A stretch of DNA of 64,000 nt from Deltaproteobacteria bacterium. Lineage in GTDB: Bacteria > Myxococcota > Myxococcia > Myxococcales > 40CM-4-68-19. The stretch is from assembly GCA_005879535.1 (NCBI GenBank), contig VBKI01000063.1, positions 1-64,000 on the forward strand. Direction: 5' to 3'. Under the pieces are notes generated by a model. The model did not search any database, was not told where the DNA came from, and saw only the letters and a list, made by a program, of their open reading frames with translations. Positions 1-64,000 of the stretch are shown here, in pieces. Made by a program: the position numbers and the translations under genes. Each line of letters opens with the position of its first letter. Position 1 is the first letter of the stretch.

Positions 1-2
1 CG

Positions 3-857
3 CTGCGCCTCGCCCTCGACCCCGCGACCCGGCGCGCCATCCCGGCGACGCTGGAGATTTTCTCGAAGGTCGCGATGGAGCGGGTGCGCGAGGAGCTGAT
101 CAAGCTGCTGGTGCGGGGCGCGCCGCCGAGTCGCGGGCTCCGGCTGTTGCACAGCACGGGTCTACTCGCGCGCATCGTCCCCGAGTTGCTCGAGTCGGTG
201 AGGTTCGCGCAGAACCGGTATCACCGCTGGGACGTCTGGCAGCACACGCTGCGGTGCGTGGATTTCGCTCCGGCGGACCTGGTGGTACGGCTGGCGGCGC
301 TGCTCCACGACGTCGCGAAGCCGCGCTGCGCCGCGCCGAAGGAGGGCGCTCCGGGCGAGCACACGTTCTACGATCACGAGAAGGTCGGCGCGCAGCTCGC
401 CGCCGCGATTCTGCAGCGGCTGAAATTTCCGCGCCGCGAGACGGAGCGCGTGGCGCTGCTGGTGGCCGAGCACAACTGGCACTTCCTCCCCGAGTGGAAC
501 GACGCCACCGTCCGCCGCGTGCTGGCCCGCATCGGGCCCGCCGAGATACCCGCTCTCTGGGCGCTGCGAAGGGCGGATCTGAAGGCCCGCGGGCGTCTCG
601 TCGAGGAAGGGCTGGCGAATCAGGCGGAAGCGGAAGTCCGCTTCCAACGGGAGATCGATCGCGCTGCGGCGCTGAAGGTGTCGGATCTCGCCATCCGCGG
701 CGAGGACGTGATGCGCGAGCTCCACATCGGGCCCGGACGCGAGGTCGGCGAAGTGCTCGCGCGGCTGCTCGAGCGAGTGATCGACGACCCGGATCTGAAC
801 ACCCGTGAGGCGCTACTCCGACTTCTGCCGGAGGTCACCGCAAGTTATCCACAGTGA
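3..857 (+). CDS. cca: CCA-adding tRNA nucleotidyltransferase family protein, C-terminal part
   Basis: The reading frame is already open at base 3, so the start and the N-terminal nucleotidyltransferase head lie outside the window. What remains is the middle and C-terminal part of a class II poly(A) polymerase/CCA-adding enzyme. An RNA-binding segment (AIPATLEIFSKVAMERVREE) is followed by an HD-domain segment with the conserved pair in LLHDVAKP and a downstream HDHEK-like stretch. The family completes or repairs the CCA end of tRNA in the cytoplasm, and the HD domain adds phosphohydrolase activity in many members. The stop TGA at 855-857 directly follows a perfect DnaA-box nonamer. CCA addition rather than poly(A) polymerase activity is inferred, because the head domain is not visible. 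Confidence 0.8.
   Translation: MRLALDPATRRAIPATLEIFSKVAMERVREELIKLLVRGAPPSRGLRLLHSTGLLARIVPELLESVRFAQNRYHRWDVWQHTLRCVDFAPADLVVRLAALLHDVAKPRCAAPKEGAPGEHTFYDHEKVGAQLAAAILQRLKFPRRETERVALLVAEHNWHFLPEWNDATVRRVLARIGPAEIPALWALRRADLKARGRLVEEGLANQAEAEVRFQREIDRAAALKVSDLAIRGEDVMRELHIGPGREVGEVLARLLERVIDDPDLNTREALLRLLPEVTASYPQ
845..853 (+). promoter_or_regulatory. DnaA-box-like nonamer
   Basis: TTATCCACA at 845-853 is identical to the consensus DnaA box and overlaps the last codons of the cca-like gene. About 200 bases downstream lie two weaker reverse-orientation matches, TGTGGACAG (1049-1057) and TGTGGACGA (1060-1068), 11 bases apart, which is about one helical turn. A single perfect nonamer can occur by chance and part of it is coding, so this is a candidate site and not evidence of an origin. 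Confidence 0.3.
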
Positions 858-1205
858 ATTCACAGTGATGCTTTCCTTCGGTGACGCTCTGCGGCGCAAC
901 GACGTGGTGCGACGATGTGGGCGTGAATGCGTGGCCGTCCAAAAACGTCCGAAGTCCAGAGAGGTAGGAGGTGACGCCAGCGCCGGGCCCCACCTCCATG
1001 CGCCCTGTTCAGGCGATGGCAAGATTGCGGCCGCGGGAGGAACGACCCTGTGGACAGGATGTGGACGAGGGAGGGCGGACAGGGCCTCCATGCGCACAGC
1101 GGGCGAGCAGAAAGCGGCCGGCGCGCTCCTTTCCGGGCAGTCGACCGGATGCTAGACTCCGCGCCGCGCGACCTACGGGCCCCCACGCAACCCGGACGTT
1201 CATCG
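858..1205. other. 348-base intergenic region with no gene seen
   Basis: The stretch between cca and the histidine kinase holds no convincing coding sequence. It carries the two degenerate DnaA-box-like motifs near 1049-1068. A possible promoter lies just upstream of the kinase: TAGACT at 1153-1158 as a -10, with only a poor -35 (TTTCCG, 1130-1135) 17 bases upstream. The kinase frame is open back to 1050, but the translated upstream segment is low-complexity and unlike any receiver domain, so it is treated as non-coding. Confidence 0.5.
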
Positions 1206-2489
1206 ATGGCCGAACAGGCACCCCCGCCCCATCCGCGCATCCTCTACATCGAGGACAACCCGGAAAGTCGGGCACTCGTCCGCAACGTCCTGGAAGCGCG
1301 AGGATTCGACGTTCTCGAGGCTTCCGATGGCATCGCCGGGATCGACCTCGCCATCTCGGCGCACCCCGACCTGATCCTCTGTGACATCGAGATGCCGGGG
1401 ATCGACGGCTACGAGACCGCGACGCGGCTGCGCTCGTACCGCGGCCTCGATGGCTGCCCCATCGTGGTGCTCACCTCCCACGGGGATCGCGGGCTGTCGC
1501 TGAGCATCGGCTGCGACGGCTACATCGAGAAGCCCATCGACGTGGAGAAGTTCCCCGGTCAGCTCCGGGAGTTCCTCAAGGGCAAGCGGGAGAAGGTGAA
1601 GACCGCCGAGGAGCGCCGCTATCTGCGCGAGTACTCGCAGTCGCTGGTCGAGCGCCTGGAGGCCACCGTTCGCGAGTTGACCGCGGCCAACTCGCGCCTG
1701 CGGGCGGCGGCCCGGAGCAAGACCGAGTTCATGCAGAACCTCTCCCACGAGCTGGCGACGCCTCTCACGCCGATCACCGGGTACCTCAAGATCCTCAAGT
1801 CGGAGAAGACGGGCGCGCTCACCGAGCCGCAGCGGAAGATCCTCGACTCGATGCAGACGGCGTCCGAGCGCCTCTCCAGGACGATCGACAACCTGGTCGA
1901 CTTCGCGACCCTGGAAAGCGGGGGATACGCGATCCACCGCGACACCTTCGATCCCCGTGCAGCCGCGAAGTCGGTGCTCGACGAGGAGAAGCCAAAGGCA
2001 AAGGCGCGCCGGATCACGCTCGAGCTTTCCGTCGATTCCCTTCCGGAGACGGGCTGGGGCGACGAGCGCAAGCTCAAGCAGGCGCTGGGGAACGTGATCG
2101 ACAACGCGATCAAGTTCAGCCCCCACGGCAGCCACGTGCTGGTGCGGGTCGCCTCCGACAGCCAGCAGCTCTCTTTCGAGGTGTACGACCAGGGCGAAGG
2201 CATGCTCGCCGACGAGGCGGAGAAGGTCTTCGACCCGTTCTTCCATGCCGATCGCGTCGGGGAGGAGCGCGCGCCCGGAGCTGGTCTCGGGCTGCCGGTG
2301 GCGAAGCAGATCATCGAGGCGCACGGGGGAAGGATCTCCGCCGAGAGCCCGCCGAAGAACCAACCGGATTCCAAGGCGCACTTCTCCGGCACCAAGCTCT
2401 CGTTCTGGATCCCGCTGCGCGCGTTCGCGCCCAAGGAGCCGCACCCGACTCCTTTTCACGAGAGTGCGCCCGAGGGCGGAACGTCTTAA
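1206..2489 (+). CDS. Receiver-histidine kinase hybrid (REC-HisKA-HATPase)
   Basis: This is a cytoplasmic signalling protein of 427 residues with no membrane segment. An N-terminal receiver domain (about 11-124) has the acidic pair E16-D17, phosphoacceptor D60 in LILCDIEMP and K109 in YIEKP. A charged coiled-coil linker (about 125-172) leads to a HisKA domain with H181 in SHELATPL, then a HATPase domain with N-box NVIDNAIKF and G-box GAGLGLPVAKQIIEAHGG. The order REC-kinase suggests that an upstream kinase or phosphorelay controls the kinase output. No partner regulator is adjacent; mnmA follows after 12 bases. The start at 1206 gives MAEQAPPPHPRILYIEDN, placing the receiver where expected. 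There is no strong ribosome-binding site, so the exact start is uncertain. Confidence 0.88.
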   Translation: MAEQAPPPHPRILYIEDNPESRALVRNVLEARGFDVLEASDGIAGIDLAISAHPDLILCDIEMPGIDGYETATRLRSYRGLDGCPIVVLTSHGDRGLSLSIGCDGYIEKPIDVEKFPGQLREFLKGKREKVKTAEERRYLREYSQSLVERLEATVRELTAANSRLRAAARSKTEFMQNLSHELATPLTPITGYLKILKSEKTGALTEPQRKILDSMQTASERLSRTIDNLVDFATLESGGYAIHRDTFDPRAAAKSVLDEEKPKAKARRITLELSVDSLPETGWGDERKLKQALGNVIDNAIKFSPHGSHVLVRVASDSQQLSFEVYDQGEGMLADEAEKVFDPFFHADRVGEERAPGAGLGLPVAKQIIEAHGGRISAESPPKNQPDSKAHFSGTKLSFWIPLRAFAPKEPHPTPFHESAPEGGTS

Positions 2490-2501
2490 AGTCTCGCCGC
2501 C

Positions 2502-3566
2502 GTGATCTCGATGATCGCCATGTCGGGCGGGGTCGACTCCTCCGTCGCAGCGGCGCTGGCTGCGGACCTGCGCGGCAGCGATGCCTGCGCCGGTGTCGCC
2601 ATGCGGCTGTATTCGACGGCCGACGATGCGGCGCGCACCGGCCGGACCTGCTGCGCGCCCGACGATTTGTACGACGCCCGTCGCGCGGCCGCGAAGGTCG
2701 GAATCCGCTTCTACGTCTACGATGCGGAGGAGCGATTCCGCGCTCAGGTGATCGAGCCGTTCATCGACTCCTATGCGCGCGGCGAGACGCCCAATCCCTG
2801 CGTGCGCTGCAACGATCACGTGAAGTTCGACTGGCTCCTCGACCGGGCCCGCAGGCTGGGAGCCGGGGAGCTCGTCACCGGCCACTACGCGCGCGTCGAG
2901 CGGCACGACGGCCGCTTCCGGCTGATGCGCGCGGCCGACGCGTCGAAGGACCAGAGCTACTTCCTCCACGGCCTGACGCAGGAGGAGCTGTCGATGGTGC
3001 AGTTCCCGCTCGGCGCGCTGACCAAGGTGCAAGTGCGCGGCATCGCGCGTCAGCGCGGACTTCCCAACGCCGACAAGGCGGAGAGCATGGAGGTCTGCTT
3101 CGTTGGCACCACGCCGCTGCGGGAGTTTCTCGAAAGGCACGGGGTCGAGCGGGCGCGCGGCGAGATCGTCGACATGGAGGGGAACGTGCTCGGAGCGCAC
3201 GACGGCGTGCATCGGTTTACCGTCGGGCAGCGGCGGGGAATCGGCTCAGGCTTCAAGCTGCCGCTTTATGTCGCTGCCCTCGATGCTGGCCGCCAGCGGG
3301 TGGTGGTCGGGAGCCGCGAGGAGGCCCAGCGTCGCGATTTCCGTGCACTGGAGGCCTCGTGGGTCCAGGACCGGCCCCTGCCGGGGACGCGCTGCGAAGT
3401 CCAGATCCGGCACCGCGGCAAGCCTCTGCCGGCGGTCCTCGATCCCTCCGGCGCGCAAGTGGAGGTGAAGCTGCTCGAGCCGGCCCTCGGCGTCGCACCG
3501 GGGCAGAGCGCGGTCTTCTACCAGGGCGACGAAGTCCTGGGCGGCGCGACAATCGCCGGAAGCTGA
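2502..3566 (+). CDS. mnmA: tRNA-specific 2-thiouridylase MnmA
   Basis: MnmA installs the 2-thio group on U34 of Lys, Glu and Gln tRNAs, using sulfur relayed from cysteine desulfurase and ATP to adenylate the uridine. The N-terminal PP-loop SGGVDSSV (residues 8-15) binds ATP. The two catalytic cysteines fall at C103 (NPCVRCND) and C199 (MEVCFVG), matching the known spacing in E. coli MnmA (102 and 199). The C-terminal part has the family tRNA-binding beta region (FTVGQRRGIG). The length, 354 residues, is typical. The start is GTG 2502 or, giving three residues fewer, ATG 2511; neither has a clear Shine-Dalgarno. The gene sits 12 bases after the histidine kinase and converges on the YgiT-type regulator. 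A T-rich tract lies near 3590-3602, but no clear terminator stem precedes it. Confidence 0.95.
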   Translation: MISMIAMSGGVDSSVAAALAADLRGSDACAGVAMRLYSTADDAARTGRTCCAPDDLYDARRAAAKVGIRFYVYDAEERFRAQVIEPFIDSYARGETPNPCVRCNDHVKFDWLLDRARRLGAGELVTGHYARVERHDGRFRLMRAADASKDQSYFLHGLTQEELSMVQFPLGALTKVQVRGIARQRGLPNADKAESMEVCFVGTTPLREFLERHGVERARGEIVDMEGNVLGAHDGVHRFTVGQRRGIGSGFKLPLYVAALDAGRQRVVVGSREEAQRRDFRALEASWVQDRPLPGTRCEVQIRHRGKPLPAVLDPSGAQVEVKLLEPALGVAPGQSAVFYQGDEVLGGATIAGS

Positions 3567-3601
3567 CTCTTCAGATCAACGCCAAGCAAGATCTTTCTTT
3601 T

Positions 3602-4126
3602 TCAGGCCAACGCGGGTGCGGTGTGGGCCGCGCTGCCGAACTGCAGCGCCTTCGCGGCGTAGCCCAGAGCGTCGACGAGCTGGACGCGCACGTTGCGCGC
3701 GAGCTTCCGCGGCTCCCGCAACACGCGCAGGCAGTCCAACGTCGAGGGCCTCTGCTCCAGCTTCGCCAGCACCAGCGAGCAGAGCACTGCGTGCGCGCGG
3801 GGGTCCACGGGCCATTCGCCGCGTTCCCAGTAGCCGATGAAGTCTTCGGAGACGTCGAGGATGTGCGCCAGCCCTTTGGGCTCGAGCGAGAGCGCCTTGC
3901 GCAGGTACGCGAAAGCTTCCTTGTCCCGGAGGCCCGCCTTGGCCAGCTCGACGGCGACGCGGAGCTCGAAGAGCCTCAGGTCGTGACCGTCGATGACGAC
4001 CTGGCCGCATGCCTCGCATTTTTCCGCCGGAAGCTGGGCAGTGAAGGTGTGGCCGCAAGCCTCGATGTTGTCGTCCAGCGTGATGGCGACGATCTTCTGC
4101 CGCTCGCAACGCCCGCATGTCTTCAT
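3602..4126 (-). CDS. MqsA/YgiT-type zinc-finger HTH protein without a partner toxin
   Basis: The 174-residue protein begins with a YgiT-type zinc finger: CGRC near the start and CEACG about 30 residues on, a Cx2C pair of pairs. It continues into an XRE/MqsA-like helix-turn-helix with the signature LDVSEDFIGYWERGEWPVD. The family comprises DNA-binding antitoxins (MqsA) and stand-alone regulators. No MqsR-like toxin is encoded beside it: 3' is mnmA (convergent), and 5' are a hairpin element and ttcA. About 60 C-terminal residues extend beyond the HTH. ATG 4126 is chosen because GGGAGG (4138-4133) lies 6 bases upstream; the frame extends further but without a ribosome-binding site. The role as a regulator is inferred from the fold. 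Confidence 0.78.
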   Translation of the reverse strand: MKTCGRCERQKIVAITLDDNIEACGHTFTAQLPAEKCEACGQVVIDGHDLRLFELRVAVELAKAGLRDKEAFAYLRKALSLEPKGLAHILDVSEDFIGYWERGEWPVDPRAHAVLCSLVLAKLEQRPSTLDCLRVLREPRKLARNVRVQLVDALGYAAKALQFGSAAHTAPALA

Positions 4127-4237
4127 GCCCCGCCTCCCGCGCTCGCCCGGCTGTCTGGGAAAAGTTTGGGAACGGCCGTGGAAGGGAGCAAGGGCGATTG
4201 GCACGGCCGCTTGCAACCGGTTTCGCCGAACGTCAAG

Positions 4238-4288
4238 GAGCCGCCCCCGCACGAAGGGCGGGCATGCGGCTATGTTCTAGACTGTACA
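4238..4288 (-). repeat. Hairpin element, copy D (degenerate)
   Basis: Read on the minus strand: TGTACA (4288-4283), a 10-base linker, outer arm TAGCCGC (4272-4266), linker ATG, inner arm CCCGC, a 7-base loop, inner arm GCGGG, linker G, and outer arm GCGGCTC (4244-4238, one mismatch to the left arm). It has the same asymmetric plan, a 3-base 5' linker and 1-base 3' linker, as the copies at 49.9, 51.3 and 55.4 kb. TGTACA lies inside the last codons of ttcA, and the ttcA stop codon lies in the linker. The inner stem is shorter and the loop larger than in the other copies. It could act in 3'-end formation of ttcA. Confidence 0.6.
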
Positions 4289-5068
4289 CGCTTCGCCGTC
4301 GATCCACGGATCCGGTCCGCGCTGCTCCCGGATCGCGGCGCGGTCGAGGAGGTGCTCCGGCATCACGTTGCCCATCGCTCCCAGGATGGAGGCTCGGACT
4401 CCGGGATGCTCGCTTTCCAGCTCCGCGAGCAGTCGCTTCACCCGCTTGCGCTGGAGGTTCTCCTGCGAGCCGCAGAGGTCGCAGGGGATGATCGGAAACC
4501 TCATCTCCGCGGCGAAGGCGGCGATCTCGCTCTCCGCCGCATAACACAGCGGCCGGATGACCACGTTGAGGCCGTCGTCGCTCCGCAGGCGTGGCGGCAT
4601 CGACCGCATCTTGCCTGAAAACAACATCGACAGTAGCAGCGACTCGATCAGGTCGTCCCGGTGGTGGCCGAGGGCGATCTTCGTGCAGCCGAGCTTCCGG
4701 GCAGCGCCATAGAGGATGCCGCGGCGCAGCCTGGAGCAGACGGAGCATGCGGTCTTCCCCTGAGGGACGAGCCGCTTGACCACCGAATACGTGTCCTCCC
4801 GCAGCATCAGCACTTCGGCTCCGGTCGAGCGCAGGTACCGCTGGAGGTCGGCGGCGGGAAACCCGGGGTGCCCTTGGTCGAGGTTGCAGGCGACCAGCGA
4901 GAAGTCGATCGGCGCGCTGGCCTTCAGGATCTGGAGCAGGTGGAGGAGGGTGAAGGAATCCTTGCCGCCCGAGACACCCACGAGAATCCGATCGCCGGCC
5001 TCGATCAGGTTGAAGTCGGCGATGGCGCGACCCACGTCGCGGAGCAGACGCTTCTCCAGCATGGACAT
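4277..5068 (-). CDS. ttcA: tRNA 2-thiocytidine(32) synthetase TtcA family
   Basis: TtcA is an iron-sulfur PP-loop enzyme that thiolates C32 of a subset of tRNAs. The PP-loop SGGKDS is at residues 33-38. CSVCSRLRRGILYGAARKLG carries the CxxC that, with a downstream Cys in PCDLCGSQENLQR, makes the cluster site of the family. GHHRDD and MLFSGKMRSMPP are further TtcA signatures. The protein has 263 residues, a little shorter than E. coli TtcA (311). It is divergent from the ferredoxin-MBL gene; a plausible promoter (TTGCCG, 16 bases, TGTAAG) ends 8 bases before the start codon. Its stop TAG at 4279-4277 lies inside hairpin element D. Confidence 0.92.
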   Translation of the reverse strand: MSMLEKRLLRDVGRAIADFNLIEAGDRILVGVSGGKDSFTLLHLLQILKASAPIDFSLVACNLDQGHPGFPAADLQRYLRSTGAEVLMLREDTYSVVKRLVPQGKTACSVCSRLRRGILYGAARKLGCTKIALGHHRDDLIESLLLSMLFSGKMRSMPPRLRSDDGLNVVIRPLCYAAESEIAAFAAEMRFPIIPCDLCGSQENLQRKRVKRLLAELESEHPGVRASILGAMGNVMPEHLLDRAAIREQRGPDPWIDGEACTV

Positions 5069-5076
5069 GGGGCGCG

Positions 5077-5104
5077 CTTACACCGGAATCGCCAGGCGCG
5101 GCAA
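5077..5104 (-). promoter_or_regulatory. Candidate ttcA promoter
   Basis: On the minus strand TTGCCG (5104-5099) is followed after 16 bases by TGTAAG (5082-5077). The -10 ends 8 bases before the ATG at 5068, so a transcript from it would have almost no leader. The call rests only on match to the sigma-70 consensus. Confidence 0.35.
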
Positions 5105-5143
5105 CGGAAAGCGCGGCGGCGGCGCACCCGTTAGACACCCGTC

Positions 5144-5983
5144 ATGGCGCGGCGCGAGCTCGCGGTCGCGGAGAATGTTCCGGGCGACCTGTTCGTCGAT
5201 GAGACCTGCATCGAGTGCGACACCTGCCGCGAGCTTGCGCCCGAGGTCTTCGGCAGCCTGGAGTCCGGACAGTCGTTCGTCCAGCATCAGCCCTCCGATG
5301 ATTCCACCTGGCGCCGGGCCTTGCACGCGGTCGTGAGCTGCCCGACCGCCTCCATCGGCGCCGAGCGCAGCGCGAAGGAAGCGGCGCGGGACCTCCCGGT
5401 CCAACTCGAAGGATCGATCCATCGCTGCGGATACTCGAGCGAGTCGTCCTATGGCGCGCAGAGCTACTTCATCCGCCGCGAGGACGGGAACGTCCTCGTC
5501 GACTCGCCGCGATTCGCCGGGCCGCTCGTGAGACGCATCGAGGAGCTGGGCGGAGTCCGGCGCATGTTCCTGACCCACCGCGATGACGTGGCGGACCACG
5601 CCCGGTTCCGGGAGCGCTTCCGCTGCGAGCGGATCATCCATCGCGACGACGCCGTGATCGACGCGGAAGTCCTGCTCGACGGCGATCGGGATCTCGCGCC
5701 CGGCTTGCAGGTCATCCATCTGCCTGGACACACCCGCGGAAGCTGCGCGCTGCTGGTCGACGAGCGGTATCTGTTCACCGGCGACCATCTCTGGGCCTGG
5801 GAAGGTCGGCTGGAGATGGGACGCAGCGTCTCCTGGTACTCGTGGACGGAGCAGAAGAAGTCGTTGCGCAAGCTGCTCGATTATCAGTTCGAGTGGGTCC
5901 TGCCGGGCCACGGGCGGAGCCTCCATCTTCCGCCGGACCGCATGCACGAGGCCGTCGCCGACCTACACCGCCGCCTTCGCTGA
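5144..5983 (+). CDS. Ferredoxin domain fused to metallo-beta-lactamase-fold domain
   Basis: Residues 1 to about 75 form a single-cluster ferredoxin: C22, C25 and C28 in TCIECDTCRELAP and C66 in VVSCPTASIG, the classic CxxCxxC...CP pattern of one 4Fe-4S cluster. Residues from about 95 onward are an MBL-fold hydrolase with PGHTRGSCALL, a later metal-ligand segment FTGDHLWAW and C-terminal LPGHGR. The first metal motif reads THRDDVADH instead of THxHxDH, so one usual His ligand is replaced by Asp. The protein is cytoplasmic, with no signal peptide. Related two-domain proteins occur in other bacteria, but the substrate is unknown. The start ATG 5144 is divergent from ttcA. The 3' end overlaps the convergent asparaginase gene by 21 bases. 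Confidence 0.75.
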   Translation: MARRELAVAENVPGDLFVDETCIECDTCRELAPEVFGSLESGQSFVQHQPSDDSTWRRALHAVVSCPTASIGAERSAKEAARDLPVQLEGSIHRCGYSSESSYGAQSYFIRREDGNVLVDSPRFAGPLVRRIEELGGVRRMFLTHRDDVADHARFRERFRCERIIHRDDAVIDAEVLLDGDRDLAPGLQVIHLPGHTRGSCALLVDERYLFTGDHLWAWEGRLEMGRSVSWYSWTEQKKSLRKLLDYQFEWVLPGHGRSLHLPPDRMHEAVADLHRRLR

Positions 5984-6919
5984 GGACATTCCCGCTCGGA
6001 TCAACGCGCGGGACATGCGCGGCGTATTGCAGGCCCAGCCGAGGCGGCCGTCCCGGCCGGCGACGATGATGCCGCCCTCGCCGTGGGCGCGCGCCCGCAG
6101 AAGACCGACGGCGTCGATGGCCGCCCGGCGCGGAGAGACCCCATCCCGGACGAATGCGCACGCCTCGCGGGCCATCGTGACCTTGAGAATCGCCTCTCCC
6201 AGGCCCGTCGAGCTGGCCGCCGCTTCGTGATCGTCGGCGTAGGTGCCGGCGCCGATGATCGGCGTGTCGCCGACGCGGCCAGGCCGCTTGTACATGGTGC
6301 CGCCAGTCGAGGTGCAGGCCGCGACGTGGCCCTTGGCGTCCACGGCGACGGCGCCGATGGTGCCGATCTTGCGGCGCACGCTGTCGGCGCCTTCCTTGAG
6401 CGCCAGCGCGTGCAACTCCTCCCAGCGGGCGCGCTGCCGGGCCGTGATCAGCGACGAATTCGCAATCGCGGGGATTCCGCACTCGCGTGCAAACGCCTCC
6501 GCCCCGGTGCCGCAGAGAAGAACATGGGGCGTGTCGTCGCAGACGCGGCGCGCGGCGAGGATGGGGTTCTTCACCGTCTTCACGCAGGCGACGGCACCCG
6601 CCCGCAGCGTCGTCCCGTCCATGCAGCTCGCGTCCAGCTCCACTTCGCCTTCGCTGGTGAGCGCGGCGCCGGTGCCGGCGTTGAAGAAGGGATCGTCCTC
6701 CAGGACCACCGCTGCCGCCTGGGCGGCGTCCAGGGCGGAGCCTCCCTGAAGAAGCACGCGCAATCCCGCCTCGGTGGCCCGGCGCGTGCCCTCGAAGTAG
6801 GGCGACGGATCCACGTCCGGCCGCGTTCCGGCCCCGCCGTGGACCACCACCGCCGGGCCGCCCTTGCGGTCCAGCAGGGTGTCGAACTCCGCCTGCGTCA
6901 GATCTCCCGCGTAGGACAT
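5963..6919 (-). CDS. Isoaspartyl peptidase/L-asparaginase (Ntn hydrolase)
   Basis: This is an N-terminal-nucleophile hydrolase of the plant-type asparaginase/isoaspartyl peptidase family, which removes beta-aspartyl linkages or deamidates asparagine. GPAVVVHGGAG near the start, the autocleavage/catalytic Thr in KIGTIGAVAVD, the substrate segment STGGTMYKRPGRVGDTP and IIGAGTYAD are hallmark motifs. The enzyme is expected to self-cleave before that Thr into alpha and beta chains. It has 318 residues from ATG 6919. An alternative ATG at 6964 adds 15 residues (MRAVKPPGLCYVGAP) that do not resemble the family. The gene is divergent from thiolase, with a 3' overlap with the ferredoxin-MBL gene. Confidence 0.88.
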   Translation of the reverse strand: MSYAGDLTQAEFDTLLDRKGGPAVVVHGGAGTRPDVDPSPYFEGTRRATEAGLRVLLQGGSALDAAQAAAVVLEDDPFFNAGTGAALTSEGEVELDASCMDGTTLRAGAVACVKTVKNPILAARRVCDDTPHVLLCGTGAEAFARECGIPAIANSSLITARQRARWEELHALALKEGADSVRRKIGTIGAVAVDAKGHVAACTSTGGTMYKRPGRVGDTPIIGAGTYADDHEAAASSTGLGEAILKVTMAREACAFVRDGVSPRRAAIDAVGLLRARAHGEGGIIVAGRDGRLGWACNTPRMSRALIRAGMSSAKAAV

Positions 6920-6950
6920 GGGGGCGCCGACATAACACAAGCCCGGCGGC

Positions 6951-6979
6951 TTGACAGCGCGCACCCGGTTATGAATGTT
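6951..6979 (+). promoter_or_regulatory. Candidate promoter of the thiolase-scoAB operon
   Basis: TTGACA (6951-6956) is a perfect -35 hexamer. The best -10 at 17 bases is AATGTT (6974-6979), a weak match. It is followed by a good ribosome-binding site before the thiolase gene. Confidence 0.4.
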
Positions 6980-6991
6980 CCGCCCACTTTC

Positions 6992-6996
6992 AGGAG
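6992..6996 (+). promoter_or_regulatory. Ribosome-binding site that decides the thiolase start
   Basis: AGGAG at 6992-6996 lies 6 bases before ATG 7003 but directly abuts ATG 6997. The spacing favours 7003 as the real start. Confidence 0.7.
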
Positions 6997-7002
6997 ATGG
7001 AC

Positions 7003-8199
7003 ATGGCCGCAGAGCGGAAGGTGCAGGAAGTCGTGATCGTCGGCGCCGCCAGGACTCCCATCGGCGCGTTCCAGGGATCGTTGTCGAGCCTGCCCGCTCC
7101 CCGGTTGGGGGCGGTCGCCATCAAGGCGGCGCTGGAGCGCGCGGGCGTGAAGCCCGAAGAGGTGAAGACGGTCTTCATGGGCCATGTGCTGCAGGGCGGC
7201 GTCGGTCAGGCCCCCGCGCGGCAGGCCTCGCTGTACGCCGGCATCCCGAAGACCGTGCCCTGTGTGACGGTGAACAAGGTCTGCGGGTCGGGCCTCGAGG
7301 CGGTCATCGAGGCAGCGCGCGTCATCGCGCTAGGCGAGGCCGACGTGCTGGTCGCGGGCGGCATGGAGAGCATGTCGAACGCGCCGTACTTCACGCACTC
7401 GATGCGCAACGGCGCGCGCATGGGGAACGTGGAGATGAAGGATCTCATGATCCACGACGGTCTCTGGGACCCGTACAACGACATGCACATGGGAATGTGC
7501 GGCGAGAAATGCGCTGCCGACTTCCAGTTCTCCCGCAGCGCCCAGGACGAGTACGCGCGCGAGACCACGCTGCGCGCGCAGAAGGCGCAGAAGGAAGGCG
7601 CCTTCAAGGCGGAGATCGCGGCGGTCGAGATCGTCGACAAGAAGGGCGGCAAGACCGTCGTCGACGAGGACGAAGGCCCGAAGCTCGCCAAGCCGGACAA
7701 GATCGCGTCGCTCAAGCCCGCGTTCAAGAAGGACGGCACCGTCACCGCGGCAAACGCCTCGTCGATCAACGACGGAGCGGCGGCGGTGGTGCTCATGTCG
7801 GCTGAACGGGCGAAGCGGGAAAACCGTACCGTCCTCGCCCGGCTCGGCGACTTCGGTCACGCGGCGCGCGACCCGGTGGAGTTCACCATCGCCCCGGCCG
7901 ACGCCATCAACCAGGCCCTCGGCCGCGCCCGGCTGAAGGCGACGGACATCGATCTCTGGGAGATCAACGAAGCGTTCGCCGTTGTAGCGATGGCGAACAA
8001 CAAGCTGCTCGGGATCACGCCGGACAGGGTGAACGTCCGCGGTGGCGCGGTGGTCCTCGGACACCCCATCGGGGCGTCGGGGTGCCGCCTGCTGGTCACG
8101 TTGCTCTACGCGATGAAGGATCTGAACAAGAAGCGTGGCATCGCCTCGCTCTGCATCGGCGGCGGCGAAGGCATCGCGCTCATCGTCGAGCGGGATTGA
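7003..8199 (+). CDS. Acetyl-CoA acetyltransferase (thiolase)
   Basis: Thiolases interconvert acetyl-CoA with acetoacetyl-CoA or cleave 3-ketoacyl-CoA. The 398-residue protein carries the acyl-accepting C94 in NKVCGSGLEAV, NEAFAV with the catalytic Asn/His segment, the His of GGAVVLGHPIGASG, and the C-terminal Cys in SLCIGGGEG. It is first in an operon with two CoA-transferase subunits (3 bases to scoA). Together they can convert acetoacetate through acetoacetyl-CoA to acetyl-CoA, a ketone-body or acetoacetate/short-chain-acid route. Biosynthetic versus degradative direction cannot be told from sequence. Confidence 0.93.
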   Translation: MAAERKVQEVVIVGAARTPIGAFQGSLSSLPAPRLGAVAIKAALERAGVKPEEVKTVFMGHVLQGGVGQAPARQASLYAGIPKTVPCVTVNKVCGSGLEAVIEAARVIALGEADVLVAGGMESMSNAPYFTHSMRNGARMGNVEMKDLMIHDGLWDPYNDMHMGMCGEKCAADFQFSRSAQDEYARETTLRAQKAQKEGAFKAEIAAVEIVDKKGGKTVVDEDEGPKLAKPDKIASLKPAFKKDGTVTAANASSINDGAAAVVLMSAERAKRENRTVLARLGDFGHAARDPVEFTIAPADAINQALGRARLKATDIDLWEINEAFAVVAMANNKLLGITPDRVNVRGGAVVLGHPIGASGCRLLVTLLYAMKDLNKKRGIASLCIGGGEGIALIVERD

Positions 8200-8202
8200 G
8201 CC

Positions 8203-8898
8203 ATGAACAAGGTCGTCGCCAACGCGGACGAGGCCATCCGGGACATGCAGGATGGCGCGGTCATCATGTCGGGTGGGTTCGGCCTCTGCGGGAATCCGGA
8301 GAACCTGATCAAGGCCATCCACCGCAAGGGCGTGAAGAACCTCACCATCATCTCCAACAACTGCGGCACCACCGACAAAGGCCTGGGAGTCCTGCTGCAG
8401 AGCAAGCAGGTCAGGAAGATGATCGCGAGCTACGTCGGCGAGAACAAGGAGTTCGAGCGCCAGTTCCTCCAGAAGGAGCTGGAGGTGGAGCTGAATCCGC
8501 AGGGCACGCTCGCGGAGCGCATCCGCGCCGGCGGCGCCGGGCTGGGGGGCTTCTTCACCCCCACCGGTGCCGGCACGCAGATCGCGCAAGGCAAGGAGAG
8601 CCGCGTCATCGACGGCAAGGAGATGATCCTGGAGAAGCCGCTCAAGGCCGACTACGCCATCGTCCGCGCCTGGAAGGGCGACAAGTGGGGCAACCTCGTC
8701 TTCCGCAAGACGGCGCGCAACTTCAGCCCGATGATGGCGACGGCCGCGCGGATCACCATCGCCGAGGTCGAGAACCTGGTCGAGATCGGCGAGATCGACG
8801 GCGACGAGGTCCATGTCCCCTCGGTCTACGTGAAGCGGATCTTCAAAGGGACGAGCTACGAGAAGCCGGTCGAGAAGCGCACGGTGAGGAAGGCCTGA
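8203..8898 (+). CDS. scoA: 3-oxoacid CoA-transferase, subunit A
   Basis: This is the alpha subunit of a class I CoA transferase that moves CoA from succinyl-CoA or acetyl-CoA to acetoacetate. [15 protein letters not shown] is the GGF/GxP CoA-binding signature. [13 protein letters not shown] and [17 protein letters not shown] are characteristic of the ScoA/AtoD subunit. The length, 231 residues, is normal. It lies 3 bases after thiolase and 1 base before subunit B, so the three genes are surely co-transcribed. Whether the donor is succinyl-CoA (SCOT) or acetyl-CoA (AtoDA) is not resolved by eye. Confidence 0.92.
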
Positions 8899-8899
8899 C

Positions 8900-9556
8900 A
8901 TGCCGCTGACACGCGAGCAGATCGCGGCGCGCGCCGCGCAGGAGCTTCGGGACGGGTTCTACGTGAACCTTGGCATCGGCATCCCGACGCTGGTGGCGAA
9001 CTACGTGCCCAAGGGAATGGACGTGATCCTGCAGTCGGAGAACGGCATGCTCGGCATCGGGCCGTATCCGACCGAGGACGAGATCGACCCCGACCTGATC
9101 AACGCCGGCAAGGAGACGGTGACCGAGCTGAGGGGAACCTCCTACTTCTCCAGCGCCGATTCGTTCGCCATGATCCGCGGTGGCCACATCGACGTGGCCA
9201 TCCTCGGCGCCATGGAGGTGAGCGAGCAGGGCGACATCGCCAACTGGACCATCCCGGGCAAGGTGCTGAAGGGGATGGGTGGCGCCATGGACCTGGTCAC
9301 CGGCGCGAAACGCGTGATCGTGGCGATGGAGCAGGTGGCGAAGGACGGCTCGAAGAAGCTGCTCAAGGAATGCCGCCTGCCGCTCACCGGCAAGAAGTGC
9401 GTCAACACCGTGATGAGCGAGCTGGCCGTCATCGACATCACGCCGCAGGGTCTGCTGCTGCGCGAGATCGCTCCCGGCGTCACCCCTGACGACGTCCAGA
9501 AGGTCACCGAGCCGAAGCTTCGGGTCTCCCCGGAGCTGCGGACCATCAAGGTCTAG
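8900..9556 (+). CDS. scoB: 3-oxoacid CoA-transferase, subunit B
   Basis: This beta subunit carries the catalytic glutamate that forms the gamma-glutamyl-CoA thioester: E47 in [22 protein letters not shown] and [19 protein letters not shown] are typical of ScoB/AtoA. It has 218 residues. The ATG at 8900 is one base after the stop of subunit A, implying translational coupling and equal stoichiometry. Confidence 0.93.
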
Positions 9557-9617
9557 AACGACGATTCTTGGCGTGCTTGGCGGTTGATCTGCAGCCGGCC
9601 ATGTTATCCTCAGATGG

Positions 9618-9986
9618 ATGACCAATGCATCCAAGCCTGCGTCGCCGACCCGCCGCAACGCGCGGGTCCATCACGAAGTGATGGTCGGGGTCACTTCGGA
9701 AGCAGGCACCTTCAGCGGGTGGGGCACCAACCTGTCCGTCGGGGGCGTCTTCGTGAATTCGCAGCACGCGGCTCCCGCCGGTACACGCGTCCAGATCCTC
9801 CTGCAGCTTCCCGGCCACGGTGAGTGCAAGCTGGCCGGGCGCGTCGCCTGGGCCCAGCCGAGCGGTCCCGGTGTGGACGAACCGGGGATGGGCGTCGAGT
9901 TCCTCGAGGTCGACGAAAAGACGCTGACGCTGGTCGGCAAAATGGTGGAAAAGCTCTCCCAGGATCTCTCGCGCGCGCCGGCGTGA
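9618..9986 (+). CDS. PilZ-domain protein
   Basis: This small cytoplasmic protein (122 residues) is essentially one PilZ domain. The c-di-GMP motif is RRNAR, giving R12-x3-R16, followed by TNLSVGGVF with N38-x-S40-x2-G43, matching the family (D/N)xSxxG. Such stand-alone PilZ proteins are frequent in myxobacteria and act as c-di-GMP receivers for motility, polysaccharide or transcriptional control. The output here is unknown. The gene overlaps the next by 4 bases (GTGA), so it is coupled to an rRNA methyltransferase, an unusual neighbour. Confidence 0.85.
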   Translation: MTNASKPASPTRRNARVHHEVMVGVTSEAGTFSGWGTNLSVGGVFVNSQHAAPAGTRVQILLQLPGHGECKLAGRVAWAQPSGPGVDEPGMGVEFLEVDEKTLTLVGKMVEKLSQDLSRAPA

Positions 9987-11212
9987 AAGTCACGCTGAAG
10001 GCCGAGTCGGTGGTGCATGGCGGCGAGACGCTGGCCCGACACGACGGCCGCGTCGTCTTCCTGCGTGGCGCCGCGCCCGGGGACCGCGTCGAGGCAGAGC
10101 TGACCGGAGAAGGTCGTTTCGAACGGACGCGCGCGCTGCGCGTCGTCGAGCGGAGCACCTCTCACGTCGATCCGCCTTGTCCCATCGTCGAGCGCTGCGG
10201 CGGATGCCCGCTGCAGCACGTGACGTATGAAGCGCAGCTCGCCGCCAAGGAGGAGCTGACGGCCGACGCACTGGAGCGCATTGGCGGGTTTCCGCGCGGG
10301 AGCTACGAGCTCGAAGCCATCGTTCCCAGCCCGACACAGTTTCGTTACCGTCGGCGGGCGCGGCTGCATCGCGCGGCCGGCGGCGCCTGGGGATTCGCGC
10401 AGGCCGGCGCCGCGACCGTCGAGCCGGTCGACGAATGCCTGTTGTTCGAGCCTTTGCTGGAAGAGCTGGCGCAGGTCGCGCGGAGAGCGGGCGAGTTGCC
10501 CGGTGTCGTCGATCTCGGTCTCCTGACCGGCGAGAAGAAGGGAGCCATCGACCTTCGCATCGAGGGGCCCGCCGCTCCGGGCTTGCGCAGGCGGGCTGAA
10601 GAGCTCCTCCAGCACCCGCTGGTGCGAGGTGTGACGCTGGCGGGGAGCGCGATCGGCGATCCGGTGATCGTCGATGCTCCGCTGCCGAACGGCGCCCGGC
10701 TGCGCGCTCGACCGGATGCGTTCGCGCAAGCGAATCGGTCCATGCTTCCAGCGCTGCAGCGCGAGGCGCTCCGGGCAGTCGGCGATGCCGAGCGCGTGCT
10801 GGAGCTGTTCTGCGGCAGCGGCACGCTGACGTTGCCGCTGCTCGGACGAGGGCAGCAGGTCACCGCGGTCGAGAATGCAGGCCCGTCGCTGGCGCTGCTG
10901 CGCCGGAGCGCGGACGAGGCGCGACTCGCCGTCAAACTCATCGCGGGCGACGCTCCCGCCGTCGTTCGTGCGTTCGCCGACCTTGTGGACGTCGTCCTGC
11001 TCGATCCTCCGCGCTCCGGGGCCGTGGACGCGGTGCGCGCCCTCGCCTCTCTCGCGCCGCCGCGGATCGCCTACGTCAGCTGCGACGCGCCGACGCTCGC
11101 TCGCGACGGAAAGTTGCTCGCCCAATCCGGATACCGCCTGGTAAGGGCGGTGCCGCTCGATCTCTTTCCCCAGACTGCGCACTTCGAGGTGGTCGCAACC
11201 TTCCAACGATGA
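9983..11212 (+). CDS. RlmD/TrmA-family uracil-C5 RNA methyltransferase
   Basis: This 409-residue SAM-dependent enzyme of the RlmD/RlmC/TrmA family methylates a uracil C5 in rRNA or tRNA. An N-terminal TRAM beta-barrel (residues 1 to about 55) is followed by iron-sulfur cysteines CPIVERCGGCPLQH, with a fourth Cys candidate in VDECLLFEP. The methyltransferase core has LELFCGSGTLTLPLL and LLDPPRSGA, and the catalytic Cys is in AYVSCDAPTLARD. GTG 9983 is the start: it overlaps the PilZ stop as GTGA and begins exactly at the TRAM domain, although the frame is open upstream. The next gene overlaps it by 4 bases (ATGA). The exact target uridine is not identifiable. Confidence 0.87.
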   Translation: MKVTLKAESVVHGGETLARHDGRVVFLRGAAPGDRVEAELTGEGRFERTRALRVVERSTSHVDPPCPIVERCGGCPLQHVTYEAQLAAKEELTADALERIGGFPRGSYELEAIVPSPTQFRYRRRARLHRAAGGAWGFAQAGAATVEPVDECLLFEPLLEELAQVARRAGELPGVVDLGLLTGEKKGAIDLRIEGPAAPGLRRRAEELLQHPLVRGVTLAGSAIGDPVIVDAPLPNGARLRARPDAFAQANRSMLPALQREALRAVGDAERVLELFCGSGTLTLPLLGRGQQVTAVENAGPSLALLRRSADEARLAVKLIAGDAPAVVRAFADLVDVVLLDPPRSGAVDAVRALASLAPPRIAYVSCDAPTLARDGKLLAQSGYRLVRAVPLDLFPQTAHFEVVATFQR

Positions 11213-11787
11213 TCCTGCTTTCCCTGCTGGCCGCCGCCGCCTTCGACCTCGCTCCGACCCGCGTCACATCCGACCAGATGAACCGGTGCCGCGTCGAGGA
11301 AACGTTGCCGCTCGGCCGCGGCAGGGTGGAGAAGGGAAGCTGCGGGCCGTCGCTCGACGCCGAGACAGCGCGCAGACGGTGCAAGGACGCCGCACGCCAC
11401 AATTCGTTGGCGGCGGGGGTGACCGAGGAGAATTGCCTCTACGAATATACCCGCGGCCACTTCCTCTTCCGGGGCGAGGTGAAGGAGTTGATCGTCGCCC
11501 GCCGTCAGGATGGAACACCGGTGGTCGTCTTCAAGGTGCCGGAGGGCGATCAGCTCATCGCTTTCCAGCACTTCGCCGACGCGGTGCTGATCGGCGTCGG
11601 ACGGGGCAAGTCGTTCCACTATGCGGTCGCGACGACGCGCGGCGTGCTCAAGGCGCCGCCGCTGGGCGATCCGGAGGACATCCGAGACGTCAGCGTGATC
11701 GGTGGGCGGATCCGTGTCACCGGCAGGGCGCGAGCGATGCACATCGACCTCGTCCCCGGCACGTACCGGCTGCTGATCCGCAAGTGA
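11209..11787 (+). CDS. Exported protein of unknown function
   Basis: I do not recognise the family. The 192-residue product starts with a short hydrophobic leader (MILLSLLAAAAFDLAP) fitting a Sec signal. It then has four cysteines in the first half, which may form disulfides (NRCRV, GSCGP, RRCKD, ENCLYE), and a beta-rich C-terminal half. ATG 11209 overlaps the methyltransferase stop (ATGA), and the stop is one base from the convergent M28 pseudogene. A periplasmic location is inferred from the leader and cysteines. Confidence 0.6.
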   Translation: MILLSLLAAAAFDLAPTRVTSDQMNRCRVEETLPLGRGRVEKGSCGPSLDAETARRRCKDAARHNSLAAGVTEENCLYEYTRGHFLFRGEVKELIVARRQDGTPVVVFKVPEGDQLIAFQHFADAVLIGVGRGKSFHYAVATTRGVLKAPPLGDPEDIRDVSVIGGRIRVTGRARAMHIDLVPGTYRLLIRK

Positions 11788-11788
11788 C

Positions 11789-13133
11789 TCAATGGAAGGG
11801 ACTGTCCGGCTTCCACTTCGGCCGCGGCCCCGCGAGCAGCGAGATCCCCACCAGCAGCTCGACGCGCGCCATCTGGGCGGCCGCTTCCCAGTCGTAGGTC
11901 GGCAGCCATTCGTCCGACGGCTGGTGGTAGCGGTTGGCGCGGAAATCCTTGAAGGCGGCCTCGCCTCGCGGTCCGGAAAACCCCTGCCACAGGCAGGCGG
12001 ACGGCACGCCGATGCGCGCGAAGTTGAGCTGGTCGCTGCGGGCGAAGAAGTTCTGCTCGGGCACCGGGTCGGCGACGATCGCGATTGCAAGCTCGGCGGC
12101 CGCCGCGCGGACGTGATCCTCGAGCGTCGACAGCTCCGCGCCCCGCAGCACGAGCTCGCCCACCGGATACGCGGGCAGGAGCTGATCGAGATTCAGGTTG
12201 GCAATCATCCGCTCGCGCGGGATCGTCGGGTGCCGCGCGAACCAGGCCGAACCGAGCAGTCCGCGCTCCTCGCCGGTGACGGCGAGGAAGAGCACCGAAC
12301 GTTCCCGTCGGGGCAGCGCCGCGAAGCCGCGCGCGATCCCACCCGTGGTGGTCCAGGTGCGCGGAGTAGACGACGGTGTCCGGCAAATCGCCGGGCAAAA
12401 GGCCGGCCACGTTGCCGGAGTCGAACGCCCGTGTCGTCTGCTTGAGGTGCAGTCTCGCGCGCGATCCCACGCGCTGCCGCAGCCGGTCGCTCTCCGCGAG
12501 ATCGACGTACGCGACCGGCAAGGGCGGCAGGTCGTCGGTGACGTGCGCCTGCCCGTTGACGAAATTGCGCTGCAAGAGCGCCCAGGGCCGTCGCGCCTCC
12601 GCTTCCTGCGTGGTGAGCACGATTTCGGCGACGGCTCCCGCGGCGCGCAGCCGCTTCAGCTTGTCCTCGTTCGCCGAGGCGAGCGCGCGCTGCGTCGACG
12701 GCAGGCTGGCCGGCGCTCCGGCGAGGACCATGGCGATCTTGCCGCGGACGTCGCGGATCTCGGCGGGCTGTCCGTAGCCTGCGAAGGTGAGGTCGCCCTC
12801 GATGGCGCGATCCGGCGCGCCACAGTCTCCGCCGACGAGCACGTCCTTCACCGGGGCGCCGTCCACGGTCAACGTGCCTTCGGCCCGCGATTCGCAGAGC
12901 TTGACCCGCTGGAGGTATCCGCTCTCTCCGGCTGGACGGAGCCCGAGCGCCTGCATCCGGGATGCGACGTACTGCTCGGCGATGGCGTGCCCGCGGGTTC
13001 CCGTTCCGCGCCCTTCCAGCAGATCGTCGGAGAGGAACCGCACTGCCGAGGAGATGGATTGCGCTTGCACCGCGTCGAGCGCCGGCCGGCCGCGGTCCAG
13101 CAATGCGCCGGCGACCAGAACGAGCGTCCACAT
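11789..13133 (-). pseudogene. M28-family metallopeptidase, broken by internal deletion and frameshift
   Basis: Two frames make one zinc aminopeptidase-like protein. From ATG 13133 the first frame has a leader, the N-terminal region with SDDLLEGRGTGTRG, a PA-like insert, and the first zinc motif VVYSAHLDHHG. At about 12348-12336 the frame changes, and the second frame resumes with GGIARGFAALPRRERSV and the catalytic/zinc motif TGEERGLLGS, then NLNLDQL and the last His in NRYHQPSDE. In intact relatives about 20-30 residues containing the second zinc ligand (a DNAxG-type motif) stand between these points. Here that block is gone and the frame is lost. The product cannot be a full active enzyme unless this is a sequencing or assembly error. 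The start codon is 15 bases from the divergent VWA gene. Confidence 0.75.
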
Positions 13134-13148
13134 GGAGGCCACGCTACC

Positions 13149-14543
13149 ATGCTCGAGGTGGACGAGCGCCTGCAGGACTTCGCCGGACTGTTGCGCCAGA
13201 ACGGCCTGCGGATCTCTCCCGCCGAGGTGGCGGATGCCGCGCAGGCGACGCTGCTCGTCGGCTTGGAGGACCGCGCCGCCTTCCGCGGCGCGCTTCGCGC
13301 GACACTGGTCAAGCGCGGCCAGGACGCGCCTGTGTTCGACCGGCTCTTCGAGCTCTTTTTCACCGGCGTCAAGGATCTGCTGGAAGGTCTTCAAGGGTCG
13401 CTCCTGGACGCGCTCGAGCGCGAGAACCTGGGCGAGGCGGAGCTCGAGGAAGTGGCGCGGATGCTGGCGCAGATGTCGCCGCTGGCGCAGGCGCTCGCAG
13501 CCGGCCGCACCGACCAGCTCGCGCGCATCCTGCGGCAGGCGACGGTGGCCATCGATTTCCGAGGCCTGCAGAGCCCGCTGCAGCGCGGATTCTACGCGCG
13601 GCGTCTGCTGCAGGCGGCCGGCGGGTCGCAGGCGGAGAAGGATCTGCAGCACCTTCTGCAGATGCTGCAGCAGCGGGGCCTCGATCCCGCCCTGGTGGAG
13701 CTCGCCACGCGCAGGGTCTCGCAGACGCTGAAGGCGCTCGAGGATTCCGTCCGGCGCGTGGCCGATCGCGAGCAGAAGGCGCGGGATCCCGAAGCGCGCG
13801 GCGAGAAGTCGCTGCTGCACCGCAACCTCTCGTCGTTGACCGCCGACGAGGTGCAGCGCATGCGCGCGGTGGTCCGGCGGCTGGCGGAGCGGCTCAAGGC
13901 GCGTCTGTCGCGCCGGCGCAAGGTGAGACGCCGCGGGCATCTGAGCGTGCGCCGGACGTTACGCAAGAACCTCTCCACCGGAGGCGAGCCGTACAAGCTC
14001 GTGTTTCGCGCGCGCCGGCCGGAGCGGCCGGAGATCGTCGTACTCTGCGACGTGAGCGACTCGGTCCGCAACGTCTCGCGGTTGATGCTGCAGTTCGTGT
14101 ACACGCTGCAGGAGCTTTACGCGCGCGTACGCAGCTTCGTCTTCGTCAGCGACATCGGCGAGGTCACGGACCTGTTCAAGAAGACGGACGTGAGCACCGC
14201 CGTCGACCTGGCCACCGCCGGCCGGGTCATCAACCTTTCCGCCAACTCCAACTACGGCCACGCCCTGAAGCTCTTCCACGGCACCTGGCTCGGCTCGATC
14301 ACGCGGCGCACGACGGTGATCGTGATCGGGGATGGCCGCACCAACTACAACCCGCCCAATGCGTGGGTGCTCGGCGACCTGCGCCGCAAATGCCGCCGCC
14401 TGATCTGGCTTTGCCCCGAGGAGCAGCACTCCTGGGGATTCGGCGACAGCGAGATGCCCCTCTACGCCCGCCACTGCCATCGGGTGGAGAGCGTGCGCTC
14501 CGTGGACGACCTCGGCCGCGTGGCAGCGGAGCTGATGCCCTAG
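13149..14543 (+). CDS. VWA-domain protein, CoxE-like
   Basis: This cytoplasmic protein of 464 residues has a long helical, charged N-terminal half (about 1-270), with KARLSRRRKVRRRGHLSVRR before the domain boundary. A C-terminal von Willebrand A domain follows, with the MIDAS motif DVSDS in VVLCDVSDSV and the later acidic segment VIGDGRTNYNPP. The family (CoxE/DUF58-like VWA proteins) often partners MoxR-type AAA+ ATPases as metal-cofactor or complex-assembly chaperones, but no MoxR gene is in view. ATG 13149 has GGAGG 10 bases upstream (13134-13138). The frame stays open far upstream only because it is antisense to the peptidase. Confidence 0.8.
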   Translation: MLEVDERLQDFAGLLRQNGLRISPAEVADAAQATLLVGLEDRAAFRGALRATLVKRGQDAPVFDRLFELFFTGVKDLLEGLQGSLLDALERENLGEAELEEVARMLAQMSPLAQALAAGRTDQLARILRQATVAIDFRGLQSPLQRGFYARRLLQAAGGSQAEKDLQHLLQMLQQRGLDPALVELATRRVSQTLKALEDSVRRVADREQKARDPEARGEKSLLHRNLSSLTADEVQRMRAVVRRLAERLKARLSRRRKVRRRGHLSVRRTLRKNLSTGGEPYKLVFRARRPERPEIVVLCDVSDSVRNVSRLMLQFVYTLQELYARVRSFVFVSDIGEVTDLFKKTDVSTAVDLATAGRVINLSANSNYGHALKLFHGTWLGSITRRTTVIVIGDGRTNYNPPNAWVLGDLRRKCRRLIWLCPEEQHSWGFGDSEMPLYARHCHRVESVRSVDDLGRVAAELMP

Positions 14544-14632
14544 GAGGCCATGATGCGCTGGCGGCGGCGGGCAAGTAGGCGCAGGCTGCCGTGCGGAGGC
14601 GCTGGACTCATGCTACGAATCCGCGGACTTTG

Positions 14633-15787
14633 ATGGGCTATCGCGACCCCAACGACTGGCAGGAGCAGCTCCAGGCATCCCTGCGCCGCGCGCAGGAGGC
14701 CATCGCGCGCGGCACCACCCAGCAGGACCAGATGGTCCGCGAGTGGACGGAGAACCTCCGCAATGCCTATCCCGACTGGGGCCGGGAGCGCTGGCAGCGA
14801 AGGCTCGAGCGCAAGCTGCGCCGCCGGGCGGAGCGCGAGGCGAAGGTCGCGAACGCCAGCCTGTTCGAGGGGTATCTGTGGCTGCTCGGGGCCATCGTTC
14901 TCTTCATCATTGCCCTCTCGTCGCTGCCGTTCCTGTGGTGGCTGATCTTCCCGGCGGCGGGATTGGGATCGCGCGGCACGCGCGTGATCGCGCGGCACAG
15001 CCGGATGACGCAGCCGATCCTCACCGAGCCGCACCCGGCGCGCGCCAGCAGCGCCACGGGCGCGACGGCGGAGCAGCAACGGGCGCAGCGGTTCGGGTCG
15101 CTGAGCGGAATCGGCAAGGTCTTCGACGGCGACCCGATCCAGCAACCCGCCCCCGTCCGCGGCGCCGCCGTGCAGCAGGATCCGCGCGACGTCCGGGTGG
15201 ACGCGATCTGCGACCGGATCCTCGGCGAGCTGCGGACATCTCCCGACGCAGTCAAGGACATGTTCGTCAAGCCGGACGAGACCATCGCCGCGCTGCGCGC
15301 CACCTGCCGCAACCTGACCCGGCGGGAGCGCGACCTGCGCCGCTTCCTCTCTCCGCAGGACGACGAGCGCCTGATGCGCGAGCGGGAGGCGCTGCAGAAG
15401 CGCATCAGCGGCGAGTTGGACGACGTGACCAAGATGCGGCTGGCGGCCGCCCTGGCGGCGCTGGATGCGCAGCGGGACCAGCGGCTGGAGCTGACCCGGG
15501 CGGCGGCCCGCTTCGATGCGGAGCACACGCGCATCTCCTACACGCTGGAGAGCCTCTACACGCAGGTGGTCCGGATGCGCTCGGCGGACAGCTCCAGCGT
15601 CGACGTTGCCGGGGCCGGCTTGCGCCGCAGCCTCGACATGCTCTCGCACGAGGTGAACGCGCTGGCGGATGCGCTCGAGCGGGTGAACAGCGGCGAGGCC
15701 GAGCGCATGCGCAAGGTCTCTTCCGGGCCGGCCGGCGAGAACGGCGCGGTGCCGCCGGGGGCGCCAGGCAAGAGGGAAAAAGCGTGA
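14633..15787 (+). CDS. Membrane protein with charged coiled-coil regions, function unknown
   Basis: The 384-residue product has an N-terminal amphipathic charged region (about 1-75), then one tight hydrophobic segment (LLGAIVLFIIALSSLPFLWWLIF) long enough for two short passes or one hairpin. A large hydrophilic helical domain rich in R/E/A follows (about 130-340), with heptad-like periodicity. I recognise no catalytic motif. ATG 14633 is used; the frame opens slightly earlier at 14591 without a ribosome-binding site. It overlaps the carbonic anhydrase gene by 4 bases (GTGA). A scaffolding or envelope role is a guess from shape only. Confidence 0.6.
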   Translation: MGYRDPNDWQEQLQASLRRAQEAIARGTTQQDQMVREWTENLRNAYPDWGRERWQRRLERKLRRRAEREAKVANASLFEGYLWLLGAIVLFIIALSSLPFLWWLIFPAAGLGSRGTRVIARHSRMTQPILTEPHPARASSATGATAEQQRAQRFGSLSGIGKVFDGDPIQQPAPVRGAAVQQDPRDVRVDAICDRILGELRTSPDAVKDMFVKPDETIAALRATCRNLTRRERDLRRFLSPQDDERLMREREALQKRISGELDDVTKMRLAAALAALDAQRDQRLELTRAAARFDAEHTRISYTLESLYTQVVRMRSADSSSVDVAGAGLRRSLDMLSHEVNALADALERVNSGEAERMRKVSSGPAGENGAVPPGAPGKREKA

Positions 15788-16287
15788 TCCGGCCGTTCGG
15801 GGGGAAGACGCCGCAGCTCGGCGACGGCGTCTTCGTCGCGCCGAGCGCCAGCGTCATCGGCGACGTCGCCATCGGCGCGCGCAGCACCATCTGGTACGGC
15901 GCCGTGCTTCGGGGCGACGTGGAGAGCATCCGGATCGGCAGCGAGACCAGCATCCAGGACAACACCGTCATCCACGTCGATTCCAGCGGCTTCTCCACCG
16001 TCGTCGGCGACCGCGTGACCGTGGGGCACAGCGTCGTCTTGCACGGCTGCCGCATCGGGGACGACGCGTTGATCGGCATCGGCAGCATCGTCCTCAACGG
16101 CGCCGAGGTCGGCGATGGGGCGATGGTCGGCGCGGGCAGCCTGGTCACGCCCGGGACGAAGATTCCCGCCGGCATGCTCGCGGTCGGGTCCCCCGCCCGG
16201 GTGAAGCGGGCGCTCACCGACGAGGAAAAGCGCCACGTGCAGGAGGGGGTCGAGCGCTACGTCCGGCTGGGACGGGAGCATCGCTGA
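15784..16287 (+). CDS. Gamma-class carbonic anhydrase family protein
   Basis: This is a left-handed beta-helix hexapeptide protein of 167 residues. Regular hexapeptide repeats run through most of it (IGDVAIGARSTIWYGAVLRG, VGDGAMVGAGSLVTPG). The three zinc histidines of gamma carbonic anhydrases align with H64 (VIHVD), H82 and H87 (GHSVVLHGC), preserving the five-residue spacing of the last two. Relatives include Cam/CamH-like CO2 hydratases and several proteins of unproven activity (YrdA, PaaY). Start GTG 15784 overlaps the preceding stop (GTGA). The next gene starts by TGATG overlap. Confidence 0.88.
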   Translation: MIRPFGGKTPQLGDGVFVAPSASVIGDVAIGARSTIWYGAVLRGDVESIRIGSETSIQDNTVIHVDSSGFSTVVGDRVTVGHSVVLHGCRIGDDALIGIGSIVLNGAEVGDGAMVGAGSLVTPGTKIPAGMLAVGSPARVKRALTDEEKRHVQEGVERYVRLGREHR

Positions 16288-16772
16288 TGGCGCAGGTGCC
16301 CGCCCGCGTGGACAAGCCGGTGGCGCTGCGCGGCTCGCAGCTCTTGCGCGACTTCACCGACGTCGGCGTGAAGATCCTCGCGGAAATCGTCGAGCAGCGC
16401 AGCGTGGGGAAGGGCACCTACGCATTCAAGGCGGGCGAGAGCTCGGAAAAGCTCGCCTTCGTAGCCAAGGGCACGCTCCAGCTCCTGCCGGGTGACGGGG
16501 GCGGTGCGCTCGGCGAGGTAGTCTCCGGCGATACCGTCGGCGGCATGGCGCTGCTGGTCGTCGGAGAGCACGTCGTTTCCGCGCTGGCCGCGACCGACGT
16601 CGAGTTGCTCGAGCTCAATCGCGATGCCTTCGACGAGATGAAGCGCACCCACCCGCGAACAGCGCTCAACCTGACGCTCGCCCTGGCACACGACCTCGCC
16701 GAGCGGCTGCGCGAGGCGAAGGTGCCCCTGCGCGAGTTCCTCGTCTGGCAGATCGGCAAACGGCAGACCTAG
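16287..16772 (+). CDS. Cyclic-nucleotide-binding-domain protein
   Basis: The 161-residue protein is a single CAP_ED/cNMP-binding beta-roll: FKAGESSEKLAFVAKGTLQLL, then GEVVSGDTVGGMALL and the helical end ALNLTLALAHDLAERLREA. It has no HTH or catalytic domain, so it would act as a small sensor or adaptor. The ligand is uncertain, because the phosphate-binding cassette lacks a clear RxA arginine motif. It overlaps the carbonic anhydrase stop (TGATG), suggesting an operon of three or four genes from 14633. A GC-rich stem (CGAGCG/CGCTCG) lies just after the stop. Confidence 0.78.
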   Translation: MAQVPARVDKPVALRGSQLLRDFTDVGVKILAEIVEQRSVGKGTYAFKAGESSEKLAFVAKGTLQLLPGDGGGALGEVVSGDTVGGMALLVVGEHVVSALAATDVELLELNRDAFDEMKRTHPRTALNLTLALAHDLAERLREAKVPLREFLVWQIGKRQT

Positions 16773-16874
16773 TTTTGGGGGCGCGAGCGGCGGTGGCGCT
16801 CGAGCGATGAAGAAGAATGCCCGGGATCCACCGTGTGTTAGGCTGCGACGAACGTCGCAACTCCGGGGTGTGGC

Positions 16875-19404
<2,530 letters not shown>

Positions 19405-19411
19405 CACTCCC

Positions 19412-19807
19412 TCACCCGAAGGGAACGCACCGCTCGCGAAGAAAGACCGCAGTCTCGGGCTTTCCAATCTCGCCCCGCGCGACCTTCAGGACCATTTCCA
19501 ACAGCTCCTCGGAGGGCGACTCGAGCCAGACGTCGTTGAGACCCAGAAAGGCAATGGTAGCGGCGAGGCCGATGCGCTCGTTGCCGTCGATGAAGGGATG
19601 GTTCTGGACGAGATGGAACAGGCACGCTGCCGCCATTTCGTGCAAGCTGGGATGCAGATACTGGCCGCCGAACGACGCGCGCGGCATCGCGAGCGCGGAG
19701 GAGAGCAAGCCGACGTCGCGGATCCCGCCCGATCCGCCGTATTGGCGAACCTGGTCGGAATGGATGGCGAGCACTTCGTCGAGCGTGAGAAATCGCGGAT
19801 CTTTCAT
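19412..19807 (-). CDS. doc: Death-on-curing (Doc/Fic family) toxin
   Basis: This 131-residue Fic-fold toxin is of the Doc type, which in phage P1 phosphorylates EF-Tu and stops translation. The N-terminal region RFLTLDEVLAIHSDQVRQYGG and the active-site motif HPFIDGNERIG are diagnostic. In P1 Doc the residue after GN/AN is Lys (motif HxFx(D/N)(A/G)NKR); here it is Glu, so the catalytic loop is non-standard. The start ATG overlaps the antitoxin stop (19804-19807, ATGA). It is the second gene of a two-gene unit with an AbrB/MazE-type antitoxin and not Phd. Confidence 0.87.
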   Translation of the reverse strand: MKDPRFLTLDEVLAIHSDQVRQYGGSGGIRDVGLLSSALAMPRASFGGQYLHPSLHEMAAACLFHLVQNHPFIDGNERIGLAATIAFLGLNDVWLESPSEELLEMVLKVARGEIGKPETAVFLRERCVPFG

Positions 19808-20031
19808 TCCGCAAGCTTACGGAAGACGCCGCCATACCTCTCATGGGCGCGCGCCATGACTTTCTTCAGACGCTCATCCACCCGCCGGGGACGAACGGGC
19901 GAAACCACCATGACGTCGCCGTCCGTCGAAAGCTCCAGGAGAGTATCGGCCTCGATGCCAAGTTCGTCCAACAGCTCCTTGTCGAGGACGAGAGCGAGGC
20001 TGTTGCCGGTCCTGACGAGCTTCTTCCGCAT
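19804..20031 (-). CDS. AbrB/MazE-type antitoxin of the Doc pair
   Basis: The 75-residue product begins MRKKLVRTGNSLALVLDKELLDELG, a swapped-hairpin AbrB/SpoVT DNA-binding domain, followed by an acidic/basic tail (RRVDERLKKVMARAHERYGG) expected to wrap the toxin. It is expected to bind both toxin and its own promoter. The start ATG 20031 has GGAG (20041-20038) 6 bases upstream. The frame is open to 20082, but that would place the start inside the promoter -35. A perfect 9-bp inverted repeat flanks the -10, fitting autorepression. Confidence 0.83.
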   Translation of the reverse strand: MRKKLVRTGNSLALVLDKELLDELGIEADTLLELSTDGDVMVVSPVRPRRVDERLKKVMARAHERYGGVFRKLAE

Positions 20032-20040
20032 GGACGACTC

Positions 20041-20072
20041 CGTTCGTACGTAGACTTTACTTGGTACGAACG
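20041..20072. promoter_or_regulatory. Palindromic operator of the antitoxin-Doc unit
   Basis: CGTTCGTAC (20041-20049) and GTACGAACG (20064-20072) are perfect 9-bp inverted arms around a 14-base centre that contains the -10 (TAAAGT on the minus strand). This is the expected geometry for an AbrB-type dimer or TA complex occluding RNA polymerase. Confidence 0.65.
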
Positions 20073-20082
20073 CATGGAGCAA
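20054..20082 (-). promoter_or_regulatory. Promoter of the antitoxin-Doc unit
   Basis: On the minus strand TTGCTC (20082-20077), 17 bases, TAAAGT (20059-20054). The -10 lies between the arms of the palindrome, and the transcript would start around 20047, about 16 bases before the antitoxin ATG. Confidence 0.6.
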
Positions 20083-20106
20083 GCGGTCGAGGCCGCGGTG
20101 GATGTC

Positions 20107-20592
20107 TCAGGCGAAGGCGGCTTCCGGGACGCGGCGGGCGTCGCGGGTCTCGAGCCACTCTGCCACCCCCCACGCGGCCGCGAAGCCGAGCTGCGCCAAC
20201 CCGTTCAACAGATATACCCGCGAGATCCGCCGGCGGGCTCCCGCGTACCAGAGGTCCATGGCCGCGAAGCTGACCGCCGTGCTCATGCCGAGGATGCGCA
20301 ATTCGCGGGCTACCTTTCCGCGCGCGCCCGCAGCACCGAGGGCGGCGCCAATGTTCGCGAGGCACGCGCCGACGCCCTTCGTCAACCAGACTTCCAGCTT
20401 TGGCCCGGTCACCTTCTTGAAGCTGCGAAGGTCGACGAGAGGCCAGAGCCCCGCCGCCAGCAGGTACCCGCCATGCATGAGGGCCACGCGAGCGGCAGGC
20501 GGGCGGCGCATGCGCGCCGGCAACGGGCGTGCTTCCCTCGGCCCCGGCGTCGCCGGGCGCTCGCTCGCCTGCTCGATGGTCGCTTCGGCCAT
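20107..20592 (-). CDS. Conserved membrane protein of unknown function
   Basis: The 161-residue product has three or so hydrophobic helices (LMHGGYLLAAGLWPLVDL, VGACLANIGAALGAAGA, VYLLNGLAQLGFAAAWGVAEW). SFKKVTGPKLEVWLTKGVG, RELRILGMSTAVSFAAMDLWYAG and RRRISRVYLLNG are sharply defined blocks that look conserved, but I cannot name the family. ATG 20592 (MAEATIEQ) is preferred to the ATG six codons earlier for lack of a site at either. It is transcribed away from the molybdopterin oxidoreductase, with 74 bases between. Confidence 0.6.
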   Translation of the reverse strand: MAEATIEQASERPATPGPREARPLPARMRRPPAARVALMHGGYLLAAGLWPLVDLRSFKKVTGPKLEVWLTKGVGACLANIGAALGAAGARGKVARELRILGMSTAVSFAAMDLWYAGARRRISRVYLLNGLAQLGFAAAWGVAEWLETRDARRVPEAAFA

Positions 20593-20648
20593 GCACCGCC
20601 CCCGTCGCATGGGAAGTTAGGGCGCAGGCGGGCCCGTGGCGAGTCCGG

Positions 20649-20654
20649 TACAAT
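20649..20654 (+). promoter_or_regulatory. Candidate -10 of the molybdopterin oxidoreductase gene
   Basis: TACAAT (five of six to consensus) lies 12 bases before ATG 20667. No good -35 is visible at 16-18 bases. The transcript would have a leader of only a few bases. Confidence 0.35.
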
Positions 20655-20666
20655 GCGCAAAACGCC

Positions 20667-22562
20667 ATGAGAGAGCTCCGCAAAACCGTCTGCAACCGCG
20701 ATTGCCCGGACGCCTGCTCGGTCGTCGCCCACGTCGAGGACGGGCGCGTGGTCGCATTGGGCGGCGACCCTTCGCACCCCGTCACGAACGGCTTCCTCTG
20801 CTGGCGAACCAACAACTTCCTCCCGCTGCAGTACTCGCCGGAGCGCCTCACCTCGCCGCTGCTCCGCGGCAAACCCGTCTCCTGGGACGAGGCGCTCGAT
20901 TTCGCCGCCCGTGAGCTGTTGCGCATCCGCGCCGAATCCGGGCCCGCGGCGATCTTCCATTACCGAAGCGGCGGCAGTCTCGGCGCGCTCAAGCACCTGA
21001 GCGATTACTTCTTCGAGAAGCTCGGACCGGTGACCACCAAGCGAGGCGACATCTGCTCTGGCGCGGGCGACGCGGCGCAGATGCTCGACTTCGGCGAAGA
21101 GGACTCGCACGACATCTTCGACCTGCTCAACTCGCGCAACATCATCCTCTGGGGAAAGAACCCGGTCATCTCCTCGCCGCACCTGGTGCCGGTGCTCAAC
21201 GATGCGTCCGCATCGAAGCTCCTGATCGACCCGGTCTGGCACAAGACGGCGCGGCTCTGCGACGCATTCCTGCAGCCGCGGCCGGGCGGGGATTTCTCCC
21301 TCGCGATGGCGGTGGCGCGTCTCCTCTTCGAGCGTGAGTGGACCGAGCCCGGGTTCGAGACGTACTGCGACAACGTCCCGGAGCTCCGCTCCCTCGCTTT
21401 CGCGCACTCGGTGGCCGGCTGGTGCGAGGACGCCGACGTCTCGCCGGCAGCCGCCGAGGACATCGCGCGCCGTCTGCACGAGGGACCGACGGCGATCCTC
21501 GTTGGCTGGGGCATGGCGCGCCGGGTGAACGGCGGCGCCATCGTCCGTGCCCTCGACGCGCTGACGGCCATCTCCGGGAATCTCGGCGTCCCCGGCGGCG
21601 GCGTGTCGTACTACTTCTGGCGGCGAAAAACGTTCGACCACACGTTCATCAAAGGCATCCCGGGAGCCCCGCGCACCGTGCTGGAGCCGCTTTTCGGCCC
21701 CGAGGTTCTCGCCTTCAAGGACCCGCCGATCCGCGCGGTGTGGGTTACCGCGGGCAATCCCGTCGCCATGCTGCCCGAATCGGCGACGGTGGATCGCGCG
21801 CTGCGCTCCCGCGATTTCGTCTGCGTGGTCGACTCCTGGCCGACCGACACCACTCGCGCGGCGACGCTCGTGCTTCCCACCACCACGCTGCTCGAGGCCG
21901 ACGACCTTCTCGGCGCGTACGGCCACCACTGGGTCGGAGCCGCACGGCCAGTGGTCCTGCCGCCGCCGGGTGTGAAGTCCGATCTGCAGATCCTGCAGGA
22001 GCTCTCCGCGCTCGTCGGCCTCGACGGAGTGCTGGACGGCACCGCGCGCGACTGGAAGGAGCGCATCCTCCGCAAAGACGCCGGCTTCACGGTCGCGCAA
22101 GTCGAGTCCGACGGTCCGCAGCGCAGCGGGCTGTCACCGAAGGTGCTCTTCGCGGATCGGAAGTTCCGGACCAGGACGGGCAGGGTGAACCTGATCGCCT
22201 CGGCTCCGGCGCGCTCCCAGGTCTCGGCCGAGTTCCCGCTGTATCTGATGGCGCTCGCCACCGACAAGTCGCAGAGCTCGCAGTGGTCGAAGGGCCAGCC
22301 GCCCGGACCGGCCGTGGTCACCGTGCACCCGGACTCCGCTCGCGGCATCCCGGACGGCGGATTCGGCCACCTGGAGTCGGCGCTCGGAACACTGCCCATT
22401 CAAGTTCGTCACGATCCGCGCCAGCGCCGCGACGTCGCGCTTCTCGCCAAGGGCGGGCACCTGCGCGAAAACCGCAACGCCAACGTGCTGTCCAGAGCCC
22501 GCGCCACCGACATCGGCGGCGGCGGCGCACTGTACGACGAACCCGTCCGACTGAAGGGCTAA
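20667..22562 (+). CDS. Molybdopterin-dependent oxidoreductase (DMSO reductase superfamily)
   Basis: This 631-residue catalytic subunit has an N-terminal 4Fe-4S motif (VCNRDCPDACS with a fourth Cys in GFLCWRTNN), the LTSPLLRGKPVSWDEALD block, and molybdopterin-binding segments (ILWGKNPVISSPH, TAGNPVAMLPES, VLPTTTLLEADD). C-terminal KVLFADRKFRTRTGRVNL and GGHLRENRNANVL belong to the guanylate dinucleotide-binding domain. It has no Tat signal, so it is probably cytoplasmic, like stand-alone formate dehydrogenase-like or biotin-sulfoxide-like members. No electron-transfer subunit is adjacent. The substrate cannot be assigned. Confidence 0.85.
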   Translation: MRELRKTVCNRDCPDACSVVAHVEDGRVVALGGDPSHPVTNGFLCWRTNNFLPLQYSPERLTSPLLRGKPVSWDEALDFAARELLRIRAESGPAAIFHYRSGGSLGALKHLSDYFFEKLGPVTTKRGDICSGAGDAAQMLDFGEEDSHDIFDLLNSRNIILWGKNPVISSPHLVPVLNDASASKLLIDPVWHKTARLCDAFLQPRPGGDFSLAMAVARLLFEREWTEPGFETYCDNVPELRSLAFAHSVAGWCEDADVSPAAAEDIARRLHEGPTAILVGWGMARRVNGGAIVRALDALTAISGNLGVPGGGVSYYFWRRKTFDHTFIKGIPGAPRTVLEPLFGPEVLAFKDPPIRAVWVTAGNPVAMLPESATVDRALRSRDFVCVVDSWPTDTTRAATLVLPTTTLLEADDLLGAYGHHWVGAARPVVLPPPGVKSDLQILQELSALVGLDGVLDGTARDWKERILRKDAGFTVAQVESDGPQRSGLSPKVLFADRKFRTRTGRVNLIASAPARSQVSAEFPLYLMALATDKSQSSQWSKGQPPGPAVVTVHPDSARGIPDGGFGHLESALGTLPIQVRHDPRQRRDVALLAKGGHLRENRNANVLSRARATDIGGGGALYDEPVRLKG

Positions 22563-22603
22563 CCGCAGCGTCGACTTCGCTTCCCACCGAGCCGGCGAGC
22601 CAC

Positions 22604-22609
22604 TACACT
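22604..22609 (+). promoter_or_regulatory. Candidate -10 of guaA
   Basis: TACACT lies 11 bases before the guaA ATG, the same hexamer as in the guaB promoter. The -35 (TTCCCA at 17 bases) is poor. A transcript would start only a few bases before the ATG. Confidence 0.4.
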
Positions 22610-22620
22610 GCGCCGCCTCG

Positions 22621-24183
22621 ATGGCGGACATCCACGCAGAAAAAATCCTCGTCCTGGACTTCGGCTCCCAGTACACCCAGCTCATCGCCCGCCGGATTCG
22701 CGAGCTGCACGTCTACTGCGAGATCCACCCCTGCACGATGCCGTTCGCCGAGGTCCGCGCCTTCGCGGCGAAGGGCATCGTGCTCTCCGGTGGGCCGGCG
22801 AGCGTCGAGGAGCCCGGCGCGCCCATGGTGGACCCGAGGATCTTCGAGCTCGGCGTCCCGGTGCTCGGCGTCTGCTACGGCCTGCAGCTCATGGCCAAGC
22901 TGCTGGGCGGCGCCATCGATCGGACCGCCCACCGCGAGTACGGCCCGGCCCGCGTCGAAGTGACCGAGGCCGTCGGGCCGTTCCGGGACATGACGGTGGG
23001 CGAGCACCTCGACGTCTGGATGTCCCACGGCGACAAGGTCTCCGCACCGCCGAAGGGCTTCCGCACCATCGCGAAAAATCCGAGCTCGCCGTTCTGCGCC
23101 GTCGCCGATCCACACCGGAAGCTCTACGCCATCCAGTTCCATCCCGAGGTCGCGCATACTCCGCGTGGCCGCGAGCTCTACGAGGCATTCCTCGAGGAGT
23201 GCGGCGTCTCCTTCAACTTCAGGATGGGCGCGTTCGCGGAGGATGCGTCGAAGCAGATCCGCGAGCGGGTGGGAAAGGAGCGCGTCATCTGCGCGCTCTC
23301 CGGCGGCGTGGACAGCGCCGTGGTCGCGCTGCTGTTGCACAAGGCCATCGGGCCGCAGCTCCAGTGCATCTTCGTCGACAACGGCGTGCTGCGCGAAGGC
23401 GAGGCCGCCCAGGTCGAGCAGACGTTCAAGGACCGCTTCCACGTTCCGCTCCGGGTGGTGAACGCGCGCCGGCGCTTCCTCGAAGCGCTCCGGGGCGTCA
23501 CCGATCCCGAGCAGAAGCGGAAGATCATCGGGCGCGAGTTCATCGCGGTCTTCGAAGACGAAGTGGGGAAGGACCGCCGCGAGCACGGCGACGCCCGCTT
23601 CCTCGCCCAGGGCACGCTGTACCCGGACGTGATCGAGAGCGTTTCGTTCAAGGGCCCGAGCGCGGTGATCAAGAGCCATCACAACGTCGGCGGGCTGCCC
23701 GAGCGGATGAAGATGCAGCTCGTGGAGCCGCTGCGCGAGCTGTTCAAGGACGAGGTGCGCGCGCTCGGGCGCGAGCTCGGGCTCCCCGAAGCCATCGTCT
23801 CGCGGCAGCCGTTCCCCGGGCCGGGGCTCGCCATTCGCGTGCTCGGCGAGGTGACGGAGGAGCGGCTGGCGCTCATCCGCAAGGCCGACGCCATCGTGCA
23901 GGAGGAGGTCGCGAACGCGGGCCTGCGCGAGAAGCTCTGGCAGGCCTTCGCGGTGCTCTTGCCGGTGAAGTCCGTCGGGGTGATGGGGGACGAGCGCACC
24001 TACGAATCCGCCTGCGTGCTCCGCGCCGTGGAGAGCCTCGACGGCATGACGGCGGACTGGGCGCGCCTGCCCTGGGACCTGGTGGCGAGGATCTCCAGTC
24101 GGATCACCAACGAAGTCCGGGGAATCAACCGGGTGGTCCTCGACGTCAGCAGCAAACCGCCCGCAACCATCGAATGGGAGTAG
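22621..24183 (+). CDS. guaA: GMP synthase (glutamine-hydrolysing)
   Basis: GuaA aminates XMP to GMP. The N-terminal class I glutamine amidotransferase domain (about 1-200) has the nucleophile C85 in VLGVCYGLQLM and the His-Glu pair in HPEVAHTPRG. The ATP-pyrophosphatase domain has the PP-loop ALSGGVDSAVVA. The dimerisation domain ends with the XMP-binding block GINRVVLDVSSKPPATIEWE at the C-terminus. The length, 520 residues, is standard. It is alone in its transcription unit on present evidence, 58 bases after the molybdopterin enzyme. Confidence 0.97.
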   Translation: MADIHAEKILVLDFGSQYTQLIARRIRELHVYCEIHPCTMPFAEVRAFAAKGIVLSGGPASVEEPGAPMVDPRIFELGVPVLGVCYGLQLMAKLLGGAIDRTAHREYGPARVEVTEAVGPFRDMTVGEHLDVWMSHGDKVSAPPKGFRTIAKNPSSPFCAVADPHRKLYAIQFHPEVAHTPRGRELYEAFLEECGVSFNFRMGAFAEDASKQIRERVGKERVICALSGGVDSAVVALLLHKAIGPQLQCIFVDNGVLREGEAAQVEQTFKDRFHVPLRVVNARRRFLEALRGVTDPEQKRKIIGREFIAVFEDEVGKDRREHGDARFLAQGTLYPDVIESVSFKGPSAVIKSHHNVGGLPERMKMQLVEPLRELFKDEVRALGRELGLPEAIVSRQPFPGPGLAIRVLGEVTEERLALIRKADAIVQEEVANAGLREKLWQAFAVLLPVKSVGVMGDERTYESACVLRAVESLDGMTADWARLPWDLVARISSRITNEVRGINRVVLDVSSKPPATIEWE

Positions 24184-24201
24184 GGGCACCGGATTGACGG
24201 A

Positions 24202-25284
24202 ATGCGCCGCGCCATCGCGCTGACCTTCCTCGCCGTGGCGGCGGCGGCGCGCGCGGACAGCGTGACCAACCAGATCCTCGTCAGCTCGACCCATGCAACC
24301 GAGGCCAATCCGCGGTCCAGCGTCTTCACTGATTTCCTGAACGCGAGCTTCAACGCCGGCGAGGACTGGACGCTGAGCGCCGGCGCCAGCCTCACGTTGC
24401 AGGGCAAGACGCCGGCGGCGACCCGCAGCCAATTCGGCGAGAGCAGCAGCGCGGTGACGTTCTTCACCGTGGCGGCGGATTGGTCAGTGACCGACAGCTT
24501 CACCGTGGGTGCCAGCGTCGACCTCTCCCCGAAGAGCACGCAGTTCGCGGGAACGACGATCCACGTCGTGCTGCCGCAACCGATCGGCAGGGCCACCGCC
24601 GATGCGCAGGTGCGCTCCGAGACGTCCCAAGTCGATGCCGGCGTCGACGTGTCGTGGGACTCGCTCGGCCGTTCCGACCTCGAATGGTCCTTCACCGGCG
24701 GCCTGCACGTCTCGCATTACGACATCAACCAGAGCATCCCGCGCGCCCGCGCCAATGGCACGGCCCTGACGCAGGCCCAGATCGAGCAGGGCACGACGAA
24801 TTACTGCGCCTCGAACCCGCAACTGGCGACCTATTGCCGGGAACTGCTCGGCACCGTGAGCGGCATTCCCACGCCGCTGGATTTCGAGCGCCTCTCCGCC
24901 GGCGCCACCGCCACATTGTACCGGGACACCGACGTCTCCTTGTTCGGCGACGTCTACCTCTACAACCAGGACCCGACGGGCAGCTTTTTCGGCTTGGCGG
25001 CGGCGGGACGCGGCCCGGGCCTGCCCATCGCGCCGCTGCGGTTCCTGCTCCGGCCCGAAGTGCTGCATCGCTTCGGCGATTTCTCCGCGCGGCTCTGGCT
25101 GGAAGGCGGCGAGTACGTCTCGGGCACCGGCGGCACGACCGCCGGCGTCGGCCTCAGGCTGCAGTACCGCTTCACCAAAGCCTGGCGCGCATGGCTCACG
25201 TTATCCGGGCAGCGCGACGTCGACGCCGCCAACAACATCACACGGTCGGGGAGCCTCGCCGCCGGCGCAGGGTACCGCTGGTGA
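24202..25284 (+). CDS. Outer-membrane beta-barrel protein, function unknown
   Basis: A Sec signal (MRRAIALTFLAVAAAARA, cut before DS) is followed by alternating hydrophobic/polar strands throughout (WSVTDSFTVGASVDLSP, LSAGATATLYRDTDVSLFGDVYLY). The C-terminus ends in an aromatic (AGAGYRW), the BAM recognition pattern. It has 360 residues. Two cysteines in a loop (NYCASNPQLATYC) may bridge extracellularly. No family name is evident; it may be a porin or structural barrel. It starts 18 bases after guaA and could be read through from it. Confidence 0.72.
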   Translation: MRRAIALTFLAVAAAARADSVTNQILVSSTHATEANPRSSVFTDFLNASFNAGEDWTLSAGASLTLQGKTPAATRSQFGESSSAVTFFTVAADWSVTDSFTVGASVDLSPKSTQFAGTTIHVVLPQPIGRATADAQVRSETSQVDAGVDVSWDSLGRSDLEWSFTGGLHVSHYDINQSIPRARANGTALTQAQIEQGTTNYCASNPQLATYCRELLGTVSGIPTPLDFERLSAGATATLYRDTDVSLFGDVYLYNQDPTGSFFGLAAAGRGPGLPIAPLRFLLRPEVLHRFGDFSARLWLEGGEYVSGTGGTTAGVGLRLQYRFTKAWRAWLTLSGQRDVDAANNITRSGSLAAGAGYRW

Positions 25285-25317
25285 GCACCTGCAAGTCTTG
25301 GTGTTTCTGGGCTTGCC

Positions 25318-25346
25318 TTGACGCGGCGCACATCGGTACGTATCAT
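25318..25346 (+). promoter_or_regulatory. vapBC promoter
   Basis: TTGACG (25318-25323), 17 bases, TATCAT (25341-25346): the best sigma-70-type promoter in the window. The -10 ends 11 bases before the vapB ATG, so the mRNA would be nearly leaderless. Confidence 0.65.
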
Positions 25347-25359
25347 TGGTATATATCAT
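25335..25359. promoter_or_regulatory. Tandem operator-like repeats over the vapB start
   Basis: GGTACGTATCAT (25335-25346) and GGTATATATCAT (25348-25359) are 12-base direct repeats with ten identities, 13 bases apart. The first contains the -10 and the second covers the transcription start and the first bases of the ATG. They are the likely binding sites for VapB/VapBC autoregulation. Confidence 0.55.
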
Positions 25360-25600
25360 GTCGAGACCGAAGCCGAAGCGAGCCAAGGTGTTCTGGACGG
25401 GTCGGAGCCAGGCGGTCCGCCTACCCAAGGAGTTTCGCTTCGACAGCGACACCGTTCTCGTCCGCCGCGAGGGAGATGCCGTCGTCCTGGAGCCTGCCGA
25501 CGAGTGGCCCGAGGGATACGTCGAATCCTTTGCCGGCGCGCCAAAGGACTTCGCCAGGCCGCCGCAAGGTGAACCGGACGAGCGAGAGAAGCTCGAGTGA
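25358..25600 (+). CDS. vapB: VapB-type antitoxin
   Basis: The 80-residue protein has an AbrB/SpoVT swapped-hairpin start (KRAKVFWTGRSQAVRLPKEFRF) with a C-terminal acidic tail (YVESFAGAPKDFARPPQ) typical of VapB. It neutralises the PIN toxin encoded next and should repress its own promoter. ATG 25358 fits the motif start and sits just after a strong -10. A TTG at 25346 in frame lies inside the -10 and is rejected. No Shine-Dalgarno is possible on such a short leader. Confidence 0.87.
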   Translation: MSRPKPKRAKVFWTGRSQAVRLPKEFRFDSDTVLVRREGDAVVLEPADEWPEGYVESFAGAPKDFARPPQGEPDEREKLE

Positions 25601-25998
25601 AATATCTGGTCGACACCGATACGTGCATCTACGCCCTGAAGCAGCAAACGGCCGTCCTGGAACGATTGCTCTCGCGGAGCCGCGCGGATGTGGCAGTCAG
25701 CGTCGTCACCGAGGGCGAGCTCCGCACCGGTGCGGCCAAGAGCTCCTCGCCGGTCAAGACCATGCGCACGGTCGAGAACTTCCTTCGGCCACTGACAGTC
25801 GTCGAATTCACCTCGGACGACGCCGCGTCGTATGCAGACGTGCGTGCGAAACTGGAGCGCGCCGGCACGCCCATCGGTCCGCTCGACACGCTGATCGCTG
25901 CACAGGCCGTCGGCCGGAAGCTGATCCTCGTCTCCAACAACCAGAGCGAGTTCGGCAGGGTCGCGGGTCTTCGCTTGGAAAACTGGTCGCGGCCGTAG
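25597..25998 (+). CDS. vapC: VapC-type PIN-domain ribonuclease toxin
   Basis: The 133-residue PIN nuclease has acidic metal ligands D6 (MKYLVDTDTC), E41 (VVTEGEL) and D97 (GPLDTLIAAQA), and the C-terminal SNNQSEF block with an additional acidic residue. VapC toxins cut tRNA or rRNA. GTG 25597 overlaps the vapB stop (GTGA), the usual coupled order antitoxin-toxin. Composition matches the neighbourhood, so there is no clear sign of recent transfer. Confidence 0.9.
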   Translation: MKYLVDTDTCIYALKQQTAVLERLLSRSRADVAVSVVTEGELRTGAAKSSSPVKTMRTVENFLRPLTVVEFTSDDAASYADVRAKLERAGTPIGPLDTLIAAQAVGRKLILVSNNQSEFGRVAGLRLENWSRP

Positions 25999-26194
25999 AC
26001 CGCTGCTAGTTGACGGAATCTTCCTTATCAGACGTTGGGATCTCGCCGGGAAGTCGGGGCGGATTCGCTGGCGCGGGCGGTCTACGTAGCCGGTGGGACG
26101 GTTCAAATCGTCGAAGAACTTCGCTGGATCGAACCCCCGGGCTATGGGATTCTCCGCGCGCCGCGAAGTCCGCGCTGCCCTTGGACTGGAGGGA
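25999..26194. other. Intergenic region upstream of the Rieske operon
   Basis: A TTGACG lies at 26010-26015, but no -10 follows at the right distance. An imperfect 17-bp inverted repeat with a 2-base centre covers 26100-26135 (12 of 17 pairs; outer arms GGTTC and GAACC), and may be an operator or RNA hairpin in the leader. Reading frames across the region are open but resemble nothing and lack initiation signals. Confidence 0.4.
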
Positions 26195-26617
26195 ATGGTG
26201 AGCAAGAGAGCCAGCTTGGCCGTGGTCGCTGCAGAAGCGCAGGAAACGGAACCCGCAGAGACGACTCCCGAGCCCTCTCCGGCCGCTTTCCGGCGGATCG
26301 CGAGCCTCGGCGAGCTCGAGCCCTACGGCCAGTTCTCCAAGTGGGTGGACGACCACGACATCCTCGTCTTCCGCCGGAACGGCGCGATCAAGGCGCTCTC
26401 CAACATCTGCCCACACTTCGGCGGTCCCGTCGGGTACCACCAGATGAAGGAAGGCGTCTTCACCTGCCTCTGGCACAACTACCGCTACGAGGCCGCCACC
26501 GGCCGGTGCCTGACCAACGAGCACCTCTGCCTGCGCTCCTACAAGGTCAAGATCGAGGACGGCGGCATCTGGGTGCAGCTGGTCGAGAATCCGGAACCGG
26601 AAAGGAAAGCCCGCTGA
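26195..26617 (+). CDS. Rieske [2Fe-2S] protein, probable oxygenase Rieske half
   Basis: This 140-residue soluble protein has a Pro/Glu-rich N-terminal tail (about 1-32) followed by a Rieske domain. The cluster ligands are C72 and H74 (NICPHFGG) and C91 and H94 (FTCLWHNYRYE), the CxH-x16-CxxH pattern. LWHNYRYE resembles the Rieske domains of ring-hydroxylating oxygenases (CPWHG/YxY) more than bc1-type. Its stop overlaps the start of an iron-oxygenase-like domain (TGATG), suggesting the two make one split enzyme. Start ATG 26195, or GTG 26198, follows GGAGGG. Confidence 0.85.
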   Translation: MVSKRASLAVVAAEAQETEPAETTPEPSPAAFRRIASLGELEPYGQFSKWVDDHDILVFRRNGAIKALSNICPHFGGPVGYHQMKEGVFTCLWHNYRYEAATGRCLTNEHLCLRSYKVKIEDGGIWVQLVENPEPERKAR

Positions 26618-27252
26618 TGGCCACACTGAGCGCGAAGTGCTCGATGGACATGGACTGCCCCAAGGAGGTGGTGGTCTGGAACTACTACGACCACGAGCAC
26701 GTCGTCGGCACGCACTACAAGTACTACAGCGAGTTCCGGATCCTCGCCGAGCGCGACGACTGGTGCCTGGTGGAGCGCTTCTACAAGCTGCCCATCGTCA
26801 ACCTGCGCGCCTCTTCCCTCGGCTTCATGTACATGGAGTCGCCGAACCTGATCCGCTCCATCCAGCACGGAAAGCTGGGACTGGTGCTCGACCAGGAGAT
26901 CCAGCTCGAGGATCTCGGACCGGACCGCTGCCGCGTCACCTGCACGTACCGGATGGAGGTGCCGGGGTTCGTGCGGACCCTGCAGCCGCTGTTCCAGCGC
27001 GTGATCACGCGCTGGTTCCACGACACCTGGGTGGAGGATGCGCCGATGCGCGTGCGCCGCTGGAAGGTCTGGAAGCTCGGCTTCCGCGACTTCCGCGGAC
27101 TGGATTACGTCAACCAGAAGACCGCCAAGCCCGCCGGCGCAGGCGAGCACCGTCCGCATCCGGTCCGGTTGCCGGTGGCGAAGACGCCGGAGAGCCCACC
27201 GGGCTCCGGCTACAAGCGGCCGTTCGACGAGAGCGTCGAGGTCGGGTACTGA
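26617..27252 (+). CDS. SRPBCC/oxygenase catalytic-domain protein, partner of the Rieske protein
   Basis: The 211-residue protein has the start of an SRPBCC (START-like) fold. In its first helix lies WNYYDHEHVVGTH, giving N22, D25, H28 and H33, which matches the N/D-x2-H-x4-H mononuclear-iron site of Rieske non-haem oxygenases. A C-terminal WVEDAPMRVRRW (E140-D141) resembles the ED motif that supplies the third, Asp ligand. In known enzymes these sites sit C-terminal to the Rieske domain in one chain; here the chains are separate and overlap by TGATG. It is shorter than the usual catalytic domain. The substrate is unknown; the neighbouring methyltransferase suggests a secondary-metabolite or lipid modification pathway. 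Confidence 0.6.
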   Translation: MATLSAKCSMDMDCPKEVVVWNYYDHEHVVGTHYKYYSEFRILAERDDWCLVERFYKLPIVNLRASSLGFMYMESPNLIRSIQHGKLGLVLDQEIQLEDLGPDRCRVTCTYRMEVPGFVRTLQPLFQRVITRWFHDTWVEDAPMRVRRWKVWKLGFRDFRGLDYVNQKTAKPAGAGEHRPHPVRLPVAKTPESPPGSGYKRPFDESVEVGY

Positions 27253-27256
27253 CCGC

Positions 27257-27261
27257 GGAGG
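27257..27261 (+). promoter_or_regulatory. Ribosome-binding site supporting a TTG start
   Basis: GGAGG at 27257-27261 is 5 bases before TTG 27267, which begins the methyltransferase at its zinc-ribbon cysteines. No ATG or GTG lies in the right place. Confidence 0.55.
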
Positions 27262-27266
27262 TCCGC

Positions 27267-28178
27267 TTGCAATGCCCCGTCTGCGGTGGCGCGCTTTCCC
27301 GGAAGGTCCACCGCCGGGTGCGCGACTTCGAGCATGGGCTCCCGGTGCTCGCCGATTTCGACGCCTGCCCTTCCTGCGGCCTGATCGCGCAAGTGCCGCC
27401 CCCCAACGCCGCCGCCCTCGCCACTTACTACCCGCGCGACTACCGTCCCCACGCCGCGGCCGCCGTCACCAACGGCGTCTCGCTGATGACGCGGCTCAAG
27501 AACGTGCAGGCGTCGCTGCAGATCCGGCGGCTCGCGAAGTTCCTCCCGCCGCGCGACCAACCCATCCTCGAGCTCGGCTGCGGAGGCGGTCATTTCCTGC
27601 GGGCGCTCGATCGCCACGGCTACACCAATCTCACCGGCATCGATCGCACGCCGGAGCTGGGCCGGGCGTTGGAGGGAACGCGCATCCGCTACCGCGCGCT
27701 CGACCTCGACCGTTCCCTCGACCTCGGCGGCCCGTACCAGGCGATCGTGATGAACTATGTGATCGAGCACTTCGTCAGCCCGGAGGCGGTCCTGCGCGCC
27801 TGCCGCAAGGCGCTGGCTCCCGGCGGCCGCGTCCTGCTCCTGACGCCGAACAGCCGCGCGATCAGCCATCGCGTGTTCGGCCGCTACTGGTCGGGCCTGC
27901 ATGCGCCGAGGCATACGCAGCTCTTCCATCCCGGGAACCTGCGCCTGCTCGCGGAGAAGATTGGCTTCGGCAACCTGGAGATGGTGTACCCGACGGACCC
28001 GGCTTCCTGGACGCTCTCGTTCCAGAACCTCATCCAGGGGATGAAGCGGACCGGCAGGCCGCCACGAGCCGGCACCGCCTGGTACAGCCTCGCGCTGCTG
28101 CCGGCCTGGTATCCGTTCGCGCTGATCGAGACGCTGGCGCGCCGCGCGTCGTCGATGTTCGCTGTCCTGACCGCCTGA
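27267..28178 (+). CDS. Class I SAM-dependent methyltransferase with N-terminal zinc ribbon
   Basis: The 303-residue protein begins with a zinc ribbon (QCPVCGG ... DACPSCGLIAQ) followed by a Methyltransf_23/11-type Rossmann domain: motif I ILELGCGGGHFLRAL, then MNYVIEHFVSPEAVLRACRKAL and GGRVLLLTPNSRAISHR. C-terminal hydrophobic helices (WYSLALLPAWYPFALIETL) may touch the membrane. Zinc-ribbon methyltransferases of this kind are common in sugar/glycan and antibiotic clusters. It is third in the Rieske operon, 14 bases after the oxygenase-like gene, and points tail-to-tail at a glycosyltransferase. Confidence 0.83.
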   Translation: MQCPVCGGALSRKVHRRVRDFEHGLPVLADFDACPSCGLIAQVPPPNAAALATYYPRDYRPHAAAAVTNGVSLMTRLKNVQASLQIRRLAKFLPPRDQPILELGCGGGHFLRALDRHGYTNLTGIDRTPELGRALEGTRIRYRALDLDRSLDLGGPYQAIVMNYVIEHFVSPEAVLRACRKALAPGGRVLLLTPNSRAISHRVFGRYWSGLHAPRHTQLFHPGNLRLLAEKIGFGNLEMVYPTDPASWTLSFQNLIQGMKRTGRPPRAGTAWYSLALLPAWYPFALIETLARRASSMFAVLTA

Positions 28179-28186
28179 CGCGGGCC

Positions 28187-29692
28187 TCAGCGCTCGCCGC
28201 GCGCCTGCGCGGCCGGCTCGTCGCGCCTGCGGTAGACCGGCGCACCGCCCGGGCGAGCCACCTCGACGTAATGCTCCTCGCGGTATCGGGCGAGCTCGGG
28301 GAACGCCGAGAGTGGAATCCGGTCCCAGAGATGGATGCCCGCCGGCGAAGTGTCGACGAACCACGACGGCCTGCGCTTCTCGAGGTCCTCGAGTGTCGCC
28401 TCGACGTCGGCGCGCGCCCGGTGCTGCGCCGGATCGAAACCGGCCGGCAGATGCGCCGGATCGAAGTTGCCCATGTGCGGCGACGTGTTGACGTAGCGCG
28501 TGCCGGGAAGGCGATCCGACATCGTGTAGATCGGCGAATAGTGGCCCCAGACGAACAAGGCATCGCCCGGCGCGGTATTCGATCGCAGCCATTGCGCCAG
28601 CGCGCGTGTCCGCGGCTCCTGCTCCGGGTACGCGCCCGCGATGCCGCGACCCCACGAGAACGCCAGCCAGACCGCGAGCGGCACGGCGACCCCGGCGAGC
28701 GCGAAACCACGCACCCTCGGCGCGATGCCGTGCCAGCGCGCAGCGAGCGCGGCAGCGCCCGGAGCCGCCAGCATCGACAGCGGAGGGACGAACTGCAGGA
28801 AGTAGTGCTCGTAAAACCTTCCGCCCGCGGCGACCGGGAGCCAGGTCAGCCAGAGCATCACCGATAGGGCGCGCCACACCACGTCCGCGCGCGTCCGCAC
28901 ACTCTCTCGCGCTGCGAGCACCCACGGAACGCACGCCGCCGCCAGGCAGAGCGCGATCTCCGCCGCGCCGCGGCCCAGCGCCGAGCCCGCGCTTCCCGCG
29001 GACGCGTACTTGAAATTGCGCGCAATCGTCCATTCGAAGAACGCGGGGAGCTGGCCGAGCGCCGCATAGCCCGCGGCAACGGCCACCCATGGAACAATCC
29101 CGCCCGCCGCCAGCGCCGCGACGCCCGCCAGTGCGCGCCGCCAACCATCGGCCGGGCGCACCAGAAGCGCTACCGCGAACGCCACCGCGGCGATGACGGC
29201 ATGGTGGCGGTACAGCGTGGCGAGCCCGACGCAGATGCCGCAGAGGAGCAACCCGCCTGCCCGGCGGGACCGGGCGAAAAAGTAGATCGACGCCGCGACC
29301 GGCAGGTTCATCATCACTTCGCCGCCGAACGCCGGCACTTCCACGAGGCCGGCGAGCAGCGACATCCAGGCCGCCGCCCATCCCGCTTCCTCGCTGCCTG
29401 TCCATCGCCGGGCAGCGCCGCGAAGCAGGAGCGCCGTGCAGAACACCCAGAGGACGCCGAGGATCCGGATCGGCCAGAGATTCAGACCGCCGGCCAGCGT
29501 ATACGTGAGATATCCGAGAGGAGGCTTGATCTCGACCAGGTCGCGGTACGGCAGGAGCCCCTTCAGGATGCCCGCGCCGTAGACGAGGTAATCGGACTCG
29601 TCGATGTTGAGCACGCCGAACGCGAATCCCGGCGACCGCAGCAGCGCGATCACAGCGAGCAGCGTCCATGGGGAGGTGAGAAGCTTTCTCAT
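28187..29692 (-). CDS. GT39/ArnT-like polytopic glycosyltransferase
   Basis: This integral membrane protein of 501 residues has about ten or more helices. The first loop carries the acidic motif of GT-C enzymes (FGVLNIDESDYLVYG, then PYRDLVEIKPPLGYL). A C-terminal soluble domain (WGHYSPIYTMSDRLPGTRYVN) is characteristic. GT39-like enzymes transfer sugars from lipid-phosphate donors to proteins or lipids on the periplasmic side. It is a close paralog of the C-terminal half of the gene at 31752-34000 (shared GHYSPIY, NFDPAHLP and FVDTxPAGIHxW blocks), in the same orientation. A short cassette separates the two. Confidence 0.82.
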   Translation of the reverse strand: MRKLLTSPWTLLAVIALLRSPGFAFGVLNIDESDYLVYGAGILKGLLPYRDLVEIKPPLGYLTYTLAGGLNLWPIRILGVLWVFCTALLLRGAARRWTGSEEAGWAAAWMSLLAGLVEVPAFGGEVMMNLPVAASIYFFARSRRAGGLLLCGICVGLATLYRHHAVIAAVAFAVALLVRPADGWRRALAGVAALAAGGIVPWVAVAAGYAALGQLPAFFEWTIARNFKYASAGSAGSALGRGAAEIALCLAAACVPWVLAARESVRTRADVVWRALSVMLWLTWLPVAAGGRFYEHYFLQFVPPLSMLAAPGAAALAARWHGIAPRVRGFALAGVAVPLAVWLAFSWGRGIAGAYPEQEPRTRALAQWLRSNTAPGDALFVWGHYSPIYTMSDRLPGTRYVNTSPHMGNFDPAHLPAGFDPAQHRARADVEATLEDLEKRRPSWFVDTSPAGIHLWDRIPLSAFPELARYREEHYVEVARPGGAPVYRRRDEPAAQARGER

Positions 29693-29734
29693 CCTGTCGA
29701 CGATGCCCTCACCCCTTCATTTCCCGGCGAAAGA

Positions 29735-29776
29735 GGTCGGGAAACCCTATGCAAGAACGCCGGTGGTGACAAGGAA
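29735..29776 (+). repeat. Direct repeat, left copy, bounding a two-gene cassette
   Basis: The core TATGCAAGAACGCCGG within 29743-29776 matches the sequence at 31703-31736 with only a few differences and two single-base gaps. Weaker similarity extends about 9 bases upstream (GGTCG shared). It lies 43 bases upstream of the GT39-like gene start and 150 bases before the cassette's first gene. Confidence 0.55.
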
Positions 29777-29927
29777 GATGTCGCTCACTCCGAAATGCCG
29801 GGCCAAGCGGATGGGGTTCGGTTGGGAACGTGCGCCGCCGGTGTTCCGCTCAGAAGCATCGGCACCCCAATCGATAGTGCCAGTATCGATTTCATGACTG
29901 CGAGTCTTCGAACCGCTATCCTGACCG

Positions 29928-30905
29928 ATGATGCGTTGGCTGATATCGCTGGCGGGACTGATCTGCGCCTGCTCACCCATCATTGAACTCGCCCGGCTTC
30001 CGTTCACGAGCGAAGGCGCGCCTCTCGCCGTCGACGCAACCAACGTTTATTCCGGAGCAGGTGGCGTTTTCGCCGTGCCGATCGCCGGAGGCGACCCGGT
30101 ACTCGTCGGGTACCCGCGCCCAGAGGGTGACCTCACTCTGCCACGCATCACAGCTATCGCAGTCGATGACCAATTCGTCTATGCGACTTCGCAATTTGGA
30201 ATGTGGCGCTTTTCGAAAAACGGGGCCGTGCCGCCAATGCGATTGGTTCCGGATACCTCACGTTTGATGGCGACGGATGGGCAATTCGTCTATTGGGGCA
30301 CCTACCAGTACCGTGGCGACATCGTGGACCTGATCCAGGCGATCGACGTGAACGGCGCAGGACCGGTGATCCCGGTCTTGTCGATCAACGTTACGACCCC
30401 GCCGCCCTATGGTGGATTGGTCGCAGCGCTGTCGCTCGACGGGAATGATCTTGTCTTCTTGGCAGGCGCGCGCGTGGCGCGCATGCCCAAGCAGGGCGGT
30501 CCGGTCGAAGAGCTTTTCGCAACGACTGGCGATCCGCTCGCGATGGCCGTCGACTCGCAGCACATTGTCTTCGCGACAAGGCCTGAGCCGTCGAAGACGC
30601 GGATTTTCATGCTGCCCAAACAGTCGCCCTTTCGCGTCGTCCAGCTGATGCAAACGTCGCTCTGGGTGAAGTCGATGGCCGCCGCGAGCGGCCGGGCCTG
30701 GTGGACAGGATGGGAGAGCGCAGGCGGCGGTTCTCCCGAAGACAATTCTCCTGGAGTGGTTTTCGGCTGCTTGCGCGAGGTGAACATCCCGACCGGCAGT
30801 GGCCGCACTGTAAGCGAGGACGGCACCGTCTTTCCGGCTGTCGCCGTCAACGACAGCGGTGTGTACTGGACGGAGGCCAACAAGGTGTTGATGGTGCGGC
30901 GATGA
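29928..30905 (+). CDS. Predicted lipoprotein with beta-propeller-like repeats
   Basis: A lipoprotein signal (MMRWLISLAGLICACSP, with Cys at the lipobox) precedes a 300-residue beta-rich domain. It contains recurrent short motifs of the type AVDxxxVYxx (AVDATNVYSG, AVDDQFVYAT, ATDGQFVYWG, AVDSQHIVFA, AVNDSGVYWT), spaced about 50-60 residues. This is the blade pattern of myxobacterial propeller lipoproteins. It is the first of two genes in a cassette between paralogous glycosyltransferases. Its wording of codons is visibly less GC-biased than the neighbours. No enzyme motif is seen. Confidence 0.7.
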   Translation: MMRWLISLAGLICACSPIIELARLPFTSEGAPLAVDATNVYSGAGGVFAVPIAGGDPVLVGYPRPEGDLTLPRITAIAVDDQFVYATSQFGMWRFSKNGAVPPMRLVPDTSRLMATDGQFVYWGTYQYRGDIVDLIQAIDVNGAGPVIPVLSINVTTPPPYGGLVAALSLDGNDLVFLAGARVARMPKQGGPVEELFATTGDPLAMAVDSQHIVFATRPEPSKTRIFMLPKQSPFRVVQLMQTSLWVKSMAAASGRAWWTGWESAGGGSPEDNSPGVVFGCLREVNIPTGSGRTVSEDGTVFPAVAVNDSGVYWTEANKVLMVRR

Positions 30906-31672
30906 AATTCTGCCTCGCTGTCCTCGCCGTAATGGCGCCATCGGCGGTGCGTGCGGACGTCGCGAAGGCGTCTTTCTTGGAGCGGGCCCTTGTCTTGCCC
31001 GAGCACGTCGTTCAGATCCACACGGCATATGATCTCCGCTTCGATGACGTCGGAACGACCGTACATCAGGTCCTTCTCGGCTTCGAAGTCGGCGTCCCCG
31101 GAGGCCTCCAACTCGGTTTGTCCCTGGTGCAGCGGGTCACTCCGAACCTCGGCTTTGACCGCCTGGCTGTTCGCGCCGCGTACCTCGCGCACGACCAAAT
31201 CGCGGTCCGCGTCGATGGCGGCGTGTACGACACGAAAATCTACGGGCAGACACCGGGGTTCTCCGGTGGCATGGGTGTTTCCCTGCGGATCCCGCTGATC
31301 TCGGACCTCATTGTGCTGACCAGCGGCCGGTTCACCGGCCTTCCGCCCATCGGCCCGCGCTTCTCGCCGTGGCCGTCCTTTTCATTCGCCGACGATCTGA
31401 TCACAGTCGACGTGAACGCCCTCGGGCTGACCGGCTCCGTCGGAGTGCCCATCGGCGTGCTGGTGCAGCTTGCTCCAGGCGTGGCGGCAGGTTTGCGCGT
31501 CGGGTACCGGCATACGTTCGGCGCGTATGCGACGGCCGATTACGTGCCAGTCGGCGTGGACCTGCTCGCTTCGGGGGCAATCGACGTCATCGTCTCAGCC
31601 GAGATGCCACGGAAACTACAGTCCGCTGCGGCTGTATACGAGGGCCGGGTCTTACTACAAGCGCGATACTAG
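30902..31672 (+). CDS. Small outer-membrane beta-barrel, cassette partner
   Basis: The 256-residue product has a signal peptide (MKFCLAVLAVMAPSAVRA) followed by amphipathic strands (LGFEVGVPGGLQLGLSLVQR, VAAGLRVGYRHTFGAYAT) and a terminal aromatic (QARY), typical of an outer-membrane barrel. ATG 30902 overlaps the lipoprotein stop (ATGA). The pair may form a surface lipoprotein and its barrel partner, which is inference from adjacency. Confidence 0.68.
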   Translation: MKFCLAVLAVMAPSAVRADVAKASFLERALVLPEHVVQIHTAYDLRFDDVGTTVHQVLLGFEVGVPGGLQLGLSLVQRVTPNLGFDRLAVRAAYLAHDQIAVRVDGGVYDTKIYGQTPGFSGGMGVSLRIPLISDLIVLTSGRFTGLPPIGPRFSPWPSFSFADDLITVDVNALGLTGSVGVPIGVLVQLAPGVAAGLRVGYRHTFGAYATADYVPVGVDLLASGAIDVIVSAEMPRKLQSAAAVYEGRVLLQARY

Positions 31673-31693
31673 TACCGTCGCAAATTCGGAACC

Positions 31694-31736
31694 GGTCGCT
31701 CGAACCCCTATGCAAGATCGCCGGCCTGACAAGGAA
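31694..31736 (+). repeat. Direct repeat, right copy, bounding the cassette
   Basis: The core TATGCAAGATCGCCGG with flanks AACCCC and TGACAAGGAA repeats the sequence at 29743-29776. It lies between the barrel stop (31672) and the stop codon of the GT2-GT39 gene (31752, opposite strand). Direct repeats of about 35-42 bp on both sides of the cassette suggest insertion or recombination at this spot. Confidence 0.55.
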
Positions 31737-31751
31737 ACTGCGCTACTGCGC

Positions 31752-34000
31752 TCACGGGTGCCATGTCGTCCGGGAGCGGCGGCGATAGACCCGGGACCCC
31801 GCAACGTCCGCAACGAGCGCGTAGTGCTCGTGGAGGTATCGGTCGAGCGCGGGGACCACGGAAAGTGGAACTCTCTCCCAATGGTGGATGCCCGCGGGTG
31901 CGGTGTCCACGAAGACGGGCACCCGGTTCGTTTCGAGATCGCGGAGCGTGAATGCGACGTCTCGGTCCGAGCGGAATGGCGCCAGATCGATGCCGTCCGG
32001 CAGGTGCGCCGGGTCGAAGTTGCCGACGTGGACGGAGGTGGTCACGTAACGCGTCCCGGGCAATCGTCCGGCGAGAAAATAGATCGGCGAGTAGTGGCCC
32101 CAGATGAACAGCCGCTCGTCTGCCGTCGTATTGCGGGCGAGCCAACTGGCGAGCGCACGGGCGCGCGGTTCCTGATCGGGATACCTGCCTGCCATCCCGC
32201 GCCCGAAGGAGAAGGCCATGAGGATCAGCGCCGGAAACGCACAGGCCACCAAGGCGAGCCTGCGCCGGCGCCGTGAGAAAGCCGGCCATCTCTGGACGAG
32301 CGAGGCGGCCTGCGGCGAGGCAAGAAGAGCCAAGGGTGCGACGAACTGCAGGAAGTAGTGTTCGTAGAAGCGGCCGCCGGCGCTGACGGCAATCCAGGTG
32401 AGCCATAGCGCGAGCACGACGCCGGTGCGCGCGGGGCCGCGGACGGTTGGCTGGACCGTTTCCCGCGTCGCGAGTACCCAGGGAATGATCGCGCCACCGA
32501 CACAGAGTGGAATTGACTGCGCGGCGAGAAGAAACGCGTCGCGCGCCGTGCCCACGGCGTAATGCATGTTTCGGGCGATCACCCAATCCCAGAACTCCGG
32601 GAGCGCACCGATCCTCGAGAAGGCGAAGACCGTCATTACCCAAGGGAGCGCAAAGCCTGCTGCGAGCGCGAGCGGCCTGAGCAGCCGGCGAAGATCCTTG
32701 TTTCGAAGCGCGTGCCAGCAAAGCGCCAGGCCAAACGCCGCCAGCAGGATGCCGGCTTGCTGGCGAATGAGAGAGGCGACGCCGACACAGATGCCGGCGA
32801 GAAGCCCGTCAGCGAGCCCTCCTCCGGTCTCGGCCCGGACATAGAACAACAGCGCGCCGGCCGCCGGGAGAGCCATGAGCACCTCGGTGGAAACCGAAGG
32901 CACCTCGCATTGCGAAGCGAGCAGCGCGAGCCAAGGCGCCGCAGCCGCAGCCACCTCGTTCCTCGTCAGGCGCCGCGCCGCCCGACCCAGGACGAGGCAC
33001 GTCGCCAGGACCCAGAAGACGCCGAGGACGTGCACCGGCAGGATGGACAAGCGGCCGAACAAAGCCGCGGGAGCAAACGGAAGGTACGCCAGCGGCGGCT
33101 TGATGTCGGCGATCTCGGCGAACGGCACGGCACCCTGGAGCATGCGCTTGGCGATGACGGCGAAATCCGATTCGTCGATGTTGAGCATCCCGAAGACGAA
33201 TCCGGCGCTGCGCAGGACGACGATCGCGGCGAAGAGCGCGGGGACGGCCCACCGCCGCGGCGGAGCGCGGGCCGTGCCGAGAGCACGGCGTTGTGAAAGC
33301 GCAAACCGGATGCGCGCGAGCTCGAGCCCGAGCCGCGGGAACTGCGTGAATCGCAGCTTGGAGTCGGGCACGTCCGTCCACATCCGGAGCGGCATCTCGA
33401 CCATGTCCGTAGCCCGCAGTCCGGGAATTCCGGGTGCGCCTGCCAGCAGGCGCCCGATCAGCTCCACGTCGAAAGCCCAGCGCGCGTGGAACGGTTCCTC
33501 CAGCGCTGCCGCGAGCAGTGGCGAGACTTGGAAGGCCTTCGCGCCACACTGGGTATCGTAGACGCGCAGGTCGAGGATGAGTGAGGCTGCGGTCGCGAAG
33601 ACGCGGCCCAGATAGTGGCGCGCCGCACAGCCTGCGTGCGAGAGGCTCGCAGCGTAGAGACCAGGCGCAGCATCTCCCTTGCCGGCGTCGCGAGATCCGC
33701 GTCGAGAAACCCGACGATGCGCGCGCCCATCTGGATTGCCCGCAGAAGTCCGTGCCGGACTGCCTCTGCCTTCCCCTGGTTCCTCGGAAGATCGAGGCGC
33801 AAGGCGCGCGGTCCGAGCTCCGCGCAGATGGCGGCCAGGACGTCTTGCGTGTCGTCGCGAGAACCGTCGTCGACGAACAGAATGCGGGTCCCCGGCTCCG
33901 AAAGAAGCGGCCGAAACCCTTCCGCCCGCAGCCGCCGGCCCTCGTTGAAACAGGGGACCACGACGACGAGCTCGAGCGTGTCCTCTTCGGCGTCTACCAT
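31752..34000 (-). pseudogene. GT2-GT39-like fused glycosyltransferase with frameshifted GT2 domain
   Basis: From ATG 34000 the first frame encodes a dolichyl-phosphate-mannose-synthase-like GT2 domain (VVVVPCFNEGRRL, FVDDGSRDDT, LDADLATPAREMLRLVSTL). Around 33650-33625 that frame turns to nonsense, and the GT2 domain resumes in another frame with AARHYLGRVFATAASLILDL and VYDTQCGAKAFQ. In relatives a segment of about 20 residues with a GSR motif stands between these blocks; it is absent here. The second frame continues without a stop into a complete GT39-like membrane domain (FVFGMLNIDESDFAVIAKRM to RRRSRTTWHP), paralogous to 28187-29692. The membrane domain alone may still be expressed, or the break may be a sequence error. 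Confidence 0.7.
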
Positions 34001-34118
34001 CGCGTTCCGAGTCGCACGAGGGAGCCCTTGGCATAGACCTCGATGCGGGTGAACCGCTCACATCCGCTTCGCAGCGCAAAAGGCGCTTCGGCCGCGGGGC
34101 TTGTGGTACTGAGCGCTT

Positions 34119-36671
34119 GTGAACGCTCCCCCGCAGCGGCGCGGAGTCGTCGCTGTGTTGACCAGGGCCGGCCTGAACCGCCCGGTGCCGGTGTTGCTCC
34201 TCTCCGCGCTCGCGGTCGCCGTCTGCGTCAAGCTCGCGTCCGGACTGGAGATCCGCTCCAGCTTCCAGGAGCTCTTGCCCGAGGACGTTCCCTCCGTCCG
34301 AGAGATCAAGCAGCTCATCCAGCGGGTCGGCGGCGATGGAACGGTGCTGGTAGTGGTCGAGTCGATGGACGGTCCCGCGGGCCTTCCCAAGGCGGAGGCG
34401 CTCGCGCCGGCCCTCGCGCGTGATTTCATCGCGATGGGTCCCAGCCAGATCCGCAGTGTCCAGTCGAGCATGGCGCCGATCCGCGACTGGTACGAGGGCC
34501 ACTGGCCGCTCTTCGTTCCGGTCGAGGAGCTGCGCAAGGCGCGCGACGCCGTGCGGAACGAGATCAAACGGCGCACCGTGGCCGCCAATCCGCTGGCGGT
34601 ATCGCTCGACGACGAGGAGGAAACGGCCCCGCCGGCGTTGCCGCAAGCCGCCGACTTCCTCGACCCGAAGAAACCGCTGCCGCGCGAGCGCGTCGCGGAG
34701 CGATTCGCCCGCTACGTGGACGGCTTCATGGTCTCGCCCGACCACCGATCGCTCACGATGATTGTCCGGCCCGCCGGGACGAGCCTAGGGGTAACGGAAG
34801 CGCGCGCCATGGTCGACAAGATGCAAGCGGTGGTCGCCAGGCACAAGGCGGAGCTCGATCGCGACCACCTCCGCGTCGGCCTCGCCGGCACCTTCCCGCT
34901 CTTCATCGCCGAGTACGAAGCGATCATCAACGACGTGGCGAGCACCGCCCTGATCTGCGTCTCGCTGGTGCTGATCTCCATTCTCCTCTTTTTCCGCGAC
35001 GCGCGCTCCGTCTTCTCGCTCGGGCTAGCGGTGCTGATGGCCGTCGCGGTCACCTTCGGGCTCACCCGGATTGTGATCGGCTACCTCAACACGCAGACCG
35101 CTTTCCTCGGCGCCATCGTGGTGGGCAATGGCATCAACTACGGTCTCATCTACCTCGCCCGTCTCAAACAGCTGCGCTGGCAGGGAATGGGCTTGCGCGA
35201 GGCGTGCCTGGAGAGTGCGGAGACCACGGCGCGAGCCACCCTGCTCGCCTCTGCCGCAACCAGCGTCTCCTTCGGCGTGTTGGTGGTGGCCGCGAACCGG
35301 GGATTCCGCCATTTCGGCTTCATCGGCGGGATCGGCATGCTGCTTTGCTGGCTCTGCACCTTCCTGCTGGTGCCTGCGCTCCTGACCCTGTACGAGAAGC
35401 TGCGCGGCGCTCCCAAGGTCCGTCCCGACACGACGCAGGAGAAGCTGCGCCCGGTCGTCGCGCGCATCGTCGAGCAGCGCCGTCCGATCATCGTCGCCTT
35501 CGCCGTGCTGACGGTGATCTCCGCGGCGCTCTTCATCCGGCAGATCCCGACTGCGATGGAGCGCAACCTCGACAATCTCACCAACGACCTGAAGGGCCAC
35601 GATCAGCTGAAGGCCGATCACGATCGAGCCAACTCGGCGCTCGGGAGGTCCATCTCCGGCGCAATCGCGCTGCTCGATTCTTGGCCCGAAGCGGATCAAT
35701 TCTGCGCCATCATCGGCGAACGGATGAAGCAATCGCCCTACGACCGCTTGATCGACTCCTGCGACACGCTCTCCTCGGTGGTGCCCCGCGATCAGGACGA
35801 GAAGTTGAAGGTGATCCGGGAGATCGTCGCCGAGTTGCCCGACCGGGTCATCAGAAGGCTCGACGCTGTCCAGCGGGACCGCGTGCGCCAGGTCCGCGAT
35901 CAACTCGCCGCGCAAAAGCCGGTCACGGTGGAGCAGGCCGATCCGGCGCTGGTTGATCGTTTCCGCGAGCGCGACGGCACCGTCGGCCGGCTCGCGGCGG
36001 TGACCGCCAAGCCCCAGGCGAGGCTCGAGCTGGCTCAGAACCTCGAGGACTTCGTCCGCGGCGTCCGCGACGTGCAGATCGGCGGCAAGACCTTCGACGC
36101 GACGGGAGAAAACGTCATCTTCGCCGACCTGCTCACGAATATCGATCGCGAGGGTCCCCGCACCACCTTCTTCTCCTTCGCCGGCGTCTGCGCACTGGTG
36201 CTCGTCTTCTTCCGCAGGCTGCGGACCGCCACCGAGGTGATGGGCTCCCTCTTCATCGGCGTGGTGCTGATGTGCGGGATCGCCGCGGCGGTGGATCTCA
36301 AGATCAACTTCTTCAACTTCATCGTCTACCCGATCACCTTCGGGATCGCCGTCGACTACGGCGCGAACATCGCCGCCCGCAACCGCGAGCGGGGCGGCGA
36401 CGTGATCGGATCGGTGTCGGAAGTCGGACCGGCGGTGATGCTCTGCTCCTGGACGTCGATCATCGGCTACGGCTCGCTGCTGTTCTCGCTCAACCGCGCG
36501 CTGCGCAGCTTCGGGTGGTACGCGATGGCCGGTGAAGTCACCACCATCCTGACCGCCGTCATCCTCCTCCCCGCGCTCCTGGCGCTGGCGCGCCCGAGAG
36601 AGCCGGAAACGGAATCCCTCGTCCGCCGGCGCTCCGCCGCCGGCGCTCCTCCTGATACACTCGAAGGGTGA
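34119..36671 (+). CDS. RND/MMPL-family transporter
   Basis: The 850-residue protein has two repeats of a large periplasmic loop followed by five or six helices: helix one near residues 20-42, then the SSD/MMPL block ALICVSLVLISILLFFRDARSVFSLGLAVLMAVA with GNGINYGLIYLAR. In the second half PITFGIAVDYGANIAARNRER carries the intramembrane Asp of the proton path. It resembles hopanoid/lipid-exporting MMPL proteins (HpnN-like) more than multidrug RNDs. No membrane-fusion partner is nearby. Start GTG 34119 is the only one before the first helix. It overlaps the next gene by 4 bases (GTGA). Confidence 0.85.
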   Translation: MNAPPQRRGVVAVLTRAGLNRPVPVLLLSALAVAVCVKLASGLEIRSSFQELLPEDVPSVREIKQLIQRVGGDGTVLVVVESMDGPAGLPKAEALAPALARDFIAMGPSQIRSVQSSMAPIRDWYEGHWPLFVPVEELRKARDAVRNEIKRRTVAANPLAVSLDDEEETAPPALPQAADFLDPKKPLPRERVAERFARYVDGFMVSPDHRSLTMIVRPAGTSLGVTEARAMVDKMQAVVARHKAELDRDHLRVGLAGTFPLFIAEYEAIINDVASTALICVSLVLISILLFFRDARSVFSLGLAVLMAVAVTFGLTRIVIGYLNTQTAFLGAIVVGNGINYGLIYLARLKQLRWQGMGLREACLESAETTARATLLASAATSVSFGVLVVAANRGFRHFGFIGGIGMLLCWLCTFLLVPALLTLYEKLRGAPKVRPDTTQEKLRPVVARIVEQRRPIIVAFAVLTVISAALFIRQIPTAMERNLDNLTNDLKGHDQLKADHDRANSALGRSISGAIALLDSWPEADQFCAIIGERMKQSPYDRLIDSCDTLSSVVPRDQDEKLKVIREIVAELPDRVIRRLDAVQRDRVRQVRDQLAAQKPVTVEQADPALVDRFRERDGTVGRLAAVTAKPQARLELAQNLEDFVRGVRDVQIGGKTFDATGENVIFADLLTNIDREGPRTTFFSFAGVCALVLVFFRRLRTATEVMGSLFIGVVLMCGIAAAVDLKINFFNFIVYPITFGIAVDYGANIAARNRERGGDVIGSVSEVGPAVMLCSWTSIIGYGSLLFSLNRALRSFGWYAMAGEVTTILTAVILLPALLALARPREPETESLVRRRSAAGAPPDTLEG

Positions 36672-37726
36672 CGCGGCCCTCCAGACCTTTCGTCGTGCTC
36701 CTCCTGCTGGCGACGGGACTGCTGTTGTACGTGGCCTGGCCGTTCCGCACCCCGCTCTTCCTCGCGGTGGTGATCGCCGCCGTGCTTCACGATCCCCTGG
36801 AGCGTCTGACCATCGCGATGCGCGGACGGCGCACCGTCGCCAGCGGGGTGGTGACGCTCGCGGTGCTCATCCTGATCGTGGCCCCCTTTGCCGCGCTGGT
36901 CGGCTTCGTCACGCGGGAGTTCGCCTCGGGACTGTCGTATCTGCGCGGGACGCTCGGCGTCACATCCGTGTCCCAGCTGCAAGGCGCGGAGCTGCCGATG
37001 CCGCTGCAACGGATGCTCGAGATGCTCCACGTCAGCCGCGAGCAGGTGTTCGATCTGGTCACCAGGGTCGTGGAGATCGTTCAGGACGCTCTCCCGGAAA
37101 TCGTCGCCTCGGGAAGCAAGGCCGTGCTGTCCACCGCGATCATGCTCATCGCGCTGTACTTCCTGCTCGTCGACGGAGCGCGCGTCGTGCAGTGGGCATG
37201 GCGCGTGTCCCCCCTCGATGCCCGCCAGACCGAGGAGCTGACCGCCGAGATGCGGCGGGTGACCCGGGCGACCGTAATCGGCATCCTCGCCACCGCCGTC
37301 TTCCAGGGCATGGCTGCGGCCGGCGGCTACCTCGCGGTTGGCATTCCACACGCGGCCTTCTTCGGCCTGCTCACCGCGATGGTCTCCTTCGTTCCGGGCG
37401 TCGGCACGAGCCTGGTCTGGGCGCCAGCGGCTACCTCTCTCTGGATCGGAGGTCGCCCCATCGCGGCGGTGGCGCTGGCGTTGTTCTGCCTCATCGTCGT
37501 GGTCGGCGCCGAGCAAGTGGGCAAACCGCTGCTGATGCGCGGCCAGGTGCAGATGCACACCGGGCTCATCTTCCTCTCGCTGCTCGGCGGCCTCGCGATG
37601 TTCGGCCTGCTGGGCATCCTCCTGGGTCCGCTGATCGTCGCCTTCTTCCTGGCCATGGTGCGCATCTACGAGCGCGACTTCCGCCACTCCGGAGCTCCGC
37701 CCGTAGCCTCCGACAGGGCGGCGTGA
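36668..37726 (+). CDS. AI-2E family permease
   Basis: This polytopic protein of 352 residues has about eight helices and the family pattern: paired N-terminal helices (FVVLLLLATGLLLYVAWPFRTPLFLAVVIAAVLHDPLERL), a soluble middle region, and helices ending LLGILLGPLIVAFFLAMVRI. Family members export AI-2-like signals, act as Na/H antiporters or have unknown substrates, so the name is only a family label. GTG 36668 overlaps the RND stop. It ends one base from a convergent gene. Confidence 0.85.
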   Translation: MTRPSRPFVVLLLLATGLLLYVAWPFRTPLFLAVVIAAVLHDPLERLTIAMRGRRTVASGVVTLAVLILIVAPFAALVGFVTREFASGLSYLRGTLGVTSVSQLQGAELPMPLQRMLEMLHVSREQVFDLVTRVVEIVQDALPEIVASGSKAVLSTAIMLIALYFLLVDGARVVQWAWRVSPLDARQTEELTAEMRRVTRATVIGILATAVFQGMAAAGGYLAVGIPHAAFFGLLTAMVSFVPGVGTSLVWAPAATSLWIGGRPIAAVALALFCLIVVVGAEQVGKPLLMRGQVQMHTGLIFLSLLGGLAMFGLLGILLGPLIVAFFLAMVRIYERDFRHSGAPPVASDRAA

Positions 37727-37727
37727 A

Positions 37728-38525
37728 TCAGGGGCACGCGGCGGCCACGGCGCGGCTGACGTCGTAGAGCATCGCACCGCGGTCGCTCACGGGCATCGGC
37801 CCCGCTGGCATGCGCGTGCGCTGCAGGAGGCGGTTGTAGCCGAGCTCCGCCAGCGGCCGGAGATGGAAGACGTCGTAAAGATTGTACTCGACCAGCCGGC
37901 GCAGCGCGGCCGGGTCACCCTCCCTCTGCGCATGCCAGAGCGCCACCGCGTCGGCGCCACAGAGGGAAGCAAGGTGCGGCGGACGGAAGAAGCCGACCCG
38001 CACTTCGAGCTGCTTCAGGCCTCCCTTGTCCCGCAACCGCTGGTACACGTGGCGCAGATCGACGTGCACCGCCGGTGGCTCCCACCCGGGCAGGGCGCGG
38101 CGCAGGATCGGCACGTCGAAGATCGTCCCGTTGAACGTCACCAGGGCGCGCCAGCGGCGCGATCGCTCGAGGAATCGGGAGAGGTCTCCGCGAAAGCTGG
38201 CCAGGCCATCCGCGTCGAGGACGCCGGCGACGGTGACCTTGTCGCCCGCCGCCTCGATGTCGAGGAACGCTGCCTCCTCGATGACCTGCGGCAGCAGCCG
38301 CCAGTGCTCCGTCTGAGGCAGGGCGCGGCCAAAGAACTCGAGATCGCGCTCGGCCAACCTCCGCACCGACGCGGCAACTCCTGCGCGCAGCTTTTCGTCG
38401 AGCCGTGGCGAGAGGATGTCTCCCTCCGCCGGTACCTCCGCCCAACTGCGCACGCCAGACAGCCAGAGCTGCCGCTCGCGCAGCGGACCGATTCCGCCGA
38501 TGTGGCGGAACGAGGCGGTGATCAC
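37728..38525 (-). CDS. RNase H-like 3'-5' exonuclease domain protein (YprB-like)
   Basis: The 265-residue protein begins with a helix-hairpin-like region (FRHIGGIGPLRERQLWLSGV) and continues with a DEDD-type exonuclease fold. Acidic residues are in AFLDIEAAG, in VTFNGTIFDVPILRRA, in VDLRHVYQRL and in EYNLYDVFHLRPL. Proteins of this family (YprB, predicted exonuclease) act on RNA or DNA. GTG 38525 overlaps the stop of the Nudix gene (GTGA), so it closes an operon running yfgM-bamB-mutT-exonuclease. The earlier ATG in the open frame is antisense-like sequence and rejected. Confidence 0.78.
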   Translation of the reverse strand: MITASFRHIGGIGPLRERQLWLSGVRSWAEVPAEGDILSPRLDEKLRAGVAASVRRLAERDLEFFGRALPQTEHWRLLPQVIEEAAFLDIEAAGDKVTVAGVLDADGLASFRGDLSRFLERSRRWRALVTFNGTIFDVPILRRALPGWEPPAVHVDLRHVYQRLRDKGGLKQLEVRVGFFRPPHLASLCGADAVALWHAQREGDPAALRRLVEYNLYDVFHLRPLAELGYNRLLQRTRMPAGPMPVSDRGAMLYDVSRAVAAACP

Positions 38526-38929
38526 GGGAGCTCCTCTTCGGCCAGCCGCGTGAGGAGCGGAATGTCCGCTTCGCAGAACGGCAACCCCGGGAGATCGCGC
38601 CGCGACACCCATTTGATCTCCTCGCAGGCGAGCGGCCGCGGCTCCTCGCCCGCGTGCAACGCGCAGCGATAGAGAGCCAATTCCACCTGCAGGTCGGGGT
38701 AGATGTGCTCGACGCGCGCGTACTCCTCACCGATCGACGCGCGCACTCCCAGCTCCTCGCGGAGCTCGCGCGCAAGCGCCGCGCGCTCGCCTTCGCCCGG
38801 TTCCACCTTCCCGCCGGGGAACTCCCACAGGGATGCACGCTCGCCCTTGGGACGGCGCAGCGACACGAGCACCTTGCCCTTGCGCTCGATCACCGCCGCG
38901 ACCACCAGCACGCGGCGGAGCGCCGTCAT
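38522..38929 (-). CDS. MutT-like Nudix hydrolase
   Basis: This small (135 residues) Nudix enzyme has the full Nudix box at GGKVEPGEGERAALARELREELGV (G-x5-E-x7-REL-x-EE-x-G). The N-terminus RVLVVAAVIERKGKVLVSLRRP and the size fit 8-oxo-dGTP/MutT-like or CTP-type pyrophosphohydrolases that sanitise nucleotides. ATG 38929 overlaps the BamB-like stop (ATGA), and its own stop overlaps the exonuclease GTG. Pairing with a nuclease suggests nucleic-acid quality control, which is inference. Confidence 0.88.
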   Translation of the reverse strand: MTALRRVLVVAAVIERKGKVLVSLRRPKGERASLWEFPGGKVEPGEGERAALARELREELGVRASIGEEYARVEHIYPDLQVELALYRCALHAGEEPRPLACEEIKWVSRRDLPGLPFCEADIPLLTRLAEEELP

Positions 38930-40032
38930 GGAAGGAGGCCCAGGGAGAACAGCGTCCCGGCGTTGGAGAGCACATACGCGACGCCCGGCAACGCGTATAC
39001 CGGCTGGGAGAATCCGCTCCCCGGATCGAAGGCGCCGCGCGCTTCGCCCGTTTCCAGATCCACGCCGAAGAGGGGACCGCGATCGAGGGCAACGATGATC
39101 ATTCCGCCCACCGCAACGGGCTGCGTGGGATAGCGGTCCTTGCCCAGCTGGAGCGTCCACAGCTTCATGCCGGTCGAGCGATCGAGCCCCACCAGCTCGC
39201 CGCGGCCGCCGCCCACCACCCGGGCGCCCTCGACGACAACGTGATTCGCCCCGGCGAGCGCGTACGTCCAGGCGGGCTCGCCGCTCGTCGCGTCGAGGGC
39301 GACGATTCCAGCCTTGGCGCTGGCCACATAGATGCGCGTATCCGCCTCGGGCGCGTCGATCGCGTCGATGTCCAGGTAGTCGCCGGTACCGCTCACCTGG
39401 CGCGTCCAACGCGCGACGCCGTTGTCAGGCTGTATCGCCGCCACGGTGCCGTCCGCGAAGGCGGCGAAGAGAGACCCGCGCGCGATCTTCGGTTGCGCGT
39501 CGCCGCGAATCGTGAAACCGCCGGGAGCGTCGCGGTGGAACTTCCACAGCCGCTTGCCGTCCTTGAGGGCGAGCGCGGTGACGGACTGCTCGCTCGACAT
39601 CACGAAAAGCCGGCCCTCGGAAGCCGTCGGCTGCGTGGTCAACTCCTCGCGGAGATCGGCCCGCCAGCGCAAGGCGCCGGAGAAGCGGTTGAGCGCGTAG
39701 ACGACGCCGTCGCCGCCGGCCACGTAGAGCGTTTCGCCGTCGACCAAGGGCGCCGCGAGGATGGCGCCACCCGCCTGGAACGTCCATGCCGTCTTGCCGC
39801 GGAAGAGGCAGCGCACCGCACCATTGCGTGTCCCCACGTAGAGTCGCGTCTGTGCGCTGTCGAGGACCGGGGTGGCGGTCTCCGCGGGTGAGAACGGCAA
39901 CTTCTCCTGGGGCACGATGTGCTGCATCTCGCCGACGAAGAATGGAGGATCGAGCGCTGCGCCGCGATTCGACGGACGCGCAGAATGCTCGAGAGGCGTC
40001 CAGGAGAAGGCCAAAAGGGCGAGCAGGATCAC
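38926..40032 (-). CDS. BamB-like PQQ-type beta-propeller
   Basis: A short signal (MILLALLAFS) precedes 350 residues with at least six PQQ/propeller blades, seen as repeated LYVGTRNGAVRCL, LYVAGGDGVVYALNRFSG, LFAAFADGTVAAIQPDNG, IYVASAKAGIVALDATSG and IIVALDRGPLFGVDLETG. BamB is the propeller lipoprotein of the outer-membrane protein assembly machine. This one lacks an obvious lipobox Cys, so it may be periplasmic. The upstream neighbour is YfgM-like, the same pair as in E. coli (yfgM-bamB). Start GTG 40032 overlaps the YfgM-like stop (GTGA). Confidence 0.8.
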   Translation of the reverse strand: MILLALLAFSWTPLEHSARPSNRGAALDPPFFVGEMQHIVPQEKLPFSPAETATPVLDSAQTRLYVGTRNGAVRCLFRGKTAWTFQAGGAILAAPLVDGETLYVAGGDGVVYALNRFSGALRWRADLREELTTQPTASEGRLFVMSSEQSVTALALKDGKRLWKFHRDAPGGFTIRGDAQPKIARGSLFAAFADGTVAAIQPDNGVARWTRQVSGTGDYLDIDAIDAPEADTRIYVASAKAGIVALDATSGEPAWTYALAGANHVVVEGARVVGGGRGELVGLDRSTGMKLWTLQLGKDRYPTQPVAVGGMIIVALDRGPLFGVDLETGEARGAFDPGSGFSQPVYALPGVAYVLSNAGTLFSLGLLP

Positions 40033-40796
40033 TTCTGCTTCTTCCCTTGCGGCTTCTCCGCCTGTGCCTTCGGGGGAGACGGCGGAAGCGAAGCCAGCTC
40101 CAGCCGTTCGTTCGCGTCGCGGACCACGTCCGCTTCCTTCGGGTGATCCTTCGCCACCCTCTCGAGCTGCTGGCGCGCATCCGGCTTGCCCTGCACCAGC
40201 GCGAGCCGGGCGACCTGGTAATCGGCGCGGGCCGGAAGATCGAGCTCGCGGAGCTTCTCGAACGCCGCTCGCGCATCATCGAGATGGTTCTGCGCTTCCA
40301 GGGCGTATCCGAGCGACTCCTGCGCGAACGGGCGCAGCGGATGATCCTTCGCGGCGCTGGCGAGGAATGCCTCCAGATCTTTCTGCGCACCGGCCCCGTC
40401 GCCGGACTTCAGCTTGTGGAACCCGATCTCGGCGGCTGCTGTCCGCGCCGCAGTCGTGCCACCGTGATCCGCCCGCACCTTATCCAGCGCGGCGATCATC
40501 GCCTTTTCCCGCTCTTCCTTGGTCGCGAACGTCTGCTGGCCTGGCTCGGAGGCTGTGTCACCGGAGATGGGCCGCGACTGCAGCTCGAGCGCCTCCGCGA
40601 GCTCTCCGCCGGCCTTGGCCTCGCGCGAGGATCGCCAGGCCGTCACTCCCCAGGCGATCAGCACGATCGCGATCACCGCTCCGGCCGCGCCCAGCACGGG
40701 CCCGCGGTTCGCGACCATCCAGCTCATCGCCCGCCCGGCGACGACCTGGAATTCGTCCGGTCGCTTCAGCTGCTTGCGATCGATCTTCTCGGCCAC
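40029..40796 (-). CDS. YfgM-like TPR membrane protein
   Basis: The 255-residue product has a short cytoplasmic tail, one TM helix (GPVLGAAGAVIAIVLIAWGV, about residues 33-52) and a periplasmic TPR-like helical domain (LRPFAQESLGYALEAQNHLDDARAAFEKL). This is the architecture of YfgM, a SecYEG-associated chaperone adaptor. The C-terminal tail is Lys/Pro rich. Start GTG 40796 has a perfect AGGAGG (40809-40804) 7 bases upstream; the longer open frame is not used. It heads the operon with bamB, mutT-like and exonuclease genes. Confidence 0.8.
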   Translation of the reverse strand: MAEKIDRKQLKRPDEFQVVAGRAMSWMVANRGPVLGAAGAVIAIVLIAWGVTAWRSSREAKAGGELAEALELQSRPISGDTASEPGQQTFATKEEREKAMIAALDKVRADHGGTTAARTAAAEIGFHKLKSGDGAGAQKDLEAFLASAAKDHPLRPFAQESLGYALEAQNHLDDARAAFEKLRELDLPARADYQVARLALVQGKPDARQQLERVAKDHPKEADVVRDANERLELASLPPSPPKAQAEKPQGKKQK

Positions 40797-40871
40797 TCGA
40801 ATGCCTCCTGCAGGACGCGCTTTTCTCGCGGAACTCCCCCGCGAAGTCAATCGGCGTGTAAGGTGCATGCC

Positions 40872-41366
40872 GTGCGCCTGCTCGTCGCGCTTCTGTTCGC
40901 ATTCCCGGCAGGGGCCGCGCCGCTGAGGGCGGGGACCCCACAGCTCCAGCTGCGGCTGGAAGGACTTTTCGGCCAACCGACCACGCAGCTCGGCGCCCGC
41001 GGCGGCCTCGGGGTCGGCGTCGGGTGGCGGATGACCGATCAGCTCTGGATCGTTGGCGACGCCGCGCAGCGCGCAGCGCCAGGCGGCGGCATCGGGTCTC
41101 TGGCCTTCGGCCTGCAGGCCACACTGGACGCGACGCCGATCTCTCCCTATCTGGAGGTCGCCGTGGTCGATCTCTCCAATCGCAAGGCGCTCGGCTATTC
41201 GCTCGCGACGCGCACCGGCCTCGGGGCGGACTGGATGTTCTCGCGCGGCGCCGGCATTGGAGTCGTGGTGCGGACCTACACCGCCCTCGATCCGGAGAAC
41301 GACATCCCAACCGTGGCGGGCCTGGAAGCCGCGTTCCGGCTCGTCCTCACCCCCGGAGCACTGTGA
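40872..41366 (+). CDS. Small exported beta-barrel-like protein
   Basis: The 164-residue product has a signal peptide (MRLLVALLFAFPAGAAP) and alternating strands (LGARGGLGVGVGWRMTDQLWIVGDAA, GAGIGVVVRTYTAL) typical of an OmpA-like or small outer-membrane barrel. I do not recognise a specific family. GTG 40872 is chosen over GTG 40863 because AAGG lies about 8 bases before it. It is divergent from the YfgM-like gene, and overlaps the oxidoreductase start (TGATG). Confidence 0.55.
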   Translation: MRLLVALLFAFPAGAAPLRAGTPQLQLRLEGLFGQPTTQLGARGGLGVGVGWRMTDQLWIVGDAAQRAAPGGGIGSLAFGLQATLDATPISPYLEVAVVDLSNRKALGYSLATRTGLGADWMFSRGAGIGVVVRTYTALDPENDIPTVAGLEAAFRLVLTPGAL

Positions 41367-42376
41367 TGCGCGCTGTTCGCTGCGAGCGGCAGGGGCCGCC
41401 GGAAGAGATGAAGCTGATCGAGCTCCCGGATCCGAAGCCCGCGAATGGCGAGGCCGTGGTGCGGCTCCACTTCTGTGGGCTCAATCACCGGGACGTCTGG
41501 ATCCGGCAGGGCCTGTATGCCCGCATCCAGCTGCCCTCCGTGCTCGGATCCGACGGCGCTGGAGTGGTGGAGTCGGTAGGCGCGGACGTCGATTCAAAGC
41601 TGGTGGGGAAGCGCGCGGTGATCATCCCCTGCGAGAGGTGGGGGCCCGACCCGGCGGTCCAGAGCAAGGACTTCCTCATCCTGGGGATGCCGCGGCAGGG
41701 GACGATGGCGGAGAAGATCGCCGTTCCTGCCTCGATGATCGTCGACCTCCCGGAGAGCATCTCCTTCGAGGACGCCGCCGCCCTCCCCGTCGCGGGAATC
41801 ACGGCGTATCGCTCACTCGTTACGCGCGGCGGCCTCAAGCGCGGTGAGCACGTGTGGGTCACCGGAATCGGCGGCGGCGTCGCCACGCTCGCGATGCTGT
41901 TTGCCAAGGCGCTCGGCGCACAAGTCTCGGTGACGTCGGGAAGCGACGAGAAGCTGGCGAAGGCCCGCGAGCTCGGCGCGATCGCCGCCGCGAACTACAA
42001 GGCCAAGGGCTGGGAAAAGGATCTCGTTGCGCAGGCGGGTCGTCCGCCGTCGCTGGTCATCGATGGAGCGGGCGGAGATGGCCTGAACAGCCTGATCGGC
42101 GCCATCGCACCTGCGGGACGAATCGTCATGTACGGCGCGACCCGGATGTCGCCGAGCAAGCTCGACATGGCGAAGATCTTCTTCAAGCAGATCGACCTGC
42201 GCGGCACGACCATGGGGACCGACGACGAGTTCCGCGCGATGGTCAAGCTCGTCGCGGAGCATCGGATCAAGCCGGTGATCGACCGGATCTTTCCCCTCTC
42301 GCAAGCGGTGGAAGCGAACCGGCTGCTCGAGGAATCGGCGCAGATGGGGAAGATCCTGCTCGATTGCCGCAGCTAG
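41366..42376 (+). CDS. Medium-chain reductase (quinone oxidoreductase-like, zinc-lacking MDR)
   Basis: The 336-residue MDR-fold oxidoreductase has a GroES-like N-terminal domain (FCGLNHRDVWIRQG, VLGSDGAGVVESVG), a Rossmann domain (HVWVTGIGGGVATLAMLFAKALGA) binding NAD(P)H, and C-terminal KLVAEHRIKPVIDRIFPL. FCGLNHRD has the Cys position of the catalytic zinc, but the other usual ligands (GHE) are replaced (SDGAG), so catalysis is likely quinone/enoyl reduction and not alcohol oxidation. It is tail-to-tail with egtD with 4 bases between. Confidence 0.85.
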   Translation: MRAVRCERQGPPEEMKLIELPDPKPANGEAVVRLHFCGLNHRDVWIRQGLYARIQLPSVLGSDGAGVVESVGADVDSKLVGKRAVIIPCERWGPDPAVQSKDFLILGMPRQGTMAEKIAVPASMIVDLPESISFEDAAALPVAGITAYRSLVTRGGLKRGEHVWVTGIGGGVATLAMLFAKALGAQVSVTSGSDEKLAKARELGAIAAANYKAKGWEKDLVAQAGRPPSLVIDGAGGDGLNSLIGAIAPAGRIVMYGATRMSPSKLDMAKIFFKQIDLRGTTMGTDDEFRAMVKLVAEHRIKPVIDRIFPLSQAVEANRLLEESAQMGKILLDCRS

Positions 42377-42380
42377 GGAG

Positions 42381-43433
42381 TCAAATCCCCCGCAGCGAGG
42401 TGCGCGCAACGCCCAGGGCCAGCCCGAAACGCGCATCGGGCGACTCGATCCACCGTTCCGGCGTGAACCCGGCCGAGTCGATCATCCGGAGCACTTGTTC
42501 GCGGGTGAACCGGCGCGAGATCTCGGTGCGGATGCCTTCGCCGCGGGCGAGCCGGAGCGTCGAGCCCAGCCGCCCGAGATCGACGTCCATCGCCTCGCGC
42601 GCCACCAGCCACATCTCGATCCGCTGCTTCTCGACGACGTACGGGGCATAGTGAGCGAACTTTTCCGCGTCGAAATTGCTGCGGACGAACGAGTTCACGT
42701 TGCGCAGGACGTTCCGGTTGAAGGCGGCCGTGATCCCCTGCGGGTCGTTGTACGCAAGATGGAGCGCGGCTGGATCGGTGATCAGGTTGGCGCCGAGCAG
42801 CAACAGATCGTCCTGCTCCATGTGCTCGCGGACGCGGGAGAGGAACTTTACGGCCGCTTCGTCCTCGTCGTTGCCGATGGTCCCGCCGAGGAAGAGCACC
42901 AGCCTCCGTCCGCCGGCGGGCTTCGGCGGCAACTGCAGCGCCTGCGTGTAATCGGCGAGAACGTGCTCGACCGGAATCTCCGGCCGCGCCGCGGCGAGGA
43001 TCTCCTTCGTCCGCTGCAGCGCGTGCGCGCTGATGTCGACGGCGACGTACTTCGGACGTCCGCCGGCGGCCAGCGCGGCGTCGAGCAGCGCAACCGTCTT
43101 GGAGGCGGCGCCGCTGCCCAACTCCACCACGTCGGTGAGCTTCCGGCCTCCCGCCGATTCGACGAGCGCAGCCGCGCGCGCCTCCAGCAGCGCACGCTCG
43201 GTGGCGGTGGGGAAATACTCGGGCAGCCGCGTGATCTGCTCGAAGAGCGCGCTACCAGCGTCGTCGTAGAAGTACTTGGAGGGAATCTCGCGCGGCGCGC
43301 GCGACAGCGCCTCGCGCAACTCGCGCAGCGCAGCGCTCTCCGCGTCGAGGCTGACCAGCGTGGCGGTCCGGGGCGAGCGCGCTCCAGGCAGGAGGCCGCG
43401 CCGCACGCGACGCGCCGGCGATCTCCGTTGCAT
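42381..43433 (-). CDS. egtD: Histidine N-alpha-trimethyltransferase EgtD
   Basis: EgtD makes hercynine, the first intermediate of ergothioneine, by three SAM-dependent methylations of histidine. The 350-residue protein shows EIPSKYFYDDAGSALFEQIT (the typical N-terminal block), the SAM motif VVELGSGAASKTVALL, VDISAHAL, and LFLGGTIGND. The C-terminal block reads LLLGANLITDPAALHLAYND, then GITAAFNRNVLRNVN. ATG 43433 overlaps the egtB stop (TGATG). The first 30 residues are Arg/Ser rich and may be an extension. It is the last gene of the egtC-egtB-egtD unit. Confidence 0.93.
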   Translation of the reverse strand: MQRRSPARRVRRGLLPGARSPRTATLVSLDAESAALRELREALSRAPREIPSKYFYDDAGSALFEQITRLPEYFPTATERALLEARAAALVESAGGRKLTDVVELGSGAASKTVALLDAALAAGGRPKYVAVDISAHALQRTKEILAAARPEIPVEHVLADYTQALQLPPKPAGGRRLVLFLGGTIGNDEDEAAVKFLSRVREHMEQDDLLLLGANLITDPAALHLAYNDPQGITAAFNRNVLRNVNSFVRSNFDAEKFAHYAPYVVEKQRIEMWLVAREAMDVDLGRLGSTLRLARGEGIRTEISRRFTREQVLRMIDSAGFTPERWIESPDARFGLALGVARTSLRGI

Positions 43434-44500
43434 CACATCCCCCCCGCGCAGCGGAATCCGCTGGGTATCTCGCGGACGCCTGGTTCGTACCAGTTCCGGA
43501 GGGTTGGACGCAAAAGCTCCGGGGACGTTGCCCAGGACCCGCCCCGAAGAACGCGATGGGTGCCGAACCACGGCACCGAGTACCCTTCATAGGGGTACGA
43601 ACGGAATTCCGGGTACGGCAAGAACCAGCTCGAGGTCCATTCCCAGACGCCCGCGGCCTCGATCCGCGCTGCCTCGAGCTCATGTTCCGTCGGCAGCCGT
43701 GCTCCCCGCCAGCGCGCGTAGGCGTCCGCCTCGTACCAGGAGACGCAGGTCACCGGAGCGTCCGTGTGCTGCTCCCGAAACCCGAGTGGCGCCCGCACGT
43801 TGTGCTTCGTGCGCCATTCCCAGCCTTGCGGGTTCCAATGCGCTGCCTCGCGATAGCCGCCGGCCGCCACGAACGGCGCATATTCGCCCGCGGTGACGGG
43901 TACCCGATCGATCCACCATGGTTCCAGCTCGACCTCGTGCGGCGGCCGCTCGTTGTCGTAGGCGCGCGCCGCGTCCGCGTAGCCGACCACCACGCGCCCC
44001 CCGGCGAATTCGAGTCGCCCCGCGGACCGGACGTGCAGCGGCGGCGGCATCCGGTGCAGCCTCTTTTCGAAGAGGGCCGCGATCACCTGGACGTGCTCCG
44101 CGTGCTGCAGCTCGTGTTGCGCGACGTGCTGGACGAGGAAGCTCTCCGGCAGCCCGAGCACGCCAGGAACGCGCCCAGCCCGCAGTCCTGCGCAGACGCG
44201 CTCCAGCACGTCGTCGAGGAGACAGCGCAGCTCGGACGGCTTCGGGAGCTTCCCGCGCGCCGCCTTCGCGATCGCGGCGGGATCGAAGAGCCGCCCATAC
44301 TCGTGACGCTCTCCCGGAAGGAGCCAGCGCGCCTGCACCGATGCGACGTGGCCCAGATGCCAGCCGATGGGGCTGTAAGCTGGACTCGGCTGCCGCATCC
44401 AGCGCCCTTCCGCAACGGGATCGACGGCCTGTTGCAGGAAGCGGCGCGCGGATTCCAGCTCGGCGATCAGCGGATCGCGGGCAGTGGCGCGCGCTCTCAC
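43433..44500 (-). CDS. egtB: Ergothioneine sulfoxide synthase EgtB
   Basis: EgtB is a non-haem iron enzyme that joins hercynine to gamma-glutamylcysteine or cysteine through oxidative C-S bond formation. The N-terminal DinB-like domain has WHLGHVAS (H48, H51) and the signature HX3HXE at H129-H133-E135 (QHELQHAEH). The C-terminal FGE-sulfatase domain has VPVTAGEYAPFVAAGGY, SWYEADAYARWRGARLPTE and THRVLRGGSWATS. At 355 residues it is shorter than the mycobacterial enzyme (about 430). GTG 44500 overlaps the egtC stop (GTGA). Selenoneine synthase SenA shares the fold, but the egtC and egtD neighbours favour ergothioneine. Confidence 0.9.
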   Translation of the reverse strand: MRARATARDPLIAELESARRFLQQAVDPVAEGRWMRQPSPAYSPIGWHLGHVASVQARWLLPGERHEYGRLFDPAAIAKAARGKLPKPSELRCLLDDVLERVCAGLRAGRVPGVLGLPESFLVQHVAQHELQHAEHVQVIAALFEKRLHRMPPPLHVRSAGRLEFAGGRVVVGYADAARAYDNERPPHEVELEPWWIDRVPVTAGEYAPFVAAGGYREAAHWNPQGWEWRTKHNVRAPLGFREQHTDAPVTCVSWYEADAYARWRGARLPTEHELEAARIEAAGVWEWTSSWFLPYPEFRSYPYEGYSVPWFGTHRVLRGGSWATSPELLRPTLRNWYEPGVREIPSGFRCAGGM

Positions 44501-45261
44501 CGCAAAGCCTCGAGATGCAGGTCATGTCCTGCCCGCGCGATGGCCAGATGGTCCGCGGGGATCTCCTTCCAGCGCCCGCCGTCGAGCGGCTCGGAGGCCA
44601 GGCAGACTCCTTGCTGGAACGGCGCCCAGTAGAGGCTCGCGGGCTTCAGCCCGCGCGCCCAACGGACACCCACGAGCTGCTCTCCGTCACCGAGAAGCAC
44701 CGTCGCGACCGCCGTGCGATCGAGTCCGGCGCAGATGGCATCGAGGCGGCCGATGGCTGTGCGCACTGCCTCGGGCAGCGGTTGCGCCGCGTCGAGGACG
44801 AGCGCAAAGATGTGCTCCGAGTCGCTGCTACCCTCGATCGATTCGTAAGCCTCGGTCCCCAGCCCTTCGCGAATCGCGCGCTGCACACCGCGGCTGAACC
44901 CAGTGATGAATCCGTTGTGGGCGAATGCGATCCTGCCGCGCGCGAACGGCTGCACGTTGGCGAGCTCGAACCCGATCCCCGGCGTGGCCGAGCGCACGGC
45001 GCCGATGAGCGAGCGAACCACCAGGCGCTCGTTCATCCACCTCTGGTTCGGGTCGGCCCAGATCGGCGCAGCGGTGCGGTACAGCGCAGGCTCCGGATTG
45101 GCGTCATCGAGCCAGAGCGCGGCGCCGTAACCGTCGGCGTTGACCGTTCCGCTCTGCATCTCGCGTGGCCGGTAGCTCTGGACGAGCAGGGAGTGCGGCG
45201 GCGCGGAGACAATCTCCCCCACCCGGAGCGGCCGCCCCACGTAGCCCGCCATGCGACACAT
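44497..45261 (-). CDS. egtC: Gamma-glutamyl hercynylcysteine sulfoxide hydrolase EgtC
   Basis: This class II glutamine-amidotransferase-fold hydrolase of 254 residues removes the glutamate after EgtB. The nucleophile is Cys2 (MCRMAGYVGRPL), exposed after Met removal. NADGYGAALW, FAHNGFITGF and SDSEHIFALVL are family blocks. Its presence implies that EgtB uses gamma-glutamylcysteine as in mycobacteria. EgtA and the C-S lyase EgtE are not in the window. It is the first gene of the operon. The 155-base upstream gap contains TTGCAA but no convincing -10. Confidence 0.9.
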   Translation of the reverse strand: MCRMAGYVGRPLRVGEIVSAPPHSLLVQSYRPREMQSGTVNADGYGAALWLDDANPEPALYRTAAPIWADPNQRWMNERLVVRSLIGAVRSATPGIGFELANVQPFARGRIAFAHNGFITGFSRGVQRAIREGLGTEAYESIEGSSDSEHIFALVLDAAQPLPEAVRTAIGRLDAICAGLDRTAVATVLLGDGEQLVGVRWARGLKPASLYWAPFQQGVCLASEPLDGGRWKEIPADHLAIARAGHDLHLEALR

Positions 45262-45417
45262 TGCTTACAGGCTGCGCTCTGAGCCGACCTGTTGCAAGCG
45301 CCGGTCCTCGGGGGTGTCGCAAAGCGAAGCGGTGCGGGCCGCGAAGTGATTCGTCACCACCCGATCCCCGTCCTCGGCGAGCAACACTCGGCCGCGCCGC
45401 TAGGGGACAGAAGAGTC

Positions 45418-46374
45418 TCAGCCTTGCTCGTCCGCCGGCGGGCGACGCAGCCAGGAGGCCAGCAGCGCAACGGCGAGGATCCCCGCGATGATCATGAGGG
45501 ATGTCCCGGTCGGAAGGTCGACCCACTTGTAGAGCAGCATCTTCAGGCCGACGAAGATGAGGATCGCCGCGAGCCCAGGCTTGAGGTAGCGCAGCCGCGT
45601 CAGCGCCCCCCGTACGACGAAGTAGAGGGCCCGCAGACCGAGCAGCGCGCAGATGTTGCTGGAAAAGACCAGGAACGGGTCGTCGGTGACGGCAAAGACG
45701 GCGGGGATGGAGTCGAGAGCAAAAACGAGGTCCGTAGTCTCGGCGGCGACGAGCGCAAGCAGGAGCGGCGTCGCGCAGGTGGTCTTGCCGCGACGGACAA
45801 AGAAATGGGAACCCTCGAGGTTCTTCGTCATCGGGAACTTCTTCGCCACCCAGCGGACGACGGCGCTGTCGGCGGGCTGCGCGTCTTCCTCGTCCTTGTG
45901 GAAGAGGATCTTCCATGCCGTGTAGACGAGGATGGCCCCGAAGACCGCGATCACCCAGTGGAAGGTGCGCACCAGCGCGACGCCGGCGAGGATGAGGGTG
46001 CCGCGCAGCACGATGGCGCCGAGGACACCCCAGAAGAGGACGCGGTGCTGGTGCCGCGGCGGAATGGCGAAGCTGCGGAAGAGAAGGACGAAAACGAACA
46101 GGTTGTCGACGGAGAGCGACTTCTCCAGCAGGTACCCGGCGAAGTACTCGAGCCCCTGCTCCCCGCCGTATTTGAACCAGACGAAGAAACCGAAGCCGAC
46201 CGAGAGCACGATCCAGAACACGCTCCACCAGACGGCTTCCTTGAACGTCGAGGACTGGTCGCGCGAGGAGATTCTCAGGTCCACGGCGAGAACGACGAGG
46301 ACGCCGACCAGGAAGGTCGCCCACAACAGCGGGCTGCCGATGTTGCGCGCCCCGAGGTCGACGGCGACGTTCAC
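45418..46374 (-). CDS. TerC family membrane protein (Alx/TerC-like)
   Basis: This nine-helix-type TerC protein of 318 residues has the conserved acidic motifs EKSLSVDNLFVFVLLF and ETTDLVFALDSIPAVFAVT, then KPGLAAILIFVGLKMLLY. TerC/Alx proteins export manganese or support metalation of exported enzymes. A charged loop (KDEEDAQPADSAVVRW) splits the halves. GTG 46374 overlaps the der stop (GTGA), so TerC is in the miaB-der-terC transcription unit. Confidence 0.9.
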   Translation of the reverse strand: MNVAVDLGARNIGSPLLWATFLVGVLVVLAVDLRISSRDQSSTFKEAVWWSVFWIVLSVGFGFFVWFKYGGEQGLEYFAGYLLEKSLSVDNLFVFVLLFRSFAIPPRHQHRVLFWGVLGAIVLRGTLILAGVALVRTFHWVIAVFGAILVYTAWKILFHKDEEDAQPADSAVVRWVAKKFPMTKNLEGSHFFVRRGKTTCATPLLLALVAAETTDLVFALDSIPAVFAVTDDPFLVFSSNICALLGLRALYFVVRGALTRLRYLKPGLAAILIFVGLKMLLYKWVDLPTGTSLMIIAGILAVALLASWLRRPPADEQG

Positions 46375-47723
46375 CGCCCCGCTCTCCGGGACCCGCGGGG
46401 CGTCGCGCGACTCTTCTGCCGGAAGATCAGGCGGACGGGAACACGCAGCTTGAATTCCTCGCGCAAGCGGTTGACCAGGAACCGGCGGTAGGAGTCGTCG
46501 ACCGCCTGCGGCCGGTTGCACTGGATAGCGATGGTTACCGGCTGCGTGCCGATCTGCCACGCATAGCTGAAGCGTACGGGGAACCCGCGAAAGAGCGGCG
46601 CCGGGTGCTCGTCCTGCATGGCCTGCACCCATTCGTTGAGCCGCGGGGTGGGGATCCGTGTGGCAGCCTCGTCGTGCAGCTCGGCGGCAATCTCGAGAAT
46701 GTGCTGGACGCGGGTCCCCTGCAGCGCGCTCACGAAGAGCAGGGGCGCGAAGCCGACGTGCTGCAGGTGACGTTGCGCCTCGTCGCGCAGGCGGCGCGCT
46801 TCGCCTTCCTTGTCCTGCACCAGGTCCCACTTGTTGACGGCCAGGATGACCGCGCGCCCGCGCTCCTCGGCCTGTGCGGCGATGCGAGCGTCCTGATCGA
46901 CCCCGAGCTGCGTCGCGTCCGTGAGCACGACCACCACGTCGGCGTGCTCCACCGCGCGCAACGCCCGCTGCGCCGAGAACACTTCCACCTTGTCGACCAC
47001 GTGCCGCTTCTTGCGCAGTCCCGCGGTGTCGGTGAGCACGTACCGCCGGCCCTTCCAGACCAGCTCCTCATCCACGGCATCCCGCGTCGTCCCTGGCGAG
47101 GCGGACGCCACGAAGCGCTCCTCGCCGAGGAGCCGGTTCAAGAGCGTGCTCTTGCCGACGTTCGGCCGGCCCAGGACCGCCAGACGGATGGTCTTCTCCG
47201 TTTCCCGGGCATCCTCGCCCGCCGCTTCCGGTAGCTTCTGCACCACGGCGTCGAGCAGGTCGCCCACACCGCGCCCGTGCTCGGCGCTCAGCGGAAAGAC
47301 GTCGAAGCCCATCCCATGGAGCTCGCCCAGGTCGAGCGACTCCTCCCGCCGGTTGGAATCGACTTTGTTGGCGGCGAGGAATACCGGCTTGCCACCCCGG
47401 CGCAGGAGCTGTGCCAGCTCGCGGTCGGGCGCGGCGAGCCCCTCGACGGCGTCGACGACGAGGACGATGGCGTCGGCCTCGCGCATCGCGGCTTCCGCCT
47501 GTTCGCGCACGGCGCGAACCAGCTGCTCGTCGGTCCTCAGCGTGAACCCGCCCGTATCCACGACGCGGAAGCGCCGGTTGCCTTGCTGGGCCTCGGCGTA
47601 TTGCCGATCGCGCGTGACGCCGGGCACGTCCTCGACGATGGCCAGACGCCTGCCAACGATGCGGTTGAACAAGGTTGACTTTCCCACGTTCGGGCGGCCG
47701 ACGAGAGCGACGAGCGGGAGCAC
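46371..47723 (-). CDS. der: Ribosome-assembly GTPase Der (EngA)
   Basis: The 450-residue protein has two tandem GTPase domains and a C-terminal KH-like domain, unique to Der, which matures the 50S subunit. G1 motifs are GRPNVGKSTLF and GRPNVGKSTLL, G3 motifs DTGGF and DTAGL, G4 motifs NKVD and NKWD. The C-terminus (GFPVRFSYAWQIG, RFLVNRLREEFKLRVPVRLIFR) is the KH domain. GTG 47723 overlaps the miaB stop by one base (TAGTG) and starts exactly at the first GTPase strand. Confidence 0.96.
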   Translation of the reverse strand: MLPLVALVGRPNVGKSTLFNRIVGRRLAIVEDVPGVTRDRQYAEAQQGNRRFRVVDTGGFTLRTDEQLVRAVREQAEAAMREADAIVLVVDAVEGLAAPDRELAQLLRRGGKPVFLAANKVDSNRREESLDLGELHGMGFDVFPLSAEHGRGVGDLLDAVVQKLPEAAGEDARETEKTIRLAVLGRPNVGKSTLLNRLLGEERFVASASPGTTRDAVDEELVWKGRRYVLTDTAGLRKKRHVVDKVEVFSAQRALRAVEHADVVVVLTDATQLGVDQDARIAAQAEERGRAVILAVNKWDLVQDKEGEARRLRDEAQRHLQHVGFAPLLFVSALQGTRVQHILEIAAELHDEAATRIPTPRLNEWVQAMQDEHPAPLFRGFPVRFSYAWQIGTQPVTIAIQCNRPQAVDDSYRRFLVNRLREEFKLRVPVRLIFRQKSRATPRGSRRAGR

Positions 47724-49075
47724 TACGCAGACACCACCGCCAGGCGCCGTCTCGCGGGAAGCTCGACGCGAAGCGCGCGGTCGATGACGTCGATCTGGAC
47801 GCCGCGAAGCGCCACCAGGCTCGCGCTCTCGACGCGGACGTTCACCAGGTCCCCGGTTCCCGCCTCGCCGTTGAAGTGCACGGTCCAATTCTCCCGCGAG
47901 CGACCGAAGCCCGGTTCTTCGACGAGGACCTCCACGATTGCGCCGACGCGTGCGCGATGCCGGCGGAGCGTGCGTTCCATCTGCAGCGCCTGCACCTCCT
48001 CGAGGCGGCGGATGGCGACGCCGCGCGGGACCTCCCCCCACTCGCGGAGCTTGAGGATGGCCCCGGTATGCGGCCGCGGACTGTAGATGAACGAGAAGAG
48101 ATTGTCGTACCCGGTCCTTCGCAAAAACTCGACGTTTTGCCGGTGCTCGTCGTCGGTTTCGCCGGGGAACCCGCAGATGATGTCGCTGGTGAGCGCGACG
48201 TGCGCCGGGAGCGCCGCGATACGCCGCTCGTATTCGGCGATGGTGTACCGGCGCCGCATGCGCTCGAGCACGCTGTCGGCGCCGTGCTGCACCGGCAGAT
48301 GGAAGTGCGGCATCAGTTGCGGCACCTCGGCGAAGCAGCGGACGAGATCGTCCGACAGGTCCATCGGATGCGAGGTGGTGAACCGGATCCGCAGCAAGCC
48401 GGGGACGGCCGCGACACGCCGGATGAGACCCGCGAAGGTGCATCCGCCGGCGTACGAGTTCACGTTCTGGCCGATCAGCGTGATCTCGCGGACGCCGACG
48501 GCGACCAGGGAGGCCACCTCACCTACGATCTCCGCGTAGGACCGCGACACTTCTCGTCCGCGCGTGTAGGGAACCACGCAGAACGAGCAAACGTTGTCGC
48601 AGCCTTTCATCGCGGTGACGAAGGCGGTGGTCTTTCCCCGGCTGGTCTCCGGATCGGCCTGCGGAAACAGGTAATGCTCCGTATCGACGAAATCGGTCTC
48701 CACGCCGCCCGTGTCGACCAGCTCCGGGACCTTTTCCAGATGATCCGGACCAAGGACGAAATCCACGAACGGCGCCCGAGAGAGGAGCCTTTTCTTCTCC
48801 TGTTGCGCGACGCAACCGGCCACGCCGATGCGCGTGCCGCGCTGCGCCTTCAGGAGCCGATAGCGCCCGAGCGCGGAGTAGAGCTTGTCCTCGGCCTTTT
48901 CCCGGATCGCGCAAGTATTCACCAACACGAGATCCGCGCCGTCGGGCGTTCCGACCGGCCGCCAGCCCGCCCGCGCCAGGGCTTCGCCCATGCGCTGCGA
49001 ATCGGACTCGTTCATCTGGCAGCCGAACGTGTGAATGAAGTAGCTGCGCGCCACGGGAGAGCGGGGATATGTCAT
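47723..49075 (-). CDS. miaB: tRNA-2-methylthio-N6-dimethylallyladenosine synthase MiaB
   Basis: This radical-SAM methylthiotransferase has 450 residues. The UPF0004 domain has three auxiliary-cluster cysteines: C19 (FGCQMNESDS), NTCAIREKAEDK and VAGCVAQQEK. The radical-SAM CxxxCxxC is in GCDNVCSFCVVPYTRG. A C-terminal TRAM domain (GRSRENWTVHFNG) follows. SDIICGFPGETDDE is typical. It is first in the miaB-der-terC unit and divergent from a barrel gene. The 68-base gap contains the 10-bp palindrome TTGACGTCAA at 49085-49094. Confidence 0.95.
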   Translation of the reverse strand: MTYPRSPVARSYFIHTFGCQMNESDSQRMGEALARAGWRPVGTPDGADLVLVNTCAIREKAEDKLYSALGRYRLLKAQRGTRIGVAGCVAQQEKKRLLSRAPFVDFVLGPDHLEKVPELVDTGGVETDFVDTEHYLFPQADPETSRGKTTAFVTAMKGCDNVCSFCVVPYTRGREVSRSYAEIVGEVASLVAVGVREITLIGQNVNSYAGGCTFAGLIRRVAAVPGLLRIRFTTSHPMDLSDDLVRCFAEVPQLMPHFHLPVQHGADSVLERMRRRYTIAEYERRIAALPAHVALTSDIICGFPGETDDEHRQNVEFLRRTGYDNLFSFIYSPRPHTGAILKLREWGEVPRGVAIRRLEEVQALQMERTLRRHRARVGAIVEVLVEEPGFGRSRENWTVHFNGEAGTGDLVNVRVESASLVALRGVQIDVIDRALRVELPARRRLAVVSA

Positions 49076-49143
49076 CGCGTCCGTTTGACGTCAACGGTAT
49101 CGCTCTTGACTCGGAACCTTCCTACGCGCCACTCTGCCGCGCC

Positions 49144-49881
49144 ATGCGCTCCCTCGCCGCCGTGCTCCTCGCTTTCGCCTCCTCCGCGTATGCCCAGGGC
49201 CTCGACCGCGACACCCTGCTGACCGATGCACCCGCGGTCCCCGCCGTCGGGACGGTCCGCATCGCCGGCGCTGGCGTAGCCACGGAAAAGTCCGACAGCT
49301 CCTCCTCCAGCCTCACCGGCAGCATCGGCTGGACGCCCATCGCCAACCTCCACGCCGACGTCGGCGCGTACTTCCAGTCCGGGGCGCAGGGGCCGGCGGC
49401 GCGCGTTCGCTACCAGCTGCTGAACCAATTGTCCCACGGCCTCGATCTCGCGACCGGCGTGCGGTTCAAGACGGTCGGGTTCCATCCGGACCAGGGCGAA
49501 GTGGAGTTCCTGCTCGCAGCGGGCCGCCGCTTCGGACGTTTCGAAGTCGTCGTGAACGGCGTGTTCGGCGTCGAGACCGGCGGCGAGAACGGCAAGGACG
49601 TCGAGGCGAAGGCATTCGCGGGCTGGCGCTTCAACGATGCGGTGCGCGCGGGAATCGACAGCCGCCTGCAGGCCGAGGTAGCGGACGAGGCGCAGACGGC
49701 GCCCCCCATCGGACAACCCCTCGTTTCCACCGGACGCGACTACGATCTGACCGCCGGGCCGTCCATCGCCTGGATGGTGACGCGGACGATTCAGGTCCAG
49801 GGGCTGTTCGGTGTGGCGCAGCCGAAGAAGACCGACATCACTTCTCCCATCGGCGTGGTGTACGCGAGCATAGACTTTTAG
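49144..49881 (+). CDS. Small outer-membrane beta-barrel protein
   Basis: A clear signal peptide (MRSLAAVLLAFASSAYA, cut before QG) is followed by alternating strands (ANLHADVGAYFQSG, HGLDLATGVRFKTVGF, FEVVVNGVFGVETGG) and a terminal aromatic (ASIDF). It has 245 residues and no named family is recognised. ATG 49144 is chosen for the signal; the open frame starts at 49069 in sequence antisense to miaB. Its stop codon TAG is the first three bases of the outer arm of hairpin element C. Confidence 0.72.
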   Translation: MRSLAAVLLAFASSAYAQGLDRDTLLTDAPAVPAVGTVRIAGAGVATEKSDSSSSSLTGSIGWTPIANLHADVGAYFQSGAQGPAARVRYQLLNQLSHGLDLATGVRFKTVGFHPDQGEVEFLLAAGRRFGRFEVVVNGVFGVETGGENGKDVEAKAFAGWRFNDAVRAGIDSRLQAEVADEAQTAPPIGQPLVSTGRDYDLTAGPSIAWMVTRTIQVQGLFGVAQPKKTDITSPIGVVYASIDF

Positions 49882-49935
49882 GCGCTCCCCGCGCCTCCGG
49901 CGCGGGGTATGCGCCTACGCCTTGGGCTGAGAACA
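49879..49935 (-). repeat. Hairpin element, copy C
   Basis: On the minus strand: TGTTCT (49935-49930), 12-base linker, outer arm TAGGCGC (49917-49911), linker ATA, inner arm CCCCGCGCC, loop GGA, inner arm GGCGCGGGG, linker A, outer arm GCGCCTA (49885-49879). Both stems are perfect. On the plus strand the left outer arm TAG is the stop codon of the barrel gene. The TGTTCT end abuts the next gene's start (49937). It is inverted relative to copies A and B. Confidence 0.75.
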
Positions 49936-49936
49936 T

Positions 49937-50449
49937 TTGTTCGTCCTCGGGCATGTCGGCATCGGGACGCGCCTCCTCTTCGGGCTTCGCCAGCGGCTTC
50001 CTCCGCGTTGGCTCGTCTTGGGATGCCTGCTCCCCGACCTCATCGACAAGCCGCTGTTCTATGGTCTGCTCTGGACGCGAGGCCATCCCGACGCGCTGAT
50101 CAGTGGTTCGCGCAGCATCGCGCACAGCGGACTGTTTCTGCTCGCGCTGCTGGCGCTCGCGCTCGCGTTGCGCCGTCCTGGACCCTGGGCCGTCTTCTCC
50201 GGCGTCGCGACCCACCTCGTGCTCGACATCGGCGGTGAGCTCGTCACCGGCGCGGTGCCGGATGCGTCGATCTGGATCGCGGTCTTGTTTCCTGCCTTGG
50301 GATGGCGTTTCCCCCGGGCGCATTTCGGCTCGCTTCTCGAGCACCTGCGACTGAGCGTGGAAAACGTGTATGCCCTCGGCGGAGAGATCGTGGGCGGAGC
50401 GATCCTGCTCCGAGCCTGGTGGCAGAAGCGGAAGACTCAGTCTTCGTAA
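49937..50449 (+). CDS. DUF457/YdjM-like membrane-bound metal-dependent hydrolase-type protein
   Basis: The 170-residue polytopic protein begins MFVLGHVGIGTRLLFGL and has the family histidines and acids in helices (LLPDLIDKPLFYG, SRSIAHSGLFLLALL, ATHLVLDIGGELV). This resembles the YdjM/DUF457 group described as membrane-bound metal-dependent hydrolases with unproven activity. The start is TTG 49937, the only option before the first helix. It begins directly after hairpin element C. Its last 13 bases overlap the convergent era gene. Confidence 0.68.
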   Translation: MFVLGHVGIGTRLLFGLRQRLPPRWLVLGCLLPDLIDKPLFYGLLWTRGHPDALISGSRSIAHSGLFLLALLALALALRRPGPWAVFSGVATHLVLDIGGELVTGAVPDASIWIAVLFPALGWRFPRAHFGSLLEHLRLSVENVYALGGEIVGGAILLRAWWQKRKTQSS

Positions 50450-51336
50450 CCGGCCCTGCGAAGCCCCTTCGCAGTTCGCGTCCACCCCGGCTCCACGCGG
50501 ACGTGGAGCTGGAGGAACACCTTGGCGCCGAGCAGCCGCTCCATCTCGCGCCGGGCACCCGTTCCAATCTCCTTCAGCCGCGAGCCTCCCTTGCCGATCA
50601 CGATCGCCTTCTGGCTGTCGCGCTCCACGAGAATGGTGGCGGCGATGCGGACGAGCCCGCGGGCGCCGGTCTCGCGCTCGGATTCGTCGAACAGGTCGAT
50701 CAGGACCGCCGTGCTGTAGGGAACCTCCTGCCCGGTGTGGCGCAGGAGCTGCTCGCGGACCAGCTCGGCGCAGAGATCGCGCTCTTGCATGTCCGTCCAC
50801 TGCTCCGCGGGAAACATCGCCGGTCCCTCCGGCAGGTGCGCAATCAGCGCATCGACGAAGCCGTCGACGTTGTCACCCCTGAGCGCCGACAGCGGGTACA
50901 CGTCGGTCCAGGCGTGCAGGTCCTTCCAGCGATCGATCAACGGAAGAAGCTGCGCCCGTGGCACCGCATCGATCTTGTTGATCACCAGCAGCGTCGGTTT
51001 CCCGGCCGCTTTCACCTGATCGAGCGCCTTGCGGGCCGCGGCGTCGACGGCCGGCGGCCCTGCCTCGATGAGGAAGAGAGCGAGATCCGCGTCGGCGAGC
51101 GACTGCAGTGCCCGCTGGACCATGCGGGCATTCAGGCCACCCTTGGCGGTGTGGAGGCCAGGCGTGTCTAGCAGCGCGACCTGGGCATCCGGCCGCGTGA
51201 TCACCCCGAGAATACGGCCGCGGGTGGTCTGCGGCTTGGGGCTGATGATGGCGAGTTTCTGGCCGATCAGGCGGTTGAGCAGCGTGCTCTTGCCGACATT
51301 GGGGCGGCCGACGATTGCGACGAAGCCTGCCCGCAT
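50437..51336 (-). CDS. era: GTPase Era
   Basis: Era binds 16S rRNA during 30S maturation. The 299-residue protein has G1 GRPNVGKSTL, the G2 region KPQTTRGRILG, G3 DTPGLH and G4 NKID. The C-terminal KH domain carries VIGKGGSRLKEIGTGARREM. Start ATG 51336 begins at the first strand (MRAGFVAIVGRPN). The unit upstream, on the same strand, is the cyclophilin gene, with hairpin element A between. The 3' end overlaps the DUF457 gene by 13 bases tail-to-tail. Confidence 0.95.
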   Translation of the reverse strand: MRAGFVAIVGRPNVGKSTLLNRLIGQKLAIISPKPQTTRGRILGVITRPDAQVALLDTPGLHTAKGGLNARMVQRALQSLADADLALFLIEAGPPAVDAAARKALDQVKAAGKPTLLVINKIDAVPRAQLLPLIDRWKDLHAWTDVYPLSALRGDNVDGFVDALIAHLPEGPAMFPAEQWTDMQERDLCAELVREQLLRHTGQEVPYSTAVLIDLFDESERETGARGLVRIAATILVERDSQKAIVIGKGGSRLKEIGTGARREMERLLGAKVFLQLHVRVEPGWTRTAKGLRRAGYED

Positions 51337-51344
51337 CTATTGCC

Positions 51345-51399
51345 TGTACACGCCACAACGTAGACGCATACCCGCACCCTCCGGGTGCGGGAGCGTCTA
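51345..51399 (+). repeat. Hairpin element, copy A
   Basis: TGTACA (51345-51350), 10-base linker, outer arm TAGACGC (51361-51367), linker ATA, inner arm CCCGCACCC (51371-51379), loop TCC, inner arm GGGTGCGGG (51383-51391), linker A, outer arm GCGTCTA (51393-51399). Both stems are perfect. Read on the minus strand the right outer arm supplies the TAG stop codon (51399-51397) of the cyclophilin gene. The TGTACA end is 8 bases from the era start codon. There is no T-run, so it is not a standard terminator. Confidence 0.78.
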
Positions 51400-52059
51400 G
51401 GGCACCTTCTCGCTGCGGACGATCTCGATGTGGTCCAGCTTCGTCTGCGCGTTGCCGGCGCGTGCGATCTGCGGCACCAGATCCTGCCCTTTCACCACCT
51501 CGCCGAAGATGGTGTGCCGGTTGTTCAGGTGCGGCGTCGGCACCTCGGTGATGAAGAACTGCGACCCGTTGGTATTCGACCCCGAATTGGCCATGGCGAG
51601 CAGTCCAGGGCGATCGAACTTCTTCCCGCTCTGGAACTCGTCCTCGAAGCGGTAACCGGGGCCACCGGTTCCCGTCCCCAGCGGATCTCCGCCCTGGATC
51701 ATGAACTGCGGGATCACCCGGTGGAAGACGGTTCCGTCATAAAGCTTCGCCTTGCTCTTCTGACCGTTGCGCGGATCCACCCACTCCTGCTTGCCGGTTG
51801 CCAGACCGACGAAGTTCGCCACCGTCTTGGGCGCCTCCTTCTCGAACAGCTTGACGACGATGTTGCCGCGGCTGGTCTGGAACACGGCGTAGAGGTCGCC
51901 GGGACCCTGGGGAATGTTCGCCATCGAGATCACGTCCTTTGCTTGGAGCTCACGCGGAGCCGCCTTGGGCTGCAGGGGAGTGGGTGTGGATGCCGGCGCG
52001 GCGTTGTCCTTGCACGATGCCAGGGCGACGGCGAGGAAGAGCGCAGTGCGTAGGCGCAT
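51397..52059 (-). CDS. Cyclophilin-type peptidyl-prolyl isomerase lipoprotein
   Basis: A lipoprotein signal ([16 protein letters not shown], lipobox Cys16) and a Pro/Ala/Thr linker precede a cyclophilin domain: [24 protein letters not shown], the active-site [45 protein letters not shown]. It has 220 residues. It likely assists folding of envelope proteins from a membrane-anchored periplasmic position. The stop codon lies in hairpin element A; era follows on the same strand. An upstream open frame of over 600 codons on this strand is GC-driven antisense of the RNase III gene. Confidence 0.9.
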
Positions 52060-52106
52060 AGGGCCGCGCAAAATAGCGAAGCGGAGGGAACTCGACAAGC
52101 GCGGAT

Positions 52107-53321
52107 TCAGCCCGGGGCCCAGCGCCGGGCGCGCTCCAGCAGGCCCTCGACCAGCGCCGCCTTCGCGTCCGAGTAGCGCAAGAGCGTCGTCGCTCCCGAT
52201 GCGATCGCTTCCCGCTTGCCGGACGCGTACCGGCCGCGCTCTTCCGGGTGGGCGCGGAGATAGTCGCGGAGCACGAGCGCGTCTCGCCACAGCGGGCCAC
52301 CCCGCTCCACGACCTGCGCGTTGAACGATACGGGTCCACGCTTGCGAAAGTACAGGCGGCCGGGTACTCCGGCCTCGCCGAAGGCCTCGTAATCGGGAAT
52401 GCGCAGCGAAGGCGCCAGCTCCCGGACGCCGATCAGCAGGTCGATGATGGCCTTGCCGTCGAGGCCGGGAACGGCCGTGCTGCCGATGTGCTCGATGTCG
52501 GCGTCCACCAGGGCGGCGCGCAGGCGCGCGCTCTCCTCCGCCGCGAGGTCCGGCCAGGCGGAGTCGCTCGGGACGAGGGAAATTGCCTCGTCGAGCAGCG
52601 CGCGCTCCAGCGCCTGGGGCGTCTCGAGCGCTGCCCGGGCCGCGGCCTGTTCCGCCTCCTTCTTGCTGCGTCCGCTGCCGCGGCCGAGAGGAAACCCATC
52701 GAGCCGCACCTCCACTTCGAAGGAGCGCGCGTGGTCGGGGCCGGCGACGGAGAGCACCTTGTACTGCGGCGTCCGGCGCCGGCTCTGGAAGAGCTGCTGC
52801 AGCTCCGTCTTCGGATCGCGAGCCAGGAGCCCTTGATCGAAGAGCGGCGCCAGCAGCCGGTCCACCACCTCCTGGGTGCGCTCCAGGCCGCAGGAAAGCA
52901 GGACTGCGGCAACCACCGCCTCCAGCGCGTCGGCGAGACGCGCCGCATTCTCCCGGCCGCCGCTGCGCTGCTCGCCGCGACCGAGCAGCAGGAGATCTCC
53001 GAGGCCGAGACCTCGAGCGACGATGGCCAGAGATTCCTCCCGGACGAGGCCGGCCCGAAGCCGGGTCAGCTCGCCCTCGGACGCCTCCCGAAACCGCTCG
53101 TAGACCCGGCGCGCGATGAGAAACCCGAGGATGGCGTCGCCGAGGAATTCCAGCCGCTCGTTCGAGCGCAGCACCGGGCGGCCCGCCGACAGCGACCTCT
53201 CGTGCGCGTAGCTTCCGTGGCGCAGCGCCTCCAGGGCGAGCTGGGGATCGAGCGATCCTTCGGGAAGACCGAGCCGGACGTTGAGCAGCGCCACCCGCTG
53301 CTGGTCGTTCAGCTCGGCCAT
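52107..53321 (-). CDS. rnc: RNase III fused to a C-terminal GrpB (UPF0157) domain
   Basis: Residues 1 to about 150 are the RNase III catalytic domain with the signature [21 protein letters not shown] and the second acidic cluster [14 protein letters not shown]. Residues about 165-235 are the dsRNA-binding domain ([20 protein letters not shown], then [18 protein letters not shown]). A GrpB/UPF0157 domain follows from about 243 to the end: [62 protein letters not shown]. It has 404 residues, about 160 more than normal RNase III. GrpB domains are nucleotidyltransferase-fold proteins of unclear role. The frame is continuous, with no hidden start between domains that has a ribosome-binding site visible. 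The fusion is the notable feature. Confidence 0.88.
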
Positions 53322-53330
53322 CGGAGAAGA

Positions 53331-54275
53331 CTACAGCCGCGCCGCTTCGTCCGCCACGCTGTAGGGATCGGTCTCGCGGCGGGCGATGCGCAGCGCGAGA
53401 TCGTCGAGATGGGCGCCTTCCTGCGTCAGCTTCTCCACCGCGACCTTGAGCAGGCGGTCGCGGAGCACCTCGACCAGCTCGTTCTTCGCCCTCCGCGTCT
53501 CGCGCTGCAAAAGGCCTGGGCCGGACTTGAGGAACCGGTAGTGCGCCTCGATCGCGCTCCATACCTCGGCGACTCCCTCGTTGCGCGAAGCGACGCACTT
53601 GACGATGGCGATCTCGTGACCCGCGTCCTTCCCGACGACGTGGTTCAGCTCGAGCATCGAGCGCAAATCGCGGACGGTGCGGTCGGCGCCTTCCCGATCG
53701 CTCTTGTTGACCGCGAAGAGGTCGGCGACCTCGAGGATGCCGGCCTTGATGGCCTGGATGTCGTCGCCGAGCCCCGGCACCACGACCACCACCGTCGTGT
53801 GCGCCAGGCGGCAGACCTCCACCTCGTCCTGTCCGACGCCCACCGTCTCGATCAGGATCACGTCCTTGCCCATCGCATCCAGCACGCGGGTGCAATCGGA
53901 CGTCGCCCGGGAAAGTCCGCCGAGCTGACCGCGGGTCGCCAGCGAACGGATGAACACGCCCGGATCGAGCGCATGGTCCTGCATGCGGATGCGATCGCCC
54001 AGGATCGCCCCTCCGGTGAACGGGCTCGTGGGATCGACGGCGAGGACGCCCACCGTCTTTCCCGCCGCGCGCAGGAGCGCGACCAGCCGATCGACCAGGG
54101 TGCTCTTGCCCGCACCGGGATTACCTGTGATGCCGACGATCTGCGCGCGACCGGTGCGCGGCCAGATCTCGCGGAGGACAGCTTCCGCCTCGGGTTGCGC
54201 GTCGTCGATCTGCCGCATCAGCCGCGCGGCGGCGCGGACGTCCCCGGAGACGATGCGTTCGGCGACGGCGCTCAT
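53331..54275 (-). CDS. meaB: MeaB/ArgK-type GTPase (methylmalonyl-CoA mutase chaperone)
   Basis: This P-loop GTPase has 314 residues, with Walker A GNPGAGKS at 51-58, [20 protein letters not shown] (a diagnostic MeaB block), [17 protein letters not shown] and [11 protein letters not shown]. MeaB guards methylmalonyl-CoA mutase against inactivation and helps load cobalamin. The mutase itself is not in the window. The gene overlaps the acyl-CoA dehydrogenase stop (ATGA), and a propionyl/acetyl-CoA-type carboxylase lies 4 kb upstream, consistent with a propionate or branched-chain degradation neighbourhood. Confidence 0.9.
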
Positions 54276-55414
54276 GCCTTGAGCAGCTCTCGTGCGATCA
54301 CCATCCGCTGGATCTCGCTCGTGCCCTCGCCGATGGTGCACAGCTTGACGTCGCGGTAGATGCGCTCCACCAGGAACTCCTTGGTGAACCCGTAGCCGCC
54401 GTGGATCTGGACTCCCTGTGCGGCGGCGCGGCAAGCGGCCTCGCTTGCGAACAGCTTCGCCATCGCCGCCTCGCGGGTGTAGGGCTTGCCCGCATCGCAG
54501 AGGTACGCCGCGCGCCAGACGAGCAGGCGCGACGCGTCCAGCTCGGTGGCCATGTCTGCCATCATCCAGCGCAGCCCCTGGAAGTCCGCGATGGGCTTGC
54601 CGAACGCCTTTCGCTCGCCCGCGTAGAGGATGCTTTCCTCGAGGGCCCCCCGCCCCAGGCCCACGCTCAGCGCGCCGATGGTGATGCGTCCCTTGTCGAG
54701 GATCTTGAGCGTGTCGACGAAGCCGCCGCCCACTTCGCCGATGCGGCGCCAATCCTCGACGTACACGTCCTCCATGACCAGCTCGGCGGTGTCGCTCGAG
54801 CGCATCCCCAGCTTTCCGTGCAGGGCGCGCTGGGAGAATCCCTTCATCCCTTTTTCCAGCAGGAAGGCGGTCACGCCCTTCTGCCGTTTCTCGGGCTCGG
54901 TGAGAGCGAGCACGACGAAGACGTCGCCGACGGTGCCCTGGGTGATGAACATCTTGGCGCCGTTCAGGATCCAGCCCTTGTCCTTGCGCACCGCGAGCGA
55001 GCGCATGCCGGCGGCATCCGAACCGCTGCCGGGCTCGGTCAGGCCCCAGGCGGCGAGCTTCCTGCCGGCGGCAATCTCCGGGATGTACCGGCCGCGCAGC
55101 TCTTCGCTGCCGAACCGCAGCAGATGGGACGTGCCGAGGCCGTTGTGCGAGGCGACGGTGAGCGCCAGCGATCCGTCCCATCGCGCGATCTCCTCCACCA
55201 CGCAGGCGACGGACAGCGTATCCAGCGCCGATCCCCCCAGCTCCTCGGGAACGGTCATGCCGAGGAGACCGAGCTCGCCGAGCTGGTCGACCACCTCGCG
55301 CGGGAAGTGCTCTTCGCGGTCCCATTCCTGCGCGTGCGGCTTCACCTCGCGCACGCAGAAGTCGCGGACCATCGCCACCAGCTTGTGCTGGCTCTCGTTC
55401 AGTTCGAAGTTCAT
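54272..55414 (-). CDS. Acyl-CoA dehydrogenase
   Basis: The 380-residue FAD enzyme of beta-oxidation type has the three-domain ACAD fold: NFELNESQHKLVAMVRDFCVREVKP, AWGLTEPGSGSDAAGMRS (the FAD/substrate loop), ILNGAKMFITQG, SVGLGRGALEESILYAGERKAFG and the C-terminal IGEGTSEIQRMVIARELL with the catalytic-Glu region. The closest named types are isovaleryl/short-chain ACADs, but specificity is not assignable by eye. It is coupled to meaB by ATGA. The start ATG 55414 is 9 bases from the TGTACA of hairpin element B. Confidence 0.92.
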   Translation of the reverse strand: MNFELNESQHKLVAMVRDFCVREVKPHAQEWDREEHFPREVVDQLGELGLLGMTVPEELGGSALDTLSVACVVEEIARWDGSLALTVASHNGLGTSHLLRFGSEELRGRYIPEIAAGRKLAAWGLTEPGSGSDAAGMRSLAVRKDKGWILNGAKMFITQGTVGDVFVVLALTEPEKRQKGVTAFLLEKGMKGFSQRALHGKLGMRSSDTAELVMEDVYVEDWRRIGEVGGGFVDTLKILDKGRITIGALSVGLGRGALEESILYAGERKAFGKPIADFQGLRWMMADMATELDASRLLVWRAAYLCDAGKPYTREAAMAKLFASEAACRAAAQGVQIHGGYGFTKEFLVERIYRDVKLCTIGEGTSEIQRMVIARELLKA

Positions 55415-55423
55415 ACTCCAACG

Positions 55424-55477
55424 TGTACAGCCTCAGAGCATAGCCGCAAAGCCGCACCTCCGGTGCCGCAGCGGCTA
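55424..55477 (+). repeat. Hairpin element, copy B
   Basis: TGTACA (55424-55429), 11-base linker, outer arm TAGCCGC (55441-55447), linker AAA, inner arm GCCGCACC (55451-55458), loop TCC, inner arm GGTGCCGC (55462-55469, one mismatch), linker A, outer arm GCGGCTA (55471-55477). It lies between the Ser/Thr kinase stop (55489) and the acyl-CoA dehydrogenase start (55414), both minus strand. It has the same orientation and plan as copy A. Confidence 0.75.
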
Positions 55478-55488
55478 GCAGAGCGGCG

Positions 55489-56943
55489 TCACTTGCGCAC
55501 CACCAGCTCGCCCGCAGCCAGCGGCACCGGATTGTGGGCATCATCGACCCGCCGGTAAATCCAGACGTCGACGGTATGCTGCCCACTCGACAGCTCGCGC
55601 AGACGCGCCGCGTGGCGCTCGCTCAGCGGCAGGGTGAGCTGGTCATCGTTCGGAGTGAGCGCAGGATCGAAGATGACGTGGGCGCGCTTGCGTCCGTCGA
55701 CGAAGAGCTCCTCCCAGATCTCTCCCGTCCGGTTGTCGCCCACCGGCTGGGCGAAGTAGCAGCGGGCATGGATCGAATCCGCCGCGGAAAGGACGGCGGT
55801 CACCTCCGCAGGATCGCTGCGGAAGAACACGCAGTTTCCGTAACCGCCGGCGCTCTGGACCTTGCGCAGGCCACCCTGCGCGACCCACCCGGCGGCGGGA
55901 ACGCGCCCCCGCGATGCCGTGCCGAAGCGCATCCAGCCGATCGCAGCGGCGGCGAGCACCAGCACGGCGGCTGTGGCGCCCGCCGCCACTCCGAGCCAGG
56001 GGCTTGATTTCGCGGGGGGCGATGGACGGGATCGACGTGCCGCCGGCGACACGCCGCGTGGCGGTGGCGACAACAGACGCGTCTTTTCCGCCTGTGCCGC
56101 GGCGTCTGGCTGCCCGCCGCCGATCGAGCGCGGCAGGGAATCGATCGCCGCAATCAGGTCGTCGCAGCTCTGGTATCGCTCCGCGGGCTTCTTGGCGCAC
56201 ATCTTCCCGACGATGGCGGCGATGCGGACGTCGCAGGGGACGATCTGCGTCAGATCCGGCAGAGGCGCCTTCACCTGCATCAGCATCACGTCGACCTTGT
56301 TCTTCGCCTCGAACGGCTTGCGCCCCGTCAAAAGATGGAACGCGGTGATCCCGAGGGAATAGATGTCGCTGCGCGCGTCGATCGCGTACCCCGTCGCCTG
56401 CTCCGGGCTCATGTAGTACGGGGTCCCGAGGACCGTCTCGCCGGTGAGATCCTTCTTCGCGTCGCGCAGCTTGGCGATTCCGAAGTCGAGGATCTTCACC
56501 TCGCCCGACGACGACATCATGATGTTCGCCGGCTTGATGTCGCGGTGGACGACGTTATTGGCGTGCGCCCTGCGCAGTCCTTCCGCGCACTGTCGGACGA
56601 CGGAAACGACCTGCGTTGGCTCGAGGGCGGCCTGCCTGAGCACGGCATCGAGCGGGCGGCCGTCGAAGTACTCCATGACGATGTACGGATCGACGGTGTC
56701 CTCGTCGCTGCCCACGATCTCGTAGATCTGGATGATCGCCGGGTGGGCAATCCGCGCGAGGACCTGCGCCTCGCGGCGGAAGCGCTCCACGTAGCGGGGA
56801 TCGCCGTGCGTGAGGACCTTGATTGCGACGTAGCGGTCCAGCGACGGATCGAGCGCGCGATAGACCGCACCCATTCCCCCCGAACCGAGCATGACCGGGT
56901 CCTGGTAGCGGCCGAACGATGGCGTCGCCGGCGGCTCGGCCAT
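55489..56943 (-). CDS. Membrane-anchored eukaryotic-type Ser/Thr protein kinase
   Basis: The 484-residue protein has a kinase domain (about 12-275) with Gly-loop GSGGMGAVY (20-28), K42 (VAIKVL), HRDIKPANIM (H133-D135), DFG at 153-155 and APE-like MSPEQ, so all catalytic residues are present. A Pro/Arg-rich linker leads to a single TM helix (about 315-343) and a 140-residue extracytoplasmic beta-rich sensor-like domain with two cysteines (GNCVFF, ARCYF). The class is abundant in myxobacteria. ATG 56943 overlaps the GT87 stop (TGATG), so it belongs to the carboxylase-GT87-kinase unit. Confidence 0.93.
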   Translation of the reverse strand: MAEPPATPSFGRYQDPVMLGSGGMGAVYRALDPSLDRYVAIKVLTHGDPRYVERFRREAQVLARIAHPAIIQIYEIVGSDEDTVDPYIVMEYFDGRPLDAVLRQAALEPTQVVSVVRQCAEGLRRAHANNVVHRDIKPANIMMSSSGEVKILDFGIAKLRDAKKDLTGETVLGTPYYMSPEQATGYAIDARSDIYSLGITAFHLLTGRKPFEAKNKVDVMLMQVKAPLPDLTQIVPCDVRIAAIVGKMCAKKPAERYQSCDDLIAAIDSLPRSIGGGQPDAAAQAEKTRLLSPPPRGVSPAARRSRPSPPAKSSPWLGVAAGATAAVLVLAAAAIGWMRFGTASRGRVPAAGWVAQGGLRKVQSAGGYGNCVFFRSDPAEVTAVLSAADSIHARCYFAQPVGDNRTGEIWEELFVDGRKRAHVIFDPALTPNDDQLTLPLSERHAARLRELSSGQHTVDVWIYRRVDDAHNPVPLAAGELVVRK

Positions 56944-58139
56944 CAAACACTTATAGCGGAAGGCGCCCCCGCGTCCGGTTTTCGGACCATGTGCGTGAAC
57001 GCCCACAGAGCGCAGGCGGCGAGCGCGGCATAGCGGAAAGCGACCATCGGCCAGAACACGGCGTGATCGAACCAGATCACCTGTGGCCAGATCCGATCCG
57101 CCTGCAGGTGGAGCCGCATGAAACTGATGGCGTAGTCGACGAGCGCCAGAACCGACGCGGCGCCTGCGAGCCAGCCGGGAACTGCGGCCAGCGCGAGCAG
57201 CGCCACGACCCAGAGCCAGTATTGCGGCGAGTACACCTTGTTCGTGACGAAGAAGAGGCACATCAGGGCGCAGATTGCCCGCAGCGGATCGAGACGCCGG
57301 GTGCGTATTTCGATGGCCGCGACGGCAACCGCGGCCCCGAGCACCGCCACGGCGGAGATCGCGTTGGCGGAGGCGACGAACGCGCGTGGATCGGCGCCGG
57401 CCAAAAGATACAGCGAAGGCTCAATCTCCCGAATGCGGTTGTACTCGAAGAACCAGGTCCACCGCGGCCAGCCGAGGAGCGCGAAGGGAAGGTTCACCGC
57501 CAGCGACAGGGCGGCGAAGATGCCGACCAGCTCCAGCGTTCGCCGGCGAGGTCCGCGAAACGAGATCAACAGCAGGACACCGAGCGCGAGGACGGGAAAG
57601 AGCTTCGTCCACACCGCCAACGAGAGCGCCGCAGCTGCCGCTCGTTCGCGCCCGCCAGCCCAGAGAAAGAGGCCGCCAGCAAGCGGGAGGATGCCGAACA
57701 GGTCCCAATTCAGCGCGCCATAGACCAGCAGCGCCGGCGACGCAGCCCAGATCCACGGCTGCGTCCCGGGGAGCGCGCACATCCACCAGAGCGTGAGGAG
57801 GGCGCAGGCAGCCAGCAGGACGAACGTGAGCGCAAAGTATCCGGCGCGGTCCGGCGCGAGCACGCTCGGGAACCACATCCCGACGCCGAGGAGCACGGGG
57901 TACTCGATCTTGTCTTCGACGTACGGAACCGGATGCCGTCCCGCTCCGCGATCCTCGTGGAGCGCCAGGATGTCCGAGTACGAGAGCGCCGCGAATGACC
58001 AGAGCCGATATCCCCAGGGCGACGGATGTCGCGTGCCTTCGGCGGTCCGCACATATGCGGCGGCCAGGATTGCCGCGCACACGAGGGATGGAACCGCGAA
58101 TCTGCGGCGCGTCGCGCGCCAATCGAGCGGACGATCCAT
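56943..58139 (-). CDS. GT87/DUF2029-like polytopic membrane protein
   Basis: The 398-residue protein has about ten helices. The first periplasmic loop has SDILALHEDRGAGRHPVPY then VEDKIEYPVL, a GT-C-like acidic pattern, and later SPALLVYGALNWDLFGILPLAGGLF and NKVYSPQYWLWVVALLAL are hallmarks of GT87 (PimE-like mannosyltransferase) proteins. It probably transfers a sugar from a polyprenyl donor on the periplasmic face. It overlaps both neighbours by TGATG: the carboxylase upstream and the Ser/Thr kinase downstream. The kinase could regulate it, but that is only inference. Confidence 0.8.
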   Translation of the reverse strand: MDRPLDWRATRRRFAVPSLVCAAILAAAYVRTAEGTRHPSPWGYRLWSFAALSYSDILALHEDRGAGRHPVPYVEDKIEYPVLLGVGMWFPSVLAPDRAGYFALTFVLLAACALLTLWWMCALPGTQPWIWAASPALLVYGALNWDLFGILPLAGGLFLWAGGRERAAAAALSLAVWTKLFPVLALGVLLLISFRGPRRRTLELVGIFAALSLAVNLPFALLGWPRWTWFFEYNRIREIEPSLYLLAGADPRAFVASANAISAVAVLGAAVAVAAIEIRTRRLDPLRAICALMCLFFVTNKVYSPQYWLWVVALLALAAVPGWLAGAASVLALVDYAISFMRLHLQADRIWPQVIWFDHAVFWPMVAFRYAALAACALWAFTHMVRKPDAGAPSAISV

Positions 58140-59668
58140 CAGACCGGCGTCACCGATCTGCGCTTCGGGGTCAGAGGGCGGTCCCTTTGGGCAGCGGCCG
58201 CGAACCGCCTGACGATCTCCGCGCGAAGCCGATCGCCGGGAATGATGGCATCCACGACCTGCTCGGCGGCGAGCTTGTAGATGTCGATGTCCGCCTTGTA
58301 CTCCTCGCGAAGCTGCTGCACGAACGCGGCGCGCTCGCTCTCCGGCTTCTCCTGGATCTTGTTGAAGTAGACGGCGTTCACCGCCGCCTCCGGCCCCATC
58401 ACCGCGATCATCGCCTGCGGCAGCGCAATCGTCGCGTCCGGCTCGAAGGCCGGGCCACCAAATGCGTAGAGGCCCGCGCCGTAGGCCTTGCGCACGATCA
58501 CGCAGATCTTCGGGACCGTCGCCTCCGAGACCGCCATGACCATCTTCGCCCCGTGGCGGATGATCCCTTCGCGCTCCACCTTGGTGCCGATCATGAACCC
58601 GGGCACGTCCGCGAGATAGAGGATGGGGATTCCGAAAGCGTCGCAGAGCCAAATGAACCGCGCCGCCTTGTCGGCGCTGTCGACGAAGAGGACGCCGCCC
58701 TTGTGCTTCGGCTGGCTGGCGACGATCCCCACCGGCTTTCCCTCGATGCGGGCGAAGGCCGTGATCACCTCCGGAGCGAAGAGCTTCTTCAGCTCGAACA
58801 GTGAGTCGGCGTCGATCAGCTCCCGGATCAGCGCGAACATGTCGAAGAACTTGTTTTGATCGGGCGGGATGATCTCTTCGATCCGCTTGCCGCTGGACGC
58901 GGGCGCAAGCGGCTTCTGGGCCGGGAGCGGCGCCGAGAAGCTCTCCGGAAAGTACGACAGGTAGCGCTGCGCCGCCGCGATGGCCTCCTGCTCCGTCTTC
59001 ACCAGCACGTCGCCGCATCCGGACACGGAGCAATGCATGCGGGCGCCGCCCAGCTCTTCCAGCGTGACCTTCTCGCCGATCACCATCTCCGCCATCCGCG
59101 GCGAGCCCAGGTACATGGACGCATTGCCGTCGACCATCACCACGATGTCGCAGAACGCGGGAATGTACGCGCCCCCCGCGGCGCTGGGCCCGAAGAGCAG
59201 GCAGACCTGCGGCACCAGGCCGCTCATCTGGCACTGCATGTAGAAGATCCGTCCGGCACCGCGGCGGCCGGGGAACATCTCGATCTGGTCGGTGATGCGT
59301 GCGCCGGCGGAATCGACCAGGTACAGCATCGGGCAGCGCGTCTTCAGCGCCTGCTCCTGGATGCGGATGATCTTCTCCACCGTGCGGCGGCCCCAGGAGC
59401 CCGCCTTGACCGTGGAGTCGTTGGCCATCACCGCCACGACCCGCCCAGCGATCCGTCCCAGTCCCGTGATCACTCCATCGGCGGGAAGCTCCGGATCCTT
59501 GGCGTTGGCGAACGCGCCGTCCTCGACGAAGCTGTCGGCGTCGAGCAGCAGCTTCACGCGCTCGCGCGCGAACAGCTTCCCGCTCTCGGCGTTCTTCTGG
59601 TGGTACTTCGGCGCCCCGCCCTTCTCGATCCGCGCCAGCTCCGCCTTCACCTTGTCGTCGAAGTCCAT
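58139..59668 (-). CDS. Acyl-CoA carboxylase carboxyltransferase subunit (PccB/AccD-like)
   Basis: The 509-residue carboxyltransferase beta/alpha-fused subunit has crotonase-fold halves with oxyanion Gly pairs in FGPSAAGGAYIPAFCD and VRKAYGAGLYAFGG, SAGARITDQIEMFPG, and VLFVDSADKAARFIWLCDAF. It carboxylates propionyl-, acetyl- or methylcrotonyl-CoA together with a biotin carboxylase that is not in the window. meaB and an acyl-CoA dehydrogenase on the same strand nearby favour a propionyl-CoA or branched-chain route. ATG 59668 heads an overlapping unit with GT87 and the kinase. Confidence 0.88.
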   Translation of the reverse strand: MDFDDKVKAELARIEKGGAPKYHQKNAESGKLFARERVKLLLDADSFVEDGAFANAKDPELPADGVITGLGRIAGRVVAVMANDSTVKAGSWGRRTVEKIIRIQEQALKTRCPMLYLVDSAGARITDQIEMFPGRRGAGRIFYMQCQMSGLVPQVCLLFGPSAAGGAYIPAFCDIVVMVDGNASMYLGSPRMAEMVIGEKVTLEELGGARMHCSVSGCGDVLVKTEQEAIAAAQRYLSYFPESFSAPLPAQKPLAPASSGKRIEEIIPPDQNKFFDMFALIRELIDADSLFELKKLFAPEVITAFARIEGKPVGIVASQPKHKGGVLFVDSADKAARFIWLCDAFGIPILYLADVPGFMIGTKVEREGIIRHGAKMVMAVSEATVPKICVIVRKAYGAGLYAFGGPAFEPDATIALPQAMIAVMGPEAAVNAVYFNKIQEKPESERAAFVQQLREEYKADIDIYKLAAEQVVDAIIPGDRLRAEIVRRFAAAAQRDRPLTPKRRSVTPV

Positions 59669-59693
59669 CGGGCGGCGCTTCTAGCAGAGTGCG

Positions 59694-61361
59694 CTACTTC
59701 GCGAAATCGGGGGGTGGAGCGGGAATCGCCTGGCCGTCGTGGCGCGGGTCGCTGGCGCCGAACTTCACGCCCGTCTTGCGATCGAAGAGGACCGCCTGTC
59801 CGTAGCCGAAGTTTGGTGTCCGCGGCGGGCGGACTTCGATCTGATGGCCGAGCGCCGTCAGCTCGTCGCGGACCGGTGCGGGAACGGAAGACTCGATCTC
59901 GACGTCGCACCCCTCGAAGGTTCCTTTGGTGAATCGCCCGGCTTCCAGCGCCTGCTGGATGTTCATCCCGAAGTCGGCGATGTCCGCCACGAACTGGGCG
60001 TGGGCCTGCGACTGGTTCCAGGCGCCCATGATCCCGAAGCCGATGCTCACGCCGCCCTTCTGCATGAAACCGGGAATGATCGTGTGTAGTGGCCGCTTGC
60101 GCCCGGCGAGCGTGTTCGGCCGGCCGGGCGCAAGCGTGAAGAGGCTTCCGCGGCTTTGCAGGACGAACCCGCAACCCTTCGGCGTCAACCCGGATCCGAA
60201 CCCGTGGTAGTTGCTCTGGATCAGCGAGACGATGTTTCCTTCGGCGTCGGCGACGGCGAGGAAGATGGTGTCGCCATCCCGCGACGTCGTGATCCCGGGA
60301 ACGTGCGAAGGCTCGACGTGCTCCGCCGCCCTGCGCGGATCGATCAGGCGGGCGCGCGCGGCGACGTTTCCGTCGGACAGAAGCACGCCCACGGGCACTT
60401 CCGCGAAGCGGGGATCGCCGACGTAGCGCAGCAGGTCGGCGTACGCGAGCTTCTTCGCCTCGATCATCGCGTGTAGCGTACGCGCGGAGTGGAAGCCCCA
60501 CTGCCCAAGCGGAAAGCGTTCCAGCATCCGCAACATCAGGAGCGCGGCGATCCCCTGCCCGTTCGGTGGCAGCTCCGCGACCTTCCAGCCCCGATATGCG
60601 ATCTGGAGCGGATCGGCCGATTCCGCCTCGAACTCGGCGAGATCCTCCAGGTCCATCGCGCCGCCATGTGCGCGGACGACGTCGACGATGGCCTGCGCGG
60701 TGGGACCTTCGTAGAAACCGCGCCCGCCGCTCTCGGCGATACGCCGGAGCGAGCGCGCCAGGGAAGGATTCCTGAACACCTCGCCGGCCGCGGGGGGCCG
60801 GCCGTCGATCAGGAACGTCGCGACGGACTCCCGGTCCTGGGCGAGCACCGGCGCCGCTCCCGCCCACAACCCCGCGGTGATCTCCATGACGGGAAAGCCG
60901 TTCTCGGCGTACCAGATGGCGGGCGCGAGGTCCGCAGCGAGCGGCAATCTCCCGAACCGCTCGTGCAGCGCAATCCAGCCCGCCACGGCGCCCGGCACCG
61001 TCACCGTGTGGGGACCTGAGGGGGGTAGCTCGCCGACGATTCCCTTGCGGGCCAGGAACTCCGGCGTCATCCCCGAAGCTGACCAGCCGCTCGCATTCAT
61101 TCCGAACAGGGCGTCATTCTTCGCTGCGTGTACGATCGCGAAGAGGTCGCCGCCGAGACCGTTGGAGGAAGGCTCCATCAGCCCCTGCACGGCGTTCGCC
61201 GCGATGGCGGCATCCACCGCGTGTCCTCCCCGCTGCAGGATTTGCGTCGCCGCCTGGGCGGCGAGGGGCTGGCTGGATGCCGCGACGCCGTGCTGTGACG
61301 CCGTGACGGACCGGCCGGCGACTGGTAATGCCGTTGCCGACGTGGTGGCCAGGCTCGTCAT
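59694..61361 (-). CDS. Gamma-glutamyltransferase family protein
   Basis: This Ntn hydrolase of 555 residues self-cleaves and transfers or hydrolyses gamma-glutamyl or related acyl groups. QILQRGGHAVDAAIAANAVQGLMEPSS and GGDLFAIVH are the N-terminal family blocks. The nucleophile is Thr in SRDGDTIFLAVADAEGNIVS, and SGLTPKGCGFVLQSRG and RKRPLHTIIPGFM follow. There is no signal peptide, so it is a cytoplasmic GGT/YwrD-like or acylase-like member and not a classic periplasmic GGT. It is divergent from clpS, with 42 bases between. Confidence 0.87.
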   Translation of the reverse strand: MTSLATTSATALPVAGRSVTASQHGVAASSQPLAAQAATQILQRGGHAVDAAIAANAVQGLMEPSSNGLGGDLFAIVHAAKNDALFGMNASGWSASGMTPEFLARKGIVGELPPSGPHTVTVPGAVAGWIALHERFGRLPLAADLAPAIWYAENGFPVMEITAGLWAGAAPVLAQDRESVATFLIDGRPPAAGEVFRNPSLARSLRRIAESGGRGFYEGPTAQAIVDVVRAHGGAMDLEDLAEFEAESADPLQIAYRGWKVAELPPNGQGIAALLMLRMLERFPLGQWGFHSARTLHAMIEAKKLAYADLLRYVGDPRFAEVPVGVLLSDGNVAARARLIDPRRAAEHVEPSHVPGITTSRDGDTIFLAVADAEGNIVSLIQSNYHGFGSGLTPKGCGFVLQSRGSLFTLAPGRPNTLAGRKRPLHTIIPGFMQKGGVSIGFGIMGAWNQSQAHAQFVADIADFGMNIQQALEAGRFTKGTFEGCDVEIESSVPAPVRDELTALGHQIEVRPPRTPNFGYGQAVLFDRKTGVKFGASDPRHDGQAIPAPPPDFAK

Positions 61362-61403
61362 GGCCGGCTTCTATCACTCCAAGCTGCGGTACTGTAGGGT
61401 TCG

Positions 61404-61720
61404 ATGCCCAAGGGGAAGCCGCGTGAACAGGGCGACACCGCGGTCGTCACGGAGAGGAAGAGCAAGACCCAGAAGCCGAAGCTCTGGAAAGTCATCCTTC
61501 ACAACGATGACTACACGACCATGGAGTTCGTCATCCACGTGCTGGAGGTGGTCTTCAACAAGGAGCCGGCGGTGGCCCACGACCTGATGCTGCAGGTCCA
61601 TACCCGTGGCATGTGCGTCGCCGGCGTTTACACTTACGAGATCGCGGAGACCAAGGCGGCGACGGTGGAGCAGATGGCAAAGGCGGCGGAATTTCCTTTT
61701 CTCTGTACGATGGAACCTGA

Positions 61721-61724
<4 letters not shown>
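61404..61724 (+). CDS. clpS: ATP-dependent Clp protease adaptor ClpS
   Basis: ClpS delivers N-end-rule substrates to ClpAP. The 106-residue protein has a Lys-rich flexible N-terminal extension (1-26) and the folded domain with WKVILHNDDYTTMEFVIHVL (the N-degron pocket), THTRG-like QVHTRGMCVAGVYTYEIAE and AEFPFLCTMEPE. It is directly coupled to clpA by ATGA. TACTGT at 61390-61395 could be a -10, ending 8 bases before the ATG. Confidence 0.96.

Positions 61725-64000
<2,276 letters not shown>

What the first reader, a model, noticed from the sequence alone, without database searches (positions are those of the whole stretch)
52107..53321. RNase III with a C-terminal GrpB (UPF0157) nucleotidyltransferase-fold domain
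A complete catalytic domain and dsRBD are followed in frame by an apparently complete GrpB domain ([39 protein letters not shown]). The pairing links double-stranded RNA cleavage with a nucleotidyltransferase-like fold and could add or modify nucleotides on processed ends, or modulate RNase III. I do not know this architecture as a described one.
Basis: partly seen in the sequence, partly recalled or inferred. Interest (0 to 1): 0.62.

Follow-up and report, generated by a model that had tools for sequence, protein, structure and literature searches.

The report
RNase III fused to GrpB domain
In one small lineage of soil myxobacteria, the only gene for the RNA-cutting enzyme RNase III has gained a whole extra domain of unknown function (GrpB); the fusion is real and has been kept by selection for a long time, but the extra domain lacks most of the residues needed to add nucleotides, so it more likely steadies or regulates the enzyme.

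Summary
One 404-aa minus-strand ORF (53321→52107) encodes a complete RNase III (catalytic domain plus dsRBD) followed in frame by a complete GrpB/UPF0157 domain. It is not a sequencing or annotation artefact: the same fusion is intact in four other species of two genera at 62-82% identity, and in a sixth that the assembly splits within it. It sits in the ordinary ACAD-meaB-rnc-PPIase-era locus. It is the only rnc, and the only GrpB, in a complete genome. Sister genera of the same family have a normal rnc and no GrpB. No other Myxococcota rnc match seen spans both domains. One fusion event, drawing on a standalone GrpB like those of a large-genome genus of the same order, explains the data. Both halves are under purifying selection. 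The functional reading (adding nucleotides to cleaved ends) is not supported. The GrpB half has the nucleotidyltransferase fold and GS motif, but only one of three catalytic carboxylates, and it has lost a histidine that 24 of 26 standalone GrpBs keep. The closest studied precedent is GrpB fused C-terminally to mycobacterial CoaE, where it is needed for soluble folding. Best explanation: housekeeping RNase III carrying a ligand-binding or folding module, not a second catalyst; mechanism untested.

The parts
52107..53321 (-). Fused gene rnc-grpB, 404 aa, ATG to TGA
   Evidence: no stop and no conserved internal start
52851..53249 (-). RNase III catalytic domain (aa 25-157)
   Evidence: PF14622 104.5 bits, only such match in the genome
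53136..53162 (-). RNase III signature NERLEFLGD (aa 54-62); with E82, D131 and E134 all six acidic residues known from E. coli RNase III are present
   Evidence: R56, E58, G61, D62, E82, E134 invariant in 29 aligned RNase IIIs; correspondence to E. coli residues from own knowledge
52623..52814 (-). double-stranded RNA-binding domain (aa 170-233)
   Evidence: PF00035 74.8 bits; KKEAEQAAA invariant
52584..52622 (-). linker between dsRBD and GrpB (aa 234-246), predicted helix 235-243
   Evidence: present in all five intact fused proteins at 54-77% identity; model
52131..52583 (-). GrpB / UPF0157 domain (aa 247-397), complete
   Evidence: PF04229 121.5 bits, profile 2-159/159; only GrpB in the genome; model pLDDT 94
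52476..52490 (-). GrpB motif HIGST (aa 278-282), equivalent of the nucleotidyltransferase G-S motif
   Evidence: H, G, S, T present in 26 of 26 standalone Myxococcota GrpBs and 6 of 6 fused
52440..52442 (-). Asp294, the single conserved carboxylate of the expected DxD pair (partner position is Leu296)
   Evidence: D in 26/26 standalone and 6/6 fused; D+2 acidic in 5/26 standalone and 1/6 fused
52314..52316 (-). Gln336, at a position that is His in 24 of 26 standalone GrpBs
   Evidence: fused proteins read Q,Q,Q,H,R,Q
53331..54275 (-). meaB-like GTPase gene directly upstream (9 bases from rnc)
   Evidence: same order in all fused relatives that could be read; name from sequence resemblance, not from a family search
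51397..52059 (-). peptidyl-prolyl isomerase-like gene directly downstream
   Evidence: synteny; name from sequence resemblance
50437..51336 (-). era GTPase gene
   Evidence: synteny; name from sequence resemblance

Best explanation
The gene encodes the cell's ordinary housekeeping RNase III with a second, covalently attached domain. SHOWN: one polypeptide, an intact RNase III with its acidic residues, a complete GrpB domain, a distribution consistent with a single origin in one lineage, and purifying selection on both halves. INFERRED: a standalone GrpB gene, of the type still found in a large-genome genus of the same order, landed between rnc and the PPIase gene in an ancestor of two sister genera and was joined in frame to the end of rnc. 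INFERRED: the GrpB half is not a working nucleotide-adding enzyme. It keeps a set of conserved polar residues (HxGST, K, D, RD..R, Y, K, Y, K), probably a ligand pocket, but not the metal-binding carboxylate triad. It acts in cis on RNase III, either by helping it fold and stay soluble, as GrpB/UPF0157 does for mycobacterial CoaE, or by sensing a nucleotide-like ligand that tunes cleavage. Folding/stability is given somewhat more weight because it is the only function found reported for a fused GrpB.
For: Intact fusion in G000, G006, G002, G001 and G007. In G004 one contig ends inside rnc after meaB and another begins inside GrpB before PPIase-era, so it is a sixth case split by assembly. Only rnc and only GrpB in a genome of 100% estimated completeness. 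The six GrpB halves form one group (100/99), with the standalone GrpBs of G086/G088/G089 (52-54% identity) as nearest relatives (99/95). In the rnc tree the fused genes separate from all unfused ones with support 100. dN/dS is below 1 in all ten pairs for each main domain: GrpB 0.20-0.51, catalytic domain 0.13-0.26, dsRBD 0.08-0.56. 18 of 20 columns conserved in standalone GrpBs are kept. Only one of three catalytic carboxylates. Precedent: without its C-terminal UPF0157 the M. tuberculosis CoaE kinase domain is insoluble, and regulatory, methyltransferase and phosphopantetheinyl-transferase roles were tested and excluded (PMC2765170).
Against: Nothing here tests binding, folding or activity. 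Unfused RNase IIIs of sister genera, up to 65% identical over the shared part, do without GrpB, so it is not generally needed for folding. Strong conservation of polar residues is more than a pure solubility tag would need. The CoaE study also found that GST could replace the domain, so that role may be non-specific. AF2 does not fix the placement of GrpB relative to RNase III (pTM 0.58), so no cis contact is shown.
Confidence: 0.5

Rival explanations
1. RNA-end modifying fusion: RNase III cuts dsRNA and the GrpB half adds or transfers nucleotides to the new ends.
For: GrpB has the nucleotidyltransferase fold with the G-S motif; after 2NRK and 6N39 the nearest solved folds are RNA uridylyltransferases URT1, TUT1, TUT4, TUT7 and Cid1. 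One other nucleotidyltransferase-fold enzyme, the RelA/SpoT synthetase, works while lacking one acidic residue (PMC11646218).
Against: Only one of three carboxylates is conserved; the fold matches to the uridylyltransferases are weak (E about 1e-3 to 1e-2, TM-score about 0.36-0.5); no RNA-tailing activity for any GrpB was found in the papers searched.
Confidence: 0.08
2. The GrpB half keeps its own unknown reaction on a small molecule, unrelated to RNA, and is joined to RNase III only by a chance gene fusion in a constitutively expressed locus.
For: 18 of 20 conserved GrpB columns kept, purifying selection; standalone relatives exist as solitary genes away from rnc; the fused species lack another GrpB.
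Against: A histidine kept by 24 of 26 standalone GrpBs is lost in five of six fused proteins; the fusion has lasted through a split of two genera, which favours a reason to be joined; G007 shows a shortened, fast-changing GrpB.
Confidence: 0.27
3. A decaying passenger: GrpB was fused by accident and is slowly degenerating without function.
For: GrpB changes faster than the RNase III half, and G007 has deletions in it.
Against: dN/dS clearly below 1 for GrpB in all ten pairs; frame and motif intact in every case that could be read.
Confidence: 0.12
4. Artefact: missed stop codon or assembly error joining two genes.
For: All relatives come from draft assemblies, several of them labelled as metagenome-assembled.
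Against: Same junction in five assemblies, three of them public records (L033-L035), with a conserved linker.
Confidence: 0.01

Closest known systems
Bacterial RNase III (rnc; TIGR02191)
   Same: Complete catalytic domain, all acidic residues, dsRBD, the usual rnc-PPIase-era neighbourhood of this order, only copy in the genome
   Different: About 170 extra residues forming a GrpB domain; 77 of the 80 nearest rnc genes of the genome collection carry no such domain, and those measured stop soon after the dsRBD
CoaE-GrpB (UPF0157) fusion of actinobacteria: M. tuberculosis CoaE, structure 6N39 of M. paratuberculosis, model NF002879/PRK03333
   Same: GrpB joined C-terminally to an unrelated housekeeping enzyme; GrpB half matches 6N39 by sequence profile and fold, and NF002879 by sequence
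   Different: Partner is a kinase of CoA biosynthesis, not RNase III; separate fusion event
Standalone GrpB proteins (PF04229; structure 2NRK of Enterococcus faecalis)
   Same: Fold, HxGST motif and 18 of 20 conserved columns
   Different: Not fused; most keep a histidine that this clade has lost
RNA terminal uridylyltransferases (URT1, TUT1, TUT7, Cid1)
   Same: Distant similarity of fold, G-S motif
   Different: Catalytic triad not present here; no sequence-level match

Membership tests
Bacterial RNase III | Score over the curated RNase III cut-off | tested here: met
   TIGR02191 210 bits against 166.25
Bacterial RNase III | Signature NERLEFLGD and conserved acidic residues | tested here: met
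   E58, D62, E82, E134 invariant over 29 sequences; E55 and D131 present
Bacterial RNase III | C-terminal dsRBD | tested here: met
   PF00035 74.8 bits
Bacterial RNase III | Cleaves dsRNA as a homodimer | not testable with these tools
   needs an assay; a dimer was not modelled
GrpB / UPF0157 | Full-length match to PF04229 over cut-off | tested here: met
   121.5 bits against 25.5, positions 2-159 of 159
GrpB / UPF0157 | Family-conserved residues | tested here: met
   18 of 20 columns kept; Gly and His changed to Asp and Gln
GrpB / UPF0157 | GrpB fold | tested here: met
   2NRK first hit, E 4.6e-11, TM-score 0.78
Catalytically competent nucleotidyltransferase | Three acidic residues that bind two metal ions | tested here: not met
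   One conserved Asp; DxD partner Leu; no conserved acid on the third strand; feature as defined in PMC11646218
Catalytically competent nucleotidyltransferase | Incorporation of NMP from NTP | not testable with these tools
   needs an assay
CoaE-GrpB fusion | Dephospho-CoA kinase domain N-terminal to GrpB | tested here: not met
   Only the GrpB part of NF002879 matches, 70.8 bits against a cut-off of 215

The most novel reading that the evidence does not exclude
A bacterial RNase III that carries its own terminal-transferase-like module and marks or repairs the RNA ends it makes, a one-protein cut-and-tail enzyme.
Probability: 0.06. Interest if true: 0.8.

Novelty: new variant of a known kind. 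Interest (0 to 1): 0.42.

Why it matters
RNase III is among the most conserved and best-studied RNA-processing enzymes of bacteria, and a lasting two-genus fusion on the only copy is unusual. GrpB is widespread, with no known activity in the papers found. Tethering it to an enzyme with simple quantitative assays, with natural unfused RNase IIIs from sister genera as controls, makes the long-open question of what GrpB does testable. Together with CoaE-GrpB it would show whether GrpB is a general C-terminal helper of unrelated enzymes.

Tried and rejected
Missed stop or frameshift: rejected, same junction in five assemblies. Separately initiated GrpB from an internal start: rejected, no conserved start codon before the motif and no Met in the GrpB part of the window protein. 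A second, normal rnc elsewhere: rejected. Phage or defence origin: no PADLOC match; two PHROG families of unknown function match the two halves separately; close GrpB relatives not found in viral contigs, only 10 distant ones. Plasmid copies of the fusion: none covers 80% of the query. First structure alignment A2 was discarded because the viral standalone GrpBs were aligned onto the RNase III half. One paper with a broad classification of the nucleotidyltransferase fold was not held.

Full report
OBSERVATION. The ORF lies at exactly the given coordinates, on the minus strand, 404 aa from ATG to TGA. Pfam finds the RNase III catalytic domain (aa 25-157), the dsRBD (aa 170-233) and a full-length GrpB domain (aa 247-397, 121.5 bits, positions 2-159 of 159), each far over its cut-off; NCBIfam calls it RNase III at 210 bits. 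The RNase III half keeps all the acidic residues of the active site as known from E. coli (correspondence from own knowledge; invariance). It is the only RNase III and the only GrpB in the genome of 5.16 Mb, estimated 100% complete.

IS IT REAL. A search of 60 related genomes found the same full-length fusion at 82, 75, 72 and 64% identity in G006, G002, G001 and G007; the last is a different genus of the same family. Reading the frames through shows no stop between dsRBD and GrpB in any of them. In G004 the rnc contig ends inside the gene and another contig begins inside GrpB; the flanks (ACAD-meaB-rnc | GrpB-PPIase-era-miaB-der) show that this is the same gene cut by the assembly. No conserved internal start codon precedes the GrpB motif, and the window's GrpB half holds no methionine, so it is made as one chain.

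ORIGIN. Neighbouring genes are the same with and without the fusion: ACAD, meaB, rnc, PPIase, era. In the sister genera g3 and g4 rnc ends normally and no GrpB is found in those genomes. In a search of 195 Myxococcota genomes the only listed matches spanning both domains are in genera g1 and g2 of this family; the list was cut at the weak end. GrpB occurs in 46 of 193 Myxococcota genomes. The six fused GrpB domains form one group; the nearest relatives are standalone proteins in G086, G088 and G089 (52-54% identity), from a large-genome genus of the same order. In G088 that gene sits alone, among ORFs that look transposon-like by eye (not followed up). In the rnc tree the fused genes separate from unfused ones with support 100; in the tree of four neighbouring genes the same split has support of only 37, so the species relation of g2 is not firmly settled. 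The simplest account is one insertion and fusion in the common ancestor of g1 and g2.

SELECTION. Pairwise dN/dS (NG86) over the five complete genes is 0.20-0.51 for GrpB, 0.13-0.26 for the catalytic domain and 0.08-0.56 for the dsRBD. Synonymous distances of 0.4-1.3 with high GC at third positions make the values rough, but all are below 1. GrpB is maintained, though under looser constraint; G007 has shortened loops.

WHAT THE GRPB HALF CAN DO. AlphaFold2 gives a confident GrpB domain (pLDDT 94) and a confident RNase III, with uncertain placement of the domains relative to each other (pTM 0.58). The best solved matches are GrpB 2NRK and the CoaE-GrpB protein 6N39; after these come RNA terminal uridylyltransferases and family X polymerases with weak scores, in line with the nucleotidyltransferase fold (PMC7288161 lists GrpB among fold relatives). 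That fold works through three acidic residues (PMC11646218). Counting against 26 standalone Myxococcota GrpBs, the window keeps 18 of 20 columns conserved in at least 85% of them, including H-x-G-S-T, K, D, R-D..R, Y, K, Y. The DxD partner is acidic in 5 of 26 standalone and 1 of 6 fused proteins, and the histidine kept by 24 of 26 standalone proteins is kept in only one fused protein; the three nearest standalone relatives also lack it, so this loss probably came before the fusion. A nucleotide-adding enzyme of the usual kind is therefore unlikely; a binding or folding module with a conserved pocket fits better. That the conserved residues form a pocket is inferred from the family, not measured on the model.

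PRECEDENT. M. tuberculosis CoaE carries GrpB (UPF0157) at its C-terminus. Without it the kinase domain is insoluble; with it, or with GST at the same place, it is soluble and active, and several catalytic or regulatory roles were tested and excluded (PMC2765170). No paper among those held joins RNase III and GrpB.

VERDICT. Real, conserved and, in the sources available here, undescribed; a new variant of RNase III architecture. Mechanism: housekeeping RNase III with a cis-acting, probably non-catalytic GrpB module (0.5); independent small-molecule function (0.27); decaying passenger (0.12); RNA-end modification (0.08).

Noticed in passing
L033:6365-7492: In one fused relative an ORF with long collagen-like Gly-x-y repeats (GPQGPQGPQG...) has been inserted between rnc-grpB and the PPIase gene.
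   Followed up: no
L034:6190-8331: In another fused relative a 713-aa ORF, apparently a secreted hydrolase by eye, lies at the same spot between rnc-grpB and PPIase; the spot seems to accept insertions.
   Followed up: no
L035:5706-6143: The GrpB half of G007 is shortened in two loops, has DLD instead of DLL and evolves faster (long branch 0.88), perhaps the start of decay or a changed ligand.
   Followed up: partly
L200:3658-4209: The nearest kind of standalone GrpB, in a 12.7 Mb genome, sits among ORFs that look transposon-like by eye, which suggests that this GrpB subfamily is mobile.
   Followed up: no
L189-L198: Ten viral contigs of IMG/VR encode distant GrpB proteins (25-43% identity), and an uncharacterised phage protein family, phrog_24971, matches the GrpB half; their role in phages is unknown.
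   Followed up: no
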